From the NCBI GenBank assembly GCA_963678675.1, contig OY783200.1:25372190-25436189 (forward strand): a DNA stretch of 64,000 nt. Direction: 5' to 3'. Shown here in pieces: positions 1 through 64,000 of the stretch. The notes under the pieces are model-generated. The model made no database searches. It was not told where the DNA came from and saw only the letters and a list, made by a program, of their open reading frames with translations. A program made the position numbers and the translations under genes. This DNA is from Xiphydria camelus. Taxonomy: Eukaryota; Arthropoda; Insecta; Hymenoptera; Xiphydriidae. Positions within the stretch are counted from its first letter, which is position 1, and every line of letters starts with the position of its first letter.

Positions 1-2
1 CT

Positions 3-1913
3 GTGAATTCCGAGGATCCGACGCAACAAACCTCGGGGAAGCTCGAATTCGAACGGCAGTCGCGAAATTCTTGGTCGGCTCGGGAACCACAGGATATACA
101 CTCGCAGGATCTCACGCGGCAGTCCGAAAATTTCGAGGACTTTGCGCAACAGACGTCGGGGAATCTTGAATTCGGTCAAGAGACGCAACATCCTTGGTTG
201 CCTCGCAAACCGCAGGATGCGGATTCCGACGATTTCGCGCAGCAGAACAGCAGTCCCGAGGATTTCACGCGACACATTTCGGGGAATCTGGAACTTAGTC
301 AACAGACGCAAAATCCCTGGTCATCTCGCGAACCGCAGAGCCTAAGCTCGGCCGATCTGAGGCGAACTGACGAAAACGTGGAAGATTTGACTCAGCAGAC
401 TTCGGGGAACCCCAACCGTGGTCGATACCCGCAGAATCCTTGGCTGAGCGGTAAACCGCAAAGCGGACATCACGCGCCGCAATCCACGGGCGACAAGGGC
501 CTCGCGCAAAAGACCGGAGAAGTCGAAGACTTAACGCGGGAAAATCCTGAACCTTGGAGGTACTCGCAGAATCCTTGGTTGGTGAGCGGTAAACCGCAGA
601 ATGGACGTCCCGAATCGCCGTCCGTGAACGTGGAAGACTTGACGCAGCAGACGGGAGGAGTCGAAGATTTTGCGCAACAAGCAGGAGACGATTTCGAGGA
701 TTTGACTCAGCAGACATCGAGGAACGTCGAACTCACTCGACAGACTCAAAAGCCTTGGTTCTACAGCAAGCCGTACGGTGGAAACTCGCATAATTCCAGG
801 CAGCAGCCATCGGGACAGCTCGAGCTCGGTGGAAAGCCTCGGTCGTACAGTAATCCTCGAACCGAACAGCACACCCCGTCAGCTGGAAACGTCGAAAACA
901 TCGCGCAGCAGTCGCAGAATACTTGGCGACCAGAGCACGGTCGAGCGCCGAATTCTTGGAATGTGGGAAACCTGAACATCGGCAGCCAACGCGATGAGGA
1001 TTTGACCCAACGGAGCTCTACCGATGACGGAAACACCCAACGTACTTGGCAACCGATAAATCCGCCGATTCGTGAAAATTCCAAGCCCGCTCCGAAGCCG
1101 AAGCCGCGAAGACGACCTGGAATGCAGATTACCACTCCCGAGCCGCATAGCGACAATAGCGAGGAGCGACTCGTGCCGATTTCCATGGACGACGATTCCG
1201 ACGAATCCGATTTCAAGGAGAAGCGCGGGGGCGATCCGCTCAGGGGAGATCAGCCGCCGAATTTCGCGTCAGCGAGGCAGACAAAACCCCTGATAGAATT
1301 CGGCCAGGAAACTCAGCAAAATCAAGACTTGAGGCAGCAGTTTGAGAACGTGGAGTCGCTGGAGTCGGAGGAGCAACGAAGACGGCGCTACGGCGAGCAA
1401 GAGAGCCAGAGATACAGTCAGAACTTTGAGCAACAGTCAGGACGCGGTACTTTCGACGATGACCGACTAGGACAGCAGGTGCAGCGCGAACAGGACGTGC
1501 AGATGCTCTCCGACGATCTTCAGTTAACGAAGAAGAGCGTGGGTGATCTGGGGCGCACTCCCGAAGAGGATAATCTCAAAGTCGAACCCAGAATCCTATT
1601 GGCCTACGGTGGAGGAGGGTTCGACAGAGAATCGCGGGGCGAAGACTTCTACGACAAAGTGAAACCGGGTCCCAACGTGATCTTGTCACCCGACGACGGC
1701 AGGCCGACGTTCCTGATCGACGAAACACCAAGGACGACCACTACGACGATTCCTGAGGCTCCAGAAGAAAGCACTACGGAAGTCATTGCGGAAACTCCTC
1801 CTCCTCCTCCTCCTCCTCCTCCCTCGGTATGGCAGAAAATTGGGAACAGGGTGACGTCGAGCTTCGACAAGGCCAAAGACAAGGTACAGGGCTGGTTCGG
1901 CTCTTTAGGGTGA
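3..1913 (+). CDS. Gln-rich repeat protein, 3' part (unrecognised)
   Basis: This is the last, very long exon of a gene whose 5' part lies left of the window. The frame is open from the edge to a TGA at 1911-1913. About 636 residues are visible. Most are degenerate repeats of roughly 40-60 residues that alternate an acidic/Gln motif (Glu-Asp-Leu-Thr-Gln-Gln-Thr-like) with a short Asn-Pro-Trp or Asn-Ser-Trp motif and Lys/Arg-Pro-Gln. I count about ten of the Trp motifs. A Lys/Arg/Pro basic patch follows near residue 365, then Gln/Glu-rich sequence, a short Thr/Pro-rich stretch, a run of nine prolines, and a C-terminal amphipathic segment (VWQKIGNRV, ending GWFGSLG). I recognise no enzymatic domain or membrane segment. 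The composition resembles secreted structural or clotting-type insect proteins rich in glutamine, which is only an inference. Long overlapping frames on both strands are shadows. Confidence 0.75.
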   Translation: MNSEDPTQQTSGKLEFERQSRNSWSAREPQDIHSQDLTRQSENFEDFAQQTSGNLEFGQETQHPWLPRKPQDADSDDFAQQNSSPEDFTRHISGNLELSQQTQNPWSSREPQSLSSADLRRTDENVEDLTQQTSGNPNRGRYPQNPWLSGKPQSGHHAPQSTGDKGLAQKTGEVEDLTRENPEPWRYSQNPWLVSGKPQNGRPESPSVNVEDLTQQTGGVEDFAQQAGDDFEDLTQQTSRNVELTRQTQKPWFYSKPYGGNSHNSRQQPSGQLELGGKPRSYSNPRTEQHTPSAGNVENIAQQSQNTWRPEHGRAPNSWNVGNLNIGSQRDEDLTQRSSTDDGNTQRTWQPINPPIRENSKPAPKPKPRRRPGMQITTPEPHSDNSEERLVPISMDDDSDESDFKEKRGGDPLRGDQPPNFASARQTKPLIEFGQETQQNQDLRQQFENVESLESEEQRRRRYGEQESQRYSQNFEQQSGRGTFDDDRLGQQVQREQDVQMLSDDLQLTKKSVGDLGRTPEEDNLKVEPRILLAYGGGGFDRESRGEDFYDKVKPGPNVILSPDDGRPTFLIDETPRTTTTTIPEAPEESTTEVIAETPPPPPPPPPSVWQKIGNRVTSSFDKAKDKVQGWFGSLG

Positions 1914-3450
1914 ATCTACGAGTCGTTTGACTCGGAATCGAGATTTTGTGATATTGCGATTCGCCGGGGAGGGGCGGCGAATATAAGTTAGATTAGTTAG
2001 CGATAGATTAACGCGAGATTCGCGAATCATCTCCAATGAGGGAGCCGGATGTTATACCCGCTCGAAAATCAAAAAAATTAGTATTATAAGATCTTAGCGT
2101 TAACAAACTTTGTACACTCTGTCGTTCAATAGATGCGATATTTTTTATCATAAATATTTATAATATAGTTCTCGATTTCCTGCTTCGCCAGACTCTTTCC
2201 GCAATCTTTCTCTTGGCGAGATTTCTTTCGATTTATCTACATGCATCAAAACGGACACTTGTAATGCATCCCTTCGATATTAGCCAAAAAATTAATTTCT
2301 CTGAGCATCGCATGCAACTCCTCGAAACCACGCGTCTCAAGGAGAATTAAAAATATTTTGATATTTATTTTCGACGCTCAGAAATTCTTTGTCTTTCGAG
2401 AAAAAGAGTCGCAAGATGATGGATAATTAACCCTTTCACAGGACGCAAATCGATAATTTGACTGAAAGGAAGCAAAATAATTCGTTCGCTCACCTCGGGA
2501 AGACCCTTGAAGAACCTGACAAAGCTCTGTTGTGTCGGTGGATCTGTAAATAAACGAGATACTTTGATAAGCAACGAATATCGCCGGCGAACGAATTGAG
2601 GTTAGGAGCGTTCTACCGACCCATACTAAATTGCTGGTTCGCTTGCACGGCCATTATTAAGGGGTAAACAACTTTCCGATAACTTTTGCCACTGAATACC
2701 GCGACGAACGGTCGAAATCACGGGAAACAAACAGTGTGATGAAACTAGACCAAAACTCGTACGACGGCCGGCGACGTAATGCACGGGATTCCTTGCCGCG
2801 GTTTCCTTCACAAAAGCAAATGCGGCTCCTCATTGGTCGCCTCGATTTAACTATAGCTAGCGCTTTCGCGCGTTTTTTTTTTATCTAATCGTCGACGGAA
2901 CAGCGAATAGTTAAATACGATCGATATTAAAACGAATTATAATACATGAAAATAAGTAGAGAAGGAAATATTACGGTCCTTTACTAAATCATGTCAATTT
3001 TGCCGACTTCCAACAATGCTAAGAGACGGCCCTTCACGTTCAAAGAATTAGTTTTCCCTTGATCTGATAATTCTAGCTTGATTAAGCGTTATCCAGACGC
3101 GTCTCTTTGGCTAAATAAAGTAATTGGTAGTAAATGTCGTTGAGATAAAGAAATTGAGGGGTGTGTAAAGAAAGCTGGAAGAATACACGGCAAAGTTAGA
3201 GATAATAGTTCGAGAATGCCAGCCATGAAGAAGACCAAGAGAATCGGGTTTTAAACTCATTTTTTTTAAAAATGTTTTTACAAAATATACACAGAGTACT
3301 TCGGCGCCGTTTGCCGCACGATATAGAAGCCGTAATAAAATACTCGCCGCCAAGGTGATAAACGAGAGAAATCAATCCATAGAATCCTTGTTGCTCACTT
3401 CCGCGCATCACAGAAAGGAACCACGCCCAAATCGCGGATTTTTAATCGTA
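1914..3450. other. Intergenic region between two convergent genes
   Basis: The 3' ends of the repeat-protein gene (+) and SON (-) face each other across about 1.5 kb. The sequence is AT-rich, particularly around 2090-2170 and 3240-3300, and should contain both 3' UTRs. I see no coding exon, RNA gene or clear repeat. The small open frames here lack splice context or recognisable similarity. Confidence 0.6.
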
Positions 3451-6400
3451 TCAAGAGGGCAGGAGGCCTAAAGTTTGCAGGCAGATTTGCGCTGCCTCGG
3501 CTTTGGCTTGCTTCTTGTTCGGACTAGCGACGCTCGGCTTGTACTCGATGCCGTTCACCTTGACCTGCAACGGAAAACGAGATGGAGAGAATGCTCGCGA
3601 CCGATCGCGCAGCCAACCTCTCGATCCCACTGCCACCATCGCTGCCGCACCTTAAAGAGGAAGTTCTTCCTGTGATCCGGCCCGCACTCGAAGCACAGCT
3701 CGTAAACGGGTGCTCCGTATTTGCGCTTCGAGCAGTATTCTCCCAGTAGCGACACGGGATGCTTTCCTGTGGTGTAGAGGAAAAATTGCATCGATGACGA
3801 TTCATCTCGTGAACGCTCTCATTTCCATCGGAGAGGGAAAGTATTCGCGCGGAGAGAAGACATCGAAAAAAGTCGACACGTCAAAGGACAAACTACCTTC
3901 CAACGTCTTGATCGTCGGCACCACGGGCTTCGCCGCCTTCACCCCTCCGTTAGCTCCTCCGCCGCCGGCAACGCCCGTGGGCCCGGGCCTCCTTCCGAAA
4001 TCTTGCTCCGAAACGAGTCCCCTCTTGTCCAGCTTCACTTCCAGTTGTAGGGGCTCCAGCGTGCCCTCTTTGTTCTTGCCCAAACCCTCCCCAGGCCGCC
4101 AACCCATCTTCTGTAGCAACGCCATACCCATCCCACCCGAAACCGGCTGTGCCGTTAGCAACTGATCCTAAACAACGGGCTTCGTCAGACATCCGCGGTT
4201 AATTCGTGAGCATCAAGGCGTCGGTCTAGACACTGACGCTGGGGCGAAACTGTGAAACGAGATGTTCTCGCCCTACGAGTTTCCACAATTGACCTTCCAG
4301 GAAAAGTGCGAATTAACCCTTTGAGGGGCACATTTTTTCTACCGAAAACAGACGTTTTCTCATATGGATTACCTATTAATAAGTGAGAGTCCTTATACAT
4401 ATTATGTCCATTGGAATCGCGAGAGGCAATAGGAAAATGAGAAGAGCTGAAAATGAAAAGGTGACAAGTGTCGCTGCCCCTCAGAGGGTTAAAAGAGAGA
4501 TCGATCCACCCGATATCGTCCGGACACGACTGGGGGAAATCGATGGTTATTTTTGTGAGATAAAAATACTTACCGAGGACGGCCATAAATTGGGCATCAG
4601 GCAGCCGAAGTGGTTTCTTCCCTGATGTAGTCACGTGCCTGTAACAAACCCTCAGGTGGATGAAGACTAATGCTAAATATCTCAGCTCGCGGACTTCCCG
4701 ACTGCGGATCCTGCGAGAGGACGGGAAAGCTGACGATAGTTAGCAATAATCTCACAGGAGCCCATTGCCGACGAGTCGCGCGATCGTTTAGGCGTTAAAA
4801 GTTCGAATTGCTCTCGTTTTCCCGGCGAAATTTAGTCACTCTCTATACCGAAGGCGACGGCGTTCCTGTGTCCGCGCAGGCACAGAGTCCACCTCCACGA
4901 GAGAAGTGGTCTGTGCCTGCGACACAGTCTCCGTCGTACCGGAAAAGTGCTATTGTTATCCTCGGCGGTTCCGACGGAGACTGTACCTGAAAACTTGTTA
5001 CAGGCGATGCGTAAGTTTTGCGACGCGTTTTTTGCCGCCGGCCGCGCGAGCCACGAAACGATCCGTCGGCGTTACACCGCGGCTATACGCTTCTCGCGGT
5101 CCGACGCGGGCGGCGCAAACGCAATCAAAGCGCGACGACGAGCCTCTTGCTCGTCGACAAGACTCGAAGGAGGGTGGGTACGCGTGCGAGGAACGAAATG
5201 TGACGAGAGACTTGAGAATTTTTACCTTACGAGCCCAAGCTTGATAACCTGACGAGAGTTCAGCCGCTGACAGCACTTTCGCTCCAGTGCTACCAGTAAA
5301 CTGACCCGGCATCTGTTTACTTTCCGCCCAACTTTTCATCTGCGGAAGAGAGAGAGAGAGAGAGGGAGAGAGAGAGAGGCGGCTGCCGTGGAATGACGCA
5401 CTCTCTCGCGAAACGACAGAGCTTACCTCGGTTTGGGCGCGATACATCTCGGTTAGCGCTTGCGAGTCATTGGGATTCTCTCTGAGTTTTCTCATCGCCG
5501 CCAGTCGCTGCGACACTATCGTGCCTATATCGACATTCTGCAAGAAAATTGACAAACGATACCGCGGACATAACCGAGTGAAAAGTCAATTCTAGAGGCG
5601 TTTCTCACCGATCACTAACCTCCGCAAAGTGTTCCTGAGGGAAAATCGTCGGCTGCGCCGCGGGAGGCGCAGCTATGGGCAGTACGACCGGCGTCGGCGT
5701 CGTGGTGAACGATTGCGAAGGCATCGAAGCCGGTAAGAACGCCTTCTTCGGCTCCGGCTTCTTCGGCGCCACCGGCACCCATTCGTTCTCTGCGAGATGT
5801 GACAAAGCTTTGTATGATTTCTGCCCCAAAAGAAAAGAAGAAAGAAAAAAAATTCGACGCTTCTCTCCTCGACGATCGCTCGCTCGCTCACCGGTCTTTC
5901 GGTGAAGCTGGCCGCTCGACACGGGAAACTGCAGTCGCAATTGATTCGACGACTCAGCGGTCTTCTCCTGGAAGGTCTTCGTCGGCAGCTGCTTCGCGTC
6001 CTGCGGAAGAAAGATATGCCCGTCGAACGTAGGAGCTTCGATTACTTTCATCGATCGACTCACTCTGATGTTCATGATGATCGAGTTGGGCCTCTCCTTC
6101 ACGAGGAACGGATGATGAAAGCCCTTCTCCGAGCCGCTGCCGTCCTCGTCCGATGAGATGCTGGAGAGTTCGCCCAGAGCTTCGGATTTCGACAGAGACT
6201 TGCAGAAGTCTGCAACGCATTCGCCGTCGTTCAGAAACGTTCATTCCTTGGTCCTTTCGTGTGGACGGAATTAGAAAGAAATCCCGTGGTCACCTGTTAA
6301 CTCGTCGACGGACTTTCCGCCGGCCTGGATCGCAGCGATGGCCTTGTCCTGCTGCGCGAGCGGCAGCGCGCCCTGCTTTATCATGTTTATCGCATTCCTT

Positions 6401-7061
6401 CGCGCGATCTCCAGCAGCTTCTTCTTGTCGATCTCGATCCACTCTCTGCGGGAACCGAATCAAAGGATATTATCGTCATACGATCCGATTTTTCTCCCGC
6501 GATTTCGACTTCAACCGAACTACGAACTTTCTCTCTCTGCTCCTGCTGCGTCCTCCCCTCGAGTGCCACTCTCTGTTCCTCTCCTCGCTGCGACTCCTGT
6601 GCTTGTCCCTGTCGTCCCTCCCGTGCTTCCTATTTTCCCTGCTCCTTTCGTTCTCCCACCTGTCGTCGCTCTTGTCGCGATCTCGCCTCTCCTTGCTCTT
6701 CTCGCCTCGCTTCTCCTTACCCTTGCTCCGACTGCGATGAGAGTTCGCGCGCGAATGCGACTCTGATCTTCTCCTCTCGCGCGATCGACCGTAATCCGCT
6801 TCCTTGTCCTTTGAGCCCTTGCGGTTCCGATCCTTCTTCGACTCTTTTCGCTCCTTTCCGCTCTTACCCTTGCGTAGCTCCTCCAATCGCTTCTTCTCCT
6901 TTTCCTTCAGAATGTTACGCAGGTCGTCGCGTGGTGCTCGCGTGACGGTACTGGCGCTCCTCTTCTTCGAGCGCTCCGGCAACGGAGTCGCGATCGGGGA
7001 ATCCGCGACGTTGCGATGCGGTGGGCTCGGGCTCAAGGTGGGCGTGTCGTTGTCCTCGTCG

Positions 7062-7102
<41 letters not shown>

Positions 7103-9332
7103 GTCGTCACTGCTCTCGGTCAATTCGCCGTCCTCCATTCGCGCCGCTTTCTCGCGCTCCTTGCTCTCCACTTCCTTCACGGTCTCGTTGTAGACCGCGC
7201 TATTCTTCAGGTCTTTTATGAGGATCTTCCCCTGGGCGCTCTGCTTGCTCTTCTTCTCTGCTTGACGCGAAATCGGAAAAAAATCGCAACTGAGTTTCAT
7301 CGGGAGGCGATTCTCGAGCGGGATGTCCGGCAAGATGGATAGGAAGATTTTCCAGATAGTTGCGCGATTTCTTAAAACGGACGGACAGACGAAATGAAAC
7401 CCTTTTTTCACTCGAGATCTACGCAACCCTTTTTGCTTTCACTTTTGATGATTTTTTTGTTGACTAGATAAAGTCTTACAGTCCTCTCTTTTATAGTTTA
7501 TCTCCTTTTCGTTAGCTGTAAACCGAGCAAATTTTTGCGTAAATTCCGATTTCCTTCGACTGCTGGACACCCGTTTCAAATATGAGCAACAGAAATAGAT
7601 TTTTGAAGCTCGATAAAACCTCGAAAGTTTTCAACTAGGTTCGATCAACCTTAATGCAAGTTCGACCGATGCGCGATTCGATAAAAGCGTGCTCCTCGCG
7701 TTTGCATTACGATACATCGAACCAAGCTGCAAGAGTAGAGCGACTACCAACCGAGAGGCTTCGCGATTATTGGCTCCTCTGGATCATCGTCGTCTTTCTT
7801 AGCGACTGACGGCAGCAAGGGACTCTCCGAGCCCCGTTTTTCCTCCTCGGTATCGTTCGCACAATTTGGCGCTGCCTCTGCATTGTTTTTCACGGATTTT
7901 TCAGCCCCATCAACGAACGCCTTCTTCTCCGAAATATCGACATAATCCACAGCGTCTTTTGACTTGACGTCGGAGCCTGGTGAAGCGCCCTCTTCCAGCT
8001 TTCGCACCTTCGATTTCGGCTCGTCGTCCTCCGAGTTGGATTTGCTCGAGTGCGAGCCGTGTTTTCTCTTGGATTTCTTCTTGCGTTTCTTCTTCTTCTT
8101 TGTGCCTGCGTTTCCCAAGGAGGGGAGACTCAACGGGATAGTATACATAATTGCGTCTCAACGGCGTAAATAGGAGCTGCCGTTGTTACAATTTTTATAA
8201 ATCTTTGTTTCCAAGAGTCGATTGGAAAAACTGGGCTCAAGGACATAAATACAGTAAGACCCCGCTTAACGCTGTTTCAGTATTACGCGGTAGTATTTGG
8301 ATTCTCCGAAATCGCGCATGGTATTGGTACTTGTTGTATATGTGTGCAAATGAAGCAGGCATGCGACAACCATAAGCGGTGCATTACGCAGCGACGGTGC
8401 ACACTATGTATCTTTTGTTCCACGACGATCTTAAAGAATTAGTAGAACAACAAGTGCACAAAGATGACGATGTTAGCGTTCCTGAAGATGAGAAGCAAAA
8501 GGAACTCTCAACGGATTTTCTAAAAAAAAGTTTAGCCACTATAACGGAAATTCGATTATTCATGTTTATATGAAGTACAAACTTTATTAGTTAGTTTGGC
8601 ATGATTTCAGATAGTACGGAGATATGTCACACAAGGTGTGCCACCGGCCGTTTACAGCATTGTTTCGTTTTAGAAGCCAATGACACACCATGTATGTCAC
8701 AAATGATTTTTGTGGCACACATGGTGTGACGCCAGCCTTTAACGGAAATAGCTGATGGCACACAGCGTGTGACGTCGGCACTGAACGTGTTAAACAAACA
8801 GTCTTACTGTACAGCACAGCGTCGCCACTTTCTTCTTATTTTTGAAAGTCTATTGGAAGAATTATGTTCGCACGATACATTTTAAAATGGTTTACACGCA
8901 TAATTATTCGCCAATGTTATTTCGAGGTACGGAGCCAAACGATACTTGCCCTTTCGAAGAATCGTTCACATATTCCAAAATTGACAAGCGATACCAAGCA
9001 AAAAAATACTTACCATTCTCATCGACGTTGCTACCACTGTCTGAAGTACTTCGTTTGTACTTCTTCTTATGCTTCTTAGTCTTGTGCTTATGTTTTTTCT
9101 TGCTCCTTTTCTTCTTCTTCTCGGGCTTCTTCGTCTTAATATCACTTTCGTCGATCGGCGGCGCGTCGCTATTCTGCGGGGACACGATCCCTTCGTCCGC
9201 GTCGAACGTGCTGAACAATTCAGTAAGAATCTCGTTCGACGATTTTTCCGGGAGTCCCGGCTCCGGTTTTATTTTCACAGCGTCAACACCGACAGTCGTG
9301 ATTAGGTTTGCGATGTCGAACAGATCTGCCAT
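3451..9332 (-). CDS. Son: SON-like splicing co-factor (RS domain, G-patch, dsRBD)
   Basis: Orthologue of SON, a nuclear-speckle protein that supports splicing of weak-splice-site introns. Exons: 9014-9332, 7752-8105, 6482 to about 7257, 6294-6441, 5892-6209, 5620-5807, 5427-5537, 5226-5339, 3897-4167, 3651-3766, 3451-3564; phases join without stops. The first exon starts MADLFDIANL and leads into Lys-rich tracts. The large third exon carries an Asp run (codon repeat near 7060-7113) and then an Arg/Ser-rich domain with many SRS/SRE dipeptides. Downstream come the conserved SON C-terminal blocks: FPVSSGQLHRKT, ENEWVPV and PGQFTGSTG. A G-patch follows (GGMGMALLQKMGWRPGEGLG) and finally a double-stranded-RNA-binding fold split over the last two exons (PDHRKNFLFK, then ASPNKKQAKAEAA). 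The order matches vertebrate SON, but the giant central repeats are absent. The acceptor of exon 3 is ambiguous by 3 nt. Confidence 0.93.
4574..4638 (-). other. Candidate poison exon in SON
   Basis: Inside the 1.06-kb SON intron between exons 5226-5339 and 3897-4167, the minus strand holds a 65-nt segment with a good acceptor (TTGTTACAG) and a near-perfect donor (CG|GTAAGTATT). The flanking constitutive exons join in frame exactly as in vertebrate SON (Trp-Ala-Arg-Lys then Asp-Gln-Leu-Leu), so this segment is not needed for the normal protein. If included it is read as 13 codons and then TGA. It also shifts frame, since 65 is not a multiple of 3. Inclusion would remove the G-patch and dsRBD. 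Splice signals are seen; usage is inferred. Confidence 0.45.
5347..5379. repeat. (GA)n microsatellite in SON intron
   Basis: An interrupted GA dinucleotide run lies immediately upstream (in SON sense) of the acceptor at 5340-5341. It therefore forms a CT-only polypyrimidine tract for the exon 5226-5339. Confidence 0.85.
8252..8809. mobile_element. Tigger/pogo-like non-autonomous DNA transposon
   Basis: A 558-bp element in the first SON intron. It has short terminal inverted repeats beginning CAGTAAGAC at the left and ending GTCTTACTG at the right, flanked by a TA dinucleotide on each side (8250-8251 and 8810-8811), as in Tc1/mariner and pogo elements. The left terminus continues CCCGCTTAACGCTG, reminiscent of Tigger ends. 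A short plus-strand frame at 8379-8573 (LKELVEQQVHKDDDVSVPED) may be a decayed scrap of a transposase C-terminal region. No DDE core is present. Inside, 8683-8735 forms a near-perfect hairpin built on ACACCATGT/ACATGGTGT. Family placement is inferred from ends and target duplication only. Confidence 0.65.
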
Positions 9333-9683
9333 TTTCGCGTCGCACTCGGTGATGTTTCACGTGCGGAGCGACGAATGGAAAATGTGTCACACTAAAATAT
9401 ACTATTTAAATATCGGTTTTTTGAATAAAACGCAATTTATCCGCCGATTTCTACCGACAAATCCACTCAACTTGCTGCCACTAACGTCGATTGGCGGCCA
9501 TTAGATAAATAAAGCATGACGCGACCGAAGCGCTACTATGGAGCGGGAAAATGGCGAAACTCTTTGTCGCTGTTGGATCAGTAACGTCTGGTAACGTCGG
9601 TTCCTGCCGACGTCAGTGGTGTTAGAAGATCGCGCATACCTTAGATAGGTAGTGTGCCGTTTGATGATAATGTATCAACCGAA

Positions 9684-9780
9684 GAGTCTTGGCTGTCGGT
9701 ATTCGAGGTAGGTACAGGAAACCACAGCGGATCGGAGGCGCCAACCGATATGCAACCCGCTCAACTGGCGTGTATTTGAG
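9684..9780 (+). repeat. Dispersed repeat, copy 1
   Basis: A segment running from TCTTGGCTGTCGGTATT to CTGGCGTGTATTTGAGC. It is clearly related to the two arms of the inverted repeat at 62741-62850 (opposite orientation) and 63021-63113 (same orientation). Shared blocks include TCTTGGCTG-CGGTATT, CAGGAAA-CA-AGCGGA and CTGGCGTGTA. Probably an old, low-copy interspersed element of unknown class. Confidence 0.65.
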
Positions 9781-9825
9781 CAAAGACCCGATATATATAA
9801 ATAAAATATAAGATCTCCGAAAGTC

Positions 9826-9965
9826 TATATAATTAAGATTCTTATATAAAATTATACATAAGATTCTTATTAAAATTGTATATGTATAAGATTCTTATAT
9901 AAATTTCTATATGAGATTCTTATTACAATTCTATATAAGGTTCTTATATAAAATTCTATATAAAA
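9826..9965. repeat. AT-rich tandem array
   Basis: About six imperfect copies of a roughly 25-nt unit built around ATAAGATTCTTATATAAAAT, each containing the near-palindrome ATAAGATTCTTAT. No coding content. Confidence 0.75.
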
Positions 9966-10862
9966 AAAAAAATGGACCACTAATAATTCATAAGAAACAG
10001 CAATACGCCGTTAACTAAAGAGATGCGTGTACCTCTGGAAAAGAAAATTATAGAAAATATCGTTTCGCTTCGAATGGTTCTCCCTTGATTACATGTACAT
10101 ATGTATACACCGATATTCCATATTTCAACTATTCGTCCTACGTACTTTCCCTTATTTTTTTTATCTGCTTGAGATACCGAATGACATGCACCGCGTGATC
10201 CCCGTGTACGGACACGTCGGAAATCATAATATGACGATGTGGAGAAAGAGGACTAGGCACACGCGATATCACGCATACGGATCTCACCGGCCTTTATTTA
10301 TTTTCTAATTTCTGAATCGGCTGCTCAACTAGATCGCGTAGTTCGGAACCGCACCCGCCATTCGAGCTCAGCACGACCACCCATCGAACGAAACCCATAG
10401 AACTGCGGAACCCTCCACCTAATCGGATATTCTACCCTAGGTCCACCGTTGACGAAGGTTTCACTATCAATATTTATGGCAGCACTGGTGTATAATGTTC
10501 GTGCTCACATTTATTGTTTTACTCTAGAAAGGGTCATATCTCTATATATCTTGGCGATAGCGATGTTTTACAGAGAGCGGTATAGTCTTGCCAATTTTCC
10601 GATGGAATTTTACCTAAGGAATCAGAATCTTGAACCAAGTTGATCGGCCCGGTAAGAGTAGCGTCCACTTCTCGATGCAAGCAAGTTCTCGAACATCATG
10701 GGAGTACTAATGAGAGTATGTACTACCAAGTTTCTCGTGCTACGCGTGTAGGTGTACTTACGTTTAATGAACGTAGACTGTACGCCTTTGTCTCTTTTTT
10801 TGATTCAACGAGGAATAGCACTTCCGGAAGTCGGTAATTGATATCGTTGATGCTACTCCGCG

Positions 10863-12890
10863 TTACAGACGCCACTGGGCGATGTTGCTCTTCTTAATGT
10901 TGGAATGTATGGAGACGTCGATCAGATTATTCCCCAGAAAAAAGTCAGTGGCGACGATGTTGGTTTGCTTCCACCATTTATCGCGGAATAAAACTGTCAA
11001 GTTTCTGTTGGTAGAATCTGCCATTTGTCGCAGACCACCGGACGGTTTAAAAAGGATATCTAGAGGGCAGGGTGTCAATTCAGCCATGACCGCCCATAGA
11101 GGGTTCTGGCTAGTCGCCGATATCTTGCGCTCCGACTCTCGATCCCCGATTATATCATCCAGATATTTGACGAGACCTTCGGAATTCTGCTGGTTGCCCC
11201 AAGCCTGGGTCATCGATGGCCAGAGCCAATCGTATTCTGTCGTCGAAAATGAATATCGCGAGATCGTGCCTCTGTAGTCTTCGTTACGAAATCAGTTTTT
11301 GTGCGTACGACTTACCGTTGACGGTGTGCTTGTCACCGTAGCAAATTATCAAACGTCTCCCGCTAGTCCAGATATCGTTCAGAGTCGGGCCCAATCCGTC
11401 TATTCCTTTGTCCGGCTTCAAAATGAAGCTGCCGAATTCTCGGTTGAGTATGGACGCTAATCGTCGATGTCTGCTTGGTCTTCCCTCAAATCCTACCGGA
11501 AATCTACATATATGCGATGAAAAATTGTATTGAACCGGAACGGTTCATCGATCGTTGTTACGCGTTTCGGAGAGAGACGCGTATACGTTAAGTTGATACG
11601 CGAAAGACGACCCCGCGTGATATCTAGAGCACCTGTGAAAGTCCAATATGACCACTTCGCCGCGAGCCACGTCCAAGAAATTCCTGACGTCTCTAATGAT
11701 GGTCATCAGTGGCGTGATCCTGACGATATCGTGATTCACCCAAAATCGACCAACGTGATTAACTTCCTCACCGTGAGACGTGTTATTAGGAATGGTAGGG
11801 TAATAGCCGACCCTGATATCTAAATAGCGTATGCCGTGAACAAGTTGCGTCCAAACGTCACGGTCCTGCGTCAGCAGGTATCTTTGAAAGGCGTCTCTGC
11901 GCGTCAAATCCCCGTGCTTGTAACATCCCGAGTTGTGTGTACCGGGGATCATTAGACTGCCGATCGGAAGCCTCCCCAGTAGCCTTCTGCAACGAAATGC
12001 GGTCGATCGTCAGCGATTGTTTTTTACCGAGCTCCAGTGTTGGTCGTGCACTCGCCTCAAATCGTACATCCACGTGGGCCAAATCTGGAGGCAACAACTG
12101 GTAAGGATAACTCCGTTCCTGTATAGCGCCGCGTAATGCTTTAGACAATGGGGACCGGGAAGCGTGGCACCACCACTGGAGTCCCATCCTCCCGGCAATG
12201 GCGGTCGACCGACCGTAATATTGGTTCGATAGTAACCTCTGGGATTATCCAGAAGGGTCAGCGTCAGCCGAGGCTTGATCGTCTTGTCTGTGGGAGAAGG
12301 AAGACGTTCTGTGTTCGACTGTTATGACTGACTGGCCGACTGGGCTTCTCATCCGCGATATCATCGGCGGGTGTGTGAGTAAGGAGAAAAAAAAAATGAA
12401 CAAACAATCGAGAACGCAAAGAAACAAAACTTATTACTATGCGCTGGGTCAGCAGTGAACACCTTGATGATATCCGGATATTCCGCGCGGAATGGGCAAT
12501 CGAGATTCCAATTAATTTCCAGCTCGGCGTCGACCACCTTATCGCTAGCCGCAATAGGTCTCCACAACGAAGAGACCGTCAGCCAGACCTTGCCGCATTG
12601 AGTCGATAGCGCTGAAATTATGTACATGTATATGTATGCAGACTGCATGTAGAATACGAGTTCAAAAACGAACGGAAACGATTGCGACGAGTGCTCGATA
12701 ATGGCGAATGCCTCGATAACGAAATCGCGTCCGTGATAGCTCCCTCCTGAACTTGATCCCATTCAGCTGTTGCGCGGAATTACTTACGTGAATGAATGAA
12801 ACAAATATTATTAATAGATATCAATTGTGCCGGCGGCTCACCAATGTCACAGAATACATGGAGCAACAAGAAGACGATTCCTCCGAACAT
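10863..12890 (-). CDS. Secreted PI-PLC X-domain-containing protein
   Basis: Six exons: 12842-12890, 12438-12611, 12056-12287, 11633-11986, 11316-11503, 10863-11269, giving 467 residues. The start encodes a hydrophobic signal peptide (MFGGIVFLLLHVF), so the protein should enter the secretory pathway. Residues about 20-150 are the N-terminal region typical of insect PLCXD-like proteins. The X-type phosphodiesterase domain begins about residue 158, with PGTHNSGCY (His about 169), DIRVGY, and VNHDIVR (His about 237); these are the usual positions of the two catalytic histidines. No Y, C2 or EF-hand domain is present, as in PLCXD proteins. The substrate is not established here. The intron 11987-12055 only keeps frame with a GC donor (AG|GCGAGT). 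The frame ends in TAA at 10863-10865. Confidence 0.88.
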
Positions 12891-14231
12891 GATCGGAGAC
12901 ACAGGCGGCGCGGTAAATTTCCTATTGCTTGATCCGTGTGCGACGAACAGTCTTTATGACATTCGCAGCCTAAAGAGGCATCCCACCGACTGACTGCCTG
13001 GTCAACCGGTAACCGGAGCACTCGTCACGTTTTAATAGAGCCCGCATATACGCGCATGGACGCTAGCGAGCACGCGTATTCGAGCACATTGTGCCATCCT
13101 TCCCGTCACTTCCTCGGACGCATCAATTATTGCCGGCAGACTGCTACCCTCCTCGTCGTGACCCTCCGCCTATGGCTTTCGAGCCGCATTAAATATCGTT
13201 TCCTGCGTATCAGGATACACGTTTGGAGTGTAGTCTCCCCGCGATATTTTCCCTCTCTCTCTCTCTCTCTTTCTCTCGGTTTTATCGATACACCTCGTGA
13301 TGGGCAAGGGTAGATGGAAAATAAAATATGAATTGGCGCTCTGAACGGGATGCGGAGGGAGCAGGGAAACGCGAGTCAACTCGAATATGGACCAACACCA
13401 ATTCGACTCTACAGTTTACACGCCGCGCCTACGTCGAATCACGAAACTGTTTAGAGCGTACGTCGAATCGATCGTCAGGGAGAAGCAGTAAGGTCTTCTT
13501 CATCTTCTTCTCCTTCTTCATCTTCCTCATCTTCTTTTTCTTCTTGTCTTTCGGTATAAAACAGATATACATTTTATTTACAAACTCGCTTCCAGCTACG
13601 ATTACTAGGTACGATAAGATAGGATCGCGCGGACGTGCGTGCGTGCGTGCGTGCGTGCGTGCATGTGTACATACATATCTACGTATCGAGTATCACACGA
13701 TGCTCTTCGATATTCGTTACTATTGATTCGTCTCGGCACTCTGTTATATTACGAAAGTAAGAAGTAAATTTAAGTCCGATTTTTACCCTGCGATCGAGCA
13801 TACGATCTTGGTCGAATAAGCACTGAATATTTCCTTATCCATTTTTTTAAGTACAGGTACTTGAATAAAATAAATAATTACTACGAGGATTTATACTATT
13901 TTACAAGCATTTGATACAGTGGTGCACTCGTCTGCTTAACGTACAAACGTTATCTTCGCAATTCCGTTTAATCGACGAGTGTTGTACGCGAGAGGCTTTA
14001 ATATGATTTGATTCGATGAGGTAGATAATTTAATCAGTCTATAAAGGAGGATAAGTTAATAGCTGCTTGGAAACTCGACCGGGTCGTAGTCCTTCGAAGA
14101 GATTCCGCGAATCATCCGAACCGATCCGTCGCCACGTGTAACGCGACACCGTAAATCCGCGATCTCTTCGAACGAATCAACCTCGAGAACTTACCAACTC
14201 GTTTCGAATGGTCGAACAAAGCACGCCCTCG
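12891..14231. other. Intergenic region, microsatellites
   Basis: Lies between the PLCXD start and the Notum stop. It contains a CT run (13249-13276), a TTC-rich tract (13496-13553) and a (GTGC)n run (13633-13662). The PLCXD promoter should be in its left part and the Notum 3' UTR in its right part. I see no exon. Confidence 0.6.
13633..13662. repeat. (GTGC)n microsatellite
   Basis: About six tandem GTGC units, ending in GCATGTGTACATACATA. Confidence 0.85.
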
Positions 14232-16911
14232 TTAGTTGGCTTGCTGGGTCAGCAAGTTCAGTAACTCGTCGTGGTCCATATTGTTGAGCGTGTGAATATC
14301 GATACCGAGCGCGTTGGCGACACTCTTCATGTCAAGTCCAAAGCTCTTCAGTAACTCGATAAAATCCATTTCTTCGCCGGTAAAAGGATTGTGGAGCTTC
14401 GGGCAACTATGGTTGCACTGAGGCCAGGTACACCGTTCTATCAATCGGAATTGGCAGTTCTGGGCACATTTTCGCTTAGTCGACTGTATGATAGAACGTT
14501 GAGGTCTCGTGCCGTTCACCACAGCGGTGCGATTGTTTACAACAGCGACGGCTTCATCGTCCTCGTCGTCGTTGTTGTCGTTACCGTTGTCGTTGACGTT
14601 GTCATTGTCGTCATCGTCGTAACCGTCATTGTCGTCGTCGTCATCCTCGTCATTATCAACGTCGTCGTCATTGTTGTCGTCGTCATTATCGTTGCGTCTT
14701 CCGTCTTGTTTCCGGCCTGTGAAATCAACACGGATCGAGAATGTGTGTGTGGATGATGTAGGAAATCTATACTATCATTTTTTAGGCGCGAGATTACGCG
14801 AATTTCTTACCTCCTCTTCCTCCTCCTCCTCCTCCTCCTCCTCCTCCTCCTCCTCGTCGTCGTCGTCGTCGCCCGCCTCCTCCTCCTCCTCCTCCCCCTG
14901 CTCCTCCTCCTCCTCCTCGGCGCTCTCGCTTTTCCTTATTCGATCTTTCTTCCCCATCATGTCTCTCCCTCTTTCGCTTTTTGTGCTTTTTTCTCCTCCT
15001 CCTTTTCTTGTTCCCTCTACCAAGCCCCGTTGGAGTATCGAGTGCGGTTCTTTTACCTTCGGTCTTGGTAGAATCGACGACGGACGTGGAACGTTTCGCT
15101 TCTATGGGAGTGTCGTTTCCATTATTCGTCCTGATGCCATCCACTGCCGTACCGTTTCCCTTGACGAGTCCCGATCGTAAGAGTTTTCGAAGTGGTTTGG
15201 CGCATGGCTGATTGGTCTCGATCCGAGAATGCGTGCTACGATCGATTCAGAGAATAATGACGCGCTCGACGTGCCACGTGCCCACTGATGAAATATGGAT
15301 CGTACGCATTTCGCTATGATACTCACTCATTATGACGATTTCCGACGGGCATGCGCTCCCAGCAATGTAACGCTCGAGGTAGAGATATCTCGTCTATCTT
15401 GACCAATTGCCAATCCCGTTTGGTCAAGACGCCGTGACTGATGCAGCTCGGAGCGAATACCGCGGTCACGTTCTCAAAAGTCCGACGAAGACTGTTTCCC
15501 ATCTTGTGAATGTAGTCCCATTGTTGCTTCGTGACGGGCGCACCGACATTATCGGCGGTCATTTGAGCTTCGTCGAAGAGCCATTGGAAGACGAAGAGAG
15601 GTGCTGCAATAAGATGGCAGATACCCATCACCGTGTGAGACCTTGATAATTGTGATTTTCGTGATGCGAGACGTGTCGCGAGGGCTCTCACCAGTTAGTG
15701 TTGGGTAGAGTCGGTACCCGAAATAACACCTCCAAGGCTCGCGCGGATGTTTCGAAGCGCAATTGTGCGGCAAACGTGCCTTCCAGAGCTCCATTCCTCT
15801 TCTTACGGCGTCAGTCGGCGGAAGCCCATTGGGCGAGTAAGGTGCTCTGTCCAGGAACCATCCCGAATCGCTGATGCCCCTTATCGCCACGTGCTTTAGT
15901 CCTGCGGTGCGCCGGGTTATAAATGAGATTGCTTTGCGGTAGGTAACAAATGTAATTGTCTCTTCTTCTTTTCCCGCTCCCCCCCCCCCCTTCTCTTTTC
16001 TCTCCCTCACCAAATTCGTAGCGAACCATACTGTGAACGTAATCCAAATTCAACATAACGCCAGTGCCACCGGCGCTGCTACCGGCGAGAAGCAGGGAAC
16101 TAGCGTTCTCCAGTCCCAAAGGTATCAGGTCCCTCACCACTTGTGCGACAATTTCGGCACCCATGAAGGAGAACACGTCGTTAGATGAGGTTCTGGTGCC
16201 AGTCCAACTATCGCTGGTGCAGTAGGGTACGAAACTAAAATGCGATCCAAGGGTTTGACGATGAACGGCAAGATTGCGTATCAGAGGAAGTGGCGATCGT
16301 ATACATAAACTTACACGTGATTGGCATTCCACCAGAAGGGGTTCTCCTCGGGATCAGCCGACAGTAGACCACCGACTGTAAAGAGGACAAGGGGGTCCTT
16401 GAGATGAAAAAATGAAAAATAGGAGGGGGAGAAAAAGAGAGAGAGAGAGAGAGGGGGGGGGGGGAGAGAGAGAAGAGAGAGAATGAGGAAGTCGTGTGTA
16501 TTAATTACCGTCCCGCGTCTCGGGCCACTGAGTTGATGTCATCAGGTGCCTCAGTCTCATCCACCTATTCCGACAACTCTTGTGATCGTAACAGTACCAG
16601 CCGCCCTCTAAGAATATTATCCACCTCTTTGATCCGTGCGACTTCCTCAAGTAAAATCCTGCCTGGGAGCCATCGTTGCACGTAACAGACCTGTCGCTCA
16701 AATGGACCCTCTTCAGCCCCCGTTGCTCCTCCAGCCCGTATTTCTCCAGAATCTTGACGAGCTTCTGTATGGTATTACTTTGAATCGTCGGAGGAGGACC
16801 AGGCGACGCTGAGACCGCGTTCGTTGGTTCATCCTCAGTGGCGGTGACGACGACGACAACGACGACGAGGAAGATGAAGGTGAAGGCGGCAAAGTAAAGA
16901 CCAATCTGCAA
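14232..16911 (-). CDS. Notum: Notum, palmitoleoyl-protein carboxylesterase
   Basis: Notum is a secreted serine hydrolase that removes the palmitoleate from Wnt and so inactivates it. Exons: 16509-16911, 16315-16375, 16011-16234, 15692-15901, 15327-15603, 14811-15130, 14232-14716 (659 residues). The start codes for a signal peptide with a run of valines. The catalytic core is highly conserved: SVTCNDGSQAGFY, FLEGGWYCYD, the nucleophile elbow AGSSAGGTG, the Asp region FDEAQMTADNVGAP, and the His region SCISHGVL. Exons 1-5 cover the whole hydrolase. The last two exons add a basic Lys/Arg region, Gly/Arg and Asp/Asn low-complexity tracts, and a Cys-rich C-terminal module (CTWPQCNHSCPKL, GEEMDFIELLKSFGLD). 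The acceptor of the sixth exon (15130) is the only one I found that keeps frame, but it is weak. Confidence 0.92.
14814..14930 (-). repeat. Coding (GGA)n trinucleotide tract in Notum exon 6
   Basis: In the Notum frame this CTC/GAG-type repeat (plus-strand CTC) is read as Gly with interspersed Arg. In the neighbouring frame it would be poly-Glu. The splice phase at 14811 selects the Gly frame. Tract length is likely polymorphic. Confidence 0.7.
16430..16480. repeat. GA run with G homopolymer in Notum intron 1
   Basis: GA dinucleotides interrupted by a run of about 14 G, between Notum exons 1 and 2. Confidence 0.85.
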
Positions 16912-17429
16912 AGAATAACGCGGGAAGAGAGAGCAGTCACGGGTTCCGTGACGAGGTTAAACTTTTTTTTCTCAATTTGGCATGGAATCGTAAATCAAAT
17001 GCGGGGACCGCCGCCGCGGCAAACGGTCCTCGAGTGTCCGACACCTTGCGTAACCTCTTTATTATACGTCATAAATCATTGTAGAGCAAGGGCAATGGCA
17101 GGAATTCGGTTTCGTTTTAACGCTCCGCCACGCCATGCGATTTCACTTTTGAATTGTCCCGAGTTTGAACGAGTATTCTCGTCGTATCGGTCGATTAGGT
17201 ATCGCTCGAGGTAGACAACGGAAGCATGACGGAGTTCGCGACGGCGGTGGCGGCACCTTTGAGTCCCGCTGGTGCGGTCGTTGATCGTTCTCGTTGTGTT
17301 TCGTCCGGATGTGAATGATGATGATGAGATCGGTCTCGTTATCGTTATGTGGTACGCTCACGCACGCTGGATTACGGTACGAACAAACCCCACATTACCA
17401 TAACTGCGTTGGAGAAAAAGAGGGATAAA

Positions 17430-17461
<32 letters not shown>

Positions 17462-18764
17462 AGCTGTCCACCTCTCTATCTTTATCCAGCGAGGCATTGT
17501 GCACGGTACCGAACGAAAGACGCGCGCGCATTGACCTCTCATCTATACGAGTTAGTTCGGCGCGAAACTCTCTTGCCTTCCAAATCAGTTTGTATCGCCC
17601 GTGCCCGAGAATACGGGATAACGTTTTTCCTTTTTGACGAATGGCACAAGCGATAATTTTCATCAAACTCGCGTTGGTACCGAATGAAGGGTACGCAATT
17701 TCCGAATACAGTGTCCGTGTTCTCGATCTCGGCAACTGTAATAATTGTCCTTCACCCTCTCGCGTAAGTATGCGAGACGAGAGGATAGAGCAGCACGGTT
17801 CAGTGCGAGGGGGCAGGTGGTAAGCCACAATGGATCGAGGGGCGGAGCGCGGCGAGTCAAAGAGATTTTCCCCCTTCCCATCGCGAGCGCGCGCGCGCGA
17901 CGGGGATTCCCGCTGCCTAACAAGGGCTGAAATATGACTGCCTCGCCTCGGCAGGGCTCGCTGTGCGTGCGCGCGCGATCGGCCGCCCGTATTGTAGGAG
18001 AAGAGTCAAGGAAATTGATCGATTTTCCCTCGATCTCGGCACGTGCGAACAATATCAAGTACGCTCGGTCGGTGGAAAGGAGCAACAACACGCTGAACGA
18101 GAGCGTAGTGACGGCCCATCGGAGTAAATATATCGGATGGCAGCGGGATGGCGCGGTGACGGTGTCTTCCGCTCTCCACTCGCGAGCCGCGTGTCCGCTC
18201 GCTCATTCACGCCCGAGGTGCTCCTTTGATGTGTGCCGCCTACATCGCGTTCTTACTAACTCCGCTGTCCGCCTCGGATTTCTTTTTCTTCCGCGCCGCG
18301 AGAGCTGTTCAAAGCGGCAGCACGCGGTCCGAGCGCGCAAGAAACGCAACGGCGAATCGATAGCGATCCGCGAGCGAAATTCTCCGGGCGCGCGTCGTTC
18401 GTCAATTTTTCTCTTTTTCTTTTTCATTCGTTTTCACGCGTTCCAACCACTTCCGGGAATCAGTCGGAAATTCCAAACATACCCGAGCGCGCCCTTCTCC
18501 CACTGGCTCGCACGAATTTACGATCGGTCAACGGGGTGAGGCGAGAGGGGTGTACGTGTATTCGTTGGGGCGCGTTCCTCTTTCTTCTCGCATCGCCTGT
18601 AAGATTCCTCGTACCTCGCCTGCGCGTATCCACGGTCGCGCGGCAATGCTCTCGCGCGGTGTATACGCCATGGATTATAACGCGTTTGATCTCACCGCTG
18701 GGAGGCCGGATCGACGGAGGACCTTTTTCTGCGAGCCATGCCGACTGAGCTATCGTGGTTTAAA

Positions 18765-18845
18765 GAGGAGGAGGAAGAGGAGGAGGAGGAGGAGGAGGAG
18801 GAGGAGGAGGAGGAGGAGGAGGAGGAGGAGGAGGAGGAGGTGGAG
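18765..18845. repeat. (GGA)n microsatellite
   Basis: About 26 nearly uninterrupted GGA/GAG triplets. The open frame across it is an artefact of the repeat. Confidence 0.9.
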
Positions 18846-19312
18846 AAGGCGGCCCGAGCGATGACTCGTAGGAGTTGGGCCGTGCAGTCGCCTGACCCTA
18901 AGAAAATCGTCGACGCAGTAGGGACACGTGCCCGGCAGTGCGCGTGTTTAGTGCTCTCTTTTTAGCCAATTCTTTTATGGTTTCGACTTGCTTCTTCTTC
19001 TTCTTTTTCTTCTTCTTTGCCTCGATAAAGGAAAGTTTGCATCTATGTTTCTAGATCGGACAATGCCTCGAGGAAAACTAATCTAACGTATGAGATGGTA
19101 ATTAAAAATGCACTCCTCCCTGCCCTCGCCACTTACGCTCAAAGGTCGAAAGAATTCTATGCTAAAAGCAAAGGATCGGGTATAGTATAGAAACAATCCA
19201 AAAAGGGGAAAAAAATAAGACTATTATCACACAACTGCGAAATAATTTTTGTAGAATGAGAGGAAAACGATCCTCGAAAAAGAAGGCGAATAAGAGAGAA
19301 AGAAAGCAGAGG

Positions 19313-19335
19313 ACAACGACAACGACGACGATGAC

Positions 19336-19367
<32 letters not shown>

Positions 19368-19372
19368 CTGTA
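19313..19372. repeat. (ACG)n microsatellite
   Basis: Tandem ACG/ATG triplets in non-coding DNA. Confidence 0.85.
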
Positions 19373-21797
19373 CTTGAGGAAGGAAGAAGAGTGTTGTTGT
19401 CGGTTGGCCATGCGGAGGGGACGGCTCGGAGGAGGAAAGGAATTGGCGGCTCCTTTGAAGTCGGTCGGTACCGTGTGTAATTAGGCCGCCTCCCACCCCT
19501 CCTCGGGTCTCTGATCTCGCCGCTGTGTCGCTAATTGCTCACCGCCCCGCTATAGCAGAAGTATCGCGTCGTTGCGTTCATCCCGACGGGGATCCCCTGG
19601 CGAAGGAAACTTTTCCGGCACCCAACGATCGTCTTCTTCCGAAGGGGTGTGTATCCCGAGCGAAAAAAGAAACTGCAGTACTGCCAGGATTCATCGACCA
19701 ACGGCGACTTTCGCAATCGCCAAAATGATAAGAAGCTATGGAGTTTCGAAACTCCTGATCATTGAGAAAAGTCGAGGAGAAGAAGAAGTAGAAGAGCGAA
19801 GAGGGTGAGGAGTAAGCGTTAAAAGAGAAGCGGAAATTGGAATCCACCGGAGAACGACTCGCGAGCTATCGTTCGGTCGCGTGTACCACCGGTCTCACCT
19901 AACAGACAACTGGATCGGCTGTCCGATACCTACTCGTTAAAGTTTCCCAAAAAGCGACCCGTCTGCCTCGTCGTTCGTTTCTCGCCGATCAGTCGATTGA
20001 TCAGCGAATACATATGAATGTATACCTATACGAAACGAAACAAAACGATCCGTCGGTCGTTCAAAATTCGAAACGTAAATATATAGGCTCGCGCGCGCGG
20101 AATACGTGCATAAGTATAATATATAAATAACGCGATAAACCGTAGCTTCGTCTCACCTGGGATTTCGTCGTCATCCTTTTGACTGTCGATTTCCTCTTCT
20201 CCGCGAGCGATCTCGTACCGTGGTTAAGGAATTCCTTTTCTCCACGCGTTATTTAACCCCGCAGAGAAAAAAATTGCCTTTTTCACTGAGTTCATCAAAC
20301 GTTTCTGCACGCACACCTACTGTCACGATCATTCAGGAGCCACATGCACGTTATCAATGTGATTAGTCTGCTAATTTCCTCTCTCGGAAGAATATCGTCG
20401 CTCCCCACTGATTGCAGAGAAGACTATTCGGATTCTCTCCTCCATTTCACCACCGTTCTCGTTGGAACGCGAGTTTGACAGAGCGGAAAGAGGGAATGGA
20501 ACCGCAGTCGCGTGGCGGTAACGATGATGGTAATGGTGTTGGTGGTGGTGTTGATCGCACCGATGTATGGCACGTGCGCAGGAGTACCTACACGCGTAAT
20601 CTTTCCACAGCAATACAGATACCTCGCGTACGACGGTTCGCGTCACACTGCTCCTCCGACAACCCAAGAGAGCACGACTTGTCCCGTCATATACGCGGCC
20701 GTCTTTGAATTTCAAAGTCCTCCCGCGCTGTTCCGACCCGCGAAAGCTTTGCACGCGTACCGCCTTTCTCGACTCGAGGGAAGGGGGAGGGTATTCCGCG
20801 CGCGTCGAGCGTTGATGTGTGCGGGTTCAAAGATTCCCTTCGCCAACGTGGTTCGGCACTGACTGACAATCGGACCGAGTTGAACCGTGCCGACTAGCGC
20901 GCACGACCACCACCGTAACCGTAGAGAGTAAGAGAAGAACGCAGAGATCCTTTTCCTTCCTCACACCACGTCGGTCTCCCTCTAGTTTCCGCCACCACTG
21001 TCGCCACCAACTCCACCACCATCACCATCGTTACCCGAATCCGAACCGCTCACCGATGAAGCGCGTCGAGAGGGTTGCGTGAGAGGGAGGGAGAGAGGAA
21101 GGAGAGGAGGAGGGGGAGAGGGAAAATGAACCTTTTCGCTACCACGAGCTAACGTGCACGTATAAAAAACCTTCGCCACCCTTCCGCGAGAGACCCCAGT
21201 GACCGAGCTTCATCAATATTTTAGAAGTGTACTTCACTTTGCTGGGCTCTCTCTCTCTCTCTCTCCCTCTACCACGAGTTCTTCATTGGTATTATACTAC
21301 ATACACGCGCGCGCGATAAGTCATTTCCTCTCTTTATCCCTTTACTTCTGTCTATTTCCCGCCTTTCGCTCAGATGCGGATTTTCGAGTGACGAGCCGCC
21401 ATAGAGCCGTTATCCGAAAGAAATTTGTGCCATCGACAAAAGAAAGAGGTAGCTCGCGTTAATTTCTCATTATGCGCGTAGAAAGAGAGCGAAGGAACGT
21501 CGACGAGGTTCGTCATCCCGCGGGGTATCGCGCAAGCGCCACATACTGGCGGTATCAGGTGGCGGCGAGAGGGTCAAGAAATGGAGAGAGAGGCTAGAGG
21601 ACTGTCGGCACCTTTCATCCCTTCTCTGCTCGTCTATCTCGTTTCGACGTGGAGGGGCACCCGCGATTATAATAGTCGTGTCATCGATGCCGATTGGATT
21701 CGGAACTCGAGATCTCGTCTACGTAAATTTCGTTCGTCTATGCATTGTTGCATGCGATTTCGATGAAACGCGGCATCGACAAAATCATGGTTTAAAT

Positions 21798-21933
<136 letters not shown>

Positions 21934-23825
21934 TGGATAGCTAGATAAATGGGCTACGTTTATTACGCACCTTTGGGGCGAGAGGGCATATTTAGAGAAA
22001 GAGAGTAGCGTGGAAGGAGGGGGGAAGCGAACGAGGAAAACCTCCGCTCTTCCGTCGGTCGATGAAGAGAGCGGGGAAATCCATCGGGTGTGTGGAAGCG
22101 AGACGGAGGCAGGTGCGCATCTCGGTCGTCGGCGCGTTTGATGTTACCGTACAGAGGTGGGGGAGGACGACAGGGATGCGTGTATCGTTGAATCGGTGGT
22201 GCGCGAGAGAGAGGCGGTTCGGAAGACGGTGCAGGAGCGTGGGGAGGGAATTGCGGTGGACCACTATTATGTAAACATCACAGCGTGCCTTTTATCTCGC
22301 CGCCATAGCAGAGTCTCTCTCGACTCTGACTCAACCGTGTGGTTCACAGACCCCGGGAGCTAATTTGCAAAATTAGTATTGGACGCGACACGACCGTACG
22401 CGAATCAAGCTGTCGCAAATTGAACGCGGAGGACACTTTTCGATATCCACGCACGAACGCGTTTGAACGATACTCGACATCGCGGGAAGAGAGGGGTCCT
22501 CATTTTCGAGATATTTGGAACGAAAGGGCGGCGACGGCGGACACCGACAAAGCGCGTCGTTACGCCGCAATGGAAAAGCACGCGTATCGGCGGTATGTAT
22601 AGTTGGCTCGCAATGGCGACGGTCGCATGTCACCGTGCGAGTGGCTCTATACCTCGCCGCCGAGTCCTTCTTCCGCGCTCTACGTGGCCATGGAGTCGCA
22701 CGCTCGATTCAGGATCCGACATTCAACGGGGGAAGGGGTTGCCTTACTCCGAGTTGGAGACCGATCGCCTGCGCGATCGGCGTGTGTCGTCCCCCGCTCC
22801 GTTATACGCTTCATCTCTCACGAGGACCTTAGGGATGGGTTCGAATCCCCGCGCCTCCACCCGAGGAAACTCGAAAGAGACCGCGACGAGCTCTCGATCG
22901 GACGGGAGATCGGGGGGATGGATATATCGGGTGTCTTCGCGCGTCGGATCCTCTGCCGAGACGCTACACGTGGAGATATGATCGCGATCGCGATCGCGAG
23001 AAATCGGCGAATTATTCCCCGAGGACATTCAACTCGTCTGACGTTCGTTCCTCGCCTCGGCGCGAAACGTCGCTCTATTATACATATGTATGTATGTATG
23101 TACGTAAATATACGACCGGGCGGTGTGAGCCTACGGAAGCCGATAGGAACGGGTCTCATCGGCCGGCGTTCACTAAATACACAGTGTGTGTCTATTTGTA
23201 CAACGACCCTAACTTTACACATAATTAGTCGATAAGGCGATTCGTTTAACGTCAAAAGAGGAAACACTCTGCATGGAATCAGTAGAATCGAAGATGAGTT
23301 GCAACTCGATCAAGGCGTCGCGACTACCGCCCGTCTTCATGCACATATTGGCAAAATCTAACGTAGCGGGTGCAAAGGAGGGAGGTGGATTGGTTCTTCC
23401 TTTTCACCTTCACTGTACGGTGGCTTGCAATGCCGTAGGCTTCCGTTCCGTAGATCGGGGTGAAGCCGAATTTTTCCCCAAACTGGGCTAATTCGGGGGT
23501 GAAACCATCGTCGGAGAGAGAGGGAGAGAGAGAAAGAGAAAGCATTTATTCTGCTCTAGGGCGCGCAGGTGCCCTCTAAGAGCACACAAGAAGAGTCTGA
23601 ACTAATAAATGACAAAAAAAAAAGCAATTAAGAATGTAAACGAGTGAATAAGAGATAAAGTATGTAATAGAGCGGGCTAGACTAACAAAATAAAGTAAAT
23701 GGAAGTATACAATACGAATAGTACAGGCTAAACTAACAAGGTAAAGTAAATGGAAGTATGCGATACAAATAAACGCTTAAAGAAATACGTAAACTCAAAA
23801 ACAATATGCGAAAGAGAAAGAAGAA

Positions 23826-23827
23826 GA

Positions 23828-23899
<72 letters not shown>
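23826..23899. repeat. (GA)n microsatellite
   Basis: About 74 nt of GA preceded by GAA triplets. Confidence 0.92.
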
Positions 23900-23902
<3 letters not shown>

Positions 23903-24761
23903 GCCTTCCGCGCGCTCCACTCACCGCGGTAGAACGTCGGCGCGATGCAAAGAGGGCAGCGGATCGTCTCTCCTGCTGCAGTTTGACACGCCAACAATTC
24001 CTGGTACGGGGCACGGCCGCCAAGTCGAGTCTTATCCCCGAAGGATCGCGGTCCCGATTTTTGTCGGCAGTACGTTGCGTTTCGGTCGCACGTCGAGTAA
24101 TGGAAGTCGATCGACGCGGTGGAATCAATTTCGATTCTCGAAGCGCGATGCGGCGCGACCACCGTTTGCGTGGAAATCGGTTACGTGCCGCATCGTAGCT
24201 CTCCCGTCGTTTCTCAAGTCTTTAGCGGACTCCCTTCCAAGCCCCGAGGATACGGTTCCTTGACGGTACTGCAGTCCAAATTCGTCCAATTACATACCTC
24301 GGGCAATCTACGGCCACACTCCTCAACCACCGTGGGCCGTTCGTCGTTTCAACTATCCGTAGTTCGATTTGCCATTTTTCTGCGACATCCTCGTCTTCTT
24401 CCGTGAATAGAGAACGGCATCGCCACTGTAGAGGCTGAAACGTATACGGCCGAAATACCGAACGGATGCGACGATATCATCAACGCCCAGTAAAAAAGAT
24501 AGCGACCCTGGCTGCCGCGAACTCGTGAGGACTATCGTTAATATCAAAAAGTGGCCTCGTATTTTTCTCGGACGGCGGAGCGATTCGAACAAGGCGAGCC
24601 GCCGCGGAATGCGCATCGTTTGTGTTTTCGAAGTTGATGTCTATTGTATGGGTACGCGTATATGTATATTATTCTCGCGATATAGAGCTGCGCAAGGTAG
24701 AATACGTCGTTTACACTGATGTCGTCGAACGTGAGACGCTACGTTCAAATCACCGATCGCG

Positions 24762-27700
24762 TCACTTGACCTTTCCGCCGTCGTTCCTGTCGTTGGTATC
24801 GTTCTCCATGTCGAACTTGTCCAGCTTGTCGAGTCTGAGGAACGATCCGACCATGGACCGAGCAACGGAAGCCGCTCTGCCGAATCCTCCGACAGCGGAG
24901 CTGGTGCCGCTCCCGCTCTGCGTCACGTTAACCGGCTTCTTGTCCGCCCAAATGTTGACGACGAACTTGAGCTCGGCAGTCAGCGCTTCGCCGAAAGTGA
25001 TCTGTAGAGGGAAAGTGGGAAAACTGAAGGAGAGTCCTCTCCGTTTGGAAGAGGGGCGGCGCGTATCATCGATTGCTCGATTGACCGACCGACCGACCTT
25101 CTCCGCCATCGCCACTTTACGCGCGTTCCATAGAAATTCGACGACGGCTATGACGAAGGACACGGCACACCCGCACATCAGCACGAGAAATACGCCACCA
25201 ACGTTGGCCATTCGCAATTCGCCAGTGCTGGACGACTGGTCGTCGTCTTCCGATTTGCAAGGTTCGCCCTTCCGCATGTCCTTCCACCACTTTTTCTTCA
25301 GATCCGCCAGCGTACCCTTTTCCTGGAGCTTGAGGACGGCGCCGCTGATGGTTGTTCGATAAGCCGAATCTGCAGAGCGGCAAGGCGGAAACGAGGCGGA
25401 GTATATCGCATGGATATGCATATGAGGTGTATATGTAGATGCAAAAGCCGCCAAGTCACATAGTCACATTTTTCTGAAATCTGAGTTGGATACGGGAGTT
25501 TGTTCTTTATAAGTAGGTACGTGCATAAGGTCGAACATAATTTAGGTGCAAATTCCACCTTAAACCGTTAATAATATTAAGTAGAAAATACGCTTGCAAC
25601 TGCACGTACTCATAAGGAACAAATTCCCGTGTCTGACTCGGATTTCACAAAATTGTGACTTGGCGGCTTTGAATCTAGTACATAATTATGTATGTATACC
25701 CCTCATATGTATATGTATGTATACGTACAACGAATAAATTGGTATACGAGGTGCAAGTACGCGAACGGGGCCGCTTACTCATAGGCATGGCGATCCCGTA
25801 TCCCTTGTTGTCGAGGAGACCACCGACTTGCATGAGCTTGCACTCCCTCTCCAATTTATACTCAATGGTGGTGGACTCCATGAAGAAGGCGTAACGCGGA
25901 TCCTTCAAGACCCGCTCGACCGCGGCGTCGTTGTCTTCCATGAAGACACTGGGCTTGGCGTCCGTCATTGCCGTCCACATGCGCTGATAGATGGACAGGT
26001 TCGACTCCTTGAAGAAGAGCGACGTCGAGCCGCCCTTGAGGACGCCGTACTTGATCTTGGTCTGCTTGGCCAGATCTTCGGCACTCTTGACCGTACTCTC
26101 CATCTTATCGGCCGTGAGGAAGGCGGCCAAATTGGCGGTATAAGACGACACGAAGATGAGCACGAAGAACCACCATAAGCTCGCCACCATCCTTATCGAG
26201 GGTGTTCTAAGTGCGAGGAAGGAAGGAACGGTATTCTTGCTCCCGAGTGATTGACGCGTTATCATGGCGATCTTATTACCTGGGAAGTATATCGGAGCCC
26301 TGCTGCATCAACGAGCCCATCGTCAGCCAAAGAGAGTTCGTCAGATCGAAGCTGTTCTCCAACTCCTCCGGATTCGGATTGCACGGGTGAGGATTGTTCC
26401 ACTCGCCGGGTGCGATTCTGAAACAACATGTCATCGCGATATCGACCAAAGATCGCGTCGGGGTGTTGAAATTGATTACCTCGCTTGTACGAAGAGCATG
26501 ATGGACACGCCCAAATAGGCCGTCGCCATATAGATCCAAACGTCGTTGCTGAACGGCGACAAGAAAGAGAAGAGTTTCGGCGGATTCTCCGCCGGTTTAC
26601 TGTACAGGATACTGATACCTGTACGTAGGAACGAGGGGAGAAGATTGTGAGATTACGTGGAAACGTAAAAGACGGCGGTCGCGCAAAAATCGCCGGGGGA
26701 AGCTGAATTTTACTTGCCGGTGGTCATGAATGGCATCGTAAAATCAACCGCCGTTTTGCGTTGATACGTAATCGTGAGGTCGCACAGGGCAAGATCGGCC
26801 GCCTGCAACGAGATGTAAAAGAGATCCTGTAATCGCCTCGCGATCTCGAACGAGATCCTCGCTCGCTCGCTCATTCGCTCTGCCTACGGATCAGGATTGA
26901 TCGGAAATACTTTCATCGCTCTTTAGAGGGTCGCTCCCCCCCCCCCCCAGCCCAGCCCAGCCCAGCCCAGCCCGAAAAGAAACGGAAGAATCGCGACAGA
27001 TCCGATCGAGTGTGATATCGGGAACGAGTTATACTTACGCGATCCAACAAGCGTTTGACGAGCCCGTTCCACGATTTGGTCTCCTTGTTGTAGGCACCGT
27101 ACTGCTTGTCGGGTACCAATTCGAATTCGTACTTGAAGTGGAGCAAGTTGGCGATCGCGTCGATGAGATCGATGCTATAACCCTCGTAGCGTTTATTCTC
27201 GATCAATATTCCTCGATTCGAGCCGTCCTTGACTTCCATGCAGTAGGGCGCTCCCTAAATGAAACGACGAATCCGGCAAACGCGTGACGAATAGTGGCGC
27301 GAGCGCTCATCGCGAAGATACTCGTCCCTCACCTCTTTGGTAGAGACCCTGAAGAACTTCTTCTCGATGCTCTTGGCGATGTCCCCCTCCAGCTCCTCGC
27401 TGCTCCTCGTCAGCCGAATCCCCTCCGTCGTCCAAATTCCCGTCTTCTTCATCCGATTCTGCTGATACTCAGCGATCGAGAGTTCGAAATCCCGACGACC
27501 TTTTTCATCGAAGGTCAATCGTCCGGTCAACTTGCCCTCCTTGGAGAACTGAACCGGTCGTACGAGTCATTGAGTGTACGCAAGGCGGAGGAACGAATTG
27601 TACGAGAAGAGGCTTCGTCCGTGCGTAGCGAGCGCGAGAACGAAAATGGGAGCATTTTTTTCGCGCCACGACTCGACTGATGGAATACCTCCCAATCCGT

Positions 27701-30676
27701 TCATCCGCCCGCTTGACGGTCGATCGTCAACGATCGTCGTACATCCCCGTCGCGTGGTGGGGTACGACCGCGCGACGAGAGAACGTCAATATCGATACCT
27801 CGCGCATAATGCTGGTAATGTTAGACCCCGGCTCGTACTTGCCCGGCTTCTCGCAAGACAGCGGCGGTGGATCGATCGTTGAGGGTTCGACACTGTCCAT
27901 GGTTCTGACGTTCAAGATTTCCAACGCCTTGTACAGCAGGAACACTGAGTCGTAGAGGAGGGCGCTTTCCACCTGGAGAACCAAACCGTAACCGCGTCTC
28001 CGTTTCAATTTCGCGACGACGGATCGAGGCTCGAGTATCTCGAGGAACGGGTGAAGAAACTAGGTACGTCATGGTACACGGGGAGCGCAAATTTATCCCT
28101 TCGCTCCGAGCAACGAGCCGAGCAACTTCCTCCTCTCCGGCGAGATCGCGGAGAGCTTCTCCACACGGCGTCGAAATTCTACGACGACGGGGGAGAGTAG
28201 CTCGATTACCTTGACATTAAACCCGAGAGCCTCGGATAAATCGTCGATGGCATCGGTCAGCAGCCTGAACCCCGTGACGTTGGCTTTAGATTCGTTGAGC
28301 ACGGTCGGGATGGACAATCTGGACATATCCTGCAGAGAGCCAAGTTCTTTCGAGACTCGTGTCGTACGCGCGTAGGCGTACTCGATCGGACGAACGTTCC
28401 TCGTCCGTCCGATGAAACGGTTCGAGACGGAATATTTCGCGGAACGATCGTGTTACCAGGTCAGTTATGATGTACTGGTAATAGTCGCAGAGCAGAGAGA
28501 CGTTCTTTGCCTGGCCCAGCACATCGACGATGCGGTCGGTGCTGACGTCCAGAAGAATAGAGTACTCGTTCGAAGATTTGATCTCCTTGAGCAATGGCCG
28601 CCAGTCGGGACCTCTGCCGAGCTGCCGAACGGTCACCGGGAAGCCTTCGGGTCTGGGGAGCCCGAGAGCGTCTTGAACGCGAGACAGACCCTCGTCGGTC
28701 TCGTAGACCACCGTGAATCCCTTCCAGTTCATGACTTCGACCAGGTTGGCTATCGCCTCGAAGAAATACGTGGCGTTTCCGTTCTAAGTTCTTCCCTCGA
28801 ATGCGCGCGCTTCGATTAACCCTGGAGGACGCTCGCGGGGTAAAAAATTATCTCAGGCGTTTTATTTCGGCTGCTTCTCATAAATAGCGCTACAAAATAA
28901 GTAGGCCGCTCTCAGATATGCGCTTCACCTTCAGTTCAGTGGATCGATAGTTCCCGTATAAAAACTCACGGTTAAGTTATTGCACGATTATTTCCAGTAA
29001 GGTAATTTACCATCTACCCCTCGCGCGAGCACTTGTAGTAATAACAGGGGAGTTGTACAAAGATTTGTTTCGTTGTGTTGAAACGTAGATAAAACTACTA
29101 TTCCACGAATTTGAGACTACTTAATCTTAAATATATAAGTATTTACTGATATAATAAGAATAGATATAAATAAATTAAATAAGCTCTTTATATTGAATTG
29201 GATAAAAAGTAATGGTTCGAGCAAGATGCGTTACTTTTGGTTAAGACAAAAACAAGAAAAGAAAAAAAAAAGACAGAAATTATTTCAGCCATATCAGGAG
29301 GAGACGATACTGTATAGCGTTTGAAGTGAATACTGCTGTGAGTGGAAAGCCTTCGTATACTTTCTGTAAAATGTCCAGATTTAAATAATCCCCTTTTTTC
29401 GCCCGTTACAAACTATTATTATATGTACGTAAATATCACTCAAGTTTTCACACGGCGTGTGTACCACTACCGTATTGTATTACAATTATTCGAAAGAAAA
29501 AGAAAAAGAAAAATTATCGCAATATATCAGCAGAATCAGAGAGAGTGTGAGGTGAAATTGTATCCCGCGCGAGCGCTAACGTGATTTTTACGAGCGCGTG
29601 CGTCCTCCAGGATTAACACACGCAGGAGTGTTCGCAGCTTACTTGAGAGATGCCTCCGCCGTTCGGATGCAGGTTGACCGTAGTGGCGGGGGTGACGGAC
29701 TCCTCGACTGAGCGCCAGGTGTACTCCACGTGAGGGATGCCGTATTCCGCGGCAACGCTGGAGACGATGCCACGAGTCTTTGGACTCGAGGTGCCGAAAA
29801 TCGCCATCACGCCGTCGTCCAGTAACTCGCACGCTACGAACCGATATACCCGTACGTGTACGTATACCTATTCGTCGAGCGCGAGCATCGTGCGTACTTT
29901 CGAAAGCACCGTCACCTATCTACATTGTATGTATACTATGTATGTACACGCCATCGCTCACCCGCCGCTTCGGTTTGGAAACTGTCGTTTCTGCTATTGA
30001 CCCATTTCACGATCGGTTGCAGCTCGAACGCCGGTGCCGCGTTCTCGGTCCTCAGTTGCGCTACGGCATACTCGAACACCGCCTTGTGCTGTTCATCGCC
30101 GTCGTGAAAGATGGCCCCTGAAAGAGTCGATCACAATGAGCGATTCGGCCACTATCGGTCCCAGAGCGCGGCGGCGCGCGCGCGCAAGCATGATGCTCTC
30201 CTTCCGTCTCCACTTTCGAGCGCCGAGAGGTCTCGTCCTTTCGCTGTAAATACGCTTCAAGAAATATCACGACGCGGTTCGTCTTGTCGCTGAGGATCTC
30301 AGATATTTCGACTTACCGATCCTGAGAGGATACGAGACAGCACCGACGCTCGTTATCGACGCGAGCAGGCCGAATACGAGCACAACCCTCCGCCGAGACG
30401 GGGGGCTCCTCCTGCAAGGAATGGGAAGAAGGAGGTGAAGAATTGAGACTTTCTACGTGACAAACAAAACGGGGGGCGCGTTCAACTCGCCGATTGACGG
30501 GCGATCTTATCGGCAATTCCGTCAGTTCGACACGCATATCGTGCGTATCAGAGTTCGCCGGGAGCGGCGAACTTTCTTCGACTCTGGGAAGCTACCAATT
30601 GCGCGGGGTATCATTTCGGACGGTAACGGCGAAGCGCGCATGGTAGAAATATTGTATGTATGTTATTTATACGCCC

Positions 30677-30739
<63 letters not shown>

Positions 30740-30842
30740 ACGTCCAGCGAGTCGCCTCCTCGCTGAACGCGATCGAACGCCAGCTCGAATCGATCGACGA
30801 CGCGACCAAGGCGCTGTACCTGTCATCCGATATCGTATCCAT
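24762..30842 (-). CDS. Kainate-type ionotropic glutamate receptor A
   Basis: Glutamate-gated cation channel subunit, about 940 residues. Exons: 30820-30842 (tentative start), 30317-30411, 29962-30117, 29643-29833, 28457-28783, 28210-28329, 27799-27972, 27333-27548, 27039-27254, 26718-26802, 26480-26618, 26280-26417, 25779-26206, 25098-25369, 24762-25001. After a signal peptide ([11 protein letters not shown]) comes the LIVBP-like amino-terminal domain ([12 protein letters not shown]). Ligand-binding half S1 contains DLTITYQR with the glutamate-contacting Arg. Then come M1 ([10 protein letters not shown]), the pore with SLMQQG (Gln at the Q/R site), M3 with [12 protein letters not shown]2 with [10 protein letters not shown], and M4. 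The cytosolic tail is short. The intron 26619-26717 requires a GC donor (CG|GCAAGT) to keep frame. Receptors B and C are neighbouring paralogues. The first 23-nt exon is chosen by phase only. Confidence 0.93.
26936..26973 (-). repeat. (CCCAG)n with C-run, G-quadruplex-prone in transcript
   Basis: A run of about 13 C followed by five CCCAG units, in the receptor A intron between exons 27039-27254 and 26718-26802, about 65 nt past the 5' splice site. On the transcribed sense (minus) strand this reads as repeated GGGCT ending in a G-run, a textbook (G3N2) quadruplex pattern. Confidence 0.8.
30681..30737. repeat. (CT)n microsatellite
   Basis: About 57 nt of CT between the tentative first exon and second exon of receptor A. 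Confidence 0.92.
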
Positions 30843-31269
30843 TGACGATTGGACGCGTCGCTGCAATTGCAACGAAATCTACTTGGCTCGAAATGGCACT
30901 TGACTCGTAACGCGAGAGAAATCGCGTCGTTGCCGGTTGAACGATGCCGTCGGAGAGGAAACCGTCGCGAGACACTGCTCAGCGGCGAACTGATCTAAAT
31001 TTGGTGCAACACGGCTTTAAGTATATTTGGAGCGTCGACCGTCGCGCGGAAAGCGAGTGAAGACTCCTTGGACGAAACGGTTCAAACGTTATACGTATTG
31101 AAAGATTTGAAAACTAGCGCGACAGGCCGGGCGGCTTCTTTCTTTGCGAGGAAGTCGAATACATACACGCAATCAGCACTACCTCATGTACAATCTTAAT
31201 TATATTATTTTATATTACGTGTCGTTCAAATTGCGGGTCAGACAGAAGAGAGCGCACTCTCGTTAACTA
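30843..31269. other. Upstream region of receptor A
   Basis: The probable promoter or 5' UTR of receptor A. I see no distinct repeat or exon. Confidence 0.45.
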
Positions 31270-31422
31270 CTAACGCTTTACCTATCTATAATTATCACAA
31301 TTCTATTGCATACATATCACTACATTGTAAGACTGTTCCTGCAGCCCAGCTGCACAATTTTTGTTCAATTTTGGGCAATAAAACTCCCTATCAATCGATC
31401 AATCAATCAATCAATCAATCAA

Positions 31423-31424
<2 letters not shown>
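31270..31424 (+). mobile_element. 3' tail of an older non-LTR retrotransposon (tentative)
   Basis: AT-rich sequence containing AATAAA at about 31376-31382 and ending in a tandem (ATCA)n tract at 31391-31422. The downstream LINE ends in the same way (AATAAA, then AATC repeats at 33973-33989), so this looks like the 3' end of an earlier insertion of a related element. The left boundary is uncertain. Confidence 0.4.

Positions 31425-31465
<41 letters not shown>
31425..31465. repeat. (CT)n microsatellite at left flank of the LINE
   Basis: A run of CT on the left of the LINE. A second CT run (33989-34009) lies on its right, consistent with insertion into a CT tract. Confidence 0.85.
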
Positions 31466-31469
<4 letters not shown>

Positions 31470-31472
31470 GAG

Positions 31473-33206
31473 AAACCTTGGACTTATCAAACCGCGTATC
31501 ACCCATCCGCTTGCTGTTGACGCCGAAACACTTAACTCCCGCTTTGCTTCCATTTCCACTTCTTCGACTTCTCATGTGAGTGCTGCGGAACTGGCCGATG
31601 CTCCGAACGCGCTAATGCAGCGTCCACCACTGGTGTTTGTAAACGTCACCAATGGCGAAATAACTAAAGCTATTAACAATCTGCACTCAAACGCACAAGG
31701 TGTTGACGGAATCAATCTTAAACTCATCCGCAGCTTGGGCAACATTACAACTGCCTTCTGCCTGGCCATCCTCAACCGTTCGATCAGTGAGAGTTGCTTT
31801 CCCAGTGCCTGGAAGAAATCTATCATCCTACCGATCAACAAAGTCCCAGCCCCATCGACAACTAATGACTATCGACCCATCTCGCTGCTGCCCATACTAA
31901 GTAAGGTCTTTGAAAGACTAATCTACAACCAAGTGATCGCATATATCAATCTACACGACCCCTCTTAGATCCGTTCCAGTGTGGTTTCCGCGCTGGTCAT
32001 AGCACCCAAACGGCCTTGGTTAAACTTGTCAACGACATCAGACACAGTATGGATAAGAGGCAAGTCATGGTGCTGGTACTGTTCGACTTTTCCAAGGCCT
32101 TCGACACAGTCTCGCATGGTTTGCTATTACTCAAACTTAAGCGTCTGGGCTTTGCTGACGACACTGTCCGATGGTTCGCGTCGTATCTGGAGGGACGATG
32201 GCAGGCAATTAAAAAATCTGATGGCACTCTCACTGGCTGGCAGGCCACCAACACTGGAGTTCCGCAGGGCTCAGTTCTAGGTCCGCTGCTTTTTTCTATC
32301 TTCATTAATGACATTGGGTCAGTCATCAAAAATGCAAAGAGGCTAATTTACGCGGATGATCTACAAATCTATCGGAGCTGTCCCCCTGAAGAGATTGACA
32401 GTTGTATCATGAGTCTCAACGAGGACATCGACAGAATTAAACGATGGGCTAGTGTCAACTCGCTGAACCTCAACATCAACAAAACCAAAGCGATTATTCT
32501 TGGAAATAAGCGATTCATTAACTCGCTTAAATCCTCGGATCTTCCACCATTAGGTTGCAACTCTGAGCGTATACCCTTTGTTGACTCTGTCAAAAACCTC
32601 GGTATTATTATCGATTCCAAACTCACTTTCAAAGAGCACGTTCAACATGTCACCTCCAAAGTCAACCGAGCCTTCTACCAACTGCAACAAATGAGGCCAT
32701 ATACCAATACAGACATATGGAAAACTTTGATTAACTCTCTGATTTTACCTCATTTAGAATACTGCTCAATTGTTCTTAATGGCTGTGGAGCCACCCTTGA
32801 CCTCAAGCTACAACGACTCGTAAACCGTGGTATTCGCTACATCTTTGGACTGCCACGCGATACCTCAATCAGCTCCTACAGAATCAAGCTTGGCTGGCTG
32901 TCAGTCGAAAATCGGCGCAAACTACACCTGGCAATTCTCACTTACAAGGTTCTCAACACGAGGCAACCTGAATTCCTAGCCGATTTGCTCTTTTACTACA
33001 CCACACGAGCTACCAGCCGTTCTACACATACCCTGACACTAACTACTCCTCCTCATCGGACCGACTCTTACAAAGCTTCCTTTGCCGTTGCTGCCCCCTA
33101 CGTGTGGAATGCCTTCCCTAGGGAAGTTCTCGAGGCTCCCTCACTCGGCTCCTTTAAGAGTAAAGCTCAACAGTGGCTACTAGATGCGGATAGAAACCGT
33201 AGTTAA
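31473..33206 (+). pseudogene. LINE reverse transcriptase, frameshifted
   Basis: Reverse transcriptase read in two frames. The first (about 31473-31968) has the fingers and palm start (NDYRPISLLPILSKVFERL). The second continues from about 31964 to a TAA at 33204-33206, with FDFSKAFDTVSH, VPQGSVLGPLLF, the catalytic YADDLQIY box (two Asp) and a thumb/C-terminal region (LGIIIDSKLTF, ending in WNAFPREV). A one-base shift near 31960-31966 puts a TAG in the first frame, so this copy cannot make a full enzyme. Apart from that the second frame is intact over almost 400 codons, suggesting a fairly recent insertion. Confidence 0.88.
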
Positions 33207-33383
33207 TTATCAATAGGCAATATTTAAGTTAATTGTCAATATTCTATGTCTTCACCTTGAGATACTGCTTGTTGATTTGACTTCTTCCTACTTATTTTGT
33301 TTAATTGATTTTACTTAAATGTTTTGTTTACTAACGTGTTTATATCATTATATTATGTACATTATCACTTGTTATCATACTTA

Positions 33384-33873
33384 CACTACGCCCACGCTAT
33401 TTTTTTACATACTCGCTTATATTATTATTATTCGTTATGCTTTATACCTCTGCGCTGCTGCTGTTTGATTTGGTATTATTTAATTGTTTTTACTTAACTG
33501 TTTTGTTTATCTGCGTGTTTACGATTGTTAACTTTAAATGAGAGAGAACGCTTATTCATTATGCTTACACTATTACTGTTTTATTGCGCTCATACTTTCT
33601 ATGTACCCGCTTAAAGTGAAAAGGTGAAACTATGCTTGCACTATGCCCACGCTATTTCTTTACATGCTCGCTTATATTATTATTACTCGTTATGCTTTAT
33701 ACCCCTGCGCTGCTGCTGTTTGATTTTGGTATTGTTTAATTGATTTTAGTTAACTGTTTTGTTTATCTGCGTGTTTACGATTGTTAACTTTTAAATGAGA
33801 GAGAACGCTCTTCATTATGCTTACACTATTACTATTTTATTGCGCTTATACTTTCTATGTACCCGCTTAAAGT
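33384..33873 (+). repeat. Tandem duplication in LINE 3' UTR
   Basis: Two copies of about 234 bp (33384-33617, 33639-33873), each starting ACTACGCCCACGC or ACTATGCCCACGC and ending ATGTACCCGCTTAAAGT. They differ at scattered positions. Confidence 0.85.
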
Positions 33874-34009
33874 CTATTATATTTGCTTACGCTGTTTTAA
33901 AATTGTATACTATACGTTTGCCCTGATTTCAGGGCATTATGATTTGTTCTATTTGAACAATAAACATTTCATTAATCAATCAATCAATCTCTCTCTCTCT
34001 CTCTCTCTT

Positions 34010-37000
34010 TCAGAATATACGAGTAAACGTTTGGTTGAGAAATTCTACTGAATTTTTCTCTGTGTGTCCACTACTGCGACGTTCTGGACTGAACTGGTTG
34101 TCTAGTGCGCGCAGGGACATAGTGATCTACCTACTATTGTCGTAGGGCGGTCGACCGACAGTTCAGTCGATGGTGCGCGCGTCACCGTGGGTTGTTATTT
34201 GCCTCATTCAGCCGATTAAACTGTTGGACGGCGGAAAGTTCATAGTGCGCGCTAGGCCTCAGACTCATCCCCGCGCGACGGCGATCGCCCGATTCTCCGC
34301 CAACTTTCCACTTTTATTCCCTGGACGCGCGGAATGCGCGAGCGTACCTGCAGGGAGGAAAGCAGGGAGGGGGCGCGAGAAGCTTTCTCCGCGAGCGGAC
34401 GGAGGATCGATAGCGGGCGGTACGGCGGCGAGAGAGGAGAGCGACGCGGCTCTAGTATTTCTGCGTCGCGGACGGTTGCCACGGTCGCAGCCTCCGAGCG
34501 CCGCGGATCAGTTCGTTTCTCGTCGCACACCGCGAAAGTACGGTAGCCCCCGCCCCGTTGGACGCGTTTGGTCGGGACGCGCTCTACCTTCGACACCCCT
34601 CCTGGTGGCACCGCGGAGTGACCGATCGGACGACCGTATCGTGCGTGATTCTAGAATCGAGAGAAGACGGGAGAGAGAGAGAGAGAGGGGTGGGGGGGGG
34701 GGGGAGAGGGAGATCGAAGATATACGCGCGTCTTCGACAGGGGGTCGAGGGTCTTGGAAGGTGCAGGAGAGTCCGAAGGACAAGCGGGACGCGTACATCT
34801 CCGCGGGTAATGTAAATTCGCATCGCGCGATCGAATACATTCATGTTCGGCGCAGGAGCGGCCAGTGGGGGAATTTCGATTTTCAAAGCATTCGCTGACG
34901 CGCGGATCGTACGAACGACTGCTATTCCGGCCACGCGCTCGGTATGGTGACTCGAATCACCGTACGCTTGCCCGAAGATCGCTTGTAGGGAAACCCTTTA
35001 GAGCATAAGAATACTACCGCGAAGAGCTTCCTCTCGCGTCGTGGAAGCAATGCCCGGAGCTTGAAAGAAAGGTGAGCTGTCGCTTGATCGGAAATTCTTC
35101 GGGACAAAAGGAGGAGGGAGCAAAAGAGAGAGTTTCGAGGAGGGATATTTCCCGCATCGTGTGCCGTAATTAATCGATATCGCTACCACTGTTTTCACCT
35201 GCTCAAAAAGTCGATGACTCGCGTCGCACTCGCACGTACGTTCGTCGGCTCGCTCCTGCGCGTATACGCATTATATGTCTAGGTGTACGTATTTTCGAGC
35301 GACGAACGAAATTATCATTATCGCGATACGCAACCGCACCCACGTCGTTTGTGAGGAGACCTCGCTGTTCGCACGTGTGGCACGCCGTACAATCGTCACT
35401 TTTTAACTGGGCGGAGGGGCTCGGAAGGACTTGATTGAATTTTCCATAATTAACCACCCTCGGAACGTTAGGATAATTGAAACGAACGCGAACCATTACC
35501 GTAATTGCTAGTCTAATTAATGCGGTCGCGTTTTTCTTCCCGAGTTCGAACGTCAGCATCTCGCCGCGAGAATATGTACGTTTCTCTGGGTAGCGCGAAA
35601 TTGGAATTCCTTTCGCTCGACATTTTTTTCGGCGATTCGTGCGCAATAATTTCCGTGCGATCGTTATAGCGTATTCAGCACTTTAGATCTAGTACAGGAG
35701 AGAGGGCGAAGGGGGGACAAAGAAAGGGAGGAAGGAGGAGATTCCGAGACAAGAATACCGACCACAATGGGACGATTATACAAATTCATTCAAAGTAATC
35801 GAGGCGTCGTCGCCTTCTCATCTGATCGACCTTCGAGAACCCATCGCGTGGGCTAAACACTTTTCCGCAGGAGACTCCGCATTCTGAGCATTTCACGAAA
35901 GCATGCTTCTTCCGCATAGATCTAGCGCTCCGATAAATCGTGGGAATCGACTTCCAGCGTATACCCGAACGGGGAGGAATTGACACCGAACAACGTCGTT
36001 TTTCCGTGTTTCTCGAGAGACGCGCGAGTTCTGATTAGAACTCTATTACGGAAAGAGTTATCACGGAGATTTACCAGCGCTCGAGAAAACTCTGGCGATT
36101 ATCGCGGATAGCCCGTTTGCATTGTACGATGATCCTCGGAGCTATAGAACCAGATGGAATAGTACGAACGCGACGTTGCTCTCAATATCAACCGCCGTCA
36201 CAGCTCCTGCGTTTACGTCCGAGCTTCGTTCGGCGCAAATATTCGAGCACCGGTCGATAAACGACATTCCCGATATAATCGATCTCGATGTATCGGATCC
36301 CATCCCGCTCTCGTTTCGTTACCACTATCGCTGTGCGGGCTGTCCGTATCAGTAGTAACGGCCGATCACGGTCGGACCGCCCGGTGAGCTCAACGAGCAT
36401 AGGTAATAACAACACACACGCGATGAAACGATCACGAGTGAGACCATTACCACTGGTTGATGTACGGGCGGCGTTCGACGGCAGTGGTTGCAACCGAGTG
36501 CGGTCGGACCACTCGGCATGACGTGCCTCGAGTCCGATCACGAGCGACCGTTACAACTGCAGGATACGGACAGCCGGTGAAGCAATTGACTCGTGGCGAA
36601 GCATATGTATGTGTGCCGTTATAGTATCACTGCATCATCGAAAGGAAATTATATGCGTGTGCGCGCTTTTGAAAAACATTGGGTGTCGTTCGAGTATCCA
36701 AGCAGAATCGAACTCGTTCGATCTCGTGTGGATGGGTATTATGTCTCTCGGCACTACGAAAGAGAAAAGAGAAGAGTCGAGACGGTGAGTAGCACGCGGA
36801 AGTGATCGAGAACTAAACGACGACTTATTCGGAGTTGGAGCGCAAACTTGGTTCGCGTCTCTTTAAATAATAATTACTTCTCTCGCGAGAAGGGAAAACG
36901 GTCTTCCACTCCGAGTTGGTAGATATTTAAGCTATACCCCGAGCGCGAAGCACTCGCCCCCGCGGGTACGCAAGTACGCGTAAAATCGCGTTACCGCGAG

Positions 37001-38077
37001 TCGGTTCGCAGGTCAACTTTTCACGGCGGAATAAGCGGCACAACCAAACACGAACTTGGCAGCTCTTCGACACTTGAGCTTGAACGCCAAGGACGAAGTG
37101 TGATGTGCGTCACGGTTGTGCGGGATCAAAGATCTGAATATCGGAAGATCATCCGACTCGAACGGTTATCTTTTCGAGCACTCTTCTTTCTCCCACCCCC
37201 CTCCCGCCCCTTCCACCACTCTACCCCCTCTCTCACGCCCCGCGTCCACAGCCCTTTCGAAATTCGTTCGACGGAAAAAACGCTTGAATGCCGGATGCAT
37301 GTATTAACGATCGACGATCTAATAGCCAATGGTCGAATGTGGTCGGTAGTCGATGACGAATGGCGAACAAACGCGTGGGAGGGAAAGTCATGCGCGCGCA
37401 TTTCGCCCGTATTGACCTGTCACTCCCACGGACACGTTCTCATTTACATCTTCGTGTCCGCATCCCGGACACGAGACAATTGAAGAAATATTTAATTCAA
37501 TGAAATATTTAATTAGTCGTGGGATATCCGTTACAAAAATCATGAAAGACGCGGTTATTGTAAGTCGATATCCCGCAGAAGAAAATGTAAGATATCGGCG
37601 ATTTTATGTGAGAGAAAATTTTGATTTTTTGACCATTATGGAGTCTCATTCATCGGGTGGGATGGTCAAGAGTTCAATTTAACATAAGGTAAAATATTTA
37701 CGATACGATGCGACGCGACATTACCGGCTTCGCGGATAAACGATGAAATCTAGCAAATATTTTCCCGGTATTCCTTCCAAACCCACTTCCACGTATACAT
37801 AATGTATTGCGAAAAAACGAGCACAGCGCCAACCGGGTTTCGTTATTGGCGCTACGCGAGGCTGGTTTTATCCAAATTCCCTTAAGAATGACCAAGATCC
37901 TTCCTCCGAGAGCTAGCCGCTAAATCTAGGGAGTAGGTACGTCAACGCTATCGTTGTATACGGTGATACATCCGACATATCTGAACGAATTGCCTTACCG
38001 CAATACTCTTTTCCAGCTACACACGATCGTCTTCAAGGAGGATACATCACCCGTCAGGTCGAATTGGAATCGTAGAA
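34010..38077. other. Upstream region of receptor B, no supported gene
   Basis: About 4 kb between the LINE and the receptor B start codon. I find no convincing exon. A 729-nt open frame at 34170-34898 has no recognisable similarity and low-complexity composition. A G-run occurs at 34688-34704. A short inverted repeat spans 36338-36576 (13-bp perfect ends GGCTGTCCGTATC). The region likely holds the receptor B promoter and 5' UTR. Confidence 0.5.
36338..36576. repeat. Short inverted repeat, possible small element
   Basis: GGCTGTCCGTATC at 36338-36350 is exactly inverted at 36564-36576. A second matched block, GTAACGG/CCGTTAC, lies just inside each end. The interior is not clearly complementary. 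No target-site duplication was evident. Confidence 0.4.
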
Positions 38078-39612
38078 ATGACCACATCCTGCACCCTGCT
38101 GGTGCTCCTCGTCGTCGGTACCGCCGTTGCTCTTCCCGACATCATCAGGATAGGTGAGTACGCAACTCGCGGGGAGAGCTACGGTTCATTCGCTTTGCAT
38201 TTGGTAACGTTTGACAAAGCGATTCACTCTCGATGCGTTATCCCACTCGGCGATCACGGGGGAGAACGCGCGTATATGTATGTATGTATGTATATCTTAG
38301 CAATACTACGTAGAATTCTCCACGCAGGGGGGCTTTTTCATCCGTCGAACGACAAGCAGGAAGTGGCTTTTCGCTATGCCGTGGAAAAGATCAACGACAA
38401 CAGAGAGATCCTGCCCAGGTCGCGCCTCAGTGCTCAGATCGAACAGATATCGCCCCAGGATAGCTTCCATGCCTCGAAGCGCGGTGAGTAGATCGGGTAG
38501 GCCGTGCTTGCTCGTGAAGCCTTGGAAACGTCGCGAGGCGGCCGTACGTGATCGATATTGGCATCGGCGATTCGATACGTGTACCAGTACCTATACGCGA
38601 GCTGTCACCCCCTTCGCGACAATGGCAACATCTTCATCAATTTCACGAACTACGAATAACGTTTCCTATTTGAGAGGGAGGGAGGGAGGGAGAGGGGGAG
38701 AGGAGGGGAGAGAGAGAGAGAGAGAGAGAGAGAGATATCATTCTTCTTCTCCCCCGCTAACAGTAGATCGAACGAAGCACCCCCGTCGAATTGTCGCGTC
38801 GACGACGCCGAGAGAAAGAAAGAACAAAACGCAGCGGTACACCGCGTAAGTATTGTATAATCTTCGAACTCCTCGGAAACGGGTGGCTTCGGTATAGCTC
38901 GATTCTGAAATACTCGTTAATCGTTCCCCTTCGATCAATGAATTGGAGGATGATTCGTACCTCGTAGCGAGGTAGTTGAACAAAAAATCACGCTATCGAA
39001 AGTCTAGAGTCTTTTTCCAGTATATCGAATATAATCTTGCTGCACTCGCGGAGTGGCTAAGCCGAAGGGAATCCGTATAATTCCGCATCATGCTGTCCCT
39101 ATAGTAGTCGCGAACTTGCTCGCGTATACCCGGTATACCACGGTTGGTCTCGACCATTCTCGATGGATTCGGAAAGTCGGATTTTTGTAATGCGAGTATA
39201 CGCGCGTATTCTTACAGTGTGCCATCTGTTGAAAACTGGAGTCGCGGCAATCTTCGGGCCGCAAAGTGCGCATACGGCATCCCACGTGCAGAGCATCTGC
39301 GATACTATGGAGATACCACATTTGGAGACACGCTGGGATTACAGACTCAGACGCGAGAGCTGCCTCGTCAATTTGTATCCACATCCCACCACGTTATCCA
39401 AGGTAACGCAGAACACGATGGCGATTCGGTCTCTCTTCGCGTGTTTCGTCGGGGATAATGGTAGAGTTCTCTCGAGACGGCTCTTGTATCACTCGTCCTT
39501 TGCCAATATTTACCAACTTGTGAGGAAGAGCTTCTCCGGAGAAGTGTTGCGGCTCTTGTATCACTCGGGCTACTACTGCACCGCCCTTTAAATGCTGACT
39601 TTCCACTCACTT

Positions 39613-39676
<64 letters not shown>

Positions 39677-40042
39677 ATTGTAACTCTTCCGCTTCCGCTT
39701 CGAGATTGGCTAGTTTCGCCGTGATTGACGTTGATGCGATGCGAAAAGTGATGCATCGCGCGAAGCCGTTCCTTCCTAGCGATGCAGGGGAAGAACGAGT
39801 TTTCCGTTTCAGGCGTACGTCGACTTGGTGAAGGCATGGGGTTGGAAGAGTTTCACTATAATCTACGAGAACAACGAAGGGCTGGTGAGGCTGCAAGAAC
39901 TGCTAAAGGCGCACGGCCCCAGTGAATTCCCCATCACTGTCAGACAACTGGGCGAAGGCACCGATTACCGGTGAGACGAATCGAGTCGAGATGTCGGAGC
40001 GTCAGCGCTAAAATGATTTTTCGTCTCAATCCTCTTCCCCCT

Positions 40043-40078
<36 letters not shown>

Positions 40079-41078
40079 CCTCCCCCTTCTAATCCCACGC
40101 CGTTCTGCCGACGAGAGACGATCAATCTCTCATATTTTCGTTCCGCATACGTTGCAGGCCACTGCTGAAGCAAATTAAGAATTCGGCGGAATCGCACATC
40201 GTGCTCGACTGTTCGACAGAACGTATTTACGACGTGTTGAAGCAGGCGCAGGAGATCGCGATGATGAGCGACTATCACAGTTACCTCGTCACTTCCCTGG
40301 TAAGTTCCCTCGATAAATAGGACCAGTGGGCGATCAAGGATCAGTATTGCCATCCCCGAACTCGCCGTCACCCGCGTCGTCGAACCTGCAGTTCCAAATG
40401 CTCTTCGCCAACGCATACACCTCATATCGCAGGACTTGCACAGCGTTAACCTGGAGGAATTCAAGTACGGCGGCACCAATATCACTGCTTTTCGACTGGT
40501 CGATCCGGAGAAACCCGAAATTCAGAGGGTGGTGCGCGATTGGATTTACGGCGAACAGCGTTACGGCCGCAAACTCGATATGGGTCAGAGCACCAACAAG
40601 GTAACGATCCTCCGTCTCGCGCGCTTATTTCAGTTTCGGCTTCCGTGGCCATCTAATTCTTTCGACATGGTTTCACGTCAACCGAGAGCAGGACAATCTT
40701 ACCTTCGTAAAGGTGAGTTTTTTGCGGTAACGATCCTAGTGCCAAATGAAATTCGAACGAGTGATTTTCGCGCGATTTTCGGAACCGCGATCGAGTCCGA
40801 GAGTACGTGTACCTATATCAACGTTGCAGACCGAAACCGCTTTGATGTACGACGCGGTTCGACTTTTCGCGAAGGCTTTACATGACCTGGACTCGTCCCA
40901 GCAAATCGACATCAAGCCGCTATCCTGCGAATCAGTCGATACTTGGCCCCACGGTTATTCGCTCATCAATTACATGAAAATCGTAAGCACTCTCAACGCG
41001 GCGATATACTGCGTGCTTCCATTCACGAGCTTCTACATACGTACATATGTGTATACATATTCGCTACAAGCGAAATTC

Positions 41079-41126
<48 letters not shown>

Positions 41127-42720
41127 TCTCACGGGTTTAAGTGCGCAGGTCGAGATCAAAGGTCTCACGGGAGTTATCAAGTTCGACCATCAGGGCTTCC
41201 GATCCGACTTTGTCCTGGACATCGTGGAATTGAATAGCAAAGAGGGTCTAAAGAAGATCGGCACTTGGAACAGTACCGAGGGTGTGAATTTCACTAGCAC
41301 CTACGGGGACGTGTACACGCAAATCGTGGAGAGCCTGCAGAACAAAACTTTTATAGTTACGACGATTCTGGTAAGTCTCGCGTCGATTCCACAACCTTGC
41401 GCGGCGTAATCGCTTCGACGTAAGCTCCACGAATGGTGAACTCCATCTTGAAACGGAATACGAAGCTCGCGATAGTCCGATGCGCGCTCGCGCGCTCCGA
41501 ACGCATACGTATACGTATGTATGTATGTATGTATGCACTCGTCCTCGCAGACCAAGCCCTACTTCATGAGGAAGCAATCCACCGAGGAGCTCACCGGAGA
41601 TGCCCAATTCGAAGGCTACAGCGTCGATCTGATTCACGAGATATCCCGGATCCTCGGCTTCAATTACACGTTTCGACTGGCGCCCGACGGTCGTTACGGC
41701 TCACAGAACAGAGAGACCAAGGAGTGGGACGGAATGATCAAGGAGCTGCTGGATCAGAAGGCGGATCTCGCGATAGCCGACCTCACCATCACTTACGAGA
41801 GAGAGCAGGCCGTGGACTTTAGTATGCCCTTCATGAATCTAGGCATCAGCATCCTCTACCGCAAACCGATCAAGCAGCCGCCGAACCTCTTCTCGTTCCT
41901 GAGTCCGTTGAGCCTGGACGTTTGGATCTACATGGCAACCGCCTACCTGGGAGTTTCGGTGCTGCTCTTCATCCTGGCCAGGCGAGTACTCCCCCTCTCT
42001 GCTCGACCATCCCGGCCGCCGGCCTCGTATTCCAAGGGCCGCCCGGGAGTCCGCGCTACCCCTCTTTTTCTTCTCGCTCCTCGAGACTCGCGCTCGCGGT
42101 CTCAACGCGATGTCGCCCGGTGTTGCTCGGTTTAGATTCACCCCGTACGAGTGGTACAATCCGCATCCCTGCGACCAAAATCCGGACCACCTGGAAAATC
42201 GCTTCAAGTTGCTCAACTGCATGTGGTTCACCATCGGCTCCCTCATGCGTCAAGGTTACGACGTTTTGCCCAAGTAAGCTCGGGGGAATAGCGCGAGACG
42301 TAGGACGTGGCGCGGTGGCGGGTGCGCGGGCGAGTCGCGTCCAAAGTCGCGCCCTACATCGGAGTCGTTGCGACGGGAGCGGGAGTGAGTCTCGAGGTTC
42401 GAGAGATACGACGACGAATTGAGTCCAAGGTTACGGCCCTGATATCCACTAATCCCGTCCCTACCCTTTCGCGTGTCCGCAGGTTCAGCCCTTACGAGTG
42501 GGAGAATCCCCATCCGTGCAACGGGCAGTCCGAGGTCCTCGAGAACGAGTTCACCCTCATGAACTCGCTCTGGTTCACCATAGGCTCGCTCATGCAGCAA
42601 GGCTCCGATATAGCGCCGAAGTAAGTCTCCGCGATGCGCCCTTTCGTCCTTTCGCCGTCGAATCGTTTTACGATGCGGAACGCGAGGCGCGCGCATCCTC
42701 GGAACGCCTCTCGTTGAATG

Positions 42721-42753
<33 letters not shown>

Positions 42754-43187
42754 GTCGGCCAGAGTTCACCGCTCCGTGATACGTATGCTATATCGTCGGC
42801 TTGCTGCAGCGCGGCGCCCGTGTATCCTCCCGACGCCTCGACGACGTATATATACGCGCGACTTTAGATGATTGCGGGAGCACTCGCGCACGCGCACGCG
42901 TCCCGTACCCGCTTCCCTCCGCTTTCCTCCGTAGGGCGGTATCGACGCGGATGGTGGCCGGCATGTGGTGGTTCTTCACCCTCATCATGATATCCTCCTA
43001 CACCGCTAATCTGGCGGCCTTCCTCACGGTGGAGAGGATGGAGTCGCCCATCGATAGCGCGGAGGACCTCGAGAAGCAGACCAAGATCAAGTACGGAGCC
43101 GTCCGGGGCGGTAGCACTGCCGGTTTCTTCAGGGTATGTACATACACACCGCACAGTGTTTGTTCGACGAATTGATCCCCCCCCCCA

Positions 43188-43221
<34 letters not shown>

Positions 43222-44042
43222 GGGTGAATCTAGGACTCCAACTTCTCGACGTACCAGCGGATGTGGAAGAATATGGAGTCGGCGAGGCCATCGGTGTTCA
43301 CCGCTCACAACGACGAGGGCGAAAAGCGAGTGGCCAAGGGGAAAGGGAGTTACGCGTTCTTCATGGAGTCCACGTCGATCGAATACGTGATCGAGAGGGA
43401 CTGCGAGCTCACGCAGGTCGGCGGGTTGCTCGACTCCAAGGGATATGGCATCGCCATGCCGCCGAGTAAGCGCGCCCTCGGTCACCGTATTCACGAGGAG
43501 AGGGGGTGGAGAACGGCACATTTCATCCGGCACCCGCCGTTCCCCGTTTCAGATTCACCGTACCGGACGGCCATAAGCGGCGCGGTCCTCAAGCTGCAGG
43601 AGGAAGGAAAGCTTCACATTCTCAAGACGAGATGGTGGAAGGAGAAACGCGGTGGAGGCGCGTGCAGGGTACGATATCGCGACCGATCCCCCTCTTTCAA
43701 CGGACAGGGCGTATACTATGTAGGTAGCTCTTTACGCGTTCAAATTCTCTCTCGCAGGACGACACGTCCAAGGGAAGCTCGACGGCCAACGAACTTGGCC
43801 TCGCGAACGTAGGAGGTGTTTTCGTGGTGCTGATGGGTGGCATGGGGGTCGCTTGCGTCATTGCCGTGTGCGAATTCGTGTGGAAGAGTCGGAAGGTCGC
43901 GATAGAGGAACGGGTGAGCGAGTGGACCGCGTAACGTAGCGCACGTGCGCGCGAATGATCGGGTACCGCACGATCTTGCATTTTTCAGAAGCAAAAGTCC
44001 ACCGGCAAATCCATCTGCGACGGTTTCACCGATCTACGCTAA
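38078..44042 (+). CDS. Kainate-type ionotropic glutamate receptor B, with alternative pore exons
   Basis: Glutamate-gated channel subunit of 861 residues when one pore exon is used. Exons: 38078-38153, 38328-38483, 39218-39402, 39813-39970, 40158-40299, 40433-40600, 40830-40982, 41149-41370, 41551-41981, then 42136-42273 or 42483-42620, 42935-43133, 43234-43465, 43553-43668, 43758-43913, 43989-44042. All phases agree. Signal peptide: [14 protein letters not shown]. The amino-terminal domain has [14 protein letters not shown]1 has DLTITYERE with the ligand Arg. M1 is [18 protein letters not shown], the M3 gate is [13 protein letters not shown]2 has [10 protein letters not shown], and the M4 helix lies in exon 43758-43913. 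The tail ends GFTDLR. Two tandem exons encode the pore (separate entries). The upstream exon ends in a GC donor. AATAAA at 44315-44320 is a likely poly(A) signal. Closest relatives are the kainate/KaiR1D-type insect receptors. Confidence 0.94.
39619..39674. repeat. (CT)n microsatellite
   Basis: CT run in the intron upstream of receptor B exon 39813-39970. Similar pyrimidine runs precede other receptor B exons (40042-40083, 41080-41125, 43189-43222). Confidence 0.92.
42136..42273 (+). CDS. Receptor B alternative pore exon a (Arg at Q/R site)
   Basis: A 138-nt exon with acceptor TTTAG and donor GTAAGC. Read with the AG left over from exon 41551-41981 it encodes [13 protein letters not shown] through [15 protein letters not shown]. 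The codon at the Q/R position (42248-42250) is CGT, Arg. Kainate and AMPA receptor pores normally read Met-Gln-Gln-Gly here, and Arg at this site is known in vertebrate GluA2 and GluK1/2 to lower calcium permeability and polyamine block. Start and end phases equal those of exon b, so either can be used. Confidence 0.88.
42483..42620 (+). CDS. Receptor B alternative pore exon b (Gln at Q/R site)
   Basis: A 138-nt exon with acceptor CCGCAG and donor GTAAGT, 209 nt downstream of exon a. It encodes [13 protein letters not shown] through [15 protein letters not shown]. The Q/R codon (42595-42597) is CAG, Gln, the usual genomic form. Same length and phase as exon a. Using both would insert 46 in-frame codons and duplicate the pore loop, so exclusive use is expected. 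Confidence 0.9.
42721..42753. repeat. (CACGGTC)n heptamer repeat
   Basis: Four and a half perfect CACGGTC units in the receptor B intron between pore exon b and the M3 exon. Confidence 0.88.
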
Positions 44043-44662
44043 AGGTGCATCACCCGACGAGGACGAATACTCTCGACGCGCAACTCGAGCAGAGTACGCG
44101 CGATCCGAGAAAGGACTCTCCGCCGTGAAGAGGAACGATATCGGCCACCTCGAAGGAGGCTTTCGACGGTCGATGAACCCAGTGACGACGGATTCTCGAC
44201 TTCCCTCCCATTTTGGCTGCACGAATCCGATGTTTCAACCTCGGCGAACGGACGGCGGACAAAATTGGCGAGGTCGACACGCGCGACACTTTGCTCATAT
44301 CAAATACTAGAATTAATAAACGGGACATTCGAGGTGGCCAAAGTATCGCGAGATACGACGGTACACGCCCGGAAGGAAGAACGAGGAGGAGTTTATATCG
44401 AACGCGAGGACGATACGATGTATGCGTCTTGCCTCGCGCGTTTAAAATACGCGAACATTTTATACGATATCGTATGTACATGTACCAAGTACTTCCCGAG
44501 GATGGCTTACAGGGGGAGGGTTAACGTTCGTCTTGGCGAGGCGTCGCTGGGGAAGAGAGTCTCCGCCGTATCCGGTCCCCTGACACTCGTTCCCGACGAC
44601 GCCAAGAGCTTCGGTGGTGATCCCGCGTTGCGTGGAATTACATATATTTGCGGATAAATTGG

Positions 44663-44722
<60 letters not shown>

Positions 44723-45174
44723 GAGGAGAGAATGGCGAACGTGATGAACCTGCAAATTATAACACCCCCGTTTCCTGCAACGCCGCACAGCGAGCAACAT
44801 AACAATAAACTTAATCGTTTATCGATATCCACCTCTTTGTGAGAAAAAAAAAGAAAAGAAAAAGAAACGTCGAAACTCCCATTTCAGGCTGATCGCGGTG
44901 GCGTGGACCGCACGAACAAGTAGGTGCTCCGATTCGCGGTAGTGAAGACACCGCGGGACGGCGATCGGATCCAGGTGTTTTATTACGGCGAAAGAAAAAA
45001 AATTACTCCATTCGCGGCACGCGCATCGTGTGCTTCGTGCCAGAAACGCGCCAACGCTGCGACGCTCGTCGTCTAAATATATCGTGGCCGTTACGCGAAC
45101 CCGCTGGGAGCGCGTTTCGTTTCCTCGGCTATGTGGCTAGGGGAGGTAGGTGGAAGACGAGACGCTACTAACGT

Positions 45175-45213
<39 letters not shown>

Positions 45214-45445
45214 GGGGGGAGGGGATTTTTGGGAAGACGCTCGAATCCGAGAAGCGCGCAAGTGAACGATTGGAGGCGTCCGTCGGATCATCGATTCGGG
45301 AATAAATACGTAATTATACGCGTTCCAAGCCGCGTCCGCGAATCTCGCGAACGACTGTCGCCTCTCCTGCCAGTCAACGAAACGTCGCGACGACGTCTTT
45401 CTGCGCGAGATTCGGAGTGTATCGATCGCGTAGATCGATCCCGAG
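44043..45445. other. Spacer between receptors B and C
   Basis: Contains the receptor B 3' UTR with AATAAA at 44315-44320, GA microsatellites at 44665-44719 and 45176-45218, and presumably the receptor C promoter. No exon seen. Confidence 0.6.
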
Positions 45446-47121
45446 ATGCCGAGGATGACGAGGTGTATCCTGATGGCGGCGTTGCTCTCTCGCGTCTCGG
45501 GACTTCTGGAACCGGTTAAAATTGGTAAGCCTTCCATTCGTCATCGTCGTCGTTCGCCGTGCCGCGACGTGAACCGTCCCTTTCGCAGGTGGTCTGTTCG
45601 ACGGTGAGGACGAGAGTGTTCCGATCATGTTCGAAAAGTCAGCGGAGTCTATCGGAAGTGTCGAGTGGCTGTCCGGGGAAACGTTACAAGCTACGTCTCA
45701 TCGCGTTGGCACCAGTTGCTTCCAAGTGGAAGAGAAAGGTACACGCGCTCGCGCGCGCCGGAGGCACGTTCCGATGTTGAGTGTTTCTTTCAGCGTTCGA
45801 GATATCGAGAACGTGCGGCGCTGCGATTTTCGGACCGCGGGACAAGATCACGTCGAGTCACGTGCAAAGCATATGCGACACGATGGACGTACCTCTTATC
45901 GCTGCTAGATGGGACCCCGAGGAAACCCGAGGCAATACCATCAATCTGTACCCACACGCGCAAACTCTGTCCGCGGTACGTAGACACGGTGGCGGGGAGC
46001 CTGCGATATCGCGACGAATTTTGCAACAAATTTTTTCAGATATATCTCGAACTGGTTAAAGAACTGGACTGGAAGGCTTTTACGGTACTGTACGAGGACA
46101 CAGACTCGCTGATCCGTACGAATCGACTGTTGAAGAGGTCTAGTCCCAAGGGTCACGCCGTGACGATTCGGCGCTTAGGTAGCGGTCCAGATTTCAGGTG
46201 AGTCCGCGCGATCACGCCTTCTCCACTCCTCTCGCGAAGCTTTGGGGCGCATTCGCAATACCGCACGTGGTCGCTTCGCAGGGACACGATGCGTCGGGTG
46301 AAAGAGTCGGCGGACCGCCACATCGTCGTCGACTGCTCGATCGAGATCCTCCCGGAAGTGCTCAGGCAGGCGCAGCAGATCGGCATCATAACGGACAGGC
46401 ACAGCTACATCGTCACCTCGTTGGTGAGACGCTCGTTAGCGACAACACCATCATCTTCATCCGCGATGCCGCCGACGCGATTGGTCGTTCTCTCTTTCGC
46501 AGGACCTTCAAACCGTCGACCTCGAGCCCTATCAATATTCCGGAGTCAACTTAACGGGGGTTCGAATCGTGGATCCGGAAAATCCGCTCGTTCGGCGTGT
46601 CTTCGAGGAAGCAGCCGATGCCGGTTCCGATCAGGCATCGATCGATCTCACGAAATTGCTCGTCGAGCCGGCGCTGGTGTACGATGCCGTGCAATTGGTT
46701 GGTCACGCGCTTGGACAGTTGGGTATGAACGACACCGAGAGGCTGTATTGCAACGACTCGGACAGTTGGAAGGGCGGCTCCAGCTTGCTCAACTACCTGA
46801 AATCGGTACGCACTCCGCGCTCATACGGTTGTCTCCCACTATACATATACTAATATGTACACGCGAATCTTTTTAGAGCGAGACGAGGGGACTGACCGGT
46901 ACTATCAAGCTTGACGCGGAGGGCTTCAGGACTGACTTCCGGTTGGACGTCATGGGACTGAACGTCGACGGGTTGGAGAAGATAGGAACGTGGAATAGCA
47001 ATAATAGCATCGAATGGTTACCCAGACCGCCGGTCTCCGGCTCGCCCATCGAGCAGAGTCTTCGCAACACGACGTTTATCGTTCTGATCGCGCTGGTGAC
47101 CATCCCCGATTCTTTCGCGCG

Positions 47122-47157
<36 letters not shown>

Positions 47158-49179
47158 GAGGCTGCCATTGCGTCCCATTTTCGAAATTCGCCTTGTTCTT
47201 CCAGACCGCGCCCTACGGAATGCTGAAGAAATCCGAGGACCAGAAGCGCGGCAACGACCAATACGAGGGCTTTGGCATCGACATCATTCAGGAACTCGCC
47301 AAGATGCTCGGCTTTAATTATACCTTCCAAGTGCAAGCGGATAGCGTTTACGGCTCTTATAATCGGGAAACCGGCAAGTGGAACGGCATGATCCGGAAAC
47401 TGATAGACAACGTGAGTCGCGACGTCCATTCGGGACGAATCGCGCGCGTGCCTCTGTACACGAATCAATTTTCGCGCCGCAGGAAGCCGACCTGGCAATC
47501 ACGGACTTGACCATCACGTCCGATCGCGAGAGCGCCGTCGATTTCACTATGCCGTTCATGAGCCTGGGCATCAGCATTCTTTACAGAAAACCATCCAAGG
47601 CACCGCCTAGCCTCTTCTCCTTTCTGTTACCATTCTCGAAACAAGTGTGGCTCTACCTGATGGGTGCATTTATATTCGTGACGCTGTTACTCTTCGTTAA
47701 TGGCAGACTCTGCCCGGCTGAGTGGAACAATCCCTATCCCTGCGTCGAGGAGCCGGATCAGCTGGAGAATCAGCTGACTCTGAAAAATTCGTTCTGGTTC
47801 ACCATCGGCAGCATCATGCAGCAGGGATCCGAGATTGCCCCGATGTGAGTACTCGTGGAAGGCCAGTGCCTCCTCCCCTCCGATACGCACACACCTGCGT
47901 TCCATTGATGGTTCCCGATTGCCCACTCTCCGTCCACAGAGGCATCTCGACGAGGATGGTCGCGTCCTGCTGGTGGTTTTTTTGCTTGATTATGGTATCG
48001 TCTTACACGGCAAACTTGGCCGCCTTTCTGACCTCGGAATCTAATATGATACGCATAAGAAATGCCGAGGACCTGGCCAATCAGGCGGAGATCAAGTACG
48101 GGGCAAAGGGGGATGGTTCCACCTTCTCCTTCTTCAAAGTGAGTACCGAGTTCGATGAGGCGGAGAGGCGATTAGAGAGGTTAAGAGAGAGGGAGAGAGT
48201 CGGCGCTCGCACACCCACACCCGTGTTTCAAGGACTCCAACTACTCGACGTACAAGAAGATGTACGATTACATGGTCGCCAATGCGAAGGAAGTACTGAC
48301 CAAGACAAACGAAGAGGGTATAGACAAGGTTCTCCACGAGGACTACGCCTTTCTCATGGAATCCTCGTCCATCGAGTACGTCTCCGAGAGGAGGTGCAAC
48401 ATCAGCCAGGTCGGAGGACTGCTGGACGCCAAGGGTTACGGTATAGCCATGAAAAAGAGTAAGTCTCGCCGGTACGACTCGGTCGGTCGATTCTGCGATG
48501 ATACGATCTTTTTCGCTTCCAACAGACGCTCCTTATCGGAACGCCTTGAGTACGGGCGTGTTGAAACTTCAAGAGAGCGGCGTTCTCTACAAGCTCAAAA
48601 CGAAATGGTGGAAGGAAAAGCGAGGCGGAGGAAAGTGTTCGGTGAGTGTCGAACGAAGCTCGCGCCGAGAAGGCTTCAATTCTCGCACGCGTCGGTTCGC
48701 TCTCTACGAATGGAAGGATACGCGCGCGAAGGCGTCTCTTTCTCTTACAGTCCGAAGCCGGTTCGGGCGATCCCAGCCCGCTGGAGCTCGCCAACGTCGG
48801 CGGCATCTTTCTCGTTCTCGTCGTCGGAGTTGCTCTCTCCTTCTTCATCACCGTCTACGAGTTGCTCTGGCACGTGGGCTGCACTTCCTGCAAGGAGGAG
48901 GTGAGAGCCTCGTATGACCTCAGCGCGCATCGTACGTAGACACTGACGCGAATTGCTCTATGAAACGTCGATGGTCTTTTTCTTCAGGTGTCCACGAAGG
49001 AGGAGCTCATCGAGGAGGTCAAGTTCATCGTCAAGTGCAGCGGTACGACGAAACCGGTCAGAAGGAGGAAGGTGTTTTCGGCAAAAGAGGAAAGTCAGGA
49101 GGACAGCGCGGAAGGATGCTCCCTTCCTTACGGATTCGTGCCGACCGTCGTTACGACCTGCATCGACGACGATAAGTAG
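45446..49179 (+). CDS. Kainate-type ionotropic glutamate receptor C
   Basis: Third receptor of the cluster, 894 residues. Exons: 45446-45524, 45589-45738, 45794-45975, 46040-46197, 46282-46423, 46503-46805, 46877-47095, 47205-47411, 47483-47844, 47940-48138, 48233-48458, 48526-48641, 48751-48900, 48988-49179. A signal peptide ([11 protein letters not shown]) precedes an amino-terminal domain with [14 protein letters not shown]1 has [14 protein letters not shown] with the ligand Arg. The pore reads [12 protein letters not shown] (Gln at the Q/R site). M3 is [13 protein letters not shown]2 has [10 protein letters not shown], and M4 is followed by a longer basic, Ser-rich tail ([19 protein letters not shown]). 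Unlike A and B, S1b, M1 and pore are on one exon (47483-47844), so introns were lost here or gained in A/B. AATAAA at 49239-49244. Confidence 0.93.
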
Positions 49180-49499
49180 AAGGGGACGGGAAAGGGCTAT
49201 AAAAATGGGAAAGAAACTTGCATTTCAGGCGAGAGAGAAATAAAAGAAAGAGATGCGAAAAAATCGCGGAATGATTTTTCCTTCCTCGTTGTGACCCCCC
49301 CCCCTCTCTCTCTCTCTCTCACCTTCGCCCCTCCTCATCCTGCTGTACCAAAGACGAGCGTTACGCGAAATGGAAAGGATGGACGACGAGTACAATGCGA
49401 AAGAGTTTAATGTATCAACGATCTCGTTCCGTCGAACAGAGCCCGATTCCGTCCGTCGTTGTCGTCGTCGTCGTCGTCGTCGTCATCGTCGTACGGCGT
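49180..49499. other. Convergent 3' ends of receptor C and Nimrod-like gene
   Basis: About 320 nt with AATAAA for receptor C at 49239-49244, a C-run and CT tract near 49297-49319, and a GTC tract at 49453-49485. Confidence 0.65.
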
Positions 49500-51098
49500 T
49501 CAACCGCGCGGAACGCACCTTCGACCGCTCTTGACGCTACGATCCTTGACGAAGCCCGGCTTGCACAAACATAAATTCGGTCCCGAACAAATCCCGTTGA
49601 CGCATCCACCGGGGCAACCGGCGACGCACGTACTCCCGGTCGGATCGCGAGGATCCGGCGCGTATCCCTGTTTGCAGGTGCAGGTATCGGGTCCGGTGCA
49701 CTCGCCATTCAGGCAGGGCCTCGCGCAGATCGCGACACAACCGCCGTTCCCCGATGGATCGACACCGTAGCCGGGATTGCACTGGCATTGGTTCCGGCCC
49801 ACGCAATGGCCATTGGGGCAACCGTCGTTGCACTCGGACGCGCAGGCTCCATTGACGTCGCGAACGAATCCTGATCCGCAGCTGCATACACCCGGGGATA
49901 CGCACTCGCCGCCGCCGCCGCAACCGTTCGGACAGTCAGGTAGACACGCTTCCGTCTCGTGGGGAGGATTAACGTAGCTGTAGCGCGCGCGCGTATGCAC
50001 GAAAGAGAAAGAGAAAGAGAGAGATAGAGAGATAGAGAGAGATAGAAAGAAAAACTCGGTGTTTGATCGACGAGGTGTCGCTGTGCCGCGATCCGCCAAA
50101 CACCCCTTCGCCGACCCCCCGCGTCGGACAACCTCCGCAACATCGAACTCTCGGCCGGCCAAGAAGTGCGCGGCGAATCGCGACGAGATGAAAATTTCAC
50201 TCACCCTTGGTTACAAGTGCAGACACCAGGCGCAGTGCACTCCCCATTGGGACAGCCTCCCTCGCAAGTGGGCGCGCAACCCGTCCGATCGTTGGCGACG
50301 TAACCAACCTTGCATCGACAAACTCTGGGTGCGACGCAATCCCCGTTCCGGCAGCCACCCGGACAAATCGGTTTGCACTCGCCGTCGACCTCCTCCCAAC
50401 CCAACTTACAGACGCAGACATCCGGCGCGAAGCAGTAGGCGTCTCTCTGGCAGGGTCTCGTGCAAATAGGCTTGCACAGACCCTTCTCGGCGTACCAGCC
50501 GGTCTCGCAGGTGCAAACGTTCGGTCCCGAGCAGACTCCGCCGAAGCAACCCTCCTCGCAATGAGCCTCGCATTTTCCCGTAGTGACGTTTCGCAAAAAT
50601 CCGTCGCAGCAGTCGACTATCGTCACCCAACCGCGACTACCGCCACCCTGCGAAAACGATCGCGCAACGGTGAAGCGACACTCGCGTAATCGCGCGCGAA
50701 CGAGAGGACGAGCCGTGGATATCGATGAGAGATCGAACGGAAGGGAGGAACGAGACGCTCGGGCGGCGTCTCGGGTTCTCTTACCGACTTGACGCCTTGC
50801 GGGGCGACACGATCGATCCGATCGGTTCCGTTCGTGACGTTGGACGAGTGTATCGACGAGTACCTGCGAGAGATATCCGTGTAGGTACACCCTCGCCGTT
50901 ATACCTATAGGTATGGTCGAAGCGAACCTGGGATACTCACGGCACCCTCTTGTAACATTGACCGGTCTCATTGAGGGGAGGTCGAGACGCTCCGGTTCTC
51001 GTGATCGATCGATCCCCGCTTCCTTTGACGCCCTCGACGGTGAGCGCGGGGATGCTCAGCGCCAAAAGGAGAAGAAATACCAGAAGCGATCTTTCCAT
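49500..51098 (-). CDS. Secreted Nimrod-type EGF-repeat protein
   Basis: Three exons: 50941-51098, 50205-50636, 49500-49977 (355 residues). Signal peptide MERSLLVFLLLLALSIPA. After an N-terminal segment with a Cys (GQCYKRV) there is a CCxGY-like motif (VDCCDGF), followed by about eight compact Cys-rich repeats of 32-38 residues with the pattern C-x3-C-x2-G-x-C-x-G/A-P-x-x-C-x-C-x2-G-[YFW]. A CCxGY motif followed by such NIM/EGF repeats is the Nimrod family pattern. Without a membrane helix the protein resembles the secreted NimB type, linked in flies to haemocytes and phagocytosis. The frame ends with TGA at 49500-49502. The acceptor of exon 2 is uncertain: 50636 keeps frame with the strong donor GTGAGT, while 50647 would need a weaker donor. 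Confidence 0.82.
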
Positions 51099-52146
51099 GT
51101 CGACGCGAGGAACGGTGCAGAGTTACTGATTCGTTTGGACGCGTCGCGATATTCGAGCGAGGAGCTGTCGAGACTCGATAATCAGGCAGCGACCGGAAAT
51201 GGGAGGAACGCGCCACGTCGCCGCGTCCTCCGCATACGCGCGCGTGCAATGACGATAACGTTCGACGCGATGGAAGGAATCGCTCGACCGGACTTTCGAG
51301 TCTCGTCTATGGAATATCGCTCGCGAATGAAATATATTGTACCTACCTACGTATCGCGTTCGAGAACAGGCGCTCCGTGCAACCACGCTCGTGCGGCAGC
51401 ATTGGTCGCTGTCCTACGGATATACGAGCCCTCGAAATTTTGCTAAAAATCAAAATCTCTAAAACCTTACGCGCATCTTTTCGCGCTGATCGCGATAGGC
51501 GCGCTGTCGTTCGCATTGACGCGAGGGGGTGCAGCTCGCGAAACGAGATCCGCTTCCACCTGGCAGCGCGCGCGTGACCCCATCCACGGGTCCGATCCGT
51601 TCACGTAGGGGTAGGTCAGTGTGCCGCGCGCTGGGAACGGCTCGACCGTACATACACGTATACACGTACGGTACAGACGGGGGAGCAGGGAGTGAGGGAG
51701 AGAGGGAGGGAGCGCGCGCGCGCGCGCTCGCAGCGTTGGAATCCTTGCGAACGGGGCACGTGGTGGTCGCACTTCACGCAGTCGTCCCAGCGAATTCGCC
51801 AGATCCGTGCGCGCTCGGAGTCGATCGAGGTGCGGCTGCACTCACGCGTTGACAGGGGCGCGAGATCGCGCGCTCCGAGCCGATTCCGACCCGCGAGGTT
51901 GGGGTTCAAATTCCATTTCCCGCAAGCCGCCACCAGTCCTCGCGCGGCGGTCGTATCGTCTCCTCGCGGTGTCCCTCTCGGTGAATTCTTACCATAATAT
52001 GAGTCCACGTGTCCACGGGAACGAGGGTGTACCGAGATGAACGGAATCGCGCGAAAGTGGCGAGGAGAGCGAACGCGCCTTCCGGCCGCGATGACGATTC
52101 GCGGAAGCGCCGGGTCTGATTTCGCGACGAGAAAAACGTCGCCAGG
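51099..52146. other. Divergent promoter region
   Basis: About 1 kb between the Nimrod-like gene (-) and the first transporter exon (+). No repeat or exon that I can support. Confidence 0.5.
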
Positions 52147-52768
52147 ATGAGGCACAGCAGTTCTTGGCCCGTGAGCGCGACGGCCGTCGAGATTTGCGTC
52201 GACCCGGTCTCGCGCGCTTACGCCGTCGTCGCCGTTCCCGGCGTGCGGAACGGCTCGGAGCCGCGGCTAAACGCGAGATACCGAGCCGTAACCGACAAGG
52301 CTGCCGATGATTGCGCGCAAACCGGCCAAGATCCGTTGACCGAAAACGTGACCGTGCGACTCGTGGGCCGCTCCGCGTCCGCCTCGAGGAACATCGCCCG
52401 CTTGCGGATGCCGGAGGTGAAATTGCGACCGATCGAGTACGATCGAGCTTCGACCGTGAGTGGCGGACACCTCTGCCCGAAATGCGCCGGCGCCGGCTCT
52501 CTTCGATCGCGAATCGATCCCTTCCGATCGCCAATAATCAGCGGAAGTGACAAATCGCGAGAAGTATCCTCGCCCCGTCCGCCGATGGATCGGAGGAGGG
52601 AAGCTACGTTGAGGAAGCATTACTATCCCGAGGGAGGCTGGGGATACGTCGTCGTGACCTGTTCGACGCTGGTCCACATTTTGGGGATGGGATTGCAACT
52701 GTCCGTACCCGGAAGCTGGCACGTATCGGCCGAGCGGACGTTTCGACATCCACCTCTGCATTCGGCAG
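52147..52768 (+). CDS. SLC16 transporter alternative first exon 1
   Basis: Open from ATG 52147 to a donor after GGCAG (GTAAGG at 52769); ends in phase 1. The N-terminal 150 or so residues are unremarkable and probably cytosolic; an internal Met (MDRRREATLR) could be the true start. They are followed by KHYYPEGGWGYVVVT, which contains the SLC16/MCT signature (acidic-Gly-Gly-aromatic-Gly-aromatic) at the start of helix 1, then LVHILGMGLQLS and HPPLHSA. MCTs are 12-helix proton-linked or facilitative transporters of monocarboxylates and aromatic amino acids. No further transporter exon follows before the next first exon at 53963. Confidence 0.75.
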
Positions 52769-53207
52769 GTAAGGCGCGACGTCGAGTCGTACAACACGCG
52801 TCGCTGTCGAGAGTATCGCGAGCCTGGGCAGTTTCCGATCATGTCTATCGCGCGTCCAGCATACATATTACATATGTGTACCTGTGCGATATTTTCGGCA
52901 ATCATCACGTACCGATTTTCTCCGTATAGGTACGCGCGTACGTACGTCGCGTCACCAAATTTTGAGCTCCGCAGACAAAAAAAAAGAGAGAACCACTCCC
53001 CTCCCTCCCACCCTTAACGCGTATACACCTACGCCCCCCCCCCCCCCCCCACTTGGAGAACGCGGGGGTCCCGAACGATCATCCCAGCGACTGATTTCGA
53101 ACCGTGAATTTACATAATCGCCAATCGGCGAGGGTTATTCACGTGGAAAGTGAGTTTGTACTCCGAGCGATGGGGAGCGCGAGTACCCATACGCGTGTAC
53201 GAGTATG

Positions 53208-53252
<45 letters not shown>

Positions 53253-53962
53253 TATACGTACAAGAGTAGAAAGTGTTTCTTCGTTTCCGCGTATAACGCG
53301 GGGAAGGACGGTGCCTTTCTTCGCGCGTACGCTTACGCGTTCATTTGTGCGTGAGTACGCACGATCTCACGAATGGAAAAAATTGATGTGAATATAACGC
53401 ACGAGAATAACCGTATGACTACCCCTTCCCGCCCGCCCTTGCAGCGACGAACGGACAGTTGGCGCGCGCGACGCTGAAAAATCGATTTCTATCCCCGCAT
53501 GGGGGGGGGGGGGGGGTCACGGCGTGGCAATCGCGTCGGGAAAAAGTGGGGCGATCGATCCACGAACAAGGGAGTACGTACGCTCGAGTTCAGCGAGTGC
53601 GAAGAACGCGCGTAGGTGCTAGCGGAACGTCGGAATCCCGCGGCGTGGATTACGTTGCCGTGCAACTTGGCTTTACTCGAGAGGCCGCGGACGAGTACGT
53701 GAGAGCGCGAGTCGTTTGCGAGATCGGCATAATCACCGATCGAAATGCGAACCACGCGGCTGGCGCGTACGCGCCCCCGTCACGTAGAGAGAGAGAGAGA
53801 GAGAGTATACCTATACGAGTCCTCGGACGTACAACGCTTCCCGATGCACGGCACGGGCTGACCGACGAGCCCGCGGGCACGTTAACGGCTATCAGTTGCA
53901 GTCGAGCCACGGTCGGGCTCGATCGAGTCGTGCGATAAGAAGAGACGTTCGTGATTCACGGA
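52769..53962. other. Interval between transporter first exons 1 and 2
   Basis: Probable intron/promoter DNA. Holds a C-run (about 53034-53050), a GA run (53212-53251) and a G-run (53501-53516). No membrane-helix exon. Confidence 0.55.
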
Positions 53963-54264
53963 ATGACGGAGGCTACCGCTACCACCTCCGTATTGTCGAG
54001 GGACGATCTCGCTTGGCCGACCCCCCCGGTGGCGGTCTATCGGAGACGTCGAAACTCGTACAACGCCGCGATGGAAGGGGATTGCGCGTTCGAGGAACCC
54101 GCGGAGCTAGCGCGTCGGCGGAGCTCGTTGGCTCGTTGGAGCGCGATCCAGAGGCGAAGGCCCGCGGATACCGCACCCAGCGCCGAGTCCGCGACACCCT
54201 CGGAAGCTTCGTCGAGCTCCTCCCGACGGGCGATCGAGCACGCGCTGGACGACGACGACGGTGG

Positions 54265-54301
<37 letters not shown>

Positions 54302-54959
54302 TGGTGCGGTAATTGGAAAGACTCGCTCGCCTCCAGGGACTCGTTCCCGTCCGGTTGCTCATCGCCGAGGCGCAAGGACTCCGGCTACTCGGTCTCCACG
54401 TGCCAGAGCGCTCTGGCCCCTTCGTCCGGCAGAAATTCCGTGGCGACTCTCGACCACTGCGGCGCGCTCTGCGCCATCTTCGAAGCGAGGACGCGCGAGC
54501 TGGGAAGGCGTCGCTCGGATCAGTGCGACGGCGCGATCGAATCGGAAGACGCAGGCCGAGGACGGTCAGATTGTATCCCCTCATCGGTGATGGCTCCCTC
54601 GCGCGATCTTGAGGCCGACGGTAGAACGCACGGGGACCGCGGTATCGATCCGGTTGCGCCGATCGCGTTGCGGAGACGCTTCTCGGAGCAGCTGATACTG
54701 GAGTGCGGTTTGCGCGGGGAGTCCGATATCGAGGATCTTGTCGAGGAGAAGGAGCCGATCGGCGAGGAATCGTTGACGGCCGCGAACGCAAGAAAGAGGA
54801 TCGCCTCGAGGAAGCGCTACTACCCCGAGGGCGGTTGGGGTTGGGTGATAGTCGCGGTGGCGGTGTCGACGCGACTCATCTGCCAAGGGCTGCAAATGGG
54901 TTCCGGGTCGCTCGCGATATCCGCGATGAAACATTTCGACGAAGACGCCCTCGCGGCAG
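53963..54959 (+). CDS. SLC16 transporter alternative first exon 2
   Basis: Starts MTEATATTSV at 53963 (a GTG twelve bases earlier is in frame but less likely) and ends in phase 1 at GGCAG with donor GTAGGT. The long N-terminus of about 280 residues is rich in Ser, Arg and acidic residues, with a Gly run encoded by a GGC/GGT tract at 54261-54300. It should be cytosolic. Then RYYPEGGWGWVIVAVAV carries the full MCT signature and helix 1, followed by LICQGLQMGSGSL. It lacks the HPPL motif shared by exons 1 and 3. No downstream transporter exon lies before 58151. Confidence 0.78.
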
Positions 54960-55122
54960 GTAGGTGTTCTCGATGAATCCTACCGTGAGAGAAATTGGGT
55001 CGCGCGTATCTGTACGCGCGCCCGCGCGCGCGAGGACGTTCTCTCTCGGAACTCGCGTCGTATAACGGATAGCGAAGCGCCAAAGTACACGCGCTTCGTT
55101 TTGCTTATCGCCTTGTTTGGTG

Positions 55123-55165
<43 letters not shown>

Positions 55166-55852
55166 AAATTAATTTTCATGGAACGTGACGTGTCCTCTCC
55201 CGATATGCATACCTAAGTATTACATATGCTCGATACGTGGTACCGTGTTTCGAGCCGGGGTCTCGTACGATCGTGAAAACGATCGAAATGACGACAACGA
55301 TGCGAGTGGACCGCCGCTCGCCGCCCACCGAGGAGCATGGGCGGGTACATACATACATATGCGCGTATAGCCAACGCCAACGTCAGAGGGCTCGTTAAAT
55401 TTAACCAGGCGTTAAGAAAGGCCGTAGGTGCGGGTTATAAAATCGCGCCGTAAAACTGTTTGCTTCGAGCCCAAACGACGATTCCGTTTGAAATCGATAT
55501 TTCCGCTCACCGGCGCCGCGCCGTTCCCGTATTCTCGACGATTCGTTCCAAGGACCAATCCGGTTTCCTCCCGCCGCGACTTCCTCCCGTAGAATAAAAT
55601 ACCGAGGTGCTCGTAACCTTTTCAAACGAGGTTGCGACCCGCGAGAGGGCACGATCTCCCGGGAGTGAATCATCCGGCGCTGAGCAGGGGTTGACGAGGA
55701 GGAGCTGTCCAGCAGTGGCGCGAATTATATAAGGATGGGTCAACCGCACCGGGGAGGGAATCTCGTGATATACTCGCCAGAAAAGAACTCGGCGCGCGGC
55801 GGACCGTCGAGGTCATTGGCGTCAGATGAAAGACCCACCGTGAAGCTGATAA

Positions 55853-55883
<31 letters not shown>

Positions 55884-56380
55884 AGAGAACCAAAGATCCC
55901 TTGCCGACACCGCAACGACCGAGTACGATGCGCCCACAACCCCCTGGAGGGCAGTTTCGCATTCCAGTAATCTCGTCATCGTCGTCGTCGTCGTCTTCTT
56001 CGTCTTCCTCGCACATGAGGGTGGCGACGGTGGTGGCCACAACGACGCGAATCTCTAAGATGAAACCGTTCCCGCCGATCCGACGTTTGTCGCGGAGAAC
56101 TTCGAACGGAGTAGAAAGACGGTGGAGATGCTCCGTTTCGTTCTCTTGCAGCGAGTCCTCGATGGTATGAGAACAAAGCAGCCCGACGCGTATACACATA
56201 CATATACATTTTGAAAGTCGACCCCCCTGCCCCCCTTCTCTCTCTCTCTCTCATCCTTTTCCATTTTTAGTTATAATTACTATCATTATTACTATTAGGT
56301 ACTATTATTTTATTTCTCGCACACACAACAAGTATATCTCTCACTCTCAAGAGTCGCCCAAATTTTAGAGCCATGACAAA

Positions 56381-56416
<36 letters not shown>

Positions 56417-58150
56417 TCCGCGGTACAATGGAGGATTTCCCTCCAGCCTCGTGGCGTGCTCCGCGAGCACGTGTTCTCGAAGAACGAAGGGACGCTTGCG
56501 CGAAGATGATCGCGGGGTGGCGGACGTACCGCTACACGGTAGTCGTAGTCGCCGAGAGCCGGAGTCGAGCCATTGGCCGCGTTCGCGGTTCGCCCACTGG
56601 ACGACGCGAGTGGTGATCTCGTTGCGCTCCCGCGGTGTGAACCATCGCTCCGACATATCGTTTTCGCGCGTGATTACACGCTCGACAGCAGAACTCGCAA
56701 AGATGTGATCATTTGGTGCGCGCGCGGCGGCATTCGCGACGATGCGGAAGGGGCTAGGTGTGAGATCCGGCGAATGTGCGAACGGCCGTTTTTAAGTTTT
56801 CGATACCAAAGTTCAGATCGTCGAGCCCGAAATACGATCTACGCGTTCCGATCGTTTTCGCTCCCTCGATCAGATCAATCGTTGTCCGGGGAATCCGGGA
56901 GGACGACAAAAGAAAATATTAAGACAAACAAACAGACAGACAGACAGACAGACAGAGAGATAAATACGTCGCGATCGTTGCCTCCCAATGCGAGCTCAAT
57001 CGGCTCGACCCTCGGCGCAATCCTCGCGCACCCTCTCTCTCCCCGAATAGCTACATATATTCGCATTTATACGCGCGGCGACCGCGTATGCAAGGGATAG
57101 ATAAGACCGAGCGGCCGACGGGACAGAGAGAGCGCGATTTGGAATTATCGCGAGATTCGAGTTCGGATCGAATCCCAGGCGCGTCGTATCTCGTCGCGGC
57201 GGGAAGAGAGGTGCGATAGTAATCGCACCCCTCCACCCTTCTCTCCCCCTGACAACGGTATCCGTCGAGATCTCGCGGTTCGATCGCGATATAGTGGTTT
57301 TATCTTTCTTTTTCGCACAGAGTCGTCGCGACGTTTCTCGCGCCCGCTCTACGCGACGATCGCATCGCGGTTTCGTTGACCGCGAAGGAAATCGCGTTCG
57401 GCGCCCAACATATGTACCTATGTACATACACGCGTGCGCGCGCGTAAGCACGGAACGGGACGATATACCTATGAAAAAGCCCTGATGTGGAAACTCGTGT
57501 ATCCGTTATCGTTTTCGAACGTCATTTCCGGACGAGCGAACGGCCCCCGCCGCTCGTTAGCAAGAGCAGGGGAGGAATAGATCGTTCGTCGACATTTGCG
57601 ACGCGACCACAGTGGCTGACCGAGCCCTTCGCGCCCCGTCCTGCGATGACCTTCCACCAGTGCGGCCATTCGCTGATACTCGATCGAGCGGCATCGAGGT
57701 TTCGCGCGGACGGCTATCCGGACGGTGGTGATAATTATTGATAAAAGATCTTTTCCCTCGTTGTGCGCGCGCGCGCGCAAAACGATCCTGCGCCCGACGA
57801 GTTATTCCGGGCGCGACGATACGGGTGTACGCGCGTCGTGGCTAGACGATTTTCCGCGAGAAATTCCGCACAGTCCACGGAGATCGTTATTCGCGTCCGC
57901 GAAGAAGGAGTCCCGACGACGTACCACGCCCACGCGCAATGTCATCGCGCGATATCGATCATATCGCGCGATAACATTAGTCCGAGTCGCGTTTCCCGCG
58001 CCATGGAGCATCGAACCCTCGACGTCGCGTGAGAGAAACGCGCGAAAGCGAAATCTCGAGTCGCGGCGCGCGACCGCGATGACGCGCGGCGTTGGAAAGT
58101 AACTCGCGAAAGAAATTCGTGTGCGCGGGGGGAGGCGGCGAGCGCGCGCG
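54960..58150. other. Interval between transporter first exons 2 and 3
   Basis: About 3.2 kb with GA/CT runs at 55125-55163, 55852-55880 and 56372-56412. It may include the promoter for exon 3. I looked for membrane-helix exons and found none. Confidence 0.55.
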
Positions 58151-58484
58151 ATGTCCATCTCCCGGGCGCAGTCCTGGCCGCCGCTGATCGCGGGTGGAAG
58201 CTACGTCCTCGGGGAGCGAGTTCCTCGCCGGGAAGAAGGCGAGAAGAGTGCCGCCACGAGGAAAGAAAGTAACTCGGCTGCCGCGCGGGACGACCCGAGG
58301 GCGCAAATTCAGGCCAGGCGACTACTGTGCAGGCATTATTATCCCGAGGGCGGGTGGGGTTGGATCGTCGCGGTGGTCGGAACTCTGGTGCACGTGCTGG
58401 GACCGGGACTGCAACTCTCCGGTCCGGCCGTTCTGACGCTACCGGCGACGATCAAGTTTCATCATCCGCCCCTTGACACGGCAG
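58151..58484 (+). CDS. SLC16 transporter alternative first exon 3
   Basis: ATG at 58151 (MSISRAQSWPPL), ending in phase 1 at GGCAG with donor GTACGA. The N-terminus is short, about 62 residues, then RHYYPEGGWGWIVAVVGT (signature plus helix 1), LVHVLGPGLQLS, and FHHPPLDTA just before the splice. It is closely related to exon 1 in the LVH-GLQLS and HPPL blocks, pointing to exon duplication. The remaining helices should be encoded beyond 64000. Confidence 0.78.
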
Positions 58485-59393
58485 GTACGACGCGCGTTTC
58501 GAGACGTCTTTCGCGCACACCCCTCTTCGAGACAAATCCCTGCGATCGGTATCCGCACGCGCGAGCTGCGCCGACGCCGCACACCGTCGACGTCGTTGTT
58601 ACGACGCGTTATATGAGAGATCGCGATCGAGTACGATCGATCGGCCGCGCGCCGTTAGGGATCGGAATCGGGATCGACGGGAGCTGTCGACGTGCCCTCC
58701 ACCCTCGAATACTTTCCTCGCGACGCCCGAATCGAACCAGACGATCGCGGTCGTCAGTTTTGCCGGCTAATTAATCGTTGGCGGTCTAGCCGGTGACGTT
58801 GATCGGATCCGGTGACGGGTTGAGTGAGCGGGAGGGAGGATCGGAGGGATTGGTCGAGATATGCGTACGCGTATAAGACGGGGGGGGGGGGGGGGAAGGT
58901 CGACGAGGGACGCGACCCGCTAATGTAACCCGCCCCGTTCCAACCAAGGGTTGCGAAATTCTCGGAAAATTCAATTGCGCGGAAAGGCTCCTTTTGACTC
59001 TTTCGCGTGAAAATTCGGGGCGAGACGCGGGATGACGGGAGGTATAGGTACCATTCGTACGCGGAGATGCTCAGAAATCGACGTCGCGATGATATCTACA
59101 TAGGTACATGTGTAGTAGGTATACCAGCGCGGGGCGTGAAAGACCGACGGGTGCCTCGCATCGAGAATCGCTGCATCTCAAAACTCCCGCAGTGATTGCG
59201 AAGAGTAATTGACATTCCGCAGTCGTACTTCGCGCGATACGCGTTTCTCGAACGTTAGCCTTTGCTCGTCCCGTTGCGCCGATCGCCGCGCGCGCGAACG
59301 GAGCCCGAGGCGAGACTCGCGCGACATCGCATATACATACAGGGTCCTCCACTGGATCTGCAACATGGCGAATACGTAGGTATAACGTGTACA

Positions 59394-59684
59394 ATCAGTG
59401 GAGCTCTAGACGATGAACGTCACTGTTGATCGGTAAGGATGGGTAAGGGAGGTTAAGCAGGGCAGGCAACTGTAATGACGAGACTCTTAAACTGCAGAGA
59501 GGTAAGTACTGAGACCTGATTCTTACCAGATGTCACTCGGTAGTTGTAATTTGAATCAGGGGAGTAGGTACTTACATACCTCAATTTAAGAGTTTTATCA
59601 CTACAGTTGCCTGTCCTGCTTAACCTCTCTTATACCCACCACGACCAATCAACGGTGGCACTCATCGTCCAGAGCTCCACTGAT
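59394..59684. mobile_element. Foldback (hairpin) element
   Basis: A 291-bp near-palindrome. The left arm (about 59394-59515) starts ATCAGTGGAGCTCT and contains GAGGTTAAGCAGG and CAACTGTA. The right arm (about 59565-59684) is its imperfect inverted copy, ending AGAGCTCCACTGAT. Arms are about 120 bp with a loop of about 50 bp. Such structures fit MITE-type foldback elements. I could not define a target-site duplication, and no coding capacity is present. Confidence 0.7.
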
Positions 59685-60125
59685 CGTAGACGTTACATTT
59701 CCTATTTTGCGGGGCCAACGGTGGACCCTGTACACCCCGTGTAGCGTACAAGGGCTCGATCTTGATCGAGTTCGTACAGCTGCACCTTTTCCCGTAAACC
59801 TCTCGTCGTCGGTCCGTCGACAAAGAGACGCTCGTATCGGCACGAGTACCTATACGGTGCATCGCGAGGGACGAAAATAACGTGTAATCTTACTCGATTT
59901 CTGTTGCAGGTAAGCCGGATCGAATCGAAAACGGACTCTCTCATCTACATTCGCGGAAGTAAGTCGCGCGTCTTTGATTTTTCGCTGTAGGACGATTCCA
60001 AACTAGTGTTATAGCGCTAACGGAAGGATCTCGATGCGAGAATTGCGTAGGTATCGCGCGCGCAATCCATTGGCCTCCGATTCGAACGATCCTATTCCAG
60101 CGCGCGTGCGTTTTGTGTCTCGAGA

Positions 60126-60128
<3 letters not shown>

Positions 60129-60163
<35 letters not shown>

Positions 60164-60241
60164 AAAGAAGGGAACAGGGAATTGCTTTCGTACAAAACTT
60201 ATCGGGAAAGAGAAGAAAAAGTGACCCGGAGCTTCCCGGCG

Positions 60242-60335
<94 letters not shown>
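60129..60335. repeat. GA run facing a long CT run
   Basis: GA dinucleotides at 60129-60160 and about 90 nt of CT at 60246-60335, separated by about 85 nt. The two are complementary and could pair. Confidence 0.85.
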
Positions 60336-60339
<4 letters not shown>

Positions 60340-62740
60340 GGACATTTATCTCGCCGCGGCAGTTGTCGAACTCGATATTTATTCCACGACTTCGACCTAC
60401 TTTTCGATCTATCAACGATCGCGTTTTCGGCGAAAATATGTTTCTCCCCCGCATATTTCCTTTCGCACCACGGGCGAGGGGAGATTGCCCGTTTCGCCGC
60501 GTGGGGCCGTGGAGAGGGAGGCGCGCGCAGTGAAGAAACTTTCTTTCAGCCCCGGCAAACTCGTGTACCTTATCGAGAAAGCGTGCGAAACCGTGCGTCC
60601 GCCCCCACGTACGAGGAGTACTATACGGCGTCACCGTCGACTTTTCGCTTTCCATTAGACCCGGCGCGACATTGACGAGATACCTAGTTTGACCGTGCGC
60701 GCAACGCGGTTTTTATCCCGCCTCGACGGCTGTCGCGACCCGACTATACTCGCTAACGAGCGCCGCGTAGCGGCAACGAGAAAACGAGATGCTTCACGAT
60801 CCCGGTCACACCGCCGACCGCGCGCCGATGAAAGAATGATTGGGAAGATCGCGAGACAAGGAAACACGCCCGCCGCGATAGGTACATACATATGTATATG
60901 TATCTCTCTCGCGAAACGACGAGTGGCGGCTCCACCGTTCCGAGTTCAGATCGTTCGTCCGACTCGCGCTCGCGTCCACGGATCTTGTAATTCGTCGATC
61001 GTTGAACGGAAAAAAATAGTGTGCGCGCAGTATATATTTACTCTGGTTATATAGCCGATATCGCGCGCGAATGTACGGTTGCGAGGGGTCCGCGATTATA
61101 AAACGTGACGAGGTTTTTCTCGTCGACGTCGCGAGGGGAGCACCATTGAGCGGTTTCGTTTCAGCCCCGCTCGATTAATCAGCAGTCGCGATGAGCGCGC
61201 GCGATCCGACCCTCGTCAAATTAACTTGGTGATCAACGGTTTTGTGCGAAAAAGAAGAGACGAGTCCGTCTTTCCAATTTCACCGATCTCGCCGGGTTTC
61301 GACGATAGGACGAAATCCCGAGGACCTGAGAATAGGTATACGTAGGTACCCCTGAATATCTCCACATCGCTGCGGCTCGAGATATACATACATACATATA
61401 CGTAGGTACGGAGACGAGAGTGCGATATCGGGTTACCCCGTGAAACCCCGAGAGAACCCCAAACAAGCCGGCGTCTCTTACAAACCTCTCCCCCCCCCCC
61501 CCCACACACACCCACCACCACCACCACCACCACCGTACATCCCACTTCGCCCAAGCTAAGAACGAAGATCATCCCCCGGGATGACGCGTCGTATTTTTAA
61601 CGATTACACGGGACTCGCGAGTAATCGCGCGTGAAAAGCGGCACGCTCCTTCTCCGTCGACCCCGTCGACGAACTTGGACGAAAGGGGTGCACGCGGGAA
61701 GACAAGCGCGATGCTTTCAAAGAACCGAAGATCAAGGACGACGAAATCGCCTCACACACGTCGAAATCTTGAAATCCTTTTCCGATGCGGTCTCAGCGCG
61801 TATATCTGACGTTTCCTCCCTTCTCTCGTCTCTCTCCGTGCTTTCGGAGCACAGATCGCGATCCCTAAAACGACGCGCACTCGGCATGCCAAAATACCTA
61901 CATGTGCAACGCGTGTACGTGACGATACGCTTTATACTCGACAGTAGTAAGTATCTCCCTATACCTAGGCGCGGCGCACAAGCGACGAGCCAGTTACGCC
62001 CAACGGAGGGCAACCGCGAGAAAATTCGTATCGCGCGCCTCGCACCGCGAGGAAGCGTTCCTCGAAGAACGATGACGAAATGAGCGGCGTTCACCGAATG
62101 TTGCCGATAAAGTAGGGAAGCCATGGTACCGAGGGTATCTGTACCCGACGTCGATCGCAGCCGATGGTACTTGAACCTTTTGTCGATAACATGCGAAACT
62201 CATCGACCGACCGATGAGTCTACCTACTATAGGTAGGTAGGTACTCGATGAAAAAGAACCCGACGCGATCCGATAAACCTCGAAGCAATGACCCCGTTCA
62301 CACTCCGCCCTTTTGGAGACTACCTACCTAGGTACGCACCCAGACAACACACTTTAGTCAAAATGATGTCACTCACTAAATGACGTCCGTTTTTCTTTTC
62401 AAAATAACATCAAACGCCTTTCAGAAATGACAAAACAATGATAAAACTTCATTTTGGTAATAATGTCATTCATTAAATATAGGTATTATTATACAATATG
62501 TCCCATTGGTAAAACGCAAGTATTTGAATTTCCCTGACATTTGACTTTGGTAGTGCTCCTGCTCCTGTTCCTGCTCCCCGGGATAAAGAAGTACGAGAGT
62601 GCGAATGAGAATGAACGCGAGAAAAAATGAGGATCGTGTATGTAACACGACGCGACGATAGAGTTGAACACTAAATGCGGAAGGGAGGCAAACGGATGTA
62701 CATATGTACGTATGTATGCAGACCGTAGCAGAACTAAGGT

Positions 62741-63113
62741 ATACGCCAGCGTAGCTGGTTCCGTATCGGTAGGCGCACTCCGTCCGATATGGTTTCCTGT
62801 ACCACCCTATAATGTTGTGATAGGTAATACCGGCTGCCCCAAGATCCGAACCAAAAATGGAACATACCTAGTTCGGTATAAGCTTTGTTCGCAGAGCAGT
62901 TGCCAACGGTTTCTGACTGCTTTGCGAATAAAGCTATAATTTCAATACTCGTCAGCGTTTTTTTTTTTTTTTTTTTCGTACAATCGAAGAAACAAACGTA
63001 TAAGCTATAGTGTCATTTAGCCCGGATCTTGGCTGCCGGTATTACCACGAAATTGCAGGAAATCATAGCGGACCGGATGCGCCTACCAATACGGAACCAG
63101 CTACGCTGGCGTG
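62741..63113. repeat. Large inverted repeat of a dispersed family
   Basis: Left arm 62741-62850 (ACGCCAGCGTAGCTGGTTCCG to AAGATCCG) is the imperfect inverse of the right arm 63021-63113 (CGGATCTTGGCTGCCGGTATT to CTACGCTGGCGT). A third copy lies at 9684-9780. The loop contains a second hairpin (62882-62934) and a T-run (62961-62981). Confidence 0.8.
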
Positions 63114-63607
63114 TAAGCTCCGCTACGGTTTTTACGCATGTACGAGTACAACGCAACGGAGGGTGGCAATACGTTCCAGCGTTGGGAGCGCGATAATTCC
63201 GCGATCCGTACGCGTGTGTGTCTCTGCCGATTGGTCCTGAAAGTAAGCAATACTCGTGCGGCCTGTTGTAACAATTGACGATCGGCATCGCGCGTCAGGG
63301 AAGCGATTCATTTCGTAAGACCCTTTCGATCGCCATAAATGGGATGAATACCGAAAGGAGAGCGAACGGGTACACCGCACACGGCGGCGCGCGCCCGTCA
63401 CCGCTCGAGAGAGAGTGTACGTAGGTTTCCTCGTTGGTATCGAGACAGAGAGAGAAAAAGAGAGAGCAACGAACATCCTCGGAGAGAACGAAGAATTTCA
63501 CAATTCAACGCACTCCATCGGACTTTCCTCGCCGCGTGAGCGGCGCGCCGAGAAAAGTCAGCGTCGGTTCGCCAATTTGTATCCACGCGCGGACGGAAAA
63601 CTCGACG

Positions 63608-63616
<9 letters not shown>

Positions 63617-63695
<79 letters not shown>

Positions 63696-63707
63696 AGAGA
63701 GAGAGAA
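63617..63707. repeat. (GA)n microsatellite
   Basis: About 90 nt of GA with a few GG interruptions. Open frames across it are spurious. Confidence 0.93.
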
Positions 63708-64000
63708 TGTACTCTCACGCGTTATCCGACCTGTGTATCGCAATTTTTGCAATTCGTTTCACCCCCGGCGAACGATCTCGAGTCGGAAAGTTAAATTGGC
63801 CTCAAGAGGCGCCGGCGGGGAAGCGCGCCGCGTCTCGCATAAGGCTCGGCCGAAACAGTTGAATCGTCACGGCGCGGCGGCACTCTGCGAATTAAACGGC
63901 GACCGAACGGTTCTTCTCTCTTGGAAATTGCCGCGAAGGAAATGCGCACATTTTTTCTCGCCTCGTTGTACGACCTAGGCGACAACGATATAGGTATACG

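Follow-up and report, generated by a model that had tools for sequence, protein, structure and literature searches.

RNA editing at the Q/R site of ionotropic glutamate receptors (iGluRs) is a classic example of the process, and its function there is vital. In vertebrate GluA2, GluK1 and GluK2, A-to-I editing at this site lets one gene supply both a Gln and an Arg form. Two alternative exons of equal length that stem from one duplication in an iGluR gene are also known, the flip and flop exons of vertebrate AMPA receptors, and there are GluA2 genes of fish that carry a genome-encoded Arg at the Q/R site. To our knowledge, these fish genes have no alternative Gln exon.

The locus described here lies in a 64-kb stretch of Xiphydria camelus DNA, the whole of which we analysed (the window), and can be set beside each of these systems. 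It is a kainate receptor gene with two adjacent pore exons, A and B. Like vertebrate Q/R editing, it involves the same residue, the same Gln/Arg alternative and the same receptor superfamily, and one gene would supply both forms. It differs in that the Arg of exon A (CGT) stands in the DNA and splicing would make the choice; an exon-intron duplex resembling that of GluA2 is predicted on exon B. With flip/flop it shares alternative, equal-length duplicated exons in an iGluR gene. Flip and flop, however, lie in the ligand-binding domain and alter gating, whereas exons A and B supply the pore loop together with the selectivity site. A Q/R-site Arg in the genome is common to exon A and fish GluA2. 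The mutually exclusive exons of Drosophila Cav2 (cacophony) and nAChR alpha6 are likewise duplicated exons that tune the channel properties of one gene, but they belong to other channel families, and the titles and abstracts searched on them make no link to the iGluR selectivity residue.

We consider it likely that the alternative pore exons A and B form an ancient pair, that exon A gained its genome-encoded Arg in the hymenopteran line, and that splicing yields Q- and R-type subunits. Among open papers searched by title and start of abstract, neither the exon pair nor the hymenopteran Arg is described; the sequences themselves are public.

Structure of receptor B and its two pore exons

We modelled the gene, a kainate receptor of putative KaiR1D type (receptor B; coding region 38078..44042, forward strand), by joining 16 exons by hand, both pore exons included, and checking every splice site. 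The frame is open with either pore exon, giving 861 residues from 15 of the 16 exons at a time, and tblastn with the proteins of relatives recovers the same exons. The best PDB matches are GluK1, GluK2 and GluK3 over nearly the whole length (E down to 5.9e-268). Receptor B is a kainate-type iGluR by this sequence match, which covers the ATD, the LBD and the channel, and Pfam Lig_chan matches its pore part. Several close relatives are called 'subunit 1D', and receptor B may be an orthologue of Drosophila KaiR1D.

The shared upstream exon (41551..41981, forward), which encodes the ligand-binding lobe and M1, is followed by pore exon A (42136..42273, forward), pore exon B (42483..42620, forward) and a shared downstream exon with M3 (42935..43133, forward). 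Exons A and B are adjacent, homologous, 138 nt long each and identical in phase. The junctions AG/A TTC in one and AG/G TTC in the other (slash at the splice) both read Arg-Phe after the upstream exon, and both exons finish in ..AA/G. They are identical at 30 of 47 residues and in 66.7% of their DNA, and the differences fall on 12/47 first, 9/47 second and 25/46 third codon positions. Both have AG acceptors and GTAAG donors, which are ordinary U2-type sites, and the intron between them measures 209 nt. The upstream donor common to both (41982) is GC (GCGAGT), the sole non-GT donor among 15 in the model.

At the Q/R site, exon A has CGT (Arg; 42248-42250) and exon B has CAG (Gln; 42595-42597). 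The two same-phase exons and their codons are thus as the initial annotation had read them. Arg602 of receptor B aligns on Gln621 of the GluK2 chain, which we take to be the Q/R site, with zero gaps from M1 to M3. Since the DNA reads CGT, the Arg of exon A as a product of editing is ruled out. Scanning all six frames of the window with a pore-exon profile gives four regions above threshold: exons A and B and one exon for each neighbouring receptor (frames 26279-26596, reverse strand, and 47363-47845, forward strand). Both of these single exons carry Gln, so that the earlier description of receptors A and C as having one Gln version each is correct within the window. A search for further copies among viral contigs found none.

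A possible in-frame micro-exon of 21 nt (DNLTFVK; 40692-40712) lies between AG and GTGAGT in the same window, and a similar insert stands directly before TALMYDA in seven of the fetched proteins.

Age of the exon pair and origin of the arginine

Three protein searches (the best 120 of 315 matches; the best 120 of 5724, of which 57 were new; and all 15 matches of the third) gave 192 different proteins. A pattern located the pore exon in 189 of these, yielding 227 exon peptides, and the remaining three (P0188, P0191 and P0193) show Gln by eye. We typed the peptides as A or B from their last residues only, so that the A and B sets also include a third exon type and certain paralogues. Among the matches listed, 126 of the 127 B-typed peptides have Gln and one, from a crab, has Cys; the 90 A-typed peptides divide into 70 Gln, 14 Arg, 5 Gly and 1 Ala; and the ten untyped peptides into 9 Gln and 1 Arg. 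Arg pore peptides number 15 in total among these matches.

Every named hymenopteran protein that displays exon A among the matches listed has Arg there (11/11). They come from bees and vespids (Dufourea, Apis cerana, Polistes, Vespa, Mischocyttarus, Bombus, Andrena and Osmia) and from Aulacocentrum, Venturia and Diachasmimorpha. A twelfth Arg peptide, in P0181, has the same exon sequence as Bombus and Andrena. Among these matches, all 20 named hymenopteran proteins that display exon B carry Gln in it. Thirteen other named hymenopteran representatives (Sirex, Cephus, Orussus, three ants, two cynipoids, two bees and three braconids) display exon B only, exon A being hidden in them because the clusters were made at 90% identity. 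Outside Hymenoptera, exon A usually has Gln among the matches listed. Arg occurs there in one record of the louse Menopon and, in Clastoptera and Lycorma (both Auchenorrhyncha), in a kainate paralogue other than this one.

Several of these sequences have features of their own. Exon A of the Menopon gallinae record (P0133, flagged UNVERIFIED_CONTAM) reads MRQSCN, with Arg at the Q/R site and the acidic residue at +4 gone. In the different paralogue of Clastoptera (P0023) and Lycorma (P0042), the repeat unit covers M1 as well as the pore loop; the first copy reads LLRQG and the second LMQQG, and it looks like an independent Arg/Gln pair. The crab Chionoecetes (P0021) has one pore copy with Cys at the site (FLCQG) and another that reads VMQQG. 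Six kainate-like proteins (P0074, P0108, P0109, P0110, P0112 and P0118), the named ones being of cockroach and termites, read MGQG or MAQG, with Gly or Ala as the Q/R-site residue. MQQS, with Ser for Gly two residues past the Q/R site, is found in 24 A-typed Gln peptides, borne by Lepidoptera, a caddisfly and a leafhopper (e.g., P0158, P0132 and P0066).

The pair also occurs as annotated isoforms of other insects. We compared 15 isoform pairs and retained ten from ten species (a mayfly, two locusts, a termite, a leafhopper, a beetle, a moth and three butterflies); these show no differences across the 524 to 880 residues that lie outside the pore exon, and inside it they agree at only 24 to 34 of 46 residues. 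The five left out are those of Hetaerina (552/839 outside the exon) and Ephemera (389/638), which represent different genes, and those of Cacopsylla (811/812), Rhynchophorus (450/455) and a second pair of S. gregaria (789/797), which differ outside the exon and so are uncounted. In sets picked by pattern (canonical starts and ends, a subset of the peptides), hymenopteran exon A has a mean identity of 0.691 to exon A of other insects, 0.658 to their exon B and 0.642 to hymenopteran exon B; hymenopteran exon B has 0.785 to exon B of other insects and 0.628 to their exon A. Taken together, the isoform pairs and these identities put the origin of the pair before the insect orders sampled, with Arg a later change in Hymenoptera.

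Judged from the sequences, then, the exon pair predates Hymenoptera, and Arg is a hymenopteran change inside an older alternative exon. The initial annotation had proposed that this insect obtained the switch by exon duplication and alternative splicing. Duplicated pore exons are there, and they are used alternatively in the annotated isoforms of other insects; duplication as the origin of the switch is not supported, as the pair predates Hymenoptera and its first member usually has Gln elsewhere. A duplication specific to the present insect or to Hymenoptera is ruled out by the ten other species.

We also built a backbone tree from the protein minus the pore exon, using the window and 28 chosen relatives. 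The window falls inside a clade of 21 hymenopteran rows (support 100/98), and a group of Orussus and Apocrita excludes it (99/98); its order with respect to Sirex and Cephus is not firm (89/63). This position is probably that of a sawfly or woodwasp relative. Arg is common to the window, bees, vespids and parasitoid wasps, which places the change before that split unless it has arisen twice. A tree of the pore peptides groups exon A of the window with the hymenopteran Arg exons; with 46 columns and 61 of 103 inner branches open, it bears on that grouping only.

Exon A could in principle be a decaying, unused duplicate in which Arg arose by drift. When the window is compared with other Hymenoptera in the pattern-picked sets, conservation is indeed lower in exon A than in exon B (mean identity 0.839 versus 0.911; best match 91% versus 100%). 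However, its frame and splice sites are intact, its differences fall mostly at third codon positions, and the same Arg is retained in bees, vespids, an ichneumonid and braconids. We therefore regard decay as very improbable and retain the reading of exon A as an alternative exon.

Splicing of the two exons and predicted properties of the subunits

The reading frame is kept with both pore exons in or both out. Given this, an intron of 209 nt and ordinary U2-type sites, the sequence does not impose exclusive use of one exon. The databases contain exon A alone, exon B alone and both in a single chain. The Arg exon alone, joined to both common exons, is found in models of Andrena, Osmia, Venturia and Diachasmimorpha. 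P0186, a contig of 1177 bases with a read-through of 352 residues, has an A-type Gln exon joined directly to the M3 exon, as in a spliced transcript.

Tandem chains make up 34 of the 189 parsed proteins, seven with the Arg exon followed by B and 27 with an A-typed Gln exon followed by a B-typed one; in three of the 27 (P0016, P0018 and P0019) the second exon is of the third type. Some tandem chains carry RefSeq isoform numbers (Vespa X12, Bombus X4, Helicoverpa and Spodoptera litura), others are bare predictions, and one (P0020) is apparently of transcriptome origin. If the exons were mostly spliced in tandem, the protein would gain 46 residues and a second pore loop, and the result would be a non-functional or dominant-negative chain and no Q/R choice. 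The numbered isoforms among these chains speak for this reading. Against it stand the single-exon isoform pairs of ten species and the Arg-only models of four Hymenoptera, and unreviewed gene predictions, which are prone to keep every open exon, account for many of the tandem chains. Predominant tandem splicing is, in our view, improbable.

Alternative use of the two exons is thus the reading that we retain. The mutual exclusion claimed in the initial annotation agrees with the same isoform pairs and Arg-only models, but in its strict form it is put in doubt by the tandem chains, RefSeq isoforms among them, and we prefer 'alternative' to 'mutually exclusive' on their account.

Four of the tandem kainate receptor chains (P0016, P0017, P0018 and P0019, from a dragonfly, two ostracods and a mayfly) contain a third kind of pore exon, which reads WHNCGSLMQQG or similar.

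A possible stem around exon A is formed by a 26-nt arm in the intron before it (42072..42097, forward) that is 81% complementary to a partner arm in the intron after it (42379..42404, forward). For this intron pair (introns 1 and 2), one of three tested, 2 of 400 shuffles are as good, and we treat the stem as a lead only. The best stems between introns 2 and 3 (77/400 shuffles as good) and introns 1 and 3 (67/400) are ordinary.

In X. camelus, the splice choice would make a single gene the source of Q-type and R-type subunits. If R subunits behave like those of edited GluA2 and GluK2, their presence in a tetramer should reduce calcium permeability and conductance and weaken polyamine block. 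Vertebrate AMPA and kainate receptors become calcium-impermeable when the Q/R site holds Arg, which also affects polyamine block, and channels with four Arg conduct poorly (PMC12226733, PMC6307864). All-R channels of receptor B would likewise be expected to conduct poorly, and the R form would most likely act in mixed tetramers. Against a simple transfer of the vertebrate effects, rectification rose in a placozoan epsilon receptor that was given an Arg, although its inward calcium current fell (PMC12226733).

Of 10 distinct Arg exons, 4 have lost the acidic residue at +4, compared with 4 of 103 Gln exons (Fisher 0.0019, kinship uncorrected; the test overstates independence because two of the four Arg exons are related paralogues). 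This loss hints that polyamine binding may be relaxed in such exons. Exon A of the window keeps Asp at +4. A study of Drosophila KaiR1D reportedly engineered the Gln-to-Arg change at the Q/R site.

A candidate editing duplex on exon B

The CAG codon of exon B lies in one arm of a candidate editing duplex. The exonic arm (42593..42614, forward) is complementary at 19 of 22 positions to an arm in the following intron (42787..42808, forward), and the candidate duplex consists of two 9-bp blocks with a small internal loop between them. Shuffled versions of the intron never do as well, either over the codon (0/3000) or anywhere in exon B (0/600). Its energy is -47.7, compared with -33.5 (sd 3.0) in shuffles (0/1000 as low), and its score is 14.5, compared with 6 to 10 for the other 14 pairs of exon and downstream intron in receptor B. 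The pair A42596-U42805 has a probability of 1.00 in folds of 452, 860 and 1152 nt. A similar duplex was sought at exon A and at the two neighbouring receptors, and none was found there. The loop between the arms holds a perfect tandem repeat of 7 nt (CACGGTC, 4.7 copies; 42721-42753).

Random windows of the same size from the 64 kb reach the duplex score in 21 of 1500 cases and, in a separate run, in 47 of 3000 (27 complex and 20 low-complexity). These rates, with 12 of 3000 windows as good at the same offset, put the chance level closer to 0.4% than to zero. Taking that offset-matched rate as the local control, we find the codon of exon B inside a predicted exon-intron duplex that resembles the GluA2 editing substrate. 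A 1993 study by Higuchi is said to concern the exon-intron base pairing that directs the editing of GluA2.

Exon B might accordingly be edited itself, with ADAR converting its Gln to Arg and the same residue being set by both splicing and editing. The 22-nt inverted repeat over the CAG codon points in this direction, as do its advantage over all intron shuffles, in energy and over the other exon-intron pairs of the gene, and the predicted pairing of the codon's central A. Random windows of the 64 kb, however, reach the same score at the rates given above. Bumblebees show abundant ADAR editing, which would favour such a conversion, but kainate receptors do not appear in the main text of that report in the portion available (PMC6453909). 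We regard editing of exon B as doubtful, though conceivable. It is compatible with the reading of an ancient alternative pair with a hymenopteran Arg, alongside which it fits, and is no substitute for the exon pair.

Combining these observations, two RNA routes might set the selectivity residue: splicing to an Arg exon held since before the Apocrita split, and A-to-I editing of the Gln of exon B, guided by the intronic arm. Insects would then have gained Arg in alternative pore exons on three or more occasions (in Hymenoptera, in the louse and in the second paralogue of Auchenorrhyncha). We think this combined reading unlikely as a whole; if it is true, splicing can replace or back up Q/R editing.

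Under the more probable reading, an ancient pair whose exon A became Arg in Hymenoptera, the older Gln/Gln pair of other insects implies a further role of the pair, onto which the Q/R difference was added. Splicing may set the passage of calcium through the channel in receptor B. If an insect order does carry the edited residue in its DNA and relies on splice choice to include it, splicing would control how many calcium-poor subunits are made.
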